Made by a program: the position numbers and the translations under genes. Below are positions 1 to 64,000 of a stretch of 64,000 nt of DNA, piece after piece. Positions within the stretch are counted from its first letter, which is position 1. Every line of letters starts with the position of its first letter. The notes beneath the pieces were generated by a model. The model was not told the origin of the DNA, searched no databases, and saw only the letters and a list, made by a program, of their open reading frames with translations. Source of the DNA: Procambarus clarkii (Eukaryota; Arthropoda; Malacostraca; Decapoda; Cambaridae); NCBI RefSeq assembly GCF_040958095.1, contig NC_091173.1:15687530-15751529 (forward strand). Direction: 5' to 3'.

Positions 1-112
1 GAAACGCATTGCGTAATAGTGGCTTTAGGCATTGTATGTACTAGCTCTATCTATATATCAATCCATTAATGTAACATCACTTGTATGTATATACCTTACC
101 TGAATAAACATC
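1..112 (+). repeat. 3' tail of a SINE-like repeat cut by the window edge
   Basis: Opens with GAAACGCATTGCGTAATAGT and GGCTTTAGG, then ends in CCTGAATAAACATCTGAA. The GAAACGC..TGCGT..TAGTGGCT core recurs at 3700-3725 and 62490-62515 and in shortened form at 2785 and 3456. This marks a dispersed family whose 3' part is shared. Confidence 0.6.
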
Positions 113-553
113 TGAATGTAAGACTGCTACTTGCGAAACGCTTCCCTAGGCGTCAGACAATAAATAAAGTGCGAAAATTAATTTTGGAGTTAATTTTTCA
201 ACTACCCTCGACAGTGAAGAAAAACATAAGAAATATTGAAAAGATTCGGGTTAGAACCATTAATCTTACCCTTTCGGTCATATTCAACAACAAACTTTTA
301 CAAGAAAGACTGCTACTAAAATATACGAATATATATATAATCATATATATATATATATGGTTAATAGAGTGCGTTAATGTCATCGTTAATGAAAGGCAAA
401 TGGTGCCAGTTAACAATTACATATTAATACAAATAATAATTTAGAAAAATAGTAAATCTCATTTCATGTTTCGCTTATGTCGTGCCAGTTTATTTGAAGG
501 ATATGATGAGGATAACACCAAAAGACATCAACTAATCAAAGCAGTATAGTCTA
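113..553. other. AT-rich stretch without a recognisable gene
   Basis: An open frame runs through 85-444, but its product is Ile/Leu/Asn-rich with an (AT)n stretch at about 324-358 and no known motif. I regard it as non-coding. Confidence 0.6.
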
Positions 554-673
554 GCAGTGTGGCACTGTACTACCCTAGCTAGCGCAGTGTGGCACTGTAC
601 TACCCTAGCTAGCGCAGTGTGGCACTGTACTAGCCTAGCTAGCACAGTGTGGCACTGTACTAGCCTAGCTAGC
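554..673. repeat. 30-bp tandem array, four copies
   Basis: Unit starts gcagtgtggcactgtacta and ends CTAGCTAGC. Copies at 554-583, 584-613, 614-643 and 644-673 differ at one or two positions. Each unit holds an inverted repeat (CAGTG tgg CACTG) and the palindrome CTAGCTAG. Confidence 0.9.
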
Positions 674-1190
674 AGCCAGAAAGTTTGAGATATGTTGATA
701 ACGTCGATGATTATAGTTACCGACAGCTGTCAACCGTAATCATATCTGCTGCTGAATTTTATTATTATATCAGTCGATCCATTTTTAACACCTAACAAAT
801 TACTCTTTCCTCAACAGAGTCACTGGAGGCGCTTATTGGATACTTTATTTGAATTGTTATATTCAGGTCTCTTAATTTTTTAGCCTTTCTTTAGAAGCAA
901 ATGCTCGCTCACGGAATTTCTATAAAATATATACTCCATGTTCCATTTTCTAGCGTGCCATTGGAAGAATTCCGATGGTACAAAACTAACTTTTTAAAAT
1001 TCAACAGTCCATTTTTTTACGTTTGACTAAAAGTTGCTAGAAATACTATCCTTTTTGGACGATGGATTCACTTTAGATCATATATGTACTATAAAGAGAG
1101 CAATCTTCATGGAAAATATAATGGTTATTCCGCTGTACAAAGGTTTAAAGCCCCTCCATCTGGACTACTGTTTCCAAGCATGGAGACATT
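674..1190. other. No feature seen
   Basis: AT-rich unique-looking sequence with no coding signal in either strand and no repeat that I recognise. Confidence 0.5.
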
Positions 1191-1193
1191 AGT

Positions 1194-1460
1194 TTAGTTT
1201 AGTTCATTTATTATGGACCCGATACCCATCTTGTGGGCGGTAGTGGAAAGGGTTACAGAGGCACATAATGGGCTCAGGGACTGAACCCCACAATTACCAT
1301 CAGAAGTTCATATATCTGCTTTTGAATAAGTTCAACTCAGAGTGGTTAGTTTAGTTCATTTATTATGCACCCCATACCCATCTTGTAGGCGGTAGTGGAA
1401 AGTGTTACAGAGGCACATAATGGATTCAGGAACTGAACCTCACAATTCATTTAGCTAAGC
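1194..1460 (-). repeat. Two direct copies of a retrotransposon-like 3' terminus
   Basis: Two ~95-bp copies (about 1194-1290 and 1344-1440) share TTAGTTTAGTTCATTTATTA, a GGCGGTAGTGGAAAG block and CAGAGGCACATAATGG. On the minus strand each ends in AATAAATGAACTAAACTAA, like the 3' end of an I- or Jockey-type element. A third copy in the opposite direction is at 2637-2712. Confidence 0.7.
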
Positions 1461-1734
1461 AAGTTACAATCTTGATGAGCTAGTTACAAAATTCAGTATA
1501 AGACGTCACATCATCAATGGGTTCGAGATCAACCATAAGTACAGTTTCTAAATTAAGCAACTGACATATGTGGAGAGCTAGTGTCACAATTGATATGTTT
1601 GCCCTGCACACCGCCCCCCCCCCATCCAGTGGGCAGCGGTGGGTAGGTTACAATAACTTAGTTATTACCTACAGTTAGCAAACTGGGGATATTTGGCTAA
1701 GATTTCTGGTAGCAGATCATTTTGAATGAAATAT

Positions 1735-2530
1735 TTACACATCGTTGGAACATTTGTTATATAATTGTCTCTGAATTCGCGTATACTTTTCGCACTCCAT
1801 CACATAGTGACGTAGGATGTGCGAATAATTTTGCTGACACAGTTTACATTTGGTCAGGTCTACATCAGCAAATAATGAGAATTCCCAGAGATACTTGTAA
1901 CCGACTCCAAGCCGAGCAATAGTAACATCTAGAAGTCTGCTGATTTTATTGGATGAACCATAGATGTGTGGCTCCTCTTGCATGATAGTATGATGATAGA
2001 TGGAATTACTTGTGTCGATTTCACTTTGTCTAAGATCTACAAGATTTTGTTGAAGTTCTTGGTGTACTATTGCTCTCAAACTGCTTATTGACAATCCAAG
2101 GTTATACTCAATTTCTCCTTTAAAGGCAGATTCTTTGGCTAACTCATCAGCTCTATTATGCATTCGGAGGCCAACATGAGATGGAGTCCACATGAAATGG
2201 ACTCTGTTACCATCATTAATAATTGTTGTTGTATTTGTGTCTGGCTTCGGACACGAGAATGTTACAGTTTTGTCTAAAAGAGTTGAGAGCAATTATGGAT
2301 GACAAAGAGTCACTTACAGTTAATATATCAAGTTTAGAGACTTGAACACATTTCAGTGCAAGAAGCAAGGCAGGGTAGAGGCCCAGTTGTTTATATGGAC
2401 TTCCCACTCAAAATATAAGCCATCTCCTATTGTCAGGACAACTGCACTTCCAGCTGCACCCGTGGGGCGGTGTAGGGAACCATCAGTGTATGTAATTTGA
2501 CAGAGAATGCTCTGTGGACAGAGCATCAAT
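1735..2530 (-). pseudogene. Broken non-LTR retrotransposon RNase H and C-terminal region
   Basis: The minus strand encodes an RNase H fold in pieces. ITYTDGSLHRPTG (the catalytic TDGS) is near 2490, then ALKCVQVSKLDILTVSDSLS at 2407-2216 in another frame, then MWTPSHVGLRMHNRADELAK in the 2292-1735 frame. A cysteine motif CKLCQQNYSHILRHYVMEC follows, typical of the C-terminus of Jockey/I-type elements. At least two frameshifts are needed to read it through, so it is dead. Its 3' UTR probably runs to the terminus-like repeats at 1194-1440, about 300 bases downstream. Confidence 0.85.
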
Positions 2531-2636
2531 ATGGCTTAAGGCGTTGCGCTTTGCCTCAAGACAAAGCTTAGACTGATCTCTAATTTACTTTTTGAGTGGA
2601 AAGGGAGGGATTAAAAAAATAATGGGTGCCTAAAAT

Positions 2637-2712
2637 TATGTGCCTCTGTAACCCTTTCCACTACCGCCCACAAGATGGGCATGGGGTGCATAATAAATGA
2701 ACTAAACTAAAC
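2637..2712 (+). repeat. Third copy of the 3' terminus, opposite orientation
   Basis: Reads TGCCTCTGTAACCCTTTCCA, CCGCCCACAAGATGGGCATG and AATAAATGAACTAAACTAAA, the reverse complement of the two copies at 1194-1440. A 5'-truncated plus-strand insertion is the simplest origin. Confidence 0.7.
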
Positions 2713-3181
2713 TTACAATGTACCTGTAAACATTTTTTTTTTAATTTTGCTTGAAATTACCTTCTTAAAATTATGTTAGGTTAAGGATCTGCCCGAAACG
2801 TGCAACCCTTCCTCTGAATACAGTACGTTTTAATACTAAATGTAATAAGTACTTCCCTGACTGTCTGCATAGTACATAAATACACTTAATTGTGCTGTTA
2901 CATTTACCTCCAACATATTCTCCTCATTTTCTGTTAATACACTAAAAATATTTAGGTTGAAGTTTTCGTGTTTTATTCTATATACACAAGTTTTATATAT
3001 AAAGAATTTCTTTTTCAGTTTTATTAAACAATAGAGATTTTATACAAAATTTGAAAATATCCTGAGTTACTTTATAATTTATTGAAATACTTTAGTTTTG
3101 TTTTATTAGTTTTATAAAATGTTAATATCAATATAGCTATAGGTTAAATACTAATTGTAATTAAGAAGCAATAAATGCTAT
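2713..3181. other. AT-rich sequence with a short SINE remnant
   Basis: Nothing coding seen. Around 2783-2805 the phrase AAGGATCTGCCCGAAACGTG matches the SINE body found at 3688-3708. Confidence 0.45.
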
Positions 3182-3266
3182 TTACATAGAGACGGGACAC
3201 CACGAGCGTAGTGTAACTACATCCTTTAACTACACTTAGGTAATTACACTTAAGTAATTACATGCT
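3182..3266 (+). repeat. 3' end of a CR1-like non-LTR element
   Basis: GACGGGACACCACGAGCGTA and ACTACACTTAGGTAATTACA are near-identical to 62170-62222, where the same sequence follows recognisable CR1-type C-terminal coding sequence. Confidence 0.65.
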
Positions 3267-3488
3267 TGTCCTCCTATACTCCCAAGGTTAGGTTAGGTCG
3301 TGGTTTTCTATACAGCTTTTCAGGTAAACTCTAATATTCACAATATTTTGGTGCGATGCTGGCGCTTAAGTGTATTTATGTACTATGCCGATAGTCAGGA
3401 TTGTATTTATTACATTTAATATTAAACAGTACTGTCTATTCGGAAGAGGGGCTGGAAACGCGCTATGCATGCTAGTGGCTTTAGTTTG

Positions 3489-3783
3489 GCAGTCTCCGTG
3501 GTGTAGTGGTAAGACACTCGCCTGGCGTTCCGCGAGCGCTATGTCATGGGTTCGTATCCTGGCCGGGGAGGATTTACTGAGCGCAATTCCTTAACTGTAG
3601 CCTCTGTTTAACGCAACAGTAAAATGTGTACTTGGATGAAAAAACGATTCTTCGCGGCAGGGGATCGTATTCCAGGGACCATAGGATTAAGGACTTGCCC
3701 GAAACGCTACGCGTACTAGTGGCTGTACAAGAATGTAACAACTCTTGTATATATCTCAAAAAAAAAAAAAAAAAAAAAAAAAA
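3489..3783 (+). mobile_element. tRNA-derived SINE, near complete, poly(A)-tailed
   Basis: The head (3490-3570) has a pol III box A (TGGTGTAGTGG) and box B (GGTTCGTATCC) about 45 bases apart. The body reads CTGGCCGGGGAGGATTTACT, TTCCTTAACTGTAGCCTCTG and GGATTAAGGACTTGCCCGAA. A run of about 25 A closes it at 3759-3783. The tRNA part does not fold into a proper gene. The same family is on the minus strand at 26484-26715. Confidence 0.85.
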
Positions 3784-3974
3784 AGTATTAGAAACTGAAT
3801 CTCTATACTCTAATAAACCCAATATCTTCTTGTATATAAATAAATAAATAATAAATAAATATTGATCCAGACCATTTCTTTAAAAGGTCAGATGTAACTT
3901 CAGGGGTACACTAGTTGATTGAGTTGAAAAGCGGGACCAAAGAGCCGAAGCTCAACCCCAAGAAGCACATCTAG

Positions 3975-4036
3975 GTGCTAGATGTGCCTAGATGTGCTAG
4001 GTGCTAGATGTGCCTAGATGTGCTAGGTGCTAGATG
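3975..4036. repeat. 26-bp tandem repeat, 2.4 copies
   Basis: Unit GTGCTAGATGTGCCTAGATG plus TGCTAG at 3975-4000 and 4001-4026, partial at 4027-4036. Internal CTAGATGTG sub-repeats suggest growth by slippage. Confidence 0.9.
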
Positions 4037-4037
4037 T

Positions 4038-4060
4038 CCAACCTAGTACAACTAGGTTGG
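4038..4060. repeat. Perfect 10-bp fold-back
   Basis: CCAACCTAGT - ACA - ACTAGGTTGG: perfect arms with a 3-base loop, directly after the 26-bp array. Confidence 0.8.
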
Positions 4061-4245
4061 ATGGGGAAAGGAACTATCCGGAGAATGCACCAAGCCATTA
4101 CGACTACATAACACATGGAAGGGGTCAAAATAAAGATTTGGGATGGGACGAGGCAAAAGGAATATCGCTGTAGGAATCGAATCCGGGACCTTTAGGCTGT
4201 GACCCAGCTGTCCGAGACTTACCACTGCGGTGCTCGTCTTGAGTG
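4060..4245 (-). mobile_element. tRNA-derived SINE, minus strand
   Basis: On the minus strand GCACCGCAGTGGTAAGTCTC (box A-like) is followed about 35 bases later by GGATTCGATTCC (box B). A body of about 120 bases then runs to 4060. It is a different family from the 3489 SINE. Confidence 0.7.
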
Positions 4246-4289
4246 ACAACTGTACTATAGCGAGCTCTGCCTATTGAGAGTAATAATGA

Positions 4290-4655
4290 GGGTCAGCTAC
4301 AGGAGGCTGGGTGTAGAGGAGAGGTGTGAGGCGTGTCAGTGTTGACGTGGCCGCCCCGCGCCTCACGGACGGTGTTGTCTGCGGCTCATAGGTGACATGG
4401 TCATTCATGGCACATAAGTCTGGGGGTATATTCGTGAGGGAAGCCAGTGGTTGGTACACGGCAACTGTTTTAAACAACCAATGCGACCTCAATAATAATA
4501 TGAGAGTATCTGGACATTTGTGTAAAGCAAGAAAGTGTCAATAAACAAGCCCTTCAAGAATGTCATCAGTTTTAACCAAATAGAGAACAAATTCTATGTA
4601 ATTACAAGCCTGTTTCAGGAGTTACATGCGCTTTTGAAAGCATTTTTATACTATG
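4290..4655 (+). other. COG7: Candidate COG7 5' exon with terminal start codon
   Basis: The first recognised COG7 exon starts in phase 0 at the residue matching position 2 of the human protein, so the preceding exon should end exactly with ATG. At 4653-4655 an ATG is followed directly by GTAAGTACAG, a near-perfect donor. A second, weaker candidate is the ATG at 4728-4730 followed by GTAATA. Upstream, 4320-4400 is CpG-rich and could be promoter or 5' UTR. Against this: several upstream ATGs, a T at -3, and the chance that the true first exon lies farther upstream. This is inference only. Confidence 0.4.
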
Positions 4656-5769
4656 GTAAGTACAGTATACAGAATGTACATAATTTCTGCTTAAAACTAA
4701 CTTTTAAGTCTTGTCCACAATAAAGTAATGGTAATATTAGTGATAAATTTCTGTAAATCTAGAGTAAATCATGTCAAAACAGTCCTATGCTTTCTCTCGA
4801 GTTATTTGATATTCCAAATAATGAAGACTTGCAGAACTAAGGTTTATGAACATGTTGGTTATACATGCCAGTGATGACCGCTGTTCTCTTCAGCCACTAG
4901 ACCTAACTGCAGGAAATAGGAAGCTTCAACAGCCTGTGCTCTGCTCTGCCTAACATTGTATTTTATGCTCTCCTTGTCCAACCTTGGCTTAATAAGTTGA
5001 CCAAGCCACACACTAGAAAGTGAAGGGACGACAACATTTCGATCCGTCCTAGACCATTCTCAAGTCGACACAATCGACTTTAGAATGGTCCAGGATGGAC
5101 CGAAACGTCGTTGTCCCTTCACTTTCTAGTGTGTGGTTAGGTCAACATAGTCTTTCAGCCACGTTATTGTGACTCCTCGTCTGCATTTGGCTTAATATGG
5201 TTTATTAGCCCAGAAAATGTTTTAGTATACCGTACATTAACATGATCAAATTTGTATCGCAACTGCTTACCTTGACTGTTGTTTAGGTATACAGTACTAA
5301 AAAAAAAAAAAGATCTCTCCCTGATCGTACAGTTCTAGTTGTCTTGCACCCATATTGCTTTATACCGAGATCCTTTATTATAGCACAGCGTTGATCTGTA
5401 TCCAAATAATGCAGTCCCCATGGCACAGTGGTAAGACACATTTCTGACTAGAATTTTTTTATTTCTTTTATCATATAGCTTTAAATGTTAAATTATTGTT
5501 TATAAGTAAAATTTATAGTACTGTATTACTATGATTTATGAAACTAAGTACTTTTGTTACATGTAAAGTTTAAAGATTGAGTACAGTAAAGTTATACATT
5601 ATGTTACCCAGGCTTGGTTGTGTGGCTTTGTAATATTCTGTCAAGTATAATGTATGGCATTAATTTTTTTTAATTGACAATTCTAGAAATACAATGAGAC
5701 CAAAATGATAAATTACATTTAAAATTTAATACTCTAATTTAAATTCAATACTGTATTTGTACATTGCAG
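4656..5769. other. Putative COG7 intron 1 contents
   Basis: Contains the fold-back element (4997-5145), an A-run at about 5300-5312 and a SINE head fragment (5409-5448: GCAGTCCCCATGGCACAGTG, box A-like, truncated). The rest is AT-rich with no coding signal. Confidence 0.5.
4997..5145. mobile_element. Fold-back (hairpin) element, copy 1
   Basis: Arms 4997-5068 and 5074-5145 are nearly perfect inverted repeats around a 5-base loop. Landmarks are CCACACACTAGAAAGTGAAG, ACCATTCTCAAGTCGA and GGACCGAAACGTCGTTGTCC. The following TCAGCCACGTTATTGTGACT also recurs after copy 2 at 51899-52043. A third, half copy is at 63661-63735. Confidence 0.85.
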
Positions 5770-5859
5770 GATTTAACGGCTTTCTCTCAGGAGAACTTTG
5801 ATCCTAAGGACTGGATCAACAATGTTTTTCGTAGCCAAGAGGGGCAACAAAATAGAGAT
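5770..5859 (+). CDS. COG7: COG7 coding exon 2 (residues ~2-31)
   Basis: Acceptor cattgcag, donor gtgagt, phase 0 on both sides. It encodes the N-terminal FDPKDWINNVF block, which matches FDVKEWINAAF of human COG7 and fixes the gene identity and the reading frame. Confidence 0.95.
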
Positions 5860-8800
5860 GTGAGTGAGATAGTGTTTTATATATTTAAGAGGTGGATTAT
5901 TATTTTTCTCTCTTGACTTCATACTCTTAATTATACACTATGCACATGAGAAATACTGTACTTTGCTTAAATTTACTGAAATACAGTACTGTACTGTAAT
6001 TGTTTTGTGTAGGAAAATTTTAATTTCATTGATTCTCTTAGTGTCGTCGTAGTGTTGCAGTTACTGAAATTATAATAATAAAAATAAGAATAATTCATTG
6101 TCTAGGGATTGGCAGCTAAAATGTATTTATACATGTTTAGCTTATATCACAGCCCCCTTTTTTTCCCCCAAGGTTGAATTACCGATAAATTACAGGCTGG
6201 GGACGTGAGAAATACGCTGGATGTGGTTACATTTTGTTTATATGTGCTGACATGTTCATTTGGTAGTTGTCTATTATAGATTTAAATTAAAATTTTGCTA
6301 GGTGAAATTAGGCAATAGGGTGTGGCTAATGTATCCTGGAAGCATCTCCAGTTGCAATGAATCCTCTCTTTCTGCAATAAATTGGGGTTGGTCCCATATA
6401 CTGTAGTTCATTGAATCAAAATTGTACTGTATATACAGTACATTTATAATGATCTTTATCATAGGGTTCAATAGTATTGTCTGTAGGAGGAACTTTACAA
6501 CTTTAACAATTGTTGAAAATAAAAAAAAATATACAGTATATATTTTTCAGCAATATGCATCGTCCCTGGTGATGCGACTGCAGTTAGCCATACAGGAAGT
6601 GAATAATGCTCTGGAGGACACAAGCCAACAGGTATATGTTTTGTGCCTATTTTTGTGCATGTATTGTTTCAGAATTTGTATATTTTTGTTAATATGATGG
6701 AAGGGAAAAGGAGAAGAGTGGTTTGATAACCCTGAACAGTGGCTTTCCTGAAATAATCCTGGATCAATCCACATCCAGAGAGTGTAGGCATGAATTTATG
6801 TACATAATTATATATATGTACTCTTTAGACATGCTTGCAGGGTTCAGCATTAGCCCAGTTACCCTGGGCTAATGCTTTCATGCCCCTGATTAGGTAATGC
6901 AGTTACTTTGACCTTGTATTTTTCATCATACTTCCTTTTGAAGATGCTAAATTGAGCTTGTTATAACATATGTTTTGTGGCTCATTCTACTTGGTCTCAA
7001 CTTTTGCACAAAAGGTGTTTCCCGGCTTCCTCTAGCTCATCTGCACCTTCTAGCTTCCACCCATGTCTATGGTCCTATTGTTTCACATTGCAGACATTGC
7101 ATCATCGTTGTTTATCAATTCCCCATAATATTTTTTATCTCCATATATAAATATTTTGTTATTGTATTATCAAATATAACATGTGTTTGTTTTATTTCTG
7201 AGATTTGGTAATTAAATACATCTGAAGACATTAAATTTATTTTCAGGTGGTGGCCAGCTTACCACGAGTACTCAGAGATATTGAATCACTGGGACATGAA
7301 GTTGCTGTTCTCAAGAATCAGATGAACAGTGTTAGGCTAGACATTGAAAAGGTAATATTTTTCAAAATCTAGCTATTATAACTAATGTACTGTATCTAGT
7401 TTAATGTAACTGCTGTGCATTGAAATCGATTTGTTAAAACTACCACTGTTGCAAATATTAATGACATAAGGTGCAACAGCAAATTTTTATTGAATTTAAA
7501 CTTGTGGAAGTTGTGACTTGGCCCACAAAACTGTCCAGCTTCTGAAGGGCTACTAAAAGAAACATGGCAGCTAGAGGAGAGAATTATCTAATAAAGGTTA
7601 GTTAAACTGTGTGGCATTCAACAGGAAGGCTTTGCATTTGACTGAGGGAGCCACATGGTGGCAGCATGCAGGTTCAGCCTTGTGTTAATAGGTTCACCCC
7701 CGAGACATTGAACATGTCTGGTTATTCCTGATCCCCTCTTCTGCCATCTCCACCCACATGTAAATTCTGACCACATTACTCTGTTTACTGCTTTGTTCTC
7801 ATTAAAAATAATATTATAGGCCTGATTTGAATAATCTGGATTTACGTGTAATTTCCCTGTTTTAGCTATTACCTTTTAAAATTTTCTACATTTTCATGTT
7901 GGCAAACCATAAAATTTGTTTCAAATACAGTATGCTGAATAGATTTCCTATGACCAATAACTGATACTAATAATATTGTGCTCATCTATGAACATATTTT
8001 TCTGATAACGGAGGAATAAGACACCGACAGCATTGGGACCTATTTATTTAATTTTTTAGTAGTAACAAAATAATTAAATTTTTTCAGACCATGTTAATGA
8101 ACAGGTAACTTGTATAATTTTACAACAGCATAAATACATGTATAACTTGGCTACAATGACTTAATAACATTAATATATATGCTTATATCCGGTAACTAAA
8201 TAGAACATGGTCTGAAGAACGCGGAATCCTTATTAACTATTGGTACAAGTAAGGCAAACGTTTAACATAATTTTTTAAGTAGAATCGGGGCTTAAAGAGT
8301 AGCATATAGTGGCCTAACACATGACATAAATAATGTGGCAAATCCCAGACATAATGTGAAATGGTAAATTACTAGTAGCTGTAGAATACACCTATAGGAC
8401 AAATTTAACAATACTCTTACAAGTGAGAGTAAGTAGCTGCGGACAGCGTAATACTTAGGGGCCGGCGCTGCACCCCCCTGTTGACCACCAATAAAGGACA
8501 AAGACATAGTACTGTGCGTAGGGTTATATTGCCGCTGAACATTGGAAGGGGAGGAGGGTGGGAAAATTTTTTCTAAGACTTGTGAAGCGGAGCGAGGCTG
8601 GAACAAGAAAGAACGCATGACCCCTCCTCTGTGCTATATATATAGGCCCCCCCGCGGCGCTCCGCGCGCTGCGGATCGCGCTGTGCAACTGTCTTCTCCT
8701 CCATCAGAAATTCCTCCGCATTCCTACATAATGCAGCGGTTATTTTCTGATAACGGAGGAATAAGACACCGACAGCATTGGGACCTATTTATTTAATTTT

Positions 8801-11800
8801 TTAGTAGTAACAAAATAATTAAATTTTTTCAGACCATGTTAATGAACAGGTAACTTGTATAATTTTACAACAGCATAAATACATGTATAACTTGGCTACA
8901 ATGACTTAATAACATTAATATATATGCTTATATCCGGTAACTAAATAGAACATGGTCTGAAGAACGCGGAATCCTTATTAACTATTGGTACAAGTAAGGC
9001 AAACGTTTAACATAATTTTTTAAGTAGAATCGGGGCTTAAAGAGTAGCATATAGTGGCCTAACACATGACATAAATAATGTGGCAAATCCCAGACATAAT
9101 GTGAAATGGTAAATTACTAGTAGCTGTAGAATACACCTATAGGACAAATTTAACAATACTCTTACAAGTGAGAGTAAGTAGCTGCGGACAGCGTAATACT
9201 TAGGGGCCGGCGCTGCACCCCCACTCGCAGAGCCAGCTGGCCGGACCCCCCCCCCCCCGAAGGGCGAGTGCCAGCTGTCCGCGGAATTGGTTTGGATTGA
9301 TGTCCAAAAAGCTTGGGAAGGATGATGTGAGGAAAAAAGATGGGGCGATGAAATTCTTGGAAGAGGATTTGGATGTGGAGAGAGGAGGCTTGAAATTTCG
9401 GTGGCCCGTCCACCTTGGATTGGAGATGTTTTTTTTTTTTTTTTTTTTCAGCAAAGCCTGTAGCTTAAGTTCTTCTTGGGCGGCAGGAGGCTAGTGGTGG
9501 GGCAGGGTGATGTCGTCCTGGTTCACTTGAGGTGGTCTGTCTGGCTTGGAGGAGGCGTCGTCCTTATTGAGGTGGTGAGAGGAAAGTTCACTGTTGCTTG
9601 TTGTTATCTTGACCACGAGGTATTCGCATGTACTTCCCAAATGACATCGGCGTTATTGGTGTTCCTGTCGGGTCTTCATCTTCTTCCAGGAAGGTCACTT
9701 GTTCCCTCTTGAAGTCGTATTTAGGGTCGACGTATTCACTCTCCAGAGCGCAGAGGTCAACATAATGTTCCACGGTCTCGTGGTGGACAAACACAGGGTA
9801 AGGAAAGCAGGTCTTGAGCTGGTTGATGATCCTGTTGCATTCTAAGGCAATGACCATTCTTGTGCTTCGATTGCTGTTGAAAGTGCCATCGTGAATGAGG
9901 TAAATCCATAGTAGGGCTTTTTCTTGCTTGATTTGCTTGGGTTTAGGTCGAAGTCTGGGGCCTCATATGTGACGGTCTCAGCCGAGGTAGATGGAAACAA
10001 TGGTGATCCTAGGAACTTGGTTGGTTGGCCTGGTGTGGACGTCTGTGTAGCAGGAGCAGAAGCGTTGGGAAGCACTGGCAATAATGTAGCTTGGATATCG
10101 AAGCTTGCCGGCTGATTGTTTGTTGGGTTGGCAGTCACTGTTTATTTATTTCATCTAGTCGTACGTGGCAGTCCATGGAGACGGTGATGTGATCTCCGCA
10201 ATTGAGGCACCGTTTGTTGGGTGTCCTTGACTGTAGCAGCAGTCAGAGCCGTGTTTTCTGGTGTTGATGGTACCAGGATCCTGGGTGGCGGTGTAGACAC
10301 TCGTGTGGCTGACGAATATGTTTCGTTCAGCCAAGTAGCGACGGTTAGGAGTGATGATCAGGTTGTAGTTTCGTAGGGCGTCCTGGTGTTCTGGTGCAAA
10401 CAGTTGCTCCAGAGCTTGCGCGCTTGAATAGAGGAGTACAGCGCCGTCAGCATCGTCACGGATGTCCAACGGGGCTGCATTCGTGATGTCGACGATTTTC
10501 TTTAGAAATTGGGGTCCGGTGTAGTATGTTTCTTCACGAAACCGGACCTTTATGCGGTAAATCATGGCTCTAATCGTTGCTGCCCAATGTTTACCCACCC
10601 GGCAGTGCTGGGTGCAGAGAGCCTGATCTAGGGTTTCGGTCGTCTGCTTTATTTTGTTTATTTTCGTGCCTTTTATCTGGCCGCTGAATGTTTTCAATGT
10701 GGAAGCGTGATGACATCTTGCCTGACATATGAGTGAAAAACGTCACGCCTCCATCGTCCGACGGCCTTAATTGTTTCCTGCACATGCCCGTTAATGTGAC
10801 AGCTGCATGGCCCGTCCAATCCGTAAAGAATGTGGGGCGTAGTCATTGTGAGGGCGCAGGCCACGTAAGGGGCATCAGCGTGTAGGGCGTTGACTTCTCA
10901 TCTGACGTTGGGGGCCGTGCCACCAGGAATGGCGTAGCCGAAAGTTCTGCGTCGCGGGGTATCATGGAGTTTTTCCTTGTCTGCGTCCACGTCCGTGCCC
11001 GTACACCCGTTACCTCTGCCATTAAAAAAAAACAGTCAGGAATTTCCAGTACTGAAAAAAGGTACAGAGTCGGGCGTACATGGCTGGTAAATGCTGCTAG
11101 GTAAGCAGCATCCTGGAAGTGACCAATGTAGCCCCGTCTGGTGCATGTGTATACAATGCGGGCGTCTTGATGTCTGCGTGTTGTGGGCGTATTACCTCGT
11201 GCATGCCTCGCGTGCTATGCCCCGCCACGCCAGGACATCCTCGTGTCGCCGTTATCGCTGTATCCCGCCCTTGCAGAGACTAGCCCAGTGAGGTTGACCC
11301 CAGGGCGGGTGAGTAGGACCTGCGTGTGCCAATCCGTGCCGTCCGTCGGGAGTGTTCATCGTGCGCGATCCTATGTTCTCCGTCCATGAGGTATTCCCCG
11401 ATGGTCTGTAGTCGATGATTGATTGATGAAGATTAAGCCACCCAAGAGGTGGCACGGGCATGAATAGCCCGTAAGTGGTGGCCCTTTCGAGCCATTACCA
11501 GTATCAAAAGATGACACTGGAGATCTGTGGAGGCGCAACTGCACCCTGCGTGACGGGAGATGTCTCCCTTGTGAATATAAACATTGGAACGCTGAACATT
11601 GGAAGGGGAGGAGGGTGGGAAAATTTTTTCTAAGACTTGTGAAGCGGAGCGAGGCTGGAACAAGAAAGAACGCATGACCCCTCCTCTGTGCTATATATAT
11701 AGGCCCCCCCGCGGCGCTCCGCGCGCTGCGGATCGCGCTGTGCAACTGTCTTCTCCTCCATCAGAAATTCCTCCGCATTCCTACATAATGCAGCGGTTAT

Positions 11801-14800
11801 TAACAGAATCTAAGCAGCATCAAAAGAAAATATGGTCTCTTAACCCTTTTCATAATAGCAGTTTTGATATCAGTACTAATGAACTGTCTTCCACAGAGTG
11901 ATAGTGTTAAAAAAAAAAAGAGGAAAATATGTTGGAAATTACTTAATAATTTGGGTTTTGCTGCAACTTGCTCCATAATCTGGATTTTTTACATAAATAG
12001 TTTTTGAGAAAAGAGCTAGTGGGTGAATTTGGTCACATGTTTAGACAAAGCAGTTATATGAATGATCGGTTTGTGAAAGGTGCACTGCATTGCATTACCC
12101 ATTTTCTTTTGGATATCAGTGGTTCAGTCCAGTATATAGCAGCTGAATTAAATAATTATTATAATAATAATTCATTATGTAGTGGCACAGGCAGCCAGAG
12201 TGTATTCATACACGTTAGACTTATATCGAGCCTCCCCCCCCCCCCCATGTCGAATTATTGACTCCGTCCAAGATACAACCCCACAAGAAGCTGACTAACT
12301 CCTGGGTACCTATATACTGCTAGGAGAAAAGAGGTATTAGGTGGTAGGAAATACACCCAACTATTTCTGACCTGCCCGAGGTACAAACCTGGAATTCTCG
12401 ATTGTGCATTGGACAAGGAAATATTATCCATCTTGGAAGTGAAAGTTCTATAAAGTGAAGAACAAGAATGGCTTGGCATTTAAATGGTGATGGTGGAAAA
12501 TTACTTAAGAGGATCAATATGGAAACAAGGAAGACTGGAGTATTAAAGCAGTGGTTGGCACGGTCGAGTCGCAGCTGAAAGGTCCTTGGTTTGATTTCTA
12601 TATTAGGAAAAAAAGTGATTGGGCAATGTTTCCTTTCATGTGATGGCTTTGTTCAGCTAGGAATAAATAAGTGTCCTGGAGTTAGGCAGCTATTGTAGGC
12701 TACATCTTGGGAAGGTCAGAAAGTGCCTCAGATCCCTCAATAAACATAAAGGCTTCTGGTTCCTCGACTGTGGGAAACTACAAACTGAATTCATATCAAA
12801 ATACTGTACAGTACTCTCTGAAAACATGACATTTGAACATATATATAAACTAATAGAGTAAACGGGGGAAAAATAGTTTTAATACAATTTGATATGGCTG
12901 TATTGTACTGTATTGTAACTATGGCAGTGCTTCTATTAACCATCAACAAAGTTTAAAAATAATGTACTGTAACTGCTTTGATAAATTTCCTATGTTTGTA
13001 ATTACAGTACTATGTTATTTTTTAAATTTTGCAAGTCTTCACCGTGTTCCATGCCTATTATTTTCTCACATACTATAACATAAGGAAAGTAGAGTAATGG
13101 ATATTTAGCACACCACTCCACATCACTTCATAGATACCTTCAGTTGTCTTGGTGTCTGTAATCAGTGTTTGTTCCAAGATGATTAACTGTTCATTATAAT
13201 GAAAATGTCATGCTGTTAAGATCATAAGCAAAGTAGTAGTACTTATTCCAGTGGGAATAAGTTGGTATATTTATTACATACTGGCACATGGTATTTATTT
13301 TACAGTTATCAAGTATTAAAATGGTGTTAAGAAACGTGTACACTGATCAACCAGTACAAAAGTTTTCCAATATTTCATGTTACAACACTTGTGGTTCACT
13401 TCCATCTTTTCAGGAATGAGTATCTACTTATGCTATGTTCTTAGTTTATTCAATTTTCCTGCATAATTTTATATTGTGATTGTAATGATCATTTGCTTAT
13501 TTCAGGTAGAACACAATACGGCAGCTAGCATGCAGACATTAGTTAAGTTAGACTCGCTGAAGGGTCGCTTGGTGGCATCTTCTCAAGCACTTAGAGAAGC
13601 AGACAACTGGACCACTCTTTCTACAGATATTGAGGAGGTATGAAGCAAAAAATTTGCTTACCATTATGTTCCTAGTTTATGAGGAAGTCAATTCATGGAT
13701 ATCTTCACTGGAGTGGACAGATCAGCATGCCATGAGTGCATATTTATATAATCAACTGGCTATTTTACTCCAAAATAATTTGACTATTCTCATTTAGTAT
13801 TTTTCTGGGGGGAGCCCCTTCAGCTCCCCGGAGCTTACTAGACTGATATGCTAATGTCAGACTTTGGCATCAGTCATGTGTATGGAGTTCTATGGGCCTA
13901 CCGGGGACCACGAGCCAGAACCTGGCCCCCCTCAGAATAGGCAAGGGGAGCAATGGCCTATAGAAATCCCCGTGTGGTTAGAAGCATTCTATGTCTGCCA
14001 TCGACCCGGCTCCCCCTTTCCCCTCCTGGGGAGGGGGGGAGCTGCGCAGACAGCCATGCGGCAACGTGTGATGTCATGATCGTTTGCTCGTTTCTTTTAG
14101 GGGAGTTCTATCCACTTGTTTGGCTTGTGGTAGCAATTTTCACTAGAATAGGGGTTTGTTTTAGGATGTGGGGGGGGGGGGGGAGATGTTACTGTTTGGA
14201 AGGGGAGTCCACTTCCATTATAACATCAGGCAATGATGACATTTCTGGGGTACACTCTCTCTTATACAATATTTTGCAGGCATACCACTAGGACCTGGTT
14301 GTGACTCACTACTTGTCTTACTAAGAATATATCTATAGATACTTGCTTTTTCTCTATGTTTTAACATTTGTCTGTAGTCAGACCTCACATTATCTCACTA
14401 TGAATGATCTTTTGTTTTTCTTCTATCATCATACTCACATTTGTTTTCTTAGGTTGAACCTTACCACTGACTTTCTTGGGATTTATGGCATGATATATAA
14501 TACTTTTATGTTCAGAAACCGAAAAAACAGAAAAACAACGAAATTCATTACAAAGAATTCAAGCACGATTGTCACTAAGCGGGAGACATTGGTAAACTGA
14601 AGTTCACCTCGCCCTTGCCACCAGGAATCACACACTCGGGTGACCCATACGTGTACAGTATCAACAAAACTCCCCAAGTGAGGCAAAACTCGCAAACGAA
14701 GTCAAATTTTTAGAAGAAATTGAGCTCGTAAACAGAAAAATTTGTAAAGTGGGGCATTTGTAAACACAGAATCCACTGTACTATTAATCCTCTAAAATAA

Positions 14801-17800
14801 AAATTAATTTACTAAAATATTATACTGGGAAACTTTAAATTAGTCCACACCACCTCAACTTCAATCATTGCTTTCTTTTAAACTACAAAGAGAATCCTGT
14901 CTCCCATACCTGTCTCCCATACATTTTTTAACACAGAATAATGTACCTAGTGTTGCCTATAGTCTCTGGATAAACCGTCATCTTGATAGTAACATCACTA
15001 ATTAAATGTGTAATTAACACAAATTTGGTTGCCATTTGTTGTGGAGGCAAGGTCTGAGTTTGACTCCTTTGTTTCCAGTACCCCTTCCTCTGGCTCCTCT
15101 CCTTAGTAATAGTGGTGTGCCCTAAACTTTCTGTATGATAACTTGCCAATCCCTGCTGGGTAACTCTCACTACCTATGACTCCTCCAATGGTCACTTGAG
15201 AGCTTAGACCAGAAACAGAAAAATTGCTAATGAAGGTAAATCAATACTGGTTGCTACACTGTTTTCCTTGCAGATGTTAGTTTGAAGTTGTCTTCTTTTG
15301 AGTTCAATTTCTGCTACATGGATTTCTTTTTCTCAAGATTGTCAGATTTTTTACCCTGGGCTGCTCCCTGGGATAGTACATACACTTCCACTTGTGACTG
15401 CTGCTTCATTATTGGATGGGCCACACCATAACTGGTTACTCTAGGATGTATCATCAGGACTGTGGGGCTAGTGAACCCTCATCCTCTATCCAGTTAATCA
15501 GGTCTAGGCAGGCTTCTAAACAATTCTCTCCTTTTCTTTTGCATTCTGCTGCTTGTGGAGGCACAAGACATTTTAAGACAATGACTTTAAAATGTCATTG
15601 TCTTAAATGTGAACTTGATGGCTATATAATGGGGGACAGTGGCAACATGACTGATCCTTCCCAACAACCAATGAACACAAAGTGAGCTCTGTGGCTTGCT
15701 TCCTGCCAAAGCGAATTTACGAATAATGAATCGTTCATCACTGATTGGCTGGTGTTTTTCTCAACTCATTGCCTGTAATAATTGATACAAAAGGGGTAAG
15801 TTTCTAGAATGCCTAAGATTTCACCATTTTATTAGTTGCCACACAGTAAATTTAATAAAATGAATATACATGGTTTTTAATGCATTAAATCTTAGCCAAT
15901 AAAGTAAAATGTCCTACATTGAGCTACTGTATGAATTAAAGAACTGAGATGAGGACAATGAGTGTGTGTCGTATATTTGTGATGCATTTTTGTTACCAAT
16001 ATTGTAGTCCTTGCAGCATTGTCCAACATAAATGCTGAATTACCTTCCAATGACCAAAGGTGTCCTGGTTCTTTGAATGCAACAATCACACACACTGGTC
16101 TAGTGGCTGCAGGAGGAAAGATGAGTTGGGATGCTGGAAAAAATGCCTCCATGTTAGGATGGGCCAACTATAGACAGTGGGTAACCATATGCATTGTCTA
16201 CAATGATAAACAAACCTGGTAAATACTGTAGTCTCAAATAAGAGACTGTGTTTACCCTACAAAGGTGGCACGTGGAAACAAAGCGGGCCTGTGATCACAG
16301 CAGATTAGTGCAGTGTATGTCTTGCCATATTGCAACAATGGCTAATTACAAATAACTAAAACAATGAAACTAAATCTATGCATAGCAAGAGCTTGCTGTA
16401 CCTGCTATGACAGGATGCTGAAATAACAAAGCTTGATGTGAAAGAGATCACTATAAATGGATGAAGCCCTAATTCAAAAATATAAATTAACAAAATTTTC
16501 TCGTGCCTCCCTCGGCACAATTTAACCCTGCAGGGATTCTTGAACTTTTCCTATAGCATATTGTATGTTTCCATGCCTAACTGCACAAGTTATATCCAAG
16601 AAAATAGTGGAATCTAGTAACATGAAGGAGCAGTTGAATGATGGGGCTCAAAAAAAATAACTGTCACAAAGCCCAAATTCTTGTTATAAAGAATATAAAG
16701 AACTATAAGAAAAATGAGCAGGTAATAATTGGTGACCGAGACTGAATGCAATGGAGGAATGTAAAGAGATTTGTGGTGTAGTTTATAATTCTGAAAACTC
16801 TGTAATATAAACAATGAGGAAAGAGTGACTAACAAGTGGTTTAAGATAATTTTGATGTTTTGGTTATTAATATTACCTAAAAAAAAAAAATTTTGCCTTT
16901 TTTAATTTGTTAAAATGTTTCTCATTTATAGGTAATGGACAGTGGTGATATTGATGCCATTGCTAGCAAGTTGGTGGCATTGCAGAACTGCCTTGGCATT
17001 TTGACTCATGTACCGGATTATGAGGATCGTGTGGCACACCTAGAAGGCCTTAAAGTTAGACTTGAAGCTCTGGCAAGCCCACATATTGTTGCAGCATTTA
17101 CACAGCACAATCTTGGTTAGTATACTGTTGTAATACCCCCACATATCCTTAGGATATTTATGGTTTTCAAATTTTTAGGTATTGGTTTGGTGTTAGGTCT
17201 CCCAATTATTATTTTTGTTATTTGTACAGTATTGTTTGCCATTTCAGAGGAATCGGTAAAGTATGCACGACTCTTAAAATCCTTGGGGCGTGTTAGTCAA
17301 TTGGAAAGCTATTATCACAAGTGTGAAATCGGTCAGCTTGGAACTGCATGGCGTGGAGGAGTAGAAGGGTCTCATCTAAGTGGTCCTCCCACGTGGCTCA
17401 CGTCCTTCTATGACAAAATAGCTCTGCTGACATCACAACAGGTAGACGAGTTGTGTGCGGTATTTATATTATCAGTACAGCTGTACCTCTGTATCTCATA
17501 AACTGAATTATCTGCCCTTGTAAAATCTGAAAATTATTTAATAATTTGTTCTGTTTTTACTTGTTATTTCAGCTTAAAACATATTCCTTTTAATTATTTT
17601 AAGCTGATTGCAGCACATAGTAATAGGCTGTGTGAAATTGGTATATCATCCACCTGCAGTATAGGAGTTGGAGAATTGGGCTTAGTCCATCTTTCCAAAT
17701 TATTTATAACTAAATCCAAAAATAGCCTTATTCTTTTCTAATATGTACTGTATAGTATCCTATTTTAGCTTTAGTATTTATTCCTGTCTTTTGTCATGGC

Positions 17801-20800
17801 TGACGACTCCTCATTCTACAAAGGTAGGAAATATGGCAATAATGATGCATGGATTAATTATGTTATGTTATGTTAATCCATTAATGCATGGATTAAATTA
17901 ACTATGTTCAGTAATTCTGCTAGTAAAGAAATACTGTACCTGTATACATGTGCAGTAGGTGCCATTTTTTATCTATAGATAATTCATTTTTAATTGTATG
18001 TGTGAAATTGTGTGCGTGCATGTGTGAGATTGCATATGTGCACTGGCGGGTGCACATGTACACACACGTGACATTTATTTTTAGTAAAATATAAATACAG
18101 TGGTAGCTTCATTTACAAATTTAATCTGTTCCCAGAGAAGGGTCGTAACTCGAAACTAATTTTCCCATAAGAAATAATGTAAAGTGAATTAATCTCTTCC
18201 ACACTCCCCAAAACATTAACTTCAAAATACTTTTCATACATAACACACACACACACACACACATTTTGTACTATAGTATGTACAAGTTATAGCTTACCTT
18301 TATTGATGACTCTTGTTGGTGTATGGAAGACGGTGAAGAAGAAGGGAGGAGGAGAGGTGTTGCTGTTTGGATGGGAGTTTCCTTACATTATAACATCAGG
18401 CAGTTTAGATGAGATACTATTTATTCCGAGAAACTTTCTATTGTATATACGGGAAGAATGCGCAGAAAATGTTAGATATTGTGGAAATGTGACGAGAAGG
18501 TGTGTGCACAGGTGCGGTGGTGTGGCCAAGTGTTTACGGGATCGGATGCCAATCTCTTGCTCTCCCAACTAGTGGCATCAACCCTTACTTCACTCGACCC
18601 ACCTGTCTGTCAGGTGATTGCTGCAGCTACCAAGCAGCAAGAGGAACCACTTACTTTCCTAATATCTGTAAAAATTGCAGGGGATCAGTTTTTAAAAGAT
18701 ATTGAATCAACTCTTGGAACAGCAAAACCAGGTTGGTAAAAAAAATAAATTACTATTTGCTGAAGTAAATTGATTTATGGTAGTCCTTTGTATTCATTAA
18801 TGTTAGATAAAGTGAAATGGTAAAGAGATTGTGGAAATATTGCAGTGTAAGTCATATTCATTTTGCAGCTGAAAATGTTTATAAAGTAATACATATTTGT
18901 CGTTTCCATATAATTAGCCACTTTATTTTCTATATGAATTGTTTACTAGGTCACATCCAATATTGCTTTTGCAAGGCTCCAACTATTTCTTGTAATGTTG
19001 AGTCCATCTACAAAATTCATCACAAACATGATTGGAGCCATATTAAGAGTTACCATTCATACCTTACTATTTCTGATGTCTGTGGGCTGATTTCAGTGAA
19101 ATGTTCATTTAAAGCTGTCATATGAAAGAGAGTGACCAAGAGGATCCATCTGTGAAGAGATTTAACTACATCTATTATATTTCCCATGCCCTAGCCTTGA
19201 AAATTCATTTTCAGTGGAAAATGGACCCATATTAGTTAACAAAAACTGGGAAATCTCAAAATTAAAATGATCCACAGAACTTGGTTTTTAAATATTCTCA
19301 ATAGTTTTCCCAAGGCTCCAACTATTTTTGTAATATTGTGCCCATCTACAAAAAAACAGATATGCTAGCCATTCAAAAGGCTTTGGAACATGCTCTTGCT
19401 GAACACCGGCAACATGTTATCATACATACAGATTCGAGAACCGCCATTGAAACCTTGCAACAAGAACACATATGTGATAACATACATCTGATCACAAATG
19501 TCATATCATTAATGCAAACATTCAAACGACAAGGCCGACAGGTACTTATCAACTGGGTGCCAAGTCATGTGGGAATAATAGGAAATGACATTGCAGACAA
19601 AGCTGCAAAACTTGCAACTAAGAGAAGAAATGTAGACATTTACATACCACAGAGTCTATCACAGATTAAGAAAGTAATTAGAAACAGAGCAATGCAAAAG
19701 ATGTACAGTGACCACAACACAGCAGTTGCAACTTCAGGATCTGCGGGTTGGTACGAGAATTAAACCAACTACGAACCACTTAGTTTGATGAAAGAGAGCA
19801 GTAGAGCAACATAAGTACACTTACATCGCGTCAGGCTTGGATACCCATGTACATGGGAAATAGGCTTACAGGTTCCAGAAGATGAGAGGAAATGTCAGCA
19901 CTGTGGAGAAATGCCCGACAGACCGCTGGAACATTATCTAACACAGTGCACAGTTACAAACCCATTAAGATTTCAACTTAGATTCAACAGAGCAGAAGTT
20001 GTTAAACACACATGGCAAAATCTTACTGAAGCGACCATACGAGTCATAAATACTCATACTCCACCCAAGTAAAACAGAAACAAGCAACACTTAGTGGGCC
20101 AGCCAGAGGCTTAGGGCCCGTGCAGGAATATCCCTGAAAAAAAAAATAAAAATGTGATTGGAGTCATATTTCAAAACGCCCAATGCAAAATTAGCTAAAT
20201 CGAGGTTTATTGAATCAAGGTTCCACTGTAATAAGAACAAATTTGAATCCATGTTAATTTTGCTTTTAATCCATAAGACATGAATTACCTTGATAAATGT
20301 CTGAAACCTCACTTCCTCCTTCCCCTCTAATGTCTTTTTATTAACATGTGAAGATAAATGAAATATCCAAGAGGATACATCATTTGACTTCTCTCTCATT
20401 ATGAATGTTATACAGGGCAGGAAGCATACTTCCAGTCTGAGAGGATAGCCGTGCAAGCAGTGTACAGTTCCCTGCAAGATCAGATTAGCAAATACCAGGA
20501 GTATGAGGAGGCACTGATGCTTTCTCATCTCATATCTGCTGGTAAATGCTAAAATGTCTGTTTTGTATTTAGTTTCTCTCTAAAACTGAAAAATGAATGT
20601 TGCAATTTATTTAAGATGAGTGTTCACTGTTACATGGTTATACTGTATGATATATGCTGTCTGCAATAAATACAAAAAAATATTTTCTTTGGTAGCCACT
20701 CTTTCATTTCAATAAGTATATTTTTGAGTGCTTGACATTAAGGTAGCTACCCCTTGGGCTATCACTGCCTCTGTGAGGTCATCTACAGTGCCTGGGAGCA

Positions 20801-23800
20801 CTGAGAATTGAATCTTTTTTAGTTAAAATAAACAAAGGCTCACAAGTCTGCTCACATAATAAAGCAATACCGTACAGATTCCCAGTGAAGGCAGACTTGT
20901 GACAAAGTTGATGGCCATCAATCAGTTGACACCCTTGTTGCTATTGCTTGCATCCACCAGCTGGCAGCACCTCTCAACCCCAGGAGCATTTACTAGAATC
21001 TCAAATACAACTCAACTGTATTTCATGGTGGTTTGGCAAACAAGGTCCAATTATTCAGCTACGTTGGCCTTTTGTAAGGCTTTTTTTTTAGCTTCTTACT
21101 CTACCAGTTACACTTCAAAATTTTTGAGCACAGGTTCTTCATAACTGGGGGACTCCTGTGGCTTTTTGCTGTTTAGCAGGCTCCAATATTGAGTGTCAAT
21201 CTGTGTAGTGCAGGGACAGCAGACCCTATCAAACAGTTTCCACTGGCAGTTATGATTGTGACATCATTGGGAATCTGTTAGAATTCAGCTTGTGAACAGA
21301 CTGGATTGTCTCCTGCACTTTCACTTTTGCTACTGTGGTGGCAGCACCTTCATGTCACGCATGCCTTAATGCAATCATGAACCTTCTAGGCATTTATCAG
21401 TACTGTACAGTACAATTCATACCTATATGAGTGGCACAATTAATATATTTTTCACACGTTTAACAAATCTATTTTACTATAAAAATTTCCATATACAGTA
21501 TCTTGTCAAATATGTGACTAAAAGTTTTAACATTCCTCCATGATTTTCAGACATTGTGAAAAGTGATATGGCAGAAACTCTACGTAGATTACGTGAATAC
21601 TGTAGCAAATTATCCAGTCAGGCCGACTCTGCAGCCGAGAGATGCTTGCAAGTACGAAATGCTTGCTATCAGCTTTTGGGGAATGTTGCTTAATTATTGT
21701 ATTCTGCATAGCCCATATGTGTTTAATTCCAAGTTCTCTTGTGCTGCTTAATTTTTTTTTTAAGTTGGATTATTATTATTATTATTTTTTTTTGGGGGGG
21801 GGGCTTTGTTTTTGTTTTTAGCTAACCAGAGATAATTGTCTAAAAAATTTTAGTCAAAATATTGCAAAGATTTTGATTCCCCAACTTTTTACCCTTTGAA
21901 ACTGTGTAGAGTTTGCCTCCACCACATCACTGCCTAATGCATTCCATCTGTTAACTGCTGGGATGCCTAGATTGCTGGTCGAGAACACTGTCACTATGGC
22001 AGTGTGTCCACTCACTGGATGAGTGACGCTGCCCAATACTGTCACTATGGCAGTGTTTTCACTCACGTTAGTTCCAGGATGTGCACACATCTCCAAAATG
22101 GGTAAAAAAAATTATATTTAAATTTGTGAAAATGTTTCCAAAGAATGTGTTGTAGCTACATTATATATTTGAACTTATATTTGCATGAGGGATTCATTCT
22201 TGGATAATTTCTTGGTCAGTTTGAACTGAGCAACGTTAACTTTCCTGGTACCCCACACTAATCCCAGCCAAGTTAGAATCTGAGAAGGCACCAGCTGGAC
22301 TTTAACCAGTTGACCAAAATGGTAAAGTGTGCCAACGTGGGAAAGAATCATATCCCTGGCCAGCAGACAAACCAGAAAACCCAAGTCAGCCAGTTGTTGA
22401 GATAGGCTTGAACAATGCTAAGGCATAAAAGATTGAGGGCTACACATGTCCTGGAGAGACAAGTTCAGAAAAAGTGAGTTTCCAGAGCACTGCATTTTCC
22501 TTGGGCATGCAAAAGAAATGGGATACCATTTTGTTTTTGTTTTTTACAAGGATATAATCACTACAAGCACACCCTTGTCAGTAAGGTAATGTTGCAAAGT
22601 AGAGGGGTAGACTGCTGAACAGGTCCATGAAAGACTAAGGGGGGATGGGGAGAGGACCAAACTCGCTGAAAGTCCTGAGACTCCACTGAAACTCCCAGGA
22701 CCAGATGTGCCAGAAAGCACTTGGACATCTCCCTCCCCCTTTCCCTCATCTGTGCCATCATCCTTGTGTACCATGAGAGTACCATGAGATCCCATGATCC
22801 TATGAGATGGGATCAACCCAACCAGACCTGGATGAGTGACGATAGCTGACGATAACGATTGGGCTGCAGGGTGCAAGAAGTAAAGCTCAGTGCACTTAAG
22901 CAAGATGCACTAGGATCCCTACCTCATCCAGGAGTCCAAAACTAAGCAACAGAAACCTTAAAAGGGAAGATGGCTTGCTGGGTAAGTGAGGAGTCCTGCA
23001 TGTTCTGGAATAGGGGCATAGAGAGAGACATGGCTGGATGGAGCAACAGAACTTCTGGGCAATGAATTGCCCTCTAAAGAGGGTGAATGGCCAATTATGT
23101 ACCTTTCTCCAGCAATTATACAAAACCTACATCTTTATTGGAGCCTGGAGCCTCAACAGAGGAAATAGAGCATTGATCATGGAAGCCATGGAACCTAGGG
23201 AGCCAAATCCCTAGGCCAATCCCAGTAGAGTATCAATTCAGTGAATGTAGGCATCTAACCTCCATCCACTTCCCAGAGGACAGCCTCCGATGCCGCCTCT
23301 GCCAGCCCCACATTAATTGGTGCCTGTGACCTCTCGACATGGAAATGCATTGGTAGCATGAGCCAACAGAGACAAACAATGAGTGAATAGATGTCATGTG
23401 AGGGAAAAAGTGGCCTGCTAATACTTGGCATCAGTGTCCAAGTTGAGATACTTGTAAACTTCCTTGTATAAAAGCAAAGGAATAATATTAGCAACACTCA
23501 CTAGAGATGGGCTGCAAAGGTTAATTTCCTCAAAGTCCAATCCTGCAAGGCAGCAGCCACAGTAGACAGCTTGGCCAAAACCCAAGTCTAGTGCAGACAA
23601 GCGGCAGATAATTGTGAAACACAGAAAGCAATAGCCCCCACACCAAAATTAATGTTTCAGAGAAGGCTAGTATCTTTTTATATGACTGCCACTGACTGCC
23701 TGGTTTTAGCTGAGTAAACAGATGTGCTGTTGGCACTAGGTGGAAGAGTGAGGGGGAAGGGGAGGTAGGCTGGCTGCCATTCCTAGTGGCTTGGGCTGCC

Positions 23801-26800
23801 AGATTCTGATTCTGGCTTCAACTAGGTGACTGATGAGTTTCGGAGGCATGGTGTGCTTAGCTAAGGCTTTGTGGCACCGGAGCTAACTCGGGAAGCTAGT
23901 GGAGGGTTCCTCCCAGTAAAGTGCCATGTTAAAGTTAAAAGAAATGAATACAGAAATTAAAGAAAAATAGAAATGGCTGAAACAAGGACAACTAAACCAA
24001 AAAGTAACAAAATACTAAGTTAACACCACCTGTAGTTCCACCACAATTTTTCTAATGAGGACATAATGAGAAGGCAAGGCAAGATTTGGATACTATATTA
24101 AATACGGTATCCCCCACACAGCTGCAGACTTGTCATAAATATTCCAAGCACTAGTGTTGCCTTTGCCAATAGCAACCTCAAAATCTCATTGGTTGCTGCA
24201 GGAACTAAATTGCACATCTAAGTTTGAGGTGTACTCTTATGAAATGAATTTTACACCACAAAACAGGTGAAGCTAGCATTTCATGCGAGGATGGGTAAGC
24301 TTTACTCTTGGGGAGGACTGTTAAAATTGCTCTCCATATTTACTTGTCAGGAGTGTACATGATTGAAATTTATTCACTCTGCATGTGTGGCCTAGATATT
24401 TACCTGTTGGCCACACACTATTGGCTATGTCTGAGAAAAAGGTGCCTGTGGCTTCTGAAATATCTTCACTCTTCCTAATAAGTATGTGTATATTAAACTG
24501 TATCTCTGTCCTGGCTTTGACAAGTTCGTTATTCCATAGGTTTATTACCATTTTAGTGAAAATGCACATTGCCTGTTTGTCATCGATGCTTTTTGAGCTT
24601 AAAGTTGTATAATGTGTACTCCTTTTGTTTGAACACATTCCTTAGATTTTTTAAATATTATTTGTGATGTACTGTATTGGTATTATACAAAGAATGATTT
24701 AGATATTTGTGTGACTTGCATATGTATGTTTTGTTCTCAACAGCTAACAAGTGGATGGACTTTTCCTGCTCTTATAGCTGCTCTTGCCACCTACATAGAA
24801 CAGTTTACAAGCCGCTTGACTCAGGCTGTGAGGTATATTGAAAAGCAGAAAGCTTCCATTACTGATGACTGGACTGTATTTACTACTTGTCTCAATCTCA
24901 TGCAGGCTGCAGGTAAGGTACCAAGGCTGCCATGTATTAATAAGAGGGGGGGGGGGTATTACAGGGTTTATGTAATATTTATGGGAAAAGAAAAATATTA
25001 ATGTGAATAGAGTAGCTATAACATTCCTTCATTTATTAAGGAATAATATAAAGTAATTATGGTAAGATATAAACCTTCATAATGCAGTTCTAATAAAAAT
25101 TGTCACCTCGTGTGTATAAAAATTTAAATTTAAAAAATAGTTTTTGTAGAAAGATTCATTTGAATGCAAAATGTAAGACAAAGGCAAATTAAAAATTCTA
25201 TGTCCATGGTCGTTTTATGTTTTTATGGGTTGCACGAGGAAGCTGGATGATGAGTCATTGTCAGTTGATGCCACATGCAAGAATGCTATCACATTGGTTC
25301 AGGAGGATATTATTCAAGTGTTCAGCTTAAATGGTTTTAATTTATTATCCTGCTTTCAAGTGTAACAGTGAAATGAAATATTCCTTTCCTCGGTTGCTCC
25401 CATTCCCTATTTTGTTTTTGTTTTTATTTGGTCCAGCCTTTTCAGAGCTTGCTAAGGTGACTTGGACAGCAAGTGAGATTTCTAGATTCTGACACTTTTG
25501 TCGTAGTGTTCCCACCAGTCCGTGGTGATGGTGTTAGCGATTGGTTGCCCAGCCGGTAATTAGCAGAGCAATATCTTTGGTTTTTATTTACATAGTTCTA
25601 TATTTATTTAAATGTTTGTACCTTTGTATACCAAGTTGATTTGCCAGTGATGGCATGAGTTAAATTTGCCACTGGCTCACTTCCCACAATTAAATGACCA
25701 AATTATTTTTAGAATGTTCCAGGTCATGGTGGGTAAACAGATATAAGAGTTTTTAATTTCACTCGATGCCCTACTTTGATTTTACAAATATTAGAGGTTA
25801 TGCAAGATTCATGATGATGATGATTAATACAGTATTTTTAATAATGATGCTACCTAGTAGTAGTAGTAATAATATAAAATTAATGTACATAAACAGACCA
25901 ACCTTAAATCATAAATCTTCCTTTACTGTGCAAATTAAATCAATATACTGAAGCTTAACTGTCTTGAATTCCTTTATAAGGATTCATTGCCAATTTTTTT
26001 CTTTGCATTGGTATTATGTATTATATAATAATGCATAAATATTCAGTATACAGTGTTGTAATACATGTGTATTTTCACATAAGTATTCTAGTTTGTTTCT
26101 TTTAATTAATCATAAACAAATGTGTGCTTCTGTTTCAATTTAATTTTAATGTTTTATGAAACTGTACATGAATGTACATTCGTGTACACCATAGTAGGTA
26201 AGATGAGCCTTACAAGAATACAAAAGATTAATTTCTATACCTAATCATACAAATTCTGACAATTTTAATTTATTCCACCAAAATATTTGTTTGTATTTTT
26301 TTTTTATAAAATTAAATGCTTTCAAATACAGTATGGGCAATACTTTTCTTTACTTGCTAATATACTTACAGTATGTTCTATGAAAGTCACTCGGATATAC
26401 AGTACCTCTTTACTATACCCACTACAGGTATTTTAATCATCAATTATTTTCATTATTATTATAATTATTATTATTATGCACAAGTGGGTGCAGGAACAGT
26501 TGACTGCTGGCTCCTATTAGCAGGCTGAGAACTTTCCCATCCCAAAGCTGATAGTAAGCCTTACTCATTCATTTCCCTGGAATACAACCAGTCAAGTTTA
26601 AGAACCAGGTACCCAAATCACTGCTGGGTGAATAGAGGCATACAGGTAAAGAATTGGTGCCTAGTCAATCCTCCCCGACCAGAATATTTTGCCAGATTGC
26701 TGGCAACTGCGTGCTCGTTAATAGAACAATGAGATCATGTAATGTAATGCGATGTAGAAGTTACATTTGCTTGTTTCTTGAAGGAAATTTAAATTGGGGA

Positions 26801-29800
26801 AACTACTCTGGTTGTTATGTCTAATTATTGAAACTACATTTTTCAGTACTGTAATAAATTTAAAATCAAAATAGATCTGGGCTGTTTGGTCCTGTATATT
26901 TATTTAAATTTCTAAAAAATTCAACCAGATTTTTTTTCTTGTACGATATTAATTTTTTGTTTACCAGACCAGATAAATTCTATACTGTACTTGAAATAAT
27001 TTTTTAAATTGTAGTATATGAATGTGTCTTGCTAGGGGAATTGGTCATGGCAGTAGATAGCATGGAGCATTCATTGGCAACACTCTTCACCAATGCTGCT
27101 TCAAAATTTACATGGGAACCTTCCACACCGTTCACTGCTACTCCAGATCTTCTCTTGTCTTCCCAAGCAGTGATGCAGTTAAAAAAATTGATTGTAAAGA
27201 TGATTGGTAAGTACTACAGTATTATGTTGCATAATGTAGTAAAGTTGTTACAGAAATATCCTCAAACATGCATAAATTTATTAAGAATACCACATTTTAG
27301 GTTTTAAGGATTAAGACGTATCAACTGCTAAGGCCATTAAGGTTACACTCGAATGTACTGTACAGTATTTTATTCCTAACATTTAAGTATGCTATACTTC
27401 AGTGCATAACAATGTTCAGGATAAAAGTAAACTGTGTATTAACACAAAGAAATGCACCTCTTAGTCATTATAAACTTGTATATTTTATTGGCATGGACTG
27501 CATTAAGATGTTTTGTCTTCATCCTTAGTTTTGGGACTCTGAATTTTGTTAGGAAAGTAAAATTTTGGCTTCATTTCATATAGTCTGCCTTTAATATGTG
27601 CAAGTTTTGGGGTGCACTCATTTGGAGATACTGTAGGCAAATTTACTGTGAAATCGTTTTGAGTCTGACTTTAGGTTCACCCATTTAAAAATTGCTTGGA
27701 CATGTGTAAGGACTAGTTCTGCTGTGCACAAGTTGCTATGGTTACGGCAGTACCTTGCTGTATACTGTATAGATTTAATCTTAATCCTATAGGAAAAATG
27801 TTGCAATCTGTGTGTGTTTTTTAGAATTGCAAATGCTTGAAGCTCATATTTTTTTTTTTTTTAAAGTGAAGTACTGTCAAAGTTTTAGACTATGAAAAGC
27901 AGTGTTTGAGACGTAATGTTATTTCAACATACACAGTACTGTATTAAGAAACTATCTTTTATTTTAGATGAAGATGGCAGACTCCTTGAGAACAGTATGA
28001 CAGAGTCTCAGGCTCAGTGTCAGAAAACAGTGGAAGCTGCTCTTCACACCATCATGAACCCAATTTCATCTCAGCTGATTGCTCTGCCTGATTTACCTGC
28101 TTGGAACTCTCGCCAGTTAGCTTCTACTCACCTTTCCTTCTCTTTCTCACCACAAGAATATATCACTCAAGTATGTAAACAGTAACGATATATGAATTCC
28201 CAATATTGCCATTTTTGTTATATTCATCCAGCTAAAAATATCTGAAAAATTGTGAATGTGTGTTTTTCACAATTGAATTTATGACATTATCAAAAACACT
28301 GCCTGATGCTTAAAAACTAATTTAAAGCTAGTAAAATGGGGATGTATGATCACATGATGGTACAATGTAGGATTGGGGAAAAGGGTGATTTTACAACAGC
28401 AGGAGGTAATGGAATGAGTCAAAAAGTCGAGTGATAGATATGGTAGATCAGAGTTCAAAAGAAGAGTCGATGGTTATTTTGGAGAAAGTCTATGAACAAG
28501 TGAACTTGGTGTCACGTGGGATGTATACTGGGAAATATTAGGCAAAGAAGGCCAAGGAAGTTGGTTATATAAACTGGTACAAGAATGAATGAATGAATCT
28601 GCTTAGTGGGATGAGCAGGTGGCAAGAATTATCTAAACAGAAAAAATGAGTTAATAAGGAGATATAGAAAAAATAATTATTCGGAAAATTAGGTCTTTTG
28701 CAAAGTAAGAAAGTAAAGCAGGGAGACTGCTGGATGGACAAATAGAAATGTTAAAGATGGACATGGGAAAATGTTAAATAATGAAGATTAGAAGTAGGTG
28801 AAGAGGATACTTTGTAAGTGTAATGGGTAGAGGAGCTAATGTGAACAATATTAAATTTGTTGGTATGGCAAAATTATAGTATGTACTGTATTGTATCACA
28901 GCTGATTTATCTAATGAGTTACGTGGGGAAAGCTGCAGGTGCTGAAGTATATACTGTACAGGAATAATTAAGTGTTATAAATTAAGTGAAATAAAAGGAC
29001 AAGTGAGTATGGAGAATTTGCCAAAAGGCATGAAATAGTGGTATACTGTGCCACAGGATTGAAAAACAATAGTCAGATAAGGTAGTTATGGGAAGAAAAG
29101 ACTCGGCCCCCATGACAATTTAACACCTGGAAGGGATATGACAAAGATCTGGGATAGGTTGGAGGGAAGTAGGACTGACCAGTCGAAGATGGTAGGGATT
29201 TTTACGGCTGTATAAAAATAATGGAGAATAGAGCGAGTGTAAGAACTACAGGCATTAGTTTATCAAGTGTAGTGGACGAAGTTTGACATTATAGGTCTAT
29301 ACAAAGAAATTGATCAGTGATGAAAGTGGTGGGTGCTATGATGGAAGAGGGTCTATATATCAGATATTTGCCTGGAGACTGCATATATCAACCCATCTTC
29401 CTGTTTATATAGTACTTATTGTAACTATGTGCACCATAGTATAAACATTGATGTACTAAGCAATTAGGTAGTAGAATTTGGTAGTATTCACTTTAGTCTG
29501 ATAAAAATTTAAGCTAAAAAATAAATATAAATATTCCTAGGCCTAGTATAGTGCACACACATACTATATTAGGCCTAGGATTGTTAAGCTAGTTAGTTTG
29601 TCTGCAACTTAAATAGAAAATCTCTTCCAGTTTGTCCAAATTCAGTAGTACAGATTTTTACTTTCTAATTGTGTAGTATGTCAGTATATGTACTATGGTC
29701 CTCATAGTTACTAAGTACTGTACTACCAAAACAGGAGGATGGGCTGCATATAGGAAAGGCATGTAAGAAAATTAGGATGAACATGGAACTTTTGGACCTG

Positions 29801-32800
29801 GAATAAGCACTTTCCATAATAAAGAATATTTAAGAGTGAAAATCATGAATGGAGATGGCAGTTTTGAATTATGTGTAACTTTTCTGAGTTGATAATAGTG
29901 CACATGTTGAAGTTTATGGGGTAATGAGTGTCTGGTTTGATATTTATGAGTTTGTGTGTGTGTTTTAGGGTTGTGATATACATAGGTAATATGGATCATG
30001 TCAAATTTGATATACAGTATGCAGAAGTTTATTTTTAGCAGTGAAATTTACATAGACTAGTTGAAAATTTTATTTTGTTGTGAGAGAGAAGACTGTTGAA
30101 TAAGGACAAAAGTAAAAGTTATGCTAATGGAGAGAAGGAAATTGTGTGTGAAATATTTACCAATTGTGAAGTTGTTGGAAGTAGTCAGTTTGTCCCTGGG
30201 ATGATTACTGAAAAGTGGAATGTGTGCATCAAAACTTGAAAGTAGGGTCAGTTTGGGAAGAGAAGTAGCTGATGTAATGAAAGTTTTTGTCAAGAAAATG
30301 AGATAGGAGTGGACATGACCAGATGTGTGCACAAAGGGGGACTGTAGTGGTGCCGAGTTATGTAAGAGTTTTAAATGTATTTGAAATTGAATCATGTACA
30401 TAGGATGAGCGTAGCTTGAGTAAAGCATTAAAATCTCTTAAGGAGAGCATATGGAGATTTTGGGCATGATAAAATGAATAAATGGATGATATGCAGGTGA
30501 AAAATGTGTTTGGAGGTAAATTTGAGGATGGAAGAAGAAGACCAGAAAGATAAGCATATACTGTATGGTATTTAAGAAAATGGGATTTGAGTATAGAAAA
30601 GGGATAAAGCTGGACAATGATAGAGAATGTATTTCACTCCCACTATTATTGTATTTTATTGTAAAGTGGAAGTGAATGTATTTGTATATAATATGACAAC
30701 TCGGGAGCAGCACTGAACAATCTGGTCTTCTGAAGCATTTGGATACTGATTTGGATAACTGTCAGTGTGTGGTGGTGCTTGGTTTATAAGCTAGTTAAAG
30801 ATTGTATTGTAAATGCTATGACCTTTTACTATACTGTATTACTTTCCTTTAACTCTGGATCAATACCTCCTCATCCCACAAAAGGGAAAATATTGGGTAA
30901 TAATGTATGTATGTATAATATGTATATTTTTCTTCAGATAGGCCAGTACTTGATGACACTGCCTCAGCATCTTGAACCACTCCTTGTCAACCACAGTCCT
31001 GCACTCAACCGAGCCTTACAGGAGGCTAACACTACTTGTAGTGCAGGGTGGGCATTTTGTCATTGATTTTGTTATTTTGTCACTTGTCTTTATTTATTGG
31101 GCTTATACTTTAATGTGCCTGCTGTAGGAGTAATTGTTACAAGAATCTCTTATTCATGTACATAGCACATGCCACTCAGATTGTTGGACAAAATATAATC
31201 CTGTAATGATAATAGTGTAGGTATCAAAGAGGGATTTTTTATGTAATAAGAATAGTAAGTAATGTACAGTGAAACCTCCATTATCTCGATCCCAGATTTT
31301 TTAATTGTCCAAACAGAAATTTATGATTCTTCACCTCCATTAACCAGATCATGTCTGGTTAATGGGGTTAACCTCCATTATTTGTGAAATCCTGGCATGA
31401 TTTCTGAAAATGGATGTGGAAACCATACCTCATAAATTATTAATACGGACCGGTTCCAAAGATATTTCATAAGGGAATTTGATTGTAAAAATCCAGTATT
31501 GACTATAATCAAATGCCTCCGTCTGGTAGACACTTGGTACCCTGCCAAATGCTACTGCATGGAAACAACCAAATCTTCAGAAATAAACCAGGACTTGGGT
31601 GACCCATGAACACCTACCACAGACCAAGACCAGAATCTGGACCCTCTCAGAGGGAAAGGAGAGCAGTGTAATTAGAGTTCACTACAGTAAGAAAATCCAG
31701 CCAGAAAGCAAATGAGCATTTGCTTAGAATTTTTCCCTGACAATGACAATACAGACAATCGTTACTGCAACAAAACCACCACCTAGATAGTTCTTGTCAC
31801 AAATGTATTCCTGTACAATTTTTTTGTAATAATGCCCAGGAAGGTAGCCAAAGCTTTCAGATTTTTTTTCCAATATGGTAAATGATTACCAGAGAAGTCT
31901 CTAGGGTCGAATGGCAACCACATAGAACATTTTGAACTTTGAATATTAAGAGGCACATTAAATCATTCATAAATGACAGGAGCACCAAAGGTCAGTCATT
32001 TGAGAATGACAGGAGCAGTTTAAGGGTTAATAGCTCCCCCAATGTTGTCTCACTGTGCAGCCTTAGTAAAGGAAGCTGGCTATTCTGAGATAGACCCAAC
32101 CTGAAAAGAAAAGATGGGTGGCAGGCCTGAGCCATGAGAGCAAGCGGCGACAAAAGGGTGGGCCAAAGGGCAGATCAGTGTCGAGGGTCATGCTTGGACA
32201 GAGAAGGAAAAAAATGCCACATCCTGATAAACTGGAAACTTGCCCAGAAAAAGCACCCAGCAGATACCCACAACTGAGATGAGAGCCCAGTCCCAAAGCT
32301 AGTAGACCCAAAATGGCCAGCTGGCAAAAGATTTTCCTTCTTAATTTTTGGGCATTTTATTTCTTTCAAACAGTTGCTTATGTTGCATTTATGCTTTCTG
32401 GTGGTGGTTTTCTCCATTTTGGGTACATCTCTAATCTCTTTGCTTAGTAGTGAGCTAGCATTTTATACGGATACTATACTTAATGTTTTTGTTTAGATGT
32501 TAGAGCCTAAGATATAGCATCACTTGTGATTTCAGGATTTGTAAGCAATGACACTGAATTAGAAACACTCAATACTTATAATGGTAAATATGGCACAACT
32601 CGTTCTATGGATACACTGTATGTAATTTTCCGTTATGTGGAACTCGCCAGCAGTGATTATTGAAAATAAAATGCGTACATCACTATTTTGCATAGCTATC
32701 CAGTCTTGGAGTGGCTTAGGAAAATATTTACATTTTCACCATGTTTAATACGAATCTTTAAATAAAACCATGAATATACTTTTGAAGAATTGGACACCAT

Positions 32801-34984
32801 TCTGCAGAGTACAAAATATATTAAAACACATTAACAAAATCCCACTAAAAACTTTGGTTGAGAGGTTGCCTAAAGAGCAGATTCTTTTTTTAATTTTCAT
32901 TCAACCTTTGGAAGCACAATTAGGCGAGTGATGATCCAAGAAAGGTAGGGATAAGGGTAAGAATACTTGTCTAGTTGCAGGATTGAACTTTGGGTCTTTG
33001 GTCCTGTCCATCAACATTAAATAATACATTTACTGCAAAGTAAGTAATTTTTTAACAATAACATATAGATGGCAGATGATGCAAAAAAGTCAGATGAGCT
33101 CATATTTACTTCCTCTGGCATCTGCCTTTGTTATTTCACTACAAAATGAACGTATTTTATATTAAAATTATTTATTCATATTCTATGTTCAGTATCAACA
33201 TTATAGTAAGATTGTTTAATTTCTTCATTTATAAAGTTCCAAGAAATTTTGGGTAATTCTATGGATCCTTAAGAGTACTGTAATGGCTTGCCACAGAACA
33301 GCAAATTGGAGTGTTATTGCTTCACAAATGCCTATCACATCCATATGAAGATGAGCTAATGAAGGGCAATGTTTTCAACATCTTACCACCCAACAACTTC
33401 TCTCTCAATGCCATACTCAACAAAACATAATTTCAAGATTGTATATAGAGAAACATTAAATAATTTATATTAATACTGTACCTTACAATATTTAGTTTTT
33501 ATGTGAAGTATATAGTAAAGTTTTATGTATTTTGTACATAAAATTATTTGCCATTGTTGGGAGGCGTGACTAAATATGATAACAATTATATTTTCAATCG
33601 TGATCGAAACCAGACAGAGGGATTGAGCATACTGTATGCATTTCTTGTAAAGTTTTATTGACTAATGTTGCTTTTGTCTAAATTACAGTGGACGAGTAGT
33701 GAGTGAAAGTGAAATTAGTGCTGCAGACTTCCTCATCAACAGTGTTGGTCAGAATACTTGTAAGCTCTACACTGATGCAATCTTGAAGATTCCAGATATA
33801 AGTACATCGATGATCACTCAGCTTACTACAGATATTGGTAAAGTGTATTTCCAAAGTCTTATCCAAATCACTGTAGCACAGTATTGTAATGGAGGAGTTA
33901 CAAAATACATAGATATCAGGTAACTGGTACTCTGGTTCCTTTAGAAAACGATCTTGTGGAAAATCATTCACATTCAGGATTTAGTGGCTATGAATCCGAT
34001 GATAATAGTAGTGTTGTGCATAGCATATCGGGAGGTCTTTTGCTTTGTCAGCTGTCATTGGCAACATACTAGTATGTGGCATTACACTGTTTGGAATACA
34101 AGATTACCCACCCACCAGAACTGCTTAGTTGTTCATAATTGTGCATAAAAATGTAGATACAGTAGTTATAATGTATATATAATGTGTAATAACAGCAAGA
34201 ATAGTATGGTTTATTATTCAAAGAACATAATATTGTGTGCATATTAGTGACAAATATATTTGTTCATACTCATGTTCTACACGTTGATGTAAATGACATT
34301 GACAGCCAAGAGCATTAAAAATTCAAAGAAAATGTATGTTCATTGTGTGAAGTTACAAATTCATGCATAATATGCTTGACTTAGCTGAACCCTGAGCACT
34401 AGCTAAGAGTTTATTACACCTACCAGAACTGTTTATCTTCATTTTTATGTATCATTGCAAACCACTACTGTAGTTATAGTGTGTGTGTGTGTGTAGTGTA
34501 ATAACAGCAAAAATGGTATGTTTTATTGTTCTAAGAATGTAATATGGTGCACATATTAGTGACACAAATATATTTGAGCACAACATATTAATTGTGGCCA
34601 AAATGTACAAACGATAGCAAAGACAGGATGGACTGGAAGGGTCCTTAACCTAGCATTACCTAAGCAAAGGAATTCATTGTATTACAGTTTATATGCTCTT
34701 TATTGAATGTGGTGAATACAAAACTAAAATGAGTAGAAGAAAACAGTACAGTAATATTAAAGATTGGTGGATGTTGAGAAGGAATGTTTTAATAGATTTT
34801 TTAAATTCCAGATTATATTTGTAACATCATGGAGGACCTTGGAGTGAGCACTTGTGAGCCTCTTGATAAGCTCAACACCCTCTTGAAAGCTCCAACTGAT
34901 CAGTACTGGAAGATTGCTCCTGGAAACAACCCAAGACTGATTGCTGCTGTAAGACAGATGAGAAATATCCCTGTAAACTCATGA
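5770..34984 (+). CDS. COG7: COG7, conserved oligomeric Golgi complex subunit 7 (15 coding exons)
   Basis: COG7 belongs to lobe B of the eight-subunit COG complex, which tethers retrograde vesicles to the Golgi and keeps glycosyltransferases in place. Exons: 5770-5859, 6551-6631, 7247-7351, 13506-13637, 16932-17115, 17248-17441, 18512-18731, 20416-20541, 21551-21651, 24744-24912, 27036-27206, 27968-28170, 30938-31047, 33689-33837, 34812-34984. All have AG/GT borders and matching phases, and they join into 2208 nt (735 codons plus TGA). Human COG7 has about 770 residues. Recognisable blocks in order: FDPKDWIN near the N-terminus, LQLAIQEVN, VLRDIESL, ALREADNWTTLS, LEALASPHIVAAFT, QYLMTLPQHLEP, YTDAILKIPD and a C-terminal VRQMRNIPV. 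It is mainly helical with no signal peptide or membrane segment, as expected of a peripheral Golgi protein. The first exon begins at Asp2, so the start Met lies on an upstream exon. The gene looks intact. Confidence 0.97.
5860..7246. other. COG7 introns 2 and 3 (besides exon 3)
   Basis: AT-rich. A SINE 3' fragment at about 6138-6200 (CTTATATCACAGCCCCC..GGTTGAATTACCGATAAA) resembles 12215-12262. An imperfect inverted repeat around AGCCCAGTTACCCTGGGCTA lies at 6852-6872. No other feature seen. Confidence 0.45.
6551..6631 (+). CDS. COG7: COG7 coding exon 3 (residues ~32-58)
   Basis: Acceptor tatttttcag, donor gtatat, 27 codons in phase 0. Reads LVMRLQLAIQEVNNALE, corresponding to LVMKLQLFIQEVNHAVE in human COG7; predicted coiled-coil start of the N-terminal helical region. 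Confidence 0.95.
7247..7351 (+). CDS. COG7: COG7 coding exon 4 (residues ~59-93)
   Basis: Acceptor ttattttcag, donor gtaata, 35 codons in phase 0. Reads LPRVLRDIESLGHEVAVLKN, a heptad-like stretch matching the human VLRDVEALKQEASFLK segment. It is followed by the 6.15-kb intron that carries the split-direct-repeat element. Confidence 0.95.
7352..7997. other. COG7 intron 4, left part
   Basis: AT-rich intron sequence with no gene or repeat that I recognise up to the start of the split-repeat element. Confidence 0.5.
7998..8477. repeat. Block A, outer copy (480 bp)
   Basis: Matches 8743-9222 base for base at a constant offset of 745 as far as I could compare. Begins TTTTCTGATAACGGAGGAAT and ends GCCGGCGCTGCACCCCC. 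Contains ACCATGTTAATG and, about 110 bases later, ACATGGTCTGAAG, a weak internal inverted repeat. Confidence 0.9.
8533..8744. repeat. Block L, inner copy (212 bp)
   Basis: Matches 11590-11801 at a constant offset of 3057. Contains a T-tract, GTGCTATATATATAGGCCCC and a run of CG-rich palindromes (GGCGCTCCGCGCGCTGCGG). Between it and block A lie 55 unshared bases (8478-8532). Confidence 0.9.
8743..9222. repeat. Block A, inner copy (480 bp)
   Basis: Second copy of 7998-8477. It overlaps the end of block L by two bases (TT at 8743-8744), the sort of shared junction expected at a recombination core. Confidence 0.9.
9588..10785 (-). pseudogene. Gag-like reading frames inside the split-repeat element
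   Basis: Four overlapping minus-strand frames look like one protein broken by frameshifts. 10785-10591 starts MCRKQLRPSDDGG. 10697-10155 includes YYTGPQFLKKIVDITNAAPL and NYNLIITPNRRYLAERNIFV. A third frame near 10200-10137 reads RCLNCGDHITVSMDC, a zinc-knuckle-like C-x2-C-x2-H-x6-C, then stops (TGA 10137-10135). Beyond it 10138-9842 is Pro/Thr/Ser-rich and 9857-9588 is acidic (CALESEYVDPKYDFKRE). Nucleic-acid-binding ORF1/Gag proteins of retroelements have this kind of make-up. I do not recognise the exact family. Confidence 0.45.
10843..11022 (-). CDS. Short open frame upstream of the gag-like region (59 codons)
   Basis: ATG at 11022-11020 and TGA at 10845-10843. The product opens MAEVTGVRARTWTQTRKNSM and is Arg/Thr/Pro-rich with no recognised domain. 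It may be the original N-terminus of the element's ORF1, now out of frame with the rest, or chance in GC-rich sequence. Confidence 0.25.
   Translation of the reverse strand: MAEVTGVRARTWTQTRKNSMIPRDAELSATPFLVARPPTSDEKSTPYTLMPLTWPAPSQ
11412..11585 (-). mobile_element. Non-LTR 3'-end fragment nested in the split-repeat element
   Basis: On the minus strand it ends in CTTAATCTTCATCAATCAAT, a short tandem tail of the kind left by some non-LTR elements. It contains GGCACGGGCATGAATAGCCC, a small palindrome echoed as CACGGGCTATGGTGAGCCCG at 63797. Confidence 0.45.
11590..11801. repeat. Block L, outer copy (212 bp)
   Basis: Second copy of 8533-8744. Identity stops at TTATT/aacagaatct, which I take as the outer end of the element on the minus strand. 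Confidence 0.9.
11802..13505. other. COG7 intron 4, right part
   Basis: Contains the minus-strand SINE at 12215-12420 and many CAGTACTGTA-type short motifs. Otherwise AT-rich with no coding signal. Confidence 0.5.
12215..12420 (-). mobile_element. tRNA-derived SINE (AGCTGACTAACTCC family), degenerate
   Basis: Shares GAAGCTGACTAACTCCTGGG and TACCTATATACTGCTAGG with copies at 43925, 54405 and 59910. The 3' part has a C14 run. The tRNA head is decayed. Confidence 0.6.
13506..13637 (+). CDS. COG7: COG7 coding exon 5 (residues ~94-137)
   Basis: Acceptor ttatttcag, donor gtatga, 44 codons in phase 0. Contains LREADNWTTLSTDIEE, matching LQEADKWSTLSADIEE of human COG7, one of the best conserved stretches of the N-terminal half. 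Confidence 0.96.
13802..14110 (+). repeat. GC-rich dispersed repeat
   Basis: GGAGCCCCTTCAGCTCCCCG (self-complementary) then GGGACCACGAGCCAGAACCT, GGCAAGGGGAGCAATGG. A diverged copy at 31590-31690 reads CCACAGACCAAGACCAGAAT and GGAAAGGAGAGCAGTG. Class unknown. Confidence 0.5.
14150..14785. mobile_element. Tigger/pogo-like DNA transposon remnant
   Basis: The inner part (GTTTGGAAGGGGAGTCCACT, CATTATAACATCAGGCA) matches 18355-18405. The right end, read on the minus strand, is TACAGTGGATTCTGTGTTTA, a CAGTG-type terminus. A G14 run at about 14170 marks the left part. No transposase frame is visible. Confidence 0.45.
14786..16931. other. COG7 intron 5, right part
   Basis: No gene seen. A fold-back at 15568-15610 (AAGACAATGAC / GTCATTGTCTT) and otherwise unique-looking AT-rich sequence. 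Confidence 0.45.
16932..17115 (+). CDS. COG7: COG7 coding exon 6 (residues ~138-198)
   Basis: Acceptor catttatag after a clear pyrimidine tract, donor gttagt, ends in phase 1. Contains PDYEDRVAHLEGLKVRLEAL followed by ASPHIVAAFT, the most strongly conserved COG7 segment. Confidence 0.97.
17248..17441 (+). CDS. COG7: COG7 coding exon 7 (residues ~199-263)
   Basis: Acceptor tgccatttcag, donor gtagac. The first Glu codon is completed across a short 132-bp intron. Contains the SYYHKCEIGQL stretch, matching the AYYYKCHKVQL region of human COG7. Ends in phase 0. Confidence 0.95.
17442..18097. other. COG7 intron 7, left part
   Basis: AT-rich. TTATGTTATGTTAATCCATT with flanking ATGCATGGATTAA direct copies at about 17845-17895. 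Nothing else seen. Confidence 0.45.
18098..18420 (+). mobile_element. Tigger/pogo-like element fragment beside COG7 exon 8
   Basis: Starts with a CAGTGGTAGCTTCATTTACA terminus and CCCATAAGAAATAATGTAAA, an arrangement typical of Tigger-like termini. An (AC)n microsatellite at 18243-18262 and the TTACATTATAACATCAGGCA block shared with 14215 follow. Confidence 0.5.
18512..18731 (+). CDS. COG7: COG7 coding exon 8 (residues ~264-337)
   Basis: Acceptor gtgtgcacag, donor gttggt, phase 0 in and phase 1 out. It begins VRWCGQVF, matching the IQWATQVF of human COG7 directly after the previous exon. The 60 bases before the acceptor are purine-rich with almost no pyrimidine tract, and a Tigger-like repeat (about 18098-18420) ends roughly 90 bp upstream. 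The donor (gttggt) is also weak. The frame supports the exon strongly all the same. Confidence 0.9.
18950..19350. repeat. Dispersed repeat in two partial copies, host of a nested insertion
   Basis: AAGGCTCCAACTATTT occurs at 18974 and again at 19311, and GATTGGAGCCATATTAAGAG at about 19030. Related sequence is at 44735-44930 (AAGGTCCCAACTCTT, GATTGGAGCCACATTAAGAG). After the insertion at 19354-20148 the repeat resumes as AATGTGATTGGAGTCATATT. Confidence 0.6.
19354..20148 (+). pseudogene. 3' end of a non-LTR retrotransposon: RNase H and terminal zinc motif, poly(A) tail
   Basis: The frame 19338-19763 gives IIHTDSRTAIETLQ, a long helix, then LINWVPSHVGIIGNDIADKA, the RNase H signature (TDS; VPSHVGIxGNDxAD). 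After a frameshift, 19820-20070 reads HRVRLGYPCTWEIG and CQHCGEMPDRPLEHYLTQC, the cysteine/histidine motif at the end of such polyproteins, closing TPPK and stop. A short 3' UTR and an A-run at 20139-20148 follow. It is 5'-truncated, lacks RT, and sits in COG7 intron 8 in sense orientation. Confidence 0.88.
20173..20236. repeat. Tigger-like terminus
   Basis: Reversed it reads TACAGTGGAACCTTGATTCA and AATAAACCTCGATTTAGC, the terminus type of pogo/Tigger elements. It abuts the repeat remnant that follows the nested retrotransposon. Confidence 0.45.
20416..20541 (+). CDS. COG7: COG7 coding exon 9 (residues ~337-378)
   Basis: Acceptor gttatacag, donor gtaaat, phase 1 on both sides. It encodes a charged helical segment with AVYSSLQDQISKYQEYEE. 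Similarity to vertebrate COG7 is weak here, but phase and frame continuity make it the only sensible exon between its neighbours. Confidence 0.9.
20542..21550. other. COG7 intron 9
   Basis: No gene or convincing repeat seen. Moderate GC, T-tract at 21080-21090. Confidence 0.4.
21551..21651 (+). CDS. COG7: COG7 coding exon 10 (residues ~379-412)
   Basis: Acceptor tgattttcag, donor gtacga, phase 1 in and phase 0 out. Encodes a helix ending SAAERCLQ, matching SAAVDRCVRF of human COG7. Confidence 0.93.
21854..21975 (-). pseudogene. CR1-like C-terminal coding fragment
   Basis: Minus strand reads VNRWNALGSDVVEANSTQFQ, the conserved 'NxWNxLxxxVVEA' segment near the end of CR1-type ORF2 proteins, as also at 62085-62120. 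Only about 40 codons remain. Confidence 0.5.
21976..24743. other. COG7 intron 10, main part
   Basis: Two direct copies of CACTGTCACTATGGCAGTG, itself an inverted repeat, at about 21986 and 22038. The rest (22540-24060) is GC-richer with several chance frames and no domain that I recognise; some of it may be old repeat. Confidence 0.4.
24744..24912 (+). CDS. COG7: COG7 coding exon 11 (residues ~413-468)
   Basis: Acceptor ttctcaacag, donor gtaagg, phase 0 in and phase 1 out. Contains DDWTVFTTCLNLMQAAG, matching EDWTAFQNSIRIIATCG of human COG7. Confidence 0.95.
24913..27035. other. COG7 intron 11
   Basis: G10 run at about 24947, ATG-type trinucleotide repeats at 25812-25823 and TTA/ATT repeats at 26446-26477. 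Contains the minus-strand SINE 26484-26715. No gene seen. Confidence 0.45.
26484..26715 (-). mobile_element. tRNA-SINE of the 3489 family, decayed
   Basis: On the minus strand CTGGTCGGGGAGGATTGACT and CAATTCTTTACCTGTATGCC match CTGGCCGGGGAGGATTTACT and TTCCTTAACTGTAGCCTCTG of the copy at 3489. Box B is mutated (GCAAAATATTCTGG). Confidence 0.65.
27036..27206 (+). CDS. COG7: COG7 coding exon 12 (residues ~469-525)
   Basis: Acceptor gtcttgctag, donor gtaagt, phase 1 on both sides. Starts with GELVMAVDSMEHSLA, in line with GELLRHCGDFEQQLA of human COG7. Confidence 0.94.
27207..27967. other. COG7 intron 12
   Basis: AT-rich with a T-run at about 27848-27861. No feature recognised. Confidence 0.4.
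27968..28170 (+). CDS. COG7: COG7 coding exon 13 (residues ~526-593)
   Basis: Acceptor ttattttag, donor gtatgt, phase 1 in and phase 0 out. Contains WNSRQLASTHLSFSFSPQEY, where the closing FSPQEYIT corresponds to FSLTPLEYIS of human COG7. Confidence 0.95.
28375..30760 (+). pseudogene. Decayed reverse-transcriptase retrotransposon, split by a MITE
   Basis: Stop-ridden plus-strand remnants. Near 29240-29290 a frame reads TTGISLSSVVDEV, like the (NYR)GISLLSVVGK motif of RT palm regions. Near 30100-30230 DKSKSYANGEKEIVCE followed by VVGSSQF resembles the ADKSKVM..EVRVDG..VSEFKYLG segment downstream of the RT YADD motif. Many frameshifts and stops are present. The MITE at 29388-29744 interrupts it. 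The purine-rich composition fits an RTE-like family, but the assignment is by motif only. Confidence 0.45.
29388..29744. mobile_element. Fold-back MITE, copy 1 (hAT-like?)
   Basis: About 357 bp with terminal inverted repeats of about 50 bp (ACCCATCTTCCTG...GCACCATAGTATA against TATGTACTATGGTCCTCATA...CAGGAGGATGGGC). A central palindrome carries CCTAGGCCTAG on both sides. It is flanked by TGCATATA on both sides (29380-29387 and 29745-29752), a possible 8-bp target duplication. The reverse-complement copy is at 46497-46847. Confidence 0.75.
30938..31047 (+). CDS. COG7: COG7 coding exon 14 (residues ~594-630)
   Basis: Acceptor ttttcttcag, donor gtgggc, ends in phase 2. Begins IGQYLMTLPQHLEPLL, nearly the same as IGQYIMSLPLNLEPFV of human COG7. 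The donor is weaker than most in the gene. Confidence 0.94.
31048..33688. other. COG7 intron 14
   Basis: Holds the Tigger-like end (31262) and the diverged GC-rich repeat at 31590-31690 (see 13802). Sequence at 31990-32330 resembles old repeat, and the remainder is AT-rich. No gene seen. Confidence 0.45.
31262..31480. repeat. Tigger/mariner-like terminus with internal inverted copy
   Basis: ACAGTGAAACCTCCATTATC at 31265, then CCTCCATTAACCAGATCATG and TCTGGTTAATGGGGTTAACC: the CAGTG..CCTCCATTA terminus plus an internal inverted repeat (ATTAACCAGA / TCTGGTTAAT). Confidence 0.45.
33689..33837 (+). CDS. COG7: COG7 coding exon 15 (residues ~630-679)
   Basis: Acceptor aaattacag, donor gtaaag. Contains TCKLYTDAILKIPDIS and QLTTDIG, matching TMQTYCDAILQIPELS and QLATDI of human COG7. 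Confidence 0.96.
34114..34576. repeat. Diverged direct duplication in COG7 intron 15
   Basis: About 150 bp occurs at 34114-34262 and 34422-34576 (CCAGAACTG, GTGTAATAACAGCA, GCATATTAGTGACA, AATATATTTG). They diverge by roughly a tenth, and a (GT)n run has expanded in the second copy only (34480-34494). Confidence 0.75.
34812..34984 (+). CDS. COG7: COG7 last coding exon (residues ~680-736, TGA stop)
   Basis: Acceptor aaattccag. Contains DYICNIMEDLGV and the C-terminal RLIAAVRQMRNIPVNS before TGA at 34982-34984, matching the RLATTVATMRSVNY end of human COG7. Confidence 0.96.
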
Positions 34985-36530
34985 ACACCTTCGTAATGTA
35001 TAGAAGTGTATGTGTTTGTTTAATTACTGGATGAGCTTCCTTCGTGGTGTCCTGTCATAGGCATAATCTGTCAAATGGCACTGAATCTGCTGATGATTTT
35101 TTTGGCATACACCACCATGTCACTTAAATGGTTTTAACCATCCACAGCCATTTAAAAGAGAAGAAAAAATCAGCACTGCTAAACATTGCAAGTTTTAAAA
35201 ATTAAGTCTTTTCTCTCCATCTCACTCTAGCCATCAATCAGTATTAAACCATTGAAGCCATTTTATCATTCACTGAACACAGTAACTACATTCAAATACT
35301 GGTAGGTGTTACTGAACCCTCCTGATGATCATTGATCCTATATGAACCACTTTAGACATCTGCCCTTATACGAACTATCTTTAGTCATGGCCTGCTACAT
35401 GCTCCAAATTATAATAATTGACTATCAAATAACAAGGTTTACCGTAACCATACTAGGTATGGTTACCATATTAGGTATGGTAATTGCCAGAGATGTAAAA
35501 TCTTGGCAATAATAGGGATTTATTAGCAAAACTCAATATTCTTAAATTTCTAGCAATAAACATCATAAAACAAACTGCAGTTTGATAATGGGAACTCTCT
35601 AACCACTGTGATGTGGCGAGTTTATTGTGACATTTCCCCTGTGCGCATAAAATAAAGTGTTTGCAAATTTTTTTTTTAGCTTTTGTAAATTGATAAATTC
35701 CCTTCCCTGGACACGTACATGTAAAAAAAAACTAAGAAATTCCACTTACTTTGGCTGTGGGGACATGGAGAAGGGAACGTCACAGGCTGATTGCCCGTGT
35801 GTGAAGCTCCCAGAGGCGGGAGCTTCGCACACGGATTGTGTGAAGCTCGCGCACGCCATTCAAGCACTGCGAGTGTGAGAGAACAACAGTGCCAAAGCTG
35901 GCATTCAACAGGGTATTTTTGACTGCCCAAACTGGGGGTCTCAACAATGCAGGACAAAGTAGCTAGGTGGGGCAGCTGCTTCCTAGGAAGGGGCTGCAAC
36001 TACAGGTGCCAGTCCAGGTAGGGTTAAAAGTAACTTGGGAATCTACAGAATCAACCAAGTGCTTATGGATGTGATCATCAAGGCAGGTATGCTTATTATA
36101 CCTGCCATGATGTCGTGGGGAATACAACAAAAATCAAAGAACTTATGCCACAAAGCAGGGTTGAATGAATCCTGGAACATAGAAGTGGTAGCAGGAACCA
36201 AACAAGCGAGCGTGGTGATGGCATCAGGAACTTCCATGAAGCAGGGGGTAAACGGCACAGTTGTCACAATGGAAGATGAAATCACTAATGGGGGTCATGG
36301 TAGTCACCACAGGGGGTTTGGGGCTCAGCCCAGCCACAGAAGTGGGAGGGGAATGGAAAGCATCAGTAGGGGTATTCAGAGATGAAGCCAGGTCTGGGCC
36401 CAATGTAGCCGAGGCTACAGATCCTGTCCTTCCTTCATGGTCTGACTTGTGGGCCTGCTCATTTACCCAATGAGTGAGAAGAATAAGAAGAAGAAAAAAA
36501 AGGTCTGAAGTATACACAAAAGTAAACTGA
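34985..36530. other. COG7 3' flank
   Basis: Candidate poly(A) signals at 35555 and 35651. A hairpin at 35795-35834 (CCGTGTGTGAAGCTCCC against GGGAGCTTCGCACACGG, 17-bp arms with one mismatch) with part of the arm repeated at 35837-35850. Frames here show no known domain. Confidence 0.5.
35555..35656 (+). terminator. Candidate COG7 poly(A) signals
   Basis: AATAAA hexamers at 35555-35560 and 35651-35656 lie 570-670 bases after the COG7 stop. The second is followed within about 20 bases by a T-rich run. Which one is used cannot be told from sequence. Confidence 0.35.
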
Positions 36531-38310
36531 TGTTTCGTGCCACGAGTCTCCTTTCTTTTCATGTCATTGTCCTCTCCCTGCACGTTAGTGCGAGTTCCTC
36601 ACCGTCAGCTGACCATTTCGTGTTTAGTCGTGCAGACGCATTCCTGGCTCTTGACCAGACCGTTTCATGGCCGGTCGGCCTCTGAGTCATGGCTTCCTTG
36701 GACAGGTACTGGCACACATTCATTAATGTAGCTTCCTCTCATAGCCTCTTTGTCACCACCTTAGCCCAGTCTGCTCTCGCGATGTTTCGTGTATCTTGGT
36801 CCGGCGTGGTAAGGAGTTTAAAGGCCGAATCGATCATGAACACGTCCGAGTCCTATGCTGCAAGGGGGATACCACAAGAGCCTGCTGCTGCACTGCCATA
36901 TAGGTAATCGTTCATGGCGCATCTCGGGAGGTAGAGAGTTGACTTGATGATTTGTCATAGATAGTGGTCAAGCTGCTGCCAATCTCCCTTCCTCAGCTGC
37001 CAGGTTCGCATGGCGAACACTGTCGTGGGGAATACAAAGGATTTTAATGCATCAATCCGTTGCCAGGGTGCCAACTTGCTGGTCAATATGGTCTCTCCTA
37101 GCTTCTTGAATTCTTCTATAGCAGTTGAGTTTGGCAGTAGGTGGAATCCTACTGGCCTGCTAAGGAACGTCGTCTCTTCGCCGTTCCCACGGCTTCTGAT
37201 TTTTGTGTCTCCGATTTTGAATATTGTATTTCTCATACCCCTCGGCTACCTCCCAGACATAAGCATTGAGGAGAATTTTCTTGGGTTTAGCGCCAGTCTC
37301 AGGTCCCCACAGGTCACCGTGGTGACATCGAGGCGTTGTTGCAGGCCTGCTTCAGTCCTGGCCAGCAGTGTGATATCTGTGTAGGCCAGGCAGGGGTGTT
37401 TAAAGTCGGGGTCGGTGTCGAGGCCAGTGACGATGGCTGTCTGCAGGATTGGTTCGATAGCAATGTTAAACAATAGCCCACTGATAGGGCAGCCTTGGCG
37501 GACTCCATAGTTGACAGGAATCTCGTTTGTTTCACCACTAGCTGTCAGGAATCATGTCGAGTTGTTCCTTGTGATGCTTTGAATGACGTCTATGAAGGCT
37601 TGCCCTGCACCCATCCGGCGGAGGGAGGCGTCAATCAGCTCAGTTGGCACGGATCCGAACACATTCATGAGGTCCAGTGACGCAATGTAGATGTCACTGC
37701 TACACCCCCCCCTCATCAAGGTAGTGCTGGAGGATGAAGTTGTGCTCCAGCATGCCATCTGTAGACATGAACCCTTTCTGAGCATTGCATAGTACGTTGT
37801 TGTTCACCATCCAGCTTCTCAGTCGGGCAGCCAGGCACCCTGTGTACAGTTTATATATTGTACGACACAGGGCAATTGGTCGCCAGTTAGTGACAGCTTC
37901 AGGGTCCCCATCTTCCGGTATCAGGATGGTGCGCGATGTCCTCCATGTCCGAGGTATTCTCTTCTGTTGCAGGCATATATTGAATATTGCTTACACTCTG
38001 GGTTGACTTGTTTCCAGTGCCTGTATGTGATCCTGTTATCGCCCGGTGCAGTATTTTCTGCTTTCGAGAGCCATATCTCGACCTCGCCCTCCCTAAATGC
38101 AGCTACGTTGAGCTCGGTACGGTCTGCTGGCGGTTCAGGGATTGCCTGAAGTGCCTGAGGGTCTGCTAGGGGTGGCTTGAAGACTTCATTCCCCAGCAAC
38201 CCCACCCACCACAAGAGCCCACATGGGTGGTCATGTGGGCGGTTGGCTGGCTCTGGTTGCGTGACTGCTGCAACCTCGGGGTAACCAGAACAGTACACAG
38301 GAGTCATATA
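36530..38310 (-). pseudogene. R2/NeSL-like non-LTR retrotransposon, inactive RT
   Basis: The minus strand from about 38307 encodes in order NTAPGDNRITYRHWKQVNPE (the GxGITY-type RT start), RTIYKLYTGCLAARLRSWM, LMNVFGSVPTELI (motif A region, normally DLxxAFxSV), GLLFNIAIEPIL, CLAYTDITLLARTEAGLQQR (motif C), LNPRKFSSM, then KIGDTKIRSR and WQRIDALKSFVFPTTVFAMR. After that come IARADWAKVV and ALTCREG-type C-terminal pieces down to about 36535. Frameshifts occur between pieces. The catalytic YxDD reads YTDI, so it cannot be active. The TYRHWK and downstream maturase-like order suggest R2/NeSL kinship; the exact clade is uncertain. Confidence 0.8.
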
Positions 38311-39953
38311 TTGGTGGGCTGAATGGCATCCCAGGGACCAATAGGGGGTCGCAACCCCCAGGTAGGCTCAACTCCCAGACGATGAGACACAAGGGCATGT
38401 ACAGGTCTCCACACATGGCCAACATGTGGGGACGTATTTAGTTTGTGCACCGTCACAACAGGCAGAAGGGAGCAAGAGTTACCTCCGCCTACCTGCGGGC
38501 GGCACACAAGAACCTCCTCAATGTGTCAAGGCACCATTCATTTAAGGAGGCAAGACGCCTTCAAATTGGCAATTAGAGGCCAAGAACAGTCCCAGTGAGA
38601 TGATGCCTTGAACAAAGAGTACCAAAGTGCCCAACAGGCCAAAAGAATGCATTTGGGCTAATATATTGTATTGCCAGGTAGTGTCATGCATTTTCTCTTA
38701 GTCAAAGAATGGGTATGACCAAATTGCCAGCAGAAAAGGTGTAACGAATGTAAACAAATTACCAGGATGTAAATCATGCTGAAAGCCAAATTAGGAGGGG
38801 AAGAGGCAAAGATTGCTCTAAACACCACATAAGGTACACATTGATATATTCAAAAAGCTTGTACAGTGCATGCAAATGTATTCACTGTTTACCAATCTAA
38901 ATTAAATATTTATGACTTTTCTCGAGACTTAACAAATATCAAAAGGCAGCAGCAACCTGGGAAGACTTAGCAGCATGTGTGTTGCAGAATACTGTATTTA
39001 AAAGGATTTAGCATTAAAAGTAACAGAAAAACAAATTTTTCAGTCAAATATATTCAAGTATATTACAGGAATCTAAACAAATAAAATATAAAGCAAATAA
39101 TAAAAAATTTACTTCAACTTTTAATTATTTAATAACTAGTCAATTATGTGAAGTGACAGTGTCGGAAATGACATTAGCTAAAAATAAAATAATTGTCTTT
39201 ACAAATTAATGATGAGTTTTCTATTCTCCCACACCACCCATTACAAAAAAAACCTTTGTATAAATGCACTCCAATCTGACCTTGATAAACAATATAAATT
39301 ATTCCCAAACAAGCTAACTGCTATTCAAATTTAAACACACTATTGAAAACATTCAGCCATGAAGATTTTAATTATATGTAAAACAAATTAGCTGCAAGAT
39401 AATTTGAAGCTTAAGTAATAATAGCTTGAAGATTCATGAGTACATTTAATTATGTTTACCCTAGCTCAGAGAAGTCCTGTCATTCATAATTTTAATGCAC
39501 ACAACATCAAAAAGAAGTGTTTCTTCCAGCAAACGTAGTCCAGTCTACTAACATATATTAATAATAAGAACCATATTACAATCTGTAAAATGAAAAAGAT
39601 GCACAATGGTAATATTTAAAACATACCTAACAATTTGAATATTTTTGTAAATAAGTGAGACCCAGATACCAGAGCATGTGAGGATCTATCTTTACTAATG
39701 CAGATTATGCAGCTAACATTATGCATACAGCAATTTCAAATGATCAAATTAAACTAAATCATTCAAGAAGCTATGTAATATGAAATTCAGTGTAAGAAGC
39801 AAGTTACATAAAATTTGAGAAGATAGAAATATTTACGTTTTATAATGACTGGAGAGAGAGAGAGATCCTTCCACTTAAGCAAATTATGTTTAATTTAATA
39901 AATATTTTCCAGCCCTATATAGGAAATAACGTATTATAAATAAAAAAAAAATA
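38311..39953. other. CASC3 3' flank / possible 3' UTR
   Basis: 38311-38860 is GC-richer repeat-like sequence (GGGACCAATAGGGGGTCGCA). 38860-39953 is AT-rich with a GAGAGAGAGAGA run at 39851-39864 and may include the 3' UTR. No gene seen. Confidence 0.45.
39889..39899 (-). terminator. Possible CASC3 poly(A) signals (ATTAAA)
   Basis: Two overlapping ATTAAA hexamers on the minus strand about 55-65 bases after the stop. No AATAAA was seen on this strand between 38850 and 39953. A longer 3' UTR is possible. Confidence 0.25.
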
Positions 39954-40565
39954 TTATGAAGCTGCTACTGCTGTGTCAGGTGTTTCCAATATGTGACCAG
40001 ATGTTACCGCTTCATTATTTTGCTCAGTAGGTAAAGACTCTACTGACACTGGTAAGGATTCCTTGGATGACCTTATATTGTTTTCAGATGATTCTACTTT
40101 CACAGAAACTACATCTAAGGCGGTTTCTATATTAGTGTCCAGCTGTGAATGAGTGTCACATGATGCAATATCCTTCTGCAAAACTTCCTTGCATTCTAGC
40201 TCTAATGTTTCTGGCTGTGATGGTTGCTGGGATTGACACACACCATCATTGCTAGAAGAATCTAGAGGCGTGACATATTCTTCCTTGGGATCATCCTGAA
40301 GCACAGTGTGACCATTACTAGTGGACTGTTCTTTACTAGTGGGTTCTTCATGATCTTGCACCCTACTTTCCAGGACAATTGGTGCTGAAGTTTCATCTTG
40401 GGTAAGAGACATTCCGTCCTTCTTATTCTCTCTTTCAGGGGGTGGCACTATCGGAATTGCTGCCTTCGGCCTTTTTTGCAATGGTGGTATACTTCTTGGT
40501 AGATGCTGCTGACTCTCAGTGTTGTAATATGTCACTCCATTGCTGTAAATCTCTCCAGGCTGTGA
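39954..40565 (-). CDS. CASC3: CASC3 last coding exon (residues 650-852, TAA stop)
   Basis: Acceptor atattgcag, phase 0. Starts SQPGEIYSNGVTYYN, matching SQVYGGVTYYN of human CASC3. A Pro-rich piece (KAAIPIVPPPE) follows, then about 150 residues rich in Ser, Glu, Thr and Asp that have no vertebrate counterpart. Stop TAA at 39956-39954. Confidence 0.95.
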   Translation of the reverse strand, partial: SQPGEIYSNGVTYYNTESQQHLPRSIPPLQKRPKAAIPIVPPPERENKKDGMSLTQDETSAPIVLESRVQDHEEPTSKEQSTSNGHTVLQDDPKEEYVTPLDSSSNDGVCQSQQPSQPETLELECKEVLQKDIASCDTHSQLDTNIETALDVVSVKVESSENNIRSSKESLPVSVESLPTEQNNEAVTSGHILETPDTAVAAS

Positions 40566-43500
40566 CTGCAATATCAAAATAACATTATTAGAAGATAAAA
40601 CCGAATGATTATTTCCCCAACTTTTTTTTTAATATTAATTTAAAAATTTTTTTTTTTAATACACTACTGGTTTGTTCATTTCATCAGACTCGCACAAATT
40701 TAAAAGTTAGGCAACCCTAATCACTCTCAAATTTAAAAGCTGTAAAATATATATACAGCATCCACTCAATTTGTGGACCTCTGATTAATAATTCTGCTAG
40801 ATCTAATGACTGAATTTGAGATCGGTTACTGTATCTTTATTTATCGTGTCATTGGTTGTTAAATCCTGAAGACCTGTACAATACAGTATTTGGGTACCCA
40901 GTCAGGTGCTCGTTAAACTGGAGGTCACTATTGGGTTTGTTGTGACAACTTTGCCCTCAGTACAACAAGGTTTACATTTTCTCTTTACAGATTTCACAAC
41001 TTCTATGTAGCAGCCAAAGCCAGTCATAGTTAGCCACAACCAATCACAGGCAGCCACAGTTTAGTGACACCCAGACAGGCATTCAGTCACAACAAGTCAC
41101 AGCCAGTCAGGCATTCACCGTTAATCACAACCAGTCACAGTAAATAATACGAGTTTGATGTCAGGCACTCTTGGGCCACCAAATGAAAGGAAGGAAGCCC
41201 ATGAAGAGAAGTGAGAATATAGTGGGGAAATAAACAGAGCAGATCATATATCATTGACTTGCAAAGGTACAGTGGCAGTGAAATAAATGCTCGACTGAAA
41301 AAGAAGGGAACAAAGGGAATATTGTTCCAAATCAGTAATGAGCAGTAGAGTTAGGAGATCCAGCAAAAGCTTGAGGGGAAAGAGAAAGGAATAACCATGG
41401 AAGTGTCTGGAACGAACACAAGCATCAATTCCTGGAGATATATACAAAGTGGTGAAAACTGAAATCAAAATTCATTAAAATTGACATAAAACTACAAATA
41501 TTCAACTGAAGATATTGTGAAGAACAGAAACAACTTTAAAAAGAAAATAAATTTAGGGCAGAGAATGGTCATGGGAAAAATCAGAGAGTTCAGGAACAGG
41601 TACAGTGAAATCATGGTTCAGGAAAGCATAGGTAAATCAAGCAATGGTGGTTGTGTTGAGAGGGTGGTGGTAAGGGGCATAGGAGAACTGACAGGGTCCT
41701 GTTAGAAACGTGCTGGAGAGGTGCAGTCGAGGGAATGGGGCTGAGGAAGGACAGAAAAATTGGTGTGTATTGGAGCAAGAGGTAAAGACAACACTGAGTA
41801 TGGCTTTATCCAAAATTCAGTATGGATGTCAGTTGATTCCATTACCGAGATGGGAGATAATGTGGGAACAAGGAAGGAGGAGGGAGCTACAGGATGGAGT
41901 GTGCACTTCATAATTTTTTATTCTTGTACTGTATAATTTGTTCTCTCTCCATTGCTACTATCTCTTCTTAAATCCCTTCTTTGCACACCCACTTGATTCC
42001 AACCCTTTAGTTAAGCAGAATGACAAAGTTGTCTAATCTTTGCAGAAATCTTACCACCTTTGTGTATATTAACATTAAAATTTAATAAAAATTACTTTCT
42101 TTGAAGTATGCCCAATATGTAATGAAATGTAGTGGAATGTTATTGTGGTAACTTACCACAGGACCAGGAGTGTAACCCTGGAATGGCGGGAACTGAGGTG
42201 GGTGAGGAGCAGCCCCTGGGAGAGGACCGGGATGAGCTCCAAAATTAATCATGTTCTCAGGGGGTAAGAATGGTGGGCCAGTAACTGGAGGACCAGGGAC
42301 TGGGGGTGCACCCACCGGAGGAGCACCTAGAGGACCTGCCACTGGAGGTGGACCACCCACAGGTGGAACAGGCACAGGCGGCGCCACTGGAGGACCAAAG
42401 AGGTGTGGTGACTGTGTGACTGGCGGGAACATCCGAGGTGCAGGAGGCCGTCCTAAGAAAGGTTCTGGTGGGAAAGTTGGAGGTGAAGTTGTAAAGGCTG
42501 GAGGAACAAAGGTTGGAGGAGCACCACCAGCCAATGGATGCTGGGTATGAGGAGCTGTCACTGTGTGACCTGCTGATGTCACAATGCCTCCATCATTTAC
42601 TCCTCCCTGGTAGCCTGGAAATTTGAAATTGCATTAGATAAATAATACAAGTAAACAAATATTGTACTATATTTTACCAATTAAATATAATATCAAAATA
42701 TATTTTATAAAATTATCTTGACTACCCACAACAAAACATTTCTCTTAAAAACCATAAACAGTAGGGAAGATGATAACCTTAATTTCCCCATGGTATTGCT
42801 TTCATGGAAAGTTCAGTACACAACTTATGTGCCAAATTCAATGCACAACAAACAATTTGTTACACAGACATTATATGAAAATGCATACACCCTCCACCCT
42901 GGTCTTAATGAATACAGTACAGAGCATCCTCATTAGCTGCAACAAATACATTCCAGGAAAATCCTTGGCACATGCGAATTCATTCATATTGAGCTAATAT
43001 TGCGGAAAAAATAGGAACGTGCTACAGAAACCTCACTAACTTCTCATGTTTTGTATTGACAAATTAATTATTCATCCAACAGTGCTAATCCTGATGTCAG
43101 AAATTTTTATTAGTACTTCAGGCTGGGAAAGGAACTCATCATAAGAGAGACCAATGAGGAAAGGAGGAAAGCCAAACTCGATTTTAATTTGGCAAGAAAA
43201 GAAAGCTAAAGGCTAAGGGCAAGGCAAGTTTAAATTTGTTAATTGTCAAAACAGTAAATTATTTGAGTACTTTATGTCTATGAAAATTCTCTCCTAACCA
43301 TGCATGGGGAATATAAATTTTGTTGGTTGTGGTACAAAAAATTACAAATATTCAATTTTGGATTTTCCCTGTAAAAAAAAAAATGGCAGAAGAGAAGGAT
43401 GGGGCTCATATGATGCGTTAGCATGCGTAGACAGTATATGAAACATTAAAACTGCTATTGATATTCCAAGATATCATCTGATCATAAAAAATGTAATTAA

Positions 43501-46500
43501 AGCAAGAAATAAAATAAAACAAATTTCCATGTGGCACCTGACCCTATCACTTGTTACCAAGCTACCATGATTGGATATCCTGCTCTCCAACTACCAAAGC
43601 TAGCCAACTTTATGACTCCACCAGAACTAAACCATGGCATGTAGATAATTTAATGACATTAGAGCTTCCTGAATGCAAATTAACAATATAAGAAAAAATA
43701 TATAAGTTTTTATGCACACAAGGAGATAGGTACAGAATATTGGCATGTGTCTTGAGAGTTAAGGTGATAGTTAGACTTCAGGGGGGGGGGGCCATCTTAA
43801 ATTTGAGGTGGTTTAAACTTTCCTTGCAACTTAGAATTATACTGAGGCTATCTGGAGATCTTGAGGTTATCTTGAGATGATTTCGGGACTTAGCGTCCCC
43901 GCGGCCCGGTCCTCGACCAGGCCTCTTTTATTTGTTACACACCCCCAGGAAGCAGCCCGTAGCAGCTGCCTAACTCTCAGGCACCTATTTACTGCTAGAT
44001 AACAGTACGATTCTGATTTCAGTGAACCCCTGAACACACTGAAGATCAATGATCTGAAGGAATTCTTTGTGAATGTAACACCACCATCGAAGAATATATC
44101 ACGTGCCACCCTAATCCCACTGGACTCTTGAAGCAGCAATAGACTGCATGCCCATGCACTCTGCACCAACCATGGACTCCTGGAGTCCTGTTCATCAGGA
44201 ATTGGAAAAACCATTATCACAGGCCCTTAACATCTTTTGGTGATGGAGCCTACATACTAGTGTTACAGTATTCCTGATATACATAAAACAACAGAGATCG
44301 TTCCACTTCACAAAGGAGGTAGCAAAACAAATGCAAAAAATTGCAGTCTTGTAGCTCTAGCATACATCATAAAAATCTTTGAAAAAGTGCTCCAAAATGT
44401 AATATCACAAAATACATGGAATCACAGTGTCGACATAACTCTAGGCATCATGAGTTCAGAACAGGGTGTTCTTACCACTCACAATTCTTAGACCACTGTG
44501 ATATGGCCTTAGATGCCATGGAAGACGAGCAAAATGCTGATAAAATACACACACATCTCATAAAAGCCTTTAACAAAAGTGACCAGGGTGTCATTGCACA
44601 CAAAATGCGCACAAAAGGAATTACGGGCAAAGTAGGGAGATAGATCTTTAACTTACTAATGAACAGAACTCATATTTTAGTGAACAAAAATCGAGCTATC
44701 TTAAATATAAACGAACCATAGAATTTGGTTTTAAATATGCTCAATGGCTTTCCAAGGTCCCAACTCTTTTAATGTTGAAAAATCTATGAAAAATCATTAC
44801 AAATGTGATTGGAGCCACATTAAGAGTGTTATCATTCATACCTTAATATTTCCCATGCTCCGAGCCGATTCCACTGAGCAAAACTTTAATTTCAACCTAT
44901 CATATGATGGGCAACTTTTTCCACCAGTTTGCTCAACTCTGGTCTAACATCCTAAGCAAATCTGCACATCAATAGCTTCATTGAACTCTGTTCGATAAAT
45001 CAGATGAGTAAATCCAGCCTGGAAAGCCTGTGTTGCAACCATAGATTTGCCAAAATAAGGTTCACTGAATTAAAAATTAAAAAAATTGAAGGATTCTGTT
45101 ATATTCCATGACCTATTAACTCTTACCTGCATCTACAGATGGATCCATATAACCATGTTGCGGTGGGAAGGGTGGAACTTGCTGCTCAGGAATGGAGCGT
45201 TGTCTTTGAGATGAGTATCTTTTTGGTCTAGAAGATGAGCTATCTCCGCCAGGAGATGCATTACCACCTCTGTTTCCCCGACCTTGCATGTTAGCTGCAG
45301 CAGCGGCTGATTCCTGCAGTCGTGGAGGCATTGTGTTGCGTCTGTTATCCACATTTCCACCTCCACCACCTAAGCAAATAAAACACACTTATGGCACATG
45401 CAAGAGAGTAAATTATACAAACCTAAAAAGTCACCCCCTTACATCTCATTATAAGCTTCTGTTAAATACATAATAAAATAGACACTGGCAAAGTATCCAG
45501 TATCAAAAGTTCATCAACTTCACTCGCCTCTTCCTTGAGACACAATCACGGTACAGTAGTTGCCCGTATATTGCATGCATTAAATGTAGTTTTTGGCCTC
45601 CATGCAGTTTGGAAGCTTAGCGAAATCTCTAGATCACCTCTGAAATGAATAAGAACCAGTCTGGTGCTGCTGGTATGGAAAGACAAGACAAGACATTAAA
45701 AAAAGAAGATAACTAAATAGACGTGTATATTCTCCATGGCTATAGAGAATAACATTTTTGATTTGACCACCCTGGACATACCATTGAATGATTTAGTCCT
45801 GCAATTGAAACCTTAAGCTTTTCACTGTCATGATAATAAGTTAAAATCTATACAAGATTTGCTCCCATGCCAAAACCATTTTGCTATGCTCACATAAAAT
45901 CTTGATTTATGTGGCAGTCATGTCATTATCTTGAGGGAAAATATCCCCACTGCTCATAATGCAGTACATTGAAAGACTGCACAGTGAAATGCTCCTGGAT
46001 ATGTGCCAAAAGGTTACCAATAAACAAAAACCACAACATCTGACTTCAGTGTATATACCGGTGGCTTAAGAAAAAAAAACTGTTACTGGTTATATCACAA
46101 TCTGACGTTAGCTATTGTATCATACTTCGTGGTAGATGCAGAAGTGCTGCTAGATAATAGTGGAAATTTGAGACTTTGGTTGTCCACAGAAATGTGAATT
46201 TGTGAACATTCTCAAGAAAGCTACATTGACTTAGAAAGTTGTATTACAATGATTCAGTAAAAAATTATTACAAATAAAAACATTAAGAGCCAAAAGGAAT
46301 AAGGGGCAACCCACAATTCTAAACCCAATGTTTATATATATATACTGTACAGTTATCTTATTATGAGCCATTTTTGCATATTTTTTCTGGTACTATAAAG
46401 TACAGTACTGTATTTAGATGCAATTTGAGAACATTACATGTTCAAACTTTTCTTATGCATAGCAGGGGGAAGTGAGTAGCATTGCCTGACCTAATCCAGC

Positions 46501-49500
46501 CCATCCTCCTGTTTTGGTAGTTCTTATAGTAACGATGAGGACCATAGTATATATACCAACGTACAGCAAGATTAAAAAGTAGAAATCAGCACTATTGAGT
46601 TGGACAAACCAGACTTGTGTTGCAAAAACAAATTAACTAACCTAACCTTCCTAGGCCTAACACAATATGAGTCCTAGTATGTGTGTGCTATACTAGGCCT
46701 AGGAATATTTAAGTTTGTTTTTTTTAGCTTAATTTTTTCTGACTATAAAGTGAACAGTACAAAGTTCTACTATGTAATTGCTTAGAATGCCAATCTTTGT
46801 ACTATGGTGCACAGTTACAAAAACTACCATCTACAGGAGAATGGGTTACCTAGTCACATCCAGAGGCTAAGGACAATGTGGTTTGCATCTTTATAGCCAA
46901 GTGTACTGTTTGTTTTAAAATAATGGTTACCACTCATGAACATGTTTTTGTCTCAAGTGCCTTACTAAAAAGTTTGGTAAAAGATTTTTTAATTAATATT
47001 TTACTCTTAACACCTTTACTGCAACATTCAACATTTGTTCATTTTCCTATTAAACTTATCTATACTGCAAGTGTAAACAATCTCAACCTTGAAAATAACA
47101 AACAGTACTTGTTAATGTACAAATCCACCACCGAGTTCAAAGAGGAGAGATACAGATGCTTAAAACAACCTCAGTGTTAACAGACAAAACTCTGGCCCTC
47201 TCATTGACAACTATGAGAGGGGCCAGAACTAGATCCCAGGGATCAATAGGGATACCAATTCTTCAATACTCGCTTTACCTTAGCCAAAAAAAAAAGGGTG
47301 AAGCATCGATTCAGCCAGGTCTCAATGAACCTGCACGTCCTACCTTCACCTCCTCACCTAATATATATGGGTTGTGGTCCCCAGGAACCACAGCCCATAT
47401 ATAGACTTAACTTAAAAATGAAATGAAATGAGTATATGGGTCACTATGCATGGAAAACACATGGGTGTCATAAAGCCAGTCAGTTTTCATATTATTTCTT
47501 TCCTAGCAGTCAGTTTAGCATGGAAGACCCTTCCAGGTGCAAACAGAGCTTGTTGGAGGTCAAGCACCTATGTCTCACTGCCAAATCAAGGAAGATGCTA
47601 TGGAAGGTCCCTCAAGGCACTGTCTTGGGTTCATTTTTCTTCCTAATCCATGTGAATGACCTACTCAAGGAAGTGTATTCATGCATGGTAATGTTTTCAA
47701 ACAATGAAAAGCTAATGGGAAAATAAAAAACTGATGAGAACTGTATAGTGCTGCAGGAAGACCTTGACAAATGCCAGGAGCAGGCAAAGAAATGGCTGTA
47801 AATGTCTAGCCTTAAAAAGCTTAAGACAATGAAGGTGAGAAAAAATCAGAGGAAATCTACACCATAAAGGAAGGGCAATGACAAAGAATCTGAAAGAGAA
47901 ATAGACCTGAGAGAGGATATACAACACTGGAACACTGGCAGTATAACACACTCTTTCAAGAAAATTTATGCAGCTTACATTAGACTAGTATTAGAAAAAT
48001 TCAAAAGGAACTTTTAAAAGTACATTGGTTTACAAGATGGCTAGTACTGTACCTGAATTAAAATGGCTAAACTATGAAGACTGGGTCAAGGAACTCAACA
48101 GAAGAGAAAGGAACAGAGGAGGTATGATAACTACATTCAAGACATCGAGGTGAATAGAAAAGGCAAACAAGGGCAGCCAATTATAAATTTGGAGAAAATA
48201 GAACAAGAGGATAGGACACAGGTGGAAGCTGGAACACAACTGAATTTGTCGGAACCTAAGGAAGTATTCATTGACAACTTTAGAGCTAAATTTCACTCGC
48301 CACAGACACAAACAGGAAAGTGGTGATCAGGTGAAAGTGGTTTAAGCTATTTCCTATATTCTTCCACACACATCATCCTGCCAGACACTTTGCCCACTAT
48401 ACCTAACAAAGTCTAATATTCTTATACTAACAATATTCATGATTTTTATACAATGATCCTACTAACAAAAATAGATACTGTTCTGAATGCTTCTTCCAAA
48501 TTAAAGATTAAATTTGTTCTGTAAATAGCCAAAAGGGGTTCAACTTTAATACTGTACAAACTTTGCTTCTATCATTATAGAGTACGTAAATGCTGTCAAG
48601 TTTCTAGCCGATAAGAAAAAACATTTTCAAGGTATCGAAGAGGAACTACGAGGAAAAATATCAAGGATATCTAATTAACATAAGATAGCATTTACTAAAT
48701 GACACAATAATTATAAAACATGTGAAACATTAACATTGATAAAACAAAATAAAAGCTGACAACCAATATACAATTGTTAAGGAATACAAAAATTACTAAC
48801 GATTTTTGTTCCTGAACGGCTCTTCTCTATTTTGTGAACTGACACTGATGTTCTTTAACTCTGCTGTTATTTCCTCTATATCTCTGGGTGTATGGGGAGT
48901 ATGTGGTTGGGGTAAACGCTGCTGGTGTCCGCCTCTATTACCACGGCCACTGGGACGATTGTCTTGGTAATTGTGGCCCCCTCTGTCCTCATTATATCTG
49001 TTGACAAAATGCCCACAGTGTTACCTGCACATGACTGTCAACACCATATTAATTAGCAGCATAAAATATAATTAAACATTTAGTTGAACATCAACACACA
49101 AATGGTTTCAAAATGGTTAAACATTTTAAACAAACAAAATGATATGTTCAGACGTGTGTGTATGAAATGTTGGGACATTATCAAAACATACCATTTCAAA
49201 TTAATTATATTAATTTTCACCTTGCAATATTAATGATAATAATACCATATCACCAAGACGAATAATAACCATACTACATTATTTAGGCACTGTGCTCGCT
49301 AAGAAATCATAGTGATCACAATGCCTAAAACATGTTTTCCAAAGAAAGATAAAATGTGTCAGCTGGCAGGGAGCAAGGACCATATCTTACTTATTCAGTC
49401 CTGACATTAGCTTAGGAATGGAGGTGTTGGTAGATAGCAGGTCAAGGAGAGCAGGGAGGAACTGGGTGTGATGATGGGCAGCAAGGAGAGAATGACGAGG

Positions 49501-52500
49501 AACCGGGTGTGGCCAATAGGTAGCCCGTTATCACAAGACAACCTCAGGCCGGGCTCGGGGAGTAGAACTCCCAGAATCCTCTCTAGGTATGCTCCAGGTA
49601 AGCCCTGCCACCCAGTCTATGGAAGCCCTCTTTCTGATATCTTGTATTTTAGGCCAGTGTGTCAGACTTTGTCAAAACCTTTTGATACATTTCTGAGCAG
49701 CAAATTACACTGCCAGAAACTTAGCCACCCATGCACTTTTGGTTACCCACCTGCCATCCACAATTGCCCTTCTGTGACTACCCAAAAAACAGCATGTACA
49801 GGCTGTATTGTACAGTGTATTTCTCTGCTATAATATTTAACTTTTTTCTTTTGGTGGCCGAGGTATCATGCCTGGGGTGGACTGATCCTTATCTTGTCAA
49901 CCTGCCCAGTCAAATATTTTCCCTTATGTGATTCTACCTCTTGCTACTCAAAATATTTTCTTTCCTAAATTTTTTGTTTTAAAAGAAACATAAGTCTTGT
50001 TTTTGCTAAGATAGTCTGGTAGCAGCAGCAATTGATGTGGAGGTGTTAAGAGGAAGCAAGTTATGCAATCATTAAAGCTACGAATGATTCAACTTTTGTG
50101 AAAAATAGTCATTCACTTTGCTACATTCCTGGTAAGAAGTTCAGTAAGTCGAAAGTTTTGGTAACTGGAATGGGGGCAAGCCCCATTTGATTCTGATTAT
50201 CAAGCATAGACAATATTTTATTTTCCAAGTACTGTACATCTTCCCTAAACTGTCTTAGGCATAGATCAAAACAAAGTTTGAAGCGAATGATTGCCCTTGT
50301 CAATACCGTACTTTGGATCATAAGCAATCAAAAAATAACACCGACAATAAATAAATAAATAAAAATTTTTTTTACTTGTTTACAGTGTTATTAAGCCATG
50401 TCGTAGTAACTTCATCCAGGTTTCTGCTGGAAAAAGAGCAGCAGGCAAAGCTAATCGTCACTTTGTCCAATTCATTTACCTACCCTATATAGTGTACTGT
50501 CCATAAGCCAAGTAAATAATATAAATTCAATTCTGTAACTTCTCAGCAACACAGTTTTATTCCCAATCCTATTCTAAGAACATTACAATAAGGTACCAGT
50601 GGATTAGTAGTCATCTGCCAATAAATTACTATGTCCTATTTTCATGCTTTACATGGAAAACTAAAAATAAGATTGAATGTATTTTGTTGTATATCTGAAC
50701 AAAAATGCTTCTCTTACCTATGTTGTTCACGTTCTCGATTATAGCCTCTACCAGAACCTCTGCCACGACCTCTGTAACCTCTGCCACGTCCACCATAGCC
50801 ATCAGCACGTACATCTTGGGGTTGTGGACTAAAACCTGAGATCTTGTGTAGCTGCTGCTGTTGTTGCTGCTGTTGCTGCTGCTGCTGTTGATGCTGATGA
50901 TACTGCGGTGGTGACTGCTGCTGTGGTGAGGCTAATGGTGCCGTTTGTTCTGGTTTATAATTTTCATTATCACCTGCAAAAAATTTAACTAGTTATTTCA
51001 ACTGCCTAATGTGCAATCAAGAAATATATCCCCAGCCAGGATTATGTGGTGTACATTTTCACATGTTCATGAATGGAGACAGACAAGAGGCTATAAATTA
51101 CAAATCAGTGTCCCTTACATGCCTCTTGTGTAAAATGCTAAATACTTACTTTGTACTCTAGAGACTGCATGGTTTTTTGGGAGAGAAAAAAAGGCAAAAA
51201 GGCTTTATGAACCTGATTGACTCTCATTATCACCAAGATAAGGAAGAGAAAAAAGGATACATCGATTTCATGTTCCTAAATTCTCAAAAGCTTATTGACA
51301 CTGTCCCTCCAAAAACAAAGGCTGATCCACAAGTTGGAAAAGGAAGTTGTAGTAAATATGAAGATACTGGACTGGAATAGAGTCCAACTACTCTATTGGT
51401 ATCTGACAAACAAGAAAGACTTCTGTGGTTTAGGAAAGTGTCAAGTGGGGTCCTGCAGAGTTCGGTACTCAGATCACTGTTCCAGCTGTATATAAATGAC
51501 TTCCCAGAAAAAGAATACACAATAATAGGACATGGAGGAAAAAATAAAAAAATAATATAAAAGAGGACTGCACAATACTATAAGAGGACTAGACAAGCTG
51601 TAGGTATAGGCAAATGATAACCAGAGTTTAATCCCGATAATTGAATAGAAATATGGTTTGGTTAAGAAAAATAAAGACCAACAAAGTATTGTGCAATATA
51701 CGAGTGAGGCAGTTACAGCAAAAAATAAAAATAAAATAGAAAAACACTAGGGAGTTGACAAAACTAGCCTTAACACTAGAGGAGCATATGAGCAGAATAA
51801 CATCAGCAGCATATGTGAAACTAGACAAAACAAAAATTGGCATTTGGAAACTTTGGTGAAGAATCCTTCAAAATATTACACATCACATATGATGACAAGA
51901 CCACACACTAGAATGTGAAAGGACAACGACGTTTCGGTCCGTCCTGGACCATTCTCAAGTCGATTGTGATCAAGTCACAATTGACTTGAATGGTCCAGGA
52001 CGGACCGAAACGTCATCGTCCCTTCACATTCTAGTGTGTGGTCTTATCATCATACTTTAGCCACGTTATTGTGACTCATCGCCTGCATACACATCACATA
52101 CTTCTGACCAGTACACAGAATACACAGCTCTAAAACACACTTATGAAGGTAACGTGGTAAACAAGTGGGATGAACATGAGCCAGAAGTGGCAGAAGAACC
52201 ACCACTCACAGGTACAATAATGACAGTACTTGAACATCAAGAGGTATAAATACCCCTCTTACAATAGCAAGAAGACAGGGCTTTATGAGATAGATCTATC
52301 TCACTTCCTTTAATCACAAGTAGTTAAGCACTCCAGACTTGAAATACTTTTCTATCAAATACAAAAATTCCAAATCTGTCAGGTACCCATTTCCAAATTT
52401 TTATCAATTTTATTTAAATCACAACGATAACATTTATCACAAGATTTCCCCTCACAACAAGTGGTGCTATAGAATGTGTTATATGTTTACACTAATATTC

Positions 52501-55500
52501 CATACATACATAAATGAGGAATGCTTCATTAGGTTTATAAAGTATTACAGGCCATATAAAATACAAAAATTTGAAGGATAAAAATAATTAAAAACTAAAA
52601 TATGAAAGATATGACTAAGAATTTGAGCTGTAATAGCTAATTACTGTACTATATAAACAAAGAACTGAAGAGAGGTATTATGGGATAAAAGAAAATCAAA
52701 GTATTTATCCCAAAATACTTCTGCCAAAAGGGGGGGGGGGGGCATTTAATACAAGCCAGCACTTAAATACTGTATTGACATACAAAATATTAATAATTCA
52801 ACCCTAACATTAAAAATATGAATACTGTATATAATTTTTTGTTGTAATCAGATGTCAACAATGCTGTCGACCAAAAAAAAATAAAATATAAACAAAACTA
52901 ACCTGTATGCAAATTGTCAACAATTGCTCCTGGCACTTCTGATCTTGTCACAGGAGATTCAAACTTGTTGAGGTCATCATTATATTTATCGCCTTCGTGT
53001 TTTTTGTATTGTGGAGAATTCAATACCGGGAATTCTTCATCATTGTCTAGAGTTTTTCGGCTGCCATGCAAAGACCTGGGCCCACCTCTTCCAGGACCTC
53101 CGCGTATGGAACCACGAACAGGCTTGGAGTAGGCATCCAAATCCTCCCAATTGCGTGTATATTTGTTTGGTCCACGACTGTCAATATAATTACAAAAACA
53201 TAAGCTCCTTTCATATTGTGTACCTCCAAAACAGTTTCTCACAACATTTGGTCATCTTGCCTGGTGCCCCTAAACTAACGTATCTAATTGCACATTAACG
53301 CTCCTAGGTGTTTTTGTTTCTAAAATAAAAGTGATGATGTTATTTGTATCTAACTTGGTTTTGTCATATAGGCTTGGCAAGACGTACAGGCTTGGGACTA
53401 GAGATCTTCTTAAAGTCTATAAATATTGGTCAAGTACATCTATGTCTCGGCAAATTACAGAGCAGTCCATAAGAATTTGAAGTGACAATACTTTAACCCA
53501 ACAGGTGTGTGGTTTGATTTAAAATCCAATGTACTGGATTACAAAGATAAAACAATATTGTCACTATCATAATACTTACTAACTGAATTGACTATACAAA
53601 ACTAGAATTACAGAACAGTATAAACTAAATATAGTAATTATAAACTACTGTATAAATTAATTTGCACACATGTCAAATTTGTATTGAAAAATAGAGCCCC
53701 AAAATAATTTCATGTGGAAAGATGCAGAGATGAATATACATGTACAACACTATACACCTTTCTCCTTATCATAGAACGAGGACGATACAAAAGCATTATA
53801 GTATATCACCTACAAAACATACATGCTTTTTAATTATGAAATCATTTGTTGAAATAGAAAATAATAAAAGTCGTAGAAGTACCACTGTTGGTATAGAATT
53901 GTTCCCACCATATTTACTTCCCTTACTAAAAATGCTTTTCCCTTACCCATAACGCCTTCTACGACGAGCTCTTGGAGGACCTTCTTCATTACGTATATCA
54001 TAACCATATATAGCAATTAATTCTTCCCGGGACTTGGGAGATTGGTCAAACTCATTAAATTTGTCATGGTTCCACTTATCATCCTCTTTCCAAACTTTCT
54101 TCTTACCAACTTCCTTTTTAACGACTGGTTCTTCAACCCTGTAGCAAACATTATGAATATCACAAAAAATTATAAAAAATACATGTTTATATACAAAAAT
54201 AAAAGTTATATACAAAATTATAAAAGAATTATAAAAGAATACACACACACAATGTGTGTGTATGTGTATTCACTTAGTTGTATTCACCTAGTTGTGCTTG
54301 CGGGGGTTGAGCTCTGCTCTTTCGGCCCGCCTCTCAACTGTCAATCAATTGTTACTAACTACTATATTTTTTTTTCCTTTCCCCCACACACACACCCAGG
54401 AAGCAGCCCGTGACAGCTGACTAACTCCCAGGTAACTATTTACTGCTAGGTAACAGGGGCATCGGGGTGAAAGAAACTGCCCATCGTTTCTTGCCAGCAC
54501 CGGGAATCGAACCCAGGCCACAGGATCACGTGTCCAGGGTGCTATCCATACAGCCACCGGCAAAGGTGTGTGTGTGTGTGTAAACTCATACAATTCAAAG
54601 AACGTTTACTTTGGTAATGTATTGTTACCAAAAGTTTTCACAACTTAAGTGATGATTGACAAAAGCATGCATTAGCTTTGATACTAGCATGATGATAACA
54701 CCATCATTGTAAAAAACATTAAGGTTTATTCACCATTAGGTATATTTCAAAGAAAACGCTCTATAAATTCAAACTACAGTACTAATACACAAACAGCACT
54801 CACGGTTTCTCTACATCGTCTTCGGCAGCGGTCCGGTCATCATGCTCATAAAAAGTTCCTTTCTTGGGGATATACTGAGGGTTTTTCCGATCCTCATCGT
54901 CATCTAATGGCTTGTTGTCCTGTAATCACATATCACTGTAAATGCACAACCCTTGGCATGCTACATAATTACTGCAATTCTAAAAAACATGGAGATAGTG
55001 AAACTTTTGACACCAAACCCTAATTTACAATATAATTATTTCAATATTTTGATCAATAGTAATCTAGAAATACAAATACTTCTCACCTCTCCTAATACAA
55101 GACCATCTGGCATTATAATGAGCTCATCCTCTTCCTCCTCCTCCTCTTCCCCAAGCTCTTCCTCATCAGCACTTTCATACTCACTCTCACCTCCATCACT
55201 TCCCTGGAAAGACAAGAAAAATTTCCTCATTGTGAGGCATGATCTGTAATGCACTTCTCAGGATAATCATCAACAAAATAAAAAGATACAAAACAAGTCA
55301 ATCTAATCTCATCACAACAATGTTATGGCTTGGAATAGACCTGACAATTCAAAATCTATATGGAGTTATTAATTAATAATCCCCATCCACATAGTAAAAT
55401 TACTATTAAAAGTGTAAATGTTATTTATAAAAGGTAAAGTCCCACCAGAACTTGCAATGTGTTTGCCTCCTCTTAAGTACATCATGTTATACAATGCATG

Positions 55501-58500
55501 CTGGCAAAGTTATTACTACTCGGACACCTTTTTTTCTAATGATCAGTTGAGCACCTGCTGCCTGGGAAAACTGGTGCTTACACCCTCATAACTTTTACCA
55601 CTTGGTTTGCTGATCTGCTGTGTTCTATAAGAACTCATCATGATTCCTCTTGAGAACTTAAATATTACCAGAAAAAAATGTTGAATATAAATTTCTTTGT
55701 AGAAGTCATGTGTAATGACAATTTGTGTTTCATTTTTGTAATAATTTCAAAATAATGTCAGAAAAATAAGCACTAAGTGAAAACAATGTAGTATATATAA
55801 CCCAAAATCATGGTGACTACATACTGTAGGCAACACATAGAAAGTATAATTACAAAAAATTAAACTTTTCACACTTTCCACTGCAGGCCTCATGACATAC
55901 CAAAGGATTCATCTTGTTAAAGTGATAAGTAGCCACTTAGGCTAACACTGTTTAAAATTCTCTCTTGCACCCACTTTCACCTACTTTCCATTCACTCTCT
56001 CTTCCTTTTTTTTCCCCCAATTTTCTAACTTTATCCCTCTACCTATATCCTCTCTCTTGTCTCTTCTATTCTTTCTCTTCCCCCCCACCGTCTCTCTCTT
56101 CCCCTTCTACTCTCACCTTTAATTCTCCAATCTCCCCCGCCCTGCTGCATTCAAATGTCTCTCTCCTCCCTTACCCCCTTCCTATATCTAAAAAATATGT
56201 ATATACAGTACTGTATACCTATAAGAATGTCTGTGTTTGTATGTCTGTCTGACTGACCAAAGTTGCAGGTCAGATGGTTAGGGCTAGTCTCACCCAAATT
56301 TGCTGGGGAAATGGTCTAGAGTATGGGACAGGCATAGGCTGGTCAGGGTCAGCCTTAGTTAAATCTGTTAAGAAATACAACCTGTGACCCAAACCCCATG
56401 TGCAATTTCATGGTCGGTAATGAAATTGGGATTGTGTTGCCCATAGTGTTAAGTTACTCCAGCCATTTACCCAAGCATTTCCATGATCTACTTTAGATAT
56501 AAATGGAAATGGCTATCTGTTCATTTATCTCCTCTCCATTATTTATATTGGATAAGGGGTAAATTTGGATAAGGGGAAGTTGAGAGATGGGGGAGGGGGA
56601 GGAAATGGGGAAAAATGGGAGGGAAGTGTTAAAGAGGGGAAGAGGGGGAAGACAGGAAAAGAGTATAGATGGGGAAAGGGTGAAGATGGGAAGAGGGGGG
56701 AGTGAAGATGAGAGGGGGAGTGAAGATGGGACAAGAGGGGAAGAGTGGAAAAGAAGGGTGGAATGGAGGAGCGGTGGTAGAGACAGACTATCCCGAGCAT
56801 TGCCAGGACTAGTACTGTATATAATTAGTATAATTGTTTTCTGAGAAATCCTGACGGGTGTTTGACAAAATGATAAAATAATGTGAAAGACTTGTCTGTC
56901 AAATCAAGGCCTTCCCTAAACAATCAAAAGGCATAACACAAAGCAGTAGTATGAGATGGATGAAATAGAAAGTGGTGTCCTAGTGCAAGGTTGCAGCAGC
57001 CAAGGTTGCAATACCAACCTTGCCACAAGCTGTACACCTTGGCTCCCCACCACTTTCAACCTCTTCCTCCTTTTCCATAGTTCTATTAACTAAACTTAAC
57101 TAGACAAGAACTACACTCTATTATTATTTGTAATTATGTGTTTTGTCAAAACAAACACTAGTTTACTGATAAGAACCTATCCATATGGAAGATACTGGAA
57201 TTCTCCTTCATGTAATCACTTTTCTGATTATAAGATGATACATTATAATAAAATAACATGACTTTGCACATGAAAAGTGGGATTTTAATGCTTTTGAGCA
57301 ATTATTTTTCTATATAGTTTTACTTAATATACAGACACAAACAGTGTAAAGTAAGTAGTAAAAAGTAACCATTAAAAATAATGTGTACAACATGCGAAAT
57401 CAATACAGTAGCATCCAAAGACAGCATGGAACCCACATTTTTTTTAGAAGAAAAAAAAAACTAGTTATAAAGATGGGCTGAAATAAATAATTTTCACAAT
57501 TCTGAACAAACACACAACTCACATGTTGTATGTTCACAACATAAATGATACTGATGATAATGTACAGGTACTGTAGGTACTGAAGATACTGTATATCTAC
57601 ATAATGGGAAAAATCTGGTACTGTAATTTTAAAAGAGCCACCCAAGAATATGTAATGTTTTAGGGAATAGCATTATAATAATTAGTTGAGGTAATTCCCA
57701 GTCAGTTGTGTGCACATGCACACACCATAAACCAAAATTTATGAACCACACAAATTTAATTAATAAAATTTAATTAAAAAATATATGAAGCCAATACAGG
57801 AGTATTTTCCTTTTATAAATGTATTTAATTTTCCTTATATAATGCAATAAGCTGAAACAGCTGTAAAGATATTTTTTTTAGAGTGACATAGTTACAACAG
57901 CATTCATCCATAATTGGAAAACTATATAAATCACAGGTAGCAAGTACCAGGTTTGGTATCAGATTTGTTGGATTCATGCCAAAATCACTGGAGAGGTGGA
58001 CAACTTGTAATACATTAGACCCCAGGCCCTCCCCTCCCTCGCTACAGCAAATGAAATATTCCTCTCACTGACCATATGGTAATGAATTAATGTTTATCAA
58101 ATAAACTGACAAGGTCTGCAAATTATTTATACTGCAAAAAAACACTTCATAGTCACATTCGTTTCACTAAAATTTAGCATGGGACCAATCAGAAAAAATC
58201 TGGGGTTGGAAATTACTACATACATGCTTGCTATCACTGTGAAAACTGCATTGAAGAAAAACAATTGATTAAGTCTGGACTACCTGACTTTGTAGGCTCT
58301 CTTGGTTGTTGGGTTGCAATGGGTTATGTGGATGTTGCTGAAGCTCAGGAATGGCTTCCAATACCATCTTCATTCAATTCTAAATCAAATGTTTACCAAG
58401 AGCAACAAAGCCACCAGCTCCACACACTGGCACCTCCAGGTCTACACTGCTGCATGAAGCAAGGCGCACCACCCAGGGCCACTCTCCACTTCAAACTCAT

Positions 58501-61500
58501 CAATTTATTCTCAATTTTCCTGCATTCTTTTCATTTCATTTTTCTAAAAACTCTCTATTTTCTATACAATGCCTTTTTTTTCATTAGTTTGCAAAGATTT
58601 AAAAAGAGAAAACCCTAGGAATAAAGAGAAACTGGCAACACACTGAGGCAGCAGGGATCCACTTTCACTTCCTCAATTACGCTTGCCACTCAAATTTTTA
58701 CTCACAAGCTTTCCTCAAACAGCTAATAATGTTAATGTTATCCATATGATAACATTTATAATTAAAAACATTAGGTTAAGACAAAAATGTCCAGTGCATT
58801 CTACAGAACATACTAAATCGAAAGCTCAAGTAAAATATAACAAAATAAGTAGCATATGTACATAAAGTACTGTACTGTATTACACTTACTAAATCATATC
58901 TATACAATGTTAACTAAAAAAAAAAGTCCCAAACAAAAGATATGTTGTAAAACCAAGTTTTACTACTATATTAAATTCCTATATTAAACAAGCAATATTA
59001 AACAAGTAATTCCAGAGCACAAACTAAAAAATAATTACTGTATTGTGACATTAGAAACAGTGAGAACTACAGAACTCTTAAAGTTTACAAATGTTACTGC
59101 ATTATCCATGAGTAGAAACATAGCAACCTTCCAAGGATCCAAACCAGCCTCACCCTTGACCCACATACAACACCTCCATTTATTGCCACACCTTAAATAG
59201 TTTAGGTAGTGACATTTATTTTTTCTATTTTATATCAGATTGCAATTATGTTGATGAAAATGTGCACCTTTCAGTCTACTTTAATTTTCAATAATACATA
59301 TGATCATCAAATAAAAATAAATATGGAACAGCTTTAACAATGCCAGCACATTACAAGTACAGTAGACAATCCTGAAACAAATGCAGACAAAATTTATACA
59401 AACAGTGCCATGCCATAATAGGCTCTATTAACACAGTGGTTATGGTCACATCCGCCTATACACAAAAAATTAAAAATAATTTTTCCTTATAGAATGTAAT
59501 AATTTGTATTCAAAATATAAGCAAAATATGAAAATAAGTGAATATTTATCATTTTGCTGGGTGGAGGTGCTCTGCAAGGTGCTGTCTGGCACTTGTCAAC
59601 GCCTGGTGCTCGACTTTGCTGACGCTTCCTGTTTTATCATTGGATGTTTCACCAATTATTTTATCACTTGTTTTTCTTTATTTACATGCACAGAGAGCTA
59701 TTATATCCAAATTTACTTTATACGTGTAAAACCCAGACAATACTGTAATTGTTTAAATTGTCATATCACGATAACCTCATTCCATTTAACATTCATGATG
59801 ATAAGTGAATTTGTAACCATGAAATGGTAGCAAGATCTATCTTGAGATGATTTTGGGGCTTTTTTAGTGTCCCCGCGGCCCGGTCCTCGACCAGGCCTCC
59901 ACCCCCAGGAAGCAGCCTGTGACAGCTGACTAACACCCAGGTACCTAATTTACTGCTAGGTAACAGGGGCATAGGGTGAAAGAAACTCTGCCCAATGTTT
60001 CTCGCCGGCACCTGGGATCAAACCCAGGACCACAGGATCACAAGTCCCGCGTGCTGTCCGCTCGGCCGACAGGCTCCCCATAGTCAAGGTCTATGGATAG
60101 TCAAGGTCTTTCAATAGTCAAGGTAATCTCCATTACATCCATATAGACCTATTATATCCTTATTTGCATCACATGTGTAAAACCAAGACAATAATTGTTT
60201 AAATCTTCATACTGACAATACCCGCATTACCCCCATGAATCAACAATTGACGATGGTTTACAATTTGACTGACTGGGAATTACCGACTGATTATTAAAAT
60301 GCTTCCCCCTAAACACGTGTTGTCAAACTTGTACGTACTGTATATTATTTATATTCTAGCATATGCAAGGCATCTTCTATTTCCATTCCTAAGACATTAC
60401 ACACTCTTGGGTGGTTCCCTTATACTGTACTGAAGAATCTTCTCATGTCCTTATTTATGATCTATTATCTTGTCCACCCCCTTCCTTAAAATGACCAGAT
60501 TTTGTCCATTATGTACACATATCGTCAGTACCTACAGTACCTTTTATGTTGTGAACATATAACATGTGTGTTCTGTGTGTTTGTTTCTTCAGAATTGTGA
60601 AAATCATGTTTCAGCCTGTCCAAAACTACCTCAGGTAAAGTTTGAAAGAAAATTAATTAAAATATTGAAAATATGTGAACACTAAAATGGTAAATATCAG
60701 CAAGGGTGCTAGAAGCTACTGCACAGCAATCAAGACAGGATGCAAGAATAACCAAGAGAATAACTATGCAAAAACATTTAATTTCAGATACTTTTTCTTT
60801 TGATCTTGAAACATTAATTAGCATATCTAAAACTAATTATGATAAAATTTTTAAGGAAATTAAAACTTTGAATGAAGTAAGTCAAAATTATGGTCCAAAT
60901 ATCTGATATGAAGGTATGGATGTTGGAAGTTGCTCTGAATCAAGAGCTAAGGCAACAATATCTGAGAGAATAGTATAAAAGTGTTTAATTTTGTAAATAC
61001 TGTACATGAATTCTCTTTCAAATATTGCAACCATAATCAGTGTACTGTACTTATAAAACAGCCTCCATCAAGATTTTGAAGGAAATTAAACATCTGGACG
61101 AAAGCAATAGGACTTGGGAGCTAAATATGCAAATAGCAGCAATGGTGGTGGAAAATGTAAGGAAGTTACCAGTAATATGGACCGACAGCTAATGAGATAA
61201 TAACCGAAGGAACATCATAAACAAATGCTTAATTTCAGGAATTTCCATTTTTGAGCTTTCAACCTTAAAGTGAATTTATAAATCTATCTTTGGCAAGGTT
61301 TGTAAGGAAAATATAATACGGATGAAAAAGTGTCAAAACATAAGCCTAAAAATGATAAACAGCATGGGTGATAGTAGCAAGAATATTGGAATCCCAGTAT
61401 CACAAAGCTATCATAAATAAACAAAAATAACAGTATATTTTGAATACCTTTTCAGCAATAGTGATGGAATAAATACAGTATTACACAATTGCAGTATAAT

Positions 61501-63616
61501 TTTCATCAGAAGTTGCTGTATAAAAATATTCATGGTATGGTAACAATAACTGATGAGAGATTTGTTGTTAATTGTTAGACATTTTTGCTTCTTTTAGTTA
61601 GGGCATTTTGGATTTTTTCCTTGGGGCATTTTGAATTTTGTCTTTGGGGGGCCATTTCAGATTTTTTTGAGGGGACGGGGTGTTTTAAATTTTATTTTTT
61701 TGGAAGGGCATTTTGGATTCTAAGGAGAACATTTTGAATTTTTTTTCTGGGCATTTTGGATTTTTTTTGCATTACTATGTGAATGTGTGTGTTGTCGTCC
61801 ATAGTCAGGTTGGTACCGGACTGGTTATGTCTGTGTGTGTGATGCACCTGCCTTTCTAAGGTTTATTATATTAGGAGAGGTTAGAGGCATTAAATATGCC
61901 AACACTAGTATAGAAGCAAAAAAAGGCGACGTACAAAATAGTATCAGGAATTGATAAAATTGATAGGGAAGATTTCCCCGAGACCTGGAACTTCAAGAAC
62001 AAGAGGTCATAGATTTAAACTAAACAAAGATGCTGATGAAATACATTACAAGAAAATTCACTTTTGCAAATAGACTGGTAGATGGTTGGAACAAGATAGG
62101 TGAGAAGGTGGTGGAGGCCAAAACCGTTAGTAATATCAAAGCATTATATGACAAAGAATGCAGGGAAGACGGGACACCACGTGCATAGCTCTCATCCTGT
62201 AACTACACTTAAGTAATTACACACACAAACACTCATACATGTGTACCTTTGCATATTTCTAAAGTTATATATAATGAATATCACAATTGATACATCAATT
62301 TATGATCACAAAAAATTTACACAATTGGAAACCAAAGAAACACGGACCAGGTTACTTCGTGCAGCACCTCACCCCCATTTCTACCAAAAAAGCTAACTTC
62401 TCCAGTCTACTACAACTAAAACACGATAGGCAGAGACTAATAAAAGGCGTTTTCATTTTCTACAAGTTGAATAATGCTTTCTTGGTTGCCCAAAATGCTA
62501 TGCGTGCTAGTGGCTTTACAAGAATGAAAAATCAACTACATTTCTATGATCTCTCTTAACCCCCAATGTACCTTCTTGCATATAAATAGATAAAATAAAC
62601 AATGTAAAAAACAAAAAAAAAATTCAGAATGATTTTTTTTTTGCACTACAAAAAATGTATGAAAATAGCCTGTGCAATTAGGGGGATAATAGATTTATAA
62701 TTAAATTAAAAAAAAATCATTTAAATCGCATATGAGAGCCTCCAACTAGTTACAGCTTCCTACTTTAATTGCAGCTCCAGTTTCTTGTCGCTGCCAGTCT
62801 ACTGATCCATCTGTGAAGTATGTGAAGCTGTCTATATGGTTTTGTTAGGCTATACCTGTATATTACACACTGCACTTAATATGCTGAATAATTAAGGAGT
62901 AAAATTATTCATAATAATAAGTGCAGAATTTAATATACAGGTATAGCCTAATGAAACACTTAAGAACTCGGTGAATATACGATTTAATTTAATATAAATC
63001 CACTATGCAGAAATTTAAGGAACGAATGCTTCCATCAATATTGTCCATATAAATTAATTAGGTCTATTCACTATTATTTAGCAATAATCAAATAAGTTCA
63101 ACATGCCTTTAGTACTGGAACTATTTTTATTCTCAAAAGAAATATTTAAGTTGCTAGATAAATTTAAATATTTTAAGGTAATCCAATATCTGTAATATAT
63201 GAATATACTGTAGTAGGAAGAATCCGTCAAGTCCAGTACACCTGTCAAGAGTTAGAAGTGAGCCTAACATCTTGTCAGCTGTATAACATGTCATTAAGAC
63301 GCTGCACAGTTTACCTAGACTCACATACACCCCAGCAGTGTCTACACCACACACACGCCTAAAAACCACCGTATATTATACACATTCTCATGTTATGCGT
63401 CAGTCTTAAATTAGAAGTGTATGGGGTGCTGGCCCCGGCCCCGCCTACATCGCCTCCTCAGCCCTCTCTATCACCCCGCCCTCATGATGGATAATAATCT
63501 ATCCTGGCCGGCACTGTACTTACAGTAAGGGGCTTCCGTGGTCCTGTCTGCTCATCCTCGGACTCGTCAGAATCCTCATCTGTGCCAAGCTTTCTCCGTC
63601 GCCTTCTGTCCGCCAT
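39954..63616 (-). CDS. CASC3: CASC3 / Barentsz (MLN51), exon junction complex core protein (10 coding exons)
   Basis: CASC3/Barentsz clamps eIF4A3 onto spliced mRNA in the exon junction complex and acts in mRNA localisation, nonsense-mediated decay and translation. Exons in coding order: 63616-63524, 55203-55087, 54919-54804, 54138-53947, 53177-52903, 50973-50718, 48997-48801, 45369-45127, 42614-42157, 40565-39954. Phases match throughout, giving 2559 nt and 852 residues. Layout: MADRRRRRKL start with an acidic N-terminus; SELOR domain about 71-173 (DDDEDRKNP, IPKKGTFYEHD, VWKEDDKWNHDKF, KSREELIAIYGYDIR); Arg/Gly-rich and poly-Gln region about 173-416; KRYSSQRQRSIPE near 475; Pro/Gly-rich block about 510-649 with MINFG; NGVTYYN near 660; acidic Ser/Glu tail to the end. 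Human CASC3 is about 700 residues and stops soon after its VTYYN motif, so this protein has a long extra tail. Confidence 0.96.
40566..42156. other. CASC3 last intron
   Basis: An imperfect tandem array at about 41010-41145 is built from AGCCACAACCAGTCAC-like units (AGCCACAACCAATCACAGGC, AACAAGTCACAGCCAGTCAG). The rest is AT-rich and purine-rich on the plus strand (41300-41900). No gene seen. Confidence 0.5.
42157..42614 (-). CDS. CASC3: CASC3 coding exon 9 (Pro/Gly-rich, residues 497-649)
   Basis: Acceptor aatttccag, donor gtaagt, phase 1 in and 0 out. Dominated by PP, GPP and PVP repeats with ENMINFGAHPGPLPG near the end, parallel to the PGVMNFGNPSYPYAPG of human CASC3. Probably disordered. 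Confidence 0.94.
43855..44010 (-). mobile_element. SINE of the GCGGCCCGGTCC family, 5'-truncated
   Basis: Plus strand reads CTTGAGATGATTTCGGGACT, CCGCGGCCCGGTCCTCGACC and CCAGGAAGCAGCCCG, as in the complete copy at 59833-60080. It lacks the tRNA half. Confidence 0.65.
44270..44930 (+). pseudogene. Reverse-transcriptase fragment (CR1/Jockey-like), antisense in a CASC3 intron
   Basis: One frame reads EIVPLHKGGSKTNAKNCSLV, corresponding to the VPIYKSGD..NYRPVAL start of RT. The next (44416-44640) reads FRTGCSYHSQFLDHCDMALD and HLIKAFNKSDQGVIAHKMRT plus KGITGKVGR, matching motif A (DxxKAFDxV) with the catalytic Asp positions lost. 44735-44930 is shared with the repeat at 18950. It is broken by stops and frameshifts. 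Confidence 0.7.
45127..45369 (-). CDS. CASC3: CASC3 coding exon 8 (residues 416-497)
   Basis: Acceptor tatttgcttag, donor gtaaga, phase 1 on both sides. Contains RPKRYSSQRQRSIPEQQVPP, matching AKRYSSQRQRPVPEPPAPP of human CASC3; this confirms the assignment outside SELOR. Confidence 0.95.
45370..46496. other. CASC3 intron 7, right part
   Basis: AT-rich with no gene seen. The fold-back MITE follows directly. Confidence 0.4.
46497..46847. mobile_element. Fold-back MITE, copy 2
   Basis: About 351 bp, reverse complement of 29388-29744. Ends CAGCCCATCCTCCTG and CAGGAGAATGGGTT, centre CCTAGGCCTAACACAATATG and TACTAGGCCTAGG. Flanks ACCTAATC and ACCTAGTC could be an 8-bp target duplication with one mismatch. 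Confidence 0.75.
47362..47403. repeat. 17-bp hairpin
   Basis: TATATATGGGTTGTGGT - CCCCAGGA - ACCACAGCCCATATATA, one mismatch in the stem. Confidence 0.75.
47436..48340 (+). pseudogene. Reverse-transcriptase fragment with mutated motif C, antisense in CASC3
   Basis: The 47436-47726 frame reads KVPQGTVLGSFFFLIHVNDL then MVMFSNNEKLMGK: the VPQGTVLGP..NDL motif B and the FADD motif C, here FSNN. Downstream in broken frames come VLQEDLDKCQEQAKKWL and, near 48120-48300, a region resembling the C-terminal thumb of CR1-type elements (DIEVNRKGKQGQPII, FIDNFRAKFHS). Catalytically dead. Confidence 0.75.
48801..48997 (-). CDS. CASC3: CASC3 coding exon 7 (residues 350-416)
   Basis: Acceptor tttgtcaacag, donor gttagt, phase 2 in and 1 out. 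Contains RPSGRGNRGGHQQR and EEITAELKNISVSSQN, the latter resembling the conserved helix near GLEQDVAQLNIAEQNW in human CASC3. Confidence 0.92.
48998..50717. other. CASC3 intron 6
   Basis: A repeat at about 49495-49615 (GGCCGGGCTCGGGGAGTAGA) may be a SINE piece. The rest is AT-rich without genes. Confidence 0.45.
50718..50973 (-). CDS. CASC3: CASC3 coding exon 6 (poly-Gln and RGG, residues 265-350)
   Basis: Acceptor ttttttgcag, donor gtaaga. Contains 13 consecutive Gln encoded by mixed CAG and CAA codons at about 50852-50890, then GGRGRGYRGRGRGSGRG, an RGG-like RNA-binding stretch. Confidence 0.92.
51175..51545 (+). pseudogene. Reverse-transcriptase fragment, antisense in CASC3 intron 5
   Basis: Frames read FMNLIDSHYHQDKEEKKGYI, then (FLNSQK)LIDTVPPKTK, like the DFxKAFDTVPHxRL motif A, and FQLYINDFPEKEY, like the FLLYINDLP stretch after motif B. 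Every catalytic residue is altered or out of frame. Confidence 0.6.
51899..52043. mobile_element. Fold-back (hairpin) element, copy 2
   Basis: GACCACACACTAGAATGTGA ... TCCTGGACCATTCTCAAGTC against its inverted partner, ending CACATTCTAGTGTGTGGTC. As with copy 1, TAGCCACGTTATTGTGACTC follows. The loop region is GATCAAG, and the stem has a few mismatches. Confidence 0.85.
52044..52902. other. CASC3 intron 5, left part
   Basis: AT-rich, with a G12 run at about 52731. No gene seen. Confidence 0.4.
52903..53177 (-). CDS. CASC3: CASC3 coding exon 5 (residues 173-265)
   Basis: Acceptor tattgacag, donor gttagt, ends in phase 1. Opens GRGPNKYTRNWEDLDAYS with an Arg/Gly-rich stretch (RGSIRGGPGRGGPR). 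Low complexity, little similarity to vertebrates, but phase-consistent and open. Confidence 0.92.
53178..53946. other. CASC3 intron 4
   Basis: AT-rich. The chance frames that run into it from the flanking exons end quickly. No feature seen. Confidence 0.45.
53947..54138 (-). CDS. CASC3: CASC3 coding exon 4 (SELOR domain, second part, residues 109-173)
   Basis: Acceptor tttgctacag, donor gtaagg. Contains KVWKEDDKWNHDKF, PKSREELIAIYGYDIR and an Arg run ending RRYG, matching KLWKDEGRWEHDKF and PKSRQELIALYGYDIR of human CASC3. This is the eIF4A3-binding half of SELOR. Confidence 0.97.
54240..54585 (-). mobile_element. tRNA-derived SINE, near complete, in CASC3 intron 3
   Basis: On the minus strand the head TGGCTGTATGGATAGCACCC (box A) leads to GGGTTCGATTCCCGG (box B). 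The body AGTTACCTGGGAGTTAGTCA follows, and a 3' part contains GGGCCGAAAGAGCAGAGCTC. It is bounded by (TG)n at 54566-54580 and (AC)n at 54241-54252. It fills more than half of the 664-bp intron. Confidence 0.8.
54804..54919 (-). CDS. CASC3: CASC3 coding exon 3 (SELOR domain, first part, residues 71-109)
   Basis: Acceptor gtgattacag, donor gtgagt, ends in phase 2. Contains LDDDEDRKNPQYIPKKG then TFYEHD. In human CASC3 the aromatic of FFEHD (Phe188) stacks on RNA in the EJC, and here the corresponding position is aromatic too. Confidence 0.97.
55087..55203 (-). CDS. CASC3: CASC3 coding exon 2 (residues 32-70)
   Basis: Acceptor gtctttccag, donor gtgaga, 39 codons in phase 0. Contains SEYESADEEE and a long Glu run, matching LSDYESAEDSEGEEGE of human CASC3. 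Confidence 0.93.
55204..55950. other. CASC3 intron 1, 3' end
   Basis: AT-rich, no gene or clear repeat. Confidence 0.4.
55955..56820. repeat. Pyrimidine tract and purine tract flanking a ~370-bp core
   Basis: Plus strand 55955-56185 is almost all C/T (CTCTCTCTTCCTTTTTTTTC, CTCTTCCCCTTCTACTCTC). 56565-56790 is almost all A/G (GGGGGAGGGGGAGGAAATGG, GGGGAAGAGGGGGAAGACAG). The core between has ACCCAAATTTGCTGGGGAAA and CATGGTCGGTAATGAAATTG. CCCGAGCATTGCCAGGACTA follows the purine arm. It looks like one dispersed element with complementary low-complexity arms; class unknown. Confidence 0.55.
56830..59832. other. CASC3 intron 1, central part
   Basis: Mostly AT-rich. 58265-58500 is GC-richer and could be an old repeat. 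No convincing gene on either strand. Confidence 0.4.
59833..60080 (-). mobile_element. tRNA-derived SINE, most complete copy of the GCGGCCCGGTCC family
   Basis: Plus strand opens TATCTTGAGATGATTTTGGG, then CCGCGGCCCGGTCCTCGACC, CTGACTAACACCCAGGTACC, GCCGGCACCTGGGATCAAAC and ends TGTCCGCTCGGCCGACAGGC. On the minus strand the tRNA half comes first (CGGCCGAGCGGACAGCAC, box A-like; GGTTTGATCCCAGG, box B-like). Short AGTCAAGGT repeats follow at 60083-60124. Confidence 0.8.
60690..61450 (+). repeat. Decayed tandem array, period ~220 bp, with coding-like remnants
   Basis: Three to four diverged units. AAGGAAATTAAAA-type phrases at 60854, 61080 and 61300, TTAATTT phrases at 60778, 60985 and 61229, and CAGCAAGGGTGCTAGAAG / CAGCAATGGTGG / CAGCATGGGTGATAGTAG at about 60697, 61133 and 61357 keep a spacing near 220. 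Unit 1 holds an open frame (60706-60906) with EATAQQSRQDARITKRITMQ and KIFKEIKTLNE. Unit 2 reads KILKEIKHLDESNRTWELN in another frame. This suggests a former protein of ~74-residue repeats, now dead. Confidence 0.5.
61595..61770 (+). repeat. Degenerate (GGGCATTTTGGATTTTTT)n array
   Basis: Six or seven copies of CATTTTG(G/A)ATTTT spaced 20-30 bases (61606, 61627, 61653, 61710, 61730, 61751) with G-rich spacers. Confidence 0.75.
61865..62222 (+). pseudogene. CR1-like ORF2 C-terminus and 3' UTR
   Basis: A plus frame reads KIVSGIDKIDREDFPETWNF, typical of the C-terminal region of CR1-type elements. Then in other frames come FANRLVDGWNKIG and VVEAKTVSNI pieces, and the 3' tail GACGGGACACCACGTGCATA..ACTACACTTAAGTAATTACA shared with 3182-3266. 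Antisense in CASC3 intron 1. Confidence 0.7.
62380..62600 (+). repeat. SINE-family 3' part
   Basis: AAAATGCTATGCGTGCTAGT and GGCTTTACAAGAATG followed by CTTCTTGCATATAAATAGAT: the same 3' module as at 1-60 and 3690-3740. Confidence 0.55.
62753..62835 (-). pseudogene. RNase H N-terminal fragment of a non-LTR element
   Basis: Minus strand reads TYFTDGSVDWQRQETGAAIK then VGSCN and stop: the first RNase H strand with the catalytic Asp of TDGS. Only about 27 codons remain. Sense orientation within CASC3 intron 1. Confidence 0.6.
62836..63523. other. CASC3 intron 1, 5' end
   Basis: AT-rich until about 63400. Then GC-rich (GGGGTGCTGGCCCCGGCCCC at 63424) up to the donor of exon 1, possibly part of a promoter-proximal CpG-rich zone. 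Confidence 0.4.
63524..63616 (-). CDS. CASC3: CASC3 coding exon 1 (residues 1-31, start)
   Basis: ATG at 63616-63614 in the context CCAACATGGCGG. Encodes MADRRRRRKL followed by an acidic Ser/Asp/Glu run, like the MADRRRQR start of human CASC3. Donor GTAAGT, phase 0. An 8.3-kb intron follows. Confidence 0.93.
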
Positions 63617-64000
63617 GTTGGTCTTGTTGCGACTGGGCCGATGGTTACTATCCTGTTGACCAGACCACACACTAGATGCTGAAGCTCACAAGACGACGTT
63701 ACGGTCTGTCCTGGACCATTCTCAAGTCAATTATGATGAGGAAGTTGTTGTTGTTTTGGACTTAGCTACTTAGAACGAAATGTCCATGTAGCACGGGCTA
63801 TGGTGAGCCCGTAATTTAGTTCGGTTATTTGTGATGTTCGGTTTGTTATTGTGGACTACGGTAACGTAAAACTGAATTCATGTACTACTGCAGTCCATTA
63901 ATACAACAGCACTGGTGATGTGGTCCGCTCACTCCCTCGATGAAAATGTAAGTGATGAGAAAGTAGATGTAGGCAATAAATAGGCAAGAGAGAGGCGAGG
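63617..64000 (-). promoter_or_regulatory. CASC3 5' flank made partly of repeats
   Basis: Only about 45 bases separate the start codon from a truncated hairpin-family repeat (63661 onward). That is followed by a fragment (about 63740-63820) with the palindromic motif CACGGGCTATGGTGAGCCCG. The promoter and first transcribed base must lie in or beyond this sequence. No TATA box is obvious. Confidence 0.35.
63661..63735. mobile_element. Fold-back element, half copy 3
   Basis: GACCACACACTAGATGCTGA .. GACGACGTTACGGTCTGTCC .. GGACCATTCTCAAGTC: the left arm of the hairpin family at 4997 and 51899, without the returning arm. Confidence 0.75.

Follow-up and report, generated by a model that had tools for sequence, protein, structure and literature searches.

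Split direct repeats in a gene-free two-unit mobile element of Procambarus clarkii, tentatively assigned to rolling-circle movement

The presence of split direct repeats is taken to indicate a PAT or Ngaro retrotransposon. The stretch of P. clarkii DNA analysed here (64 kb, the window) contains two repeat blocks in the order A-55 bp-L/A-2367 bp-L, which raises the question whether this layout marks such a retrotransposon, as proposed in a preliminary description of the locus, or an element of another class. On recheck, the copies of A (480/480 identical, offset 745) and of L (212/212 identical, offset 3057) were exactly as first described, each present twice at a constant offset and without differences, and sequence searches found no third copy of either block in the 64-kb window. 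The 2-bp TT overlap noted at the A/L junction is present in the sequence, but other copies set the ends elsewhere: comparison with them places the true unit ends at TTTCTG (7999, 8744) and GGTTAT (8743, 11800). The window therefore holds two units, U1 and U2 (Table 1), joined exactly head to tail; the outermost T is flanking sequence. On either side of the junction lies an inverted pair of 5 bp, GTTAT/ATAAC.

Table 1. Features of the two-unit element in the window
Feature	Position	Strand	Remarks
Block A, copy 1	7998..8477	+	480 bp; base 7998 is flank
Block A, copy 2	8743..9222	+	480 bp; base 8743 belongs to the end of L
Block L, copy 1	8533..8744	+	212 bp
Block L, copy 2	11590..11801	+	212 bp
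Unit U1	7999..8743	+	A - 55 bp - L; ends TTTCTG...GGTTAT; ~745 bp
Unit U2	8744..11800	+	A - interior - L; internally deleted
U1-specific spacer	8478..8532	+	between A and L
Subterminal inverted repeat CGGAGGAAT, 5' side	8009..8017	+	also 8754-8762
Subterminal inverted repeat CGGAGGAAT, 3' side	8710..8718	-	also 11767-11775
Inverted TTTCTGAT	8703-8710		adjoins 3'-side CGGAGGAAT
Possible 3' hairpin GCATT...AATGC	8718..8734	+	5-bp stem
TATA-like run in L	8635..8646	.	TATATAG kept in 22 aligned L rows
Nested gag-only retroposon	9287..10678	-	similarity 9287-10642, 88-91%; imperfect ~13-bp flanking duplication
Part of 159-bp repeat	11425..11555	+	tandem, about 4 copies, in locus L010

The host genome (4.03 Gb) contains 155 copies of the element 5' end at no more than one mismatch. 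The searches scored the best 40 of 1126, 150 of 2236, 40 of 284 and 40 of 247 candidates, so that the copy counts are minimum values and close relatives are over-represented among the loci read. U1 and U2 share the ends TTTCTGATAACGG...GGTTAT, A starting with TTTCTGATAACGGAGGAAT and L ending with TAATGCAGCGGTTAT; U1 measures about 745 bp and U2 3-10.5 kb among the copies read. The U1-U2 composite was found at 15 loci read (the window and 14 others) with differing flanks. Its recurrence at many loci in different surroundings rules out chance or a peculiarity of the site in the window, and the A1-B1-A2-B2-type order recognised earlier on the minus strand holds for all 15. Two loci carry additional U1 units ahead of U2 (two U1 in L020, three in L019). 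U1 stands alone in five of six loci chosen for the lack of an A match downstream (L021-L025; the sixth, L027, is rearranged), and U2 alone in 10 of the 20 gag-bearing loci examined; as four of these lone-U2 loci have one flank in common, they represent at least seven sites. Ten further 5' ends that were sampled comprised six U2, three U1 and one short deletion form. Among the 100 exact ends listed of the 155, there were 17 same-strand neighbour pairs at 600-900 bp, all 742-758 bp apart; this count covers exact ends only, so that a pair is overlooked if one partner has a mismatch, and an unpaired end is not a proven lone unit. U2 followed by A (the U2-U1 order) occurred at none of the nine U2 right ends read. 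Four right-hand extensions were retrieved, of which that of L030 stops short of the end of L.

Five long U2 units span 7.1-10.5 kb and five longer composites about 9-12 kb, and the 3.8-kb form in the window is internally deleted. Known from coordinates alone are a U2 of about 13.4 kb on contig C49 and same-strand 5' ends 14.3 and 15.0 kb apart on C5. C20 was considered as a new unit type and rejected; the 4.3 kb read upstream of it is rich in minisatellites and has no partner gene by eye.

The two units are related in a specific manner. The spacer and the initial 30 bp of L are absent from the five long U2 units (best E 0.12), and the eight other U2 tails (L009, L017, L019, L029, L031, L032, L055 and L056), which are all U2 tails read besides that of the window, match L only from position 31-39. 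As this 85-bp U1 centre is missing from the five long U2 units, U1 is not a plain deletion of U2. Nor are U1 and U2 separate lineages: in a tree of A copies, U1-A and U2-A are mixed and clusters follow subfamily instead of unit. The A copies of one locus are separated by 0-7 substitutions over about 470 bp, even at L015, where the distance to the other loci compared is at least 12. The A and L pairs thus evolve in concert. A copies lacked any substitution between them in seven of the 13 composites compared, indicating that the family is young. The possibility that A and L are unrelated repeats, raised with the first description, is not what the genome copies show.

Pfam searches with 58 ORFs from two long copies (48 of L010/L029, at least 62 aa, and 10 of the 20 ORFs in L017, at least 66 aa) found no match to a reverse transcriptase (RT), RNase H, tyrosine recombinase (YR) or Rep/helicase, and none of the nine ORFs of the window element scored above a Pfam family cut-off, two matches lying below it. 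This agrees with the earlier statement that no RT, RNase H or recombinase is visible; the longer relatives with the same blocks that it proposed to look for do exist, but no RT or recombinase was found among these 58 ORFs. Weak single-member matches in the long copies (MerE 0.0014, OB_NTP_bind 0.0039, Herp-Cyclin 0.014 and DUF6787 0.016) were taken as chance. A structure prediction for a 195-aa ORF was uninformative (mean pLDDT 38), and viral-contig scans, Rfam and a further solved-structure search gave nothing informative on the element. The gag-like debris reported earlier is real but foreign: it is a copy of a separate gag-only retroposon, nested in U2 and missing from related L017-type U2 copies. 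An equally uninformative search of solved structures listed two retroviral nucleocapsid chains, at E 0.5 and across the zinc knuckles.

In the long copy L010 the interior holds tandem arrays with repeats of 159 and 63 bp; in L017 the repeats measure 62 and 43 bp. Positions 9430-11555 were considered as a single LINE insertion (8-bp duplication, poly(A)), which is ruled out because the interior accompanies the element elsewhere in the genome as well; a 'SINE' at 11425-11555 proved to belong to the 159-bp repeat, which long copies carry in tandem. Pieces of this repeat are also found beside the lone U1 of L021, so that it occurs outside the element too.

Two asymmetric inverted matches, one of 9 bp and one of 8 bp, connect the 5' 25 nt with the 3' 60 nt, the longer lying at 10 nt from the 5' end and at about 25 nt from the 3' end. 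When the 3' stretch was shuffled 2000 times with its dinucleotide composition approximately kept, nine shuffles reached the 9-bp match and none reached both; the windows had been picked after the matches were seen. The stem of the 3' hairpin alone is not significant (equalled in 249 of 2000 shuffles). A T follows GGTTAT at 10 of the 12 sites with both flanks tabulated and at two of three further right ends, right flanks also including A (L020, L056) and C (L021). The left flank is T at seven of these 12 sites and at 13 of 21 overall (20 sites, as L023 and L027 share their left flank), and the combination T^T occurs at six of 12. No target duplication was seen at the window or at the 12 sites, element copies being compared with each other, in line with the first description; a fixed core sequence at both flanks was not seen among the flanks compared.

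The locus thus holds a real, recently moved, gene-free mobile element, and its reading as a recent non-autonomous element is supported by the family in the host genome, the joint evolution of its repeat pairs and the lack of a visible target duplication. Membership of PAT/Ngaro does not follow. No recognisable enzyme gene is present, the gag is foreign, and the joined units also occur separately, so that the composite is not obligatory and filing as a new PAT/Ngaro element is unsupported. As the layout here results from two units that also exist separately, and in which no retroelement genes belonging to them could be recognised, it says little about class by itself. We favour a rolling-circle composite over a tyrosine-recombinase element: most likely (probability roughly 0.45) this is a young gene-free DNA family moved in trans by a Helentron/Helitron2-type enzyme. 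We infer such an enzyme, the bypass of an end and a circular intermediate. A lone U1 would result if replication began at the first 5' end and ended at the first 3' end, the composite of the window if that 3' end were bypassed, and a lone U2 if replication began at the second 5' end; further U1 units would come from circular or concatemeric intermediates, which may also let A and L homogenise. Lone U1, lone U2 and composites with the same ends, the U1 arrays of L019 and L020, the two inverted matches, the T after GGTTAT without target duplication, interior tandem arrays as in HINEs and the absence of a Pfam transposition gene in the 58 ORFs all argue for this reading. Against it, the same ORFs contain no Rep/helicase partner, T^T is found at only half of the 12 sites and right flanks include A and C; A clusters by subfamily, for which independent units need added recombination; and free side-by-side insertion should give some U2-U1 order, absent from the nine right ends. 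That the composite now moves as a single unit of a gene-free DNA element, its split direct repeats homogenised together, seems rather doubtful to us.

Among known systems, TOC1 of Chlamydomonas is a gene-poor element that combines a split-direct-repeat layout with solo copies. A gene-less retroelement of the TOC1, Ngaro or PAT kind is a possible alternative, though a less probable one. Read on the minus strand as L(A1)-interior-A(B1)-L(A2)-55 bp-A(B2), its RNA would be copied by a helper, the B1/A2 junction would guide circle closure, a tyrosine recombinase would insert the circle, and recombination between repeats would yield lone U1 and U2. The layout with its exact junction at 15 loci, the fixed order in the copies read, the narrow spacing of the 17 neighbour pairs and the similarity of A copies within loci, L015 included, suit this explanation, as may the GTTAT/ATAAC pair. 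It is at odds with the missing RT, RNase H and recombinase, the nested foreign gag, U2 alone in half of the gag-bearing loci, the arrays of two or three U1 and the long interiors with tandem arrays. In the standard split-direct-repeat model the RNA contains most of B2 (here 480 bp), and homogenisation would then need an extra strand transfer. PMC8547959 reports isolated AB repeats alongside Ngaro in Cafeteria, a further point in favour; order, fixed junction and isolated AB units are shared with Ngaro as described there, whereas the element has lone A-interior-L units and extra AB units in arrays, and no RT, RNase H, YR or gag of its own among the 58 ORFs. With PAT, as described in PMC4157794, it shares split direct repeats, but no pol or YR domain was found in it and its zinc-knuckle gag is foreign. 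If two head-to-tail copies were mobilised as DNA, with no RNA step, by a tyrosine recombinase of the Crypton type, this would account for the exact junction, the lone units with the same ends and the absence of a visible target duplication; we consider it improbable, given that no recombinase was found in the 58 ORFs, that both flanks lack a fixed core and that 155 5' ends may point to copying. A chance tandem duplication local to the window and split by an unrelated insertion is hardly credible: two head-to-tail units are there and U2 does hold a nested insertion with its imperfect duplication, but the recurrence of composite and ends at other loci with different flanks refutes it.

The element resembles HINE/DINE-1-like Helentrons, which as described in PMC4067079 and PMC7492417 are likewise gene-free, with tandem units and internal satellite-like arrays, tandem arrays inside HINEs being described in both; their subterminal inverted repeats and T-rich insertion without duplication are features that the element may share. 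The inverted repeats given in PMC4067079 measure 12-15 bp and lie at 2-4 and 38-60 nt; those of the element are shorter and at other distances, which together with the insignificant 3' hairpin speaks against the rolling-circle reading. Interiors of up to about 10 kb and the recurrent ordered composite of two unit types also set it apart. If the gene-free composite has indeed become a single mobile unit with jointly homogenised repeats, it would imitate the anatomy of a tyrosine-recombinase retrotransposon without reverse transcription and suggest a route to such repeat layouts. The family is young and abundant enough for the rolling-circle and tyrosine-recombinase modes of movement to be told apart. 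The TATA-like run in L may, judging from its sequence, have a promoter role.

Blocks A (480 bp) and L (212 bp) each occur twice at 7998-11801 of the window without a single difference between copies, as the preliminary description had it, and searches of the window found no third copy of either. The short unit A-spacer-L is referred to here as U1 and the long unit A-interior-L as U2. In the 4.03-Gb host genome a 703-bp query made up of A, the spacer and most of L matched at least 61 times, the best 40 of 1126 candidates being scored, and the 23-base 5' end was present in 155 copies at one mismatch or less, compared to 0 for the reversed pattern. Twenty host loci were fetched and mapped for block layout. 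Twelve of these (L009-L020) show U1 followed by A and interior, and L026 and L028 have the identical junction but an interrupted second A, which brings the composites to 15 loci, window included. Two short units precede U2 in L020 and three in L019. Six loci were chosen for absence of a following A; five (L021-L025) carry a lone U1 and the sixth (L027) is rearranged. In a list of 100 exact 5' ends, 17 neighbours on the same strand are separated by 742-758 bp, the length of U1; ten further ends without a listed partner represent six U2, three U1 and one short deletion form (downstream sides only).

U2 exists on its own as well as in composites, because in 10 of 20 loci retrieved with the gag-like ORF and inspected upstream of A (L041-L043, L045-L047, L049-L052; at least 7 sites, as four have one flank in common) DNA other than L precedes A. 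The L end precedes A in nine (L033-L038, L040, L044, L048), all except L048 already among the counted composites, window included, and L039 has a truncated A. The five long U2 units that were read from end to end measure 7.1 to 10.5 kb, the window U2 is 3,057 bp long, and an additional U2 of about 13.4 kb was derived from coordinates only. Nine right ends of U2 were examined (window, L009, L010, L014, L017, L019, L020, L055, L056), and A follows none of them. Copies on contigs C107 and C18 (L023, L027; L041, L042, L043, L046) have a common left flank and differing elements, reflecting either segmental duplication or one site used repeatedly. In L058/L059 (contig C20) a truncated L-ended unit is joined to U2, with minisatellite-rich DNA upstream in place of A.

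In 21 loci compared, units start with TTTCTGATAACGG or a close variant, preceded by T (13), G (4), A (3) or C (1), L023 and L027 having a common flank. Units terminate in GGTTAT, followed by T (10), A (1) or C (1) at 12 sites tabulated with both flanks, and by T in L055 and L057 and A in L056 at three additional right ends. As the inner junction GGTTAT/TTTCTG is exact, with no bases gained or lost, the TT previously described as shared by A and L is present but consists of the last base of one unit and the first of the next. Inverted matches of 9 and 8 bp near the ends exceed chance in an approximate shuffle test with windows picked post hoc (both reached by 0 of 2000 shuffles); a 3' hairpin does not (249 of 2000 do as well).

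The gag-like debris previously described is indeed there, but it is a nested copy of a gag-only unit and uninformative on element class, since L017-type U2 copies (L017, L061, L062, L067) lack it and have an uninterrupted insertion site, and the window shows this site twice (11/13 bases matching). By eye, 36 of 150 scored gag-ORF matches (the best 150 of 2236 candidates) have a 586-aa open frame of exact length, for which Pfam gave no match. One such frame belongs to a 2.1-kb unit that has three zinc knuckles, adjoins a histone H2A frame and, by eye, is flanked by a repeat of about 12 bp. Several gag-only copies lie near one another on contig C345.

We tentatively prefer a rolling-circle composite of the Helentron/Helitron type (probability about 0.45) to a split-direct-repeat retroelement. 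The starting point would be a single tandem pair of units, in which replication may begin at either 5' end and may halt at the first 3' end or run past it; lone U1, lone U2, U1-U2 and extra U1 would follow from alternative starts and end bypass. Tandem Helitron arrays are attributed to bypass of the termination signal (PMC4067079), end bypass is likewise described (PMC5148889), and non-autonomous Helentrons (HINEs) resemble the present element in its internal satellite arrays (PMC7492417). Pieces of one of these repeats (159 bp), however, flank the lone U1 of L021, so this repeat exists outside the element too.

Recombination between the repeats of a split-direct-repeat element would yield the identical set of forms, and isolated repeats of this layout (AB repeats) are reported for Ngaro (PMC8547959). 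Such an element, which we rate as somewhat less probable here, accounts more naturally for concerted evolution. The A copies of one locus are 0-7 substitutions apart over about 470 bp, those of L015 being mutually identical and at least 12 from other compared loci; in trees, U1 and U2 copies are intermixed inside subfamilies, and L blocks of one locus likewise have subfamily marks in common (window, L009, L017 and L019, the loci with two or more aligned L blocks). The copies of each block are homogenised between insertions by some process. Longer relatives with RT and tyrosine recombinase had been anticipated; long U2 units were found, and in two long copies Pfam recognised no transposition gene among 58 ORFs (L010/L029 supplied 48, and L017 supplied 10 out of a list of 20).

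The window also holds two related near-palindromic elements.

Coordinates of features in the window and in fetched host loci
Feature	Location	Strand	Remark
Three-piece copy of 2.1-kb gag-only unit	window 9287-10642		88-91%
Gag-only retroposon, 2.1 kb	L053:1676-3772; L054:1607-3692		intact 586-aa three-zinc-knuckle ORF; 36 places in gag-ORF search
Surroundings of L054 unit	C2:62113000-62122900		unit lodged in long minisatellite open in several frames
159-bp repeat pieces	L021:884-1015 and 2092-2231		window orientation
ORF, presumably like RNase H end of non-LTR retrotransposon	window 1735-2292	-
ORF, presumably like RNase H end of non-LTR retrotransposon	window 19305-19763	+
Near-palindrome	window 4993-5149		arms 76 nt, 87% complementary
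Near-palindrome	window 51888-52054		arms 67 nt, 94% complementary
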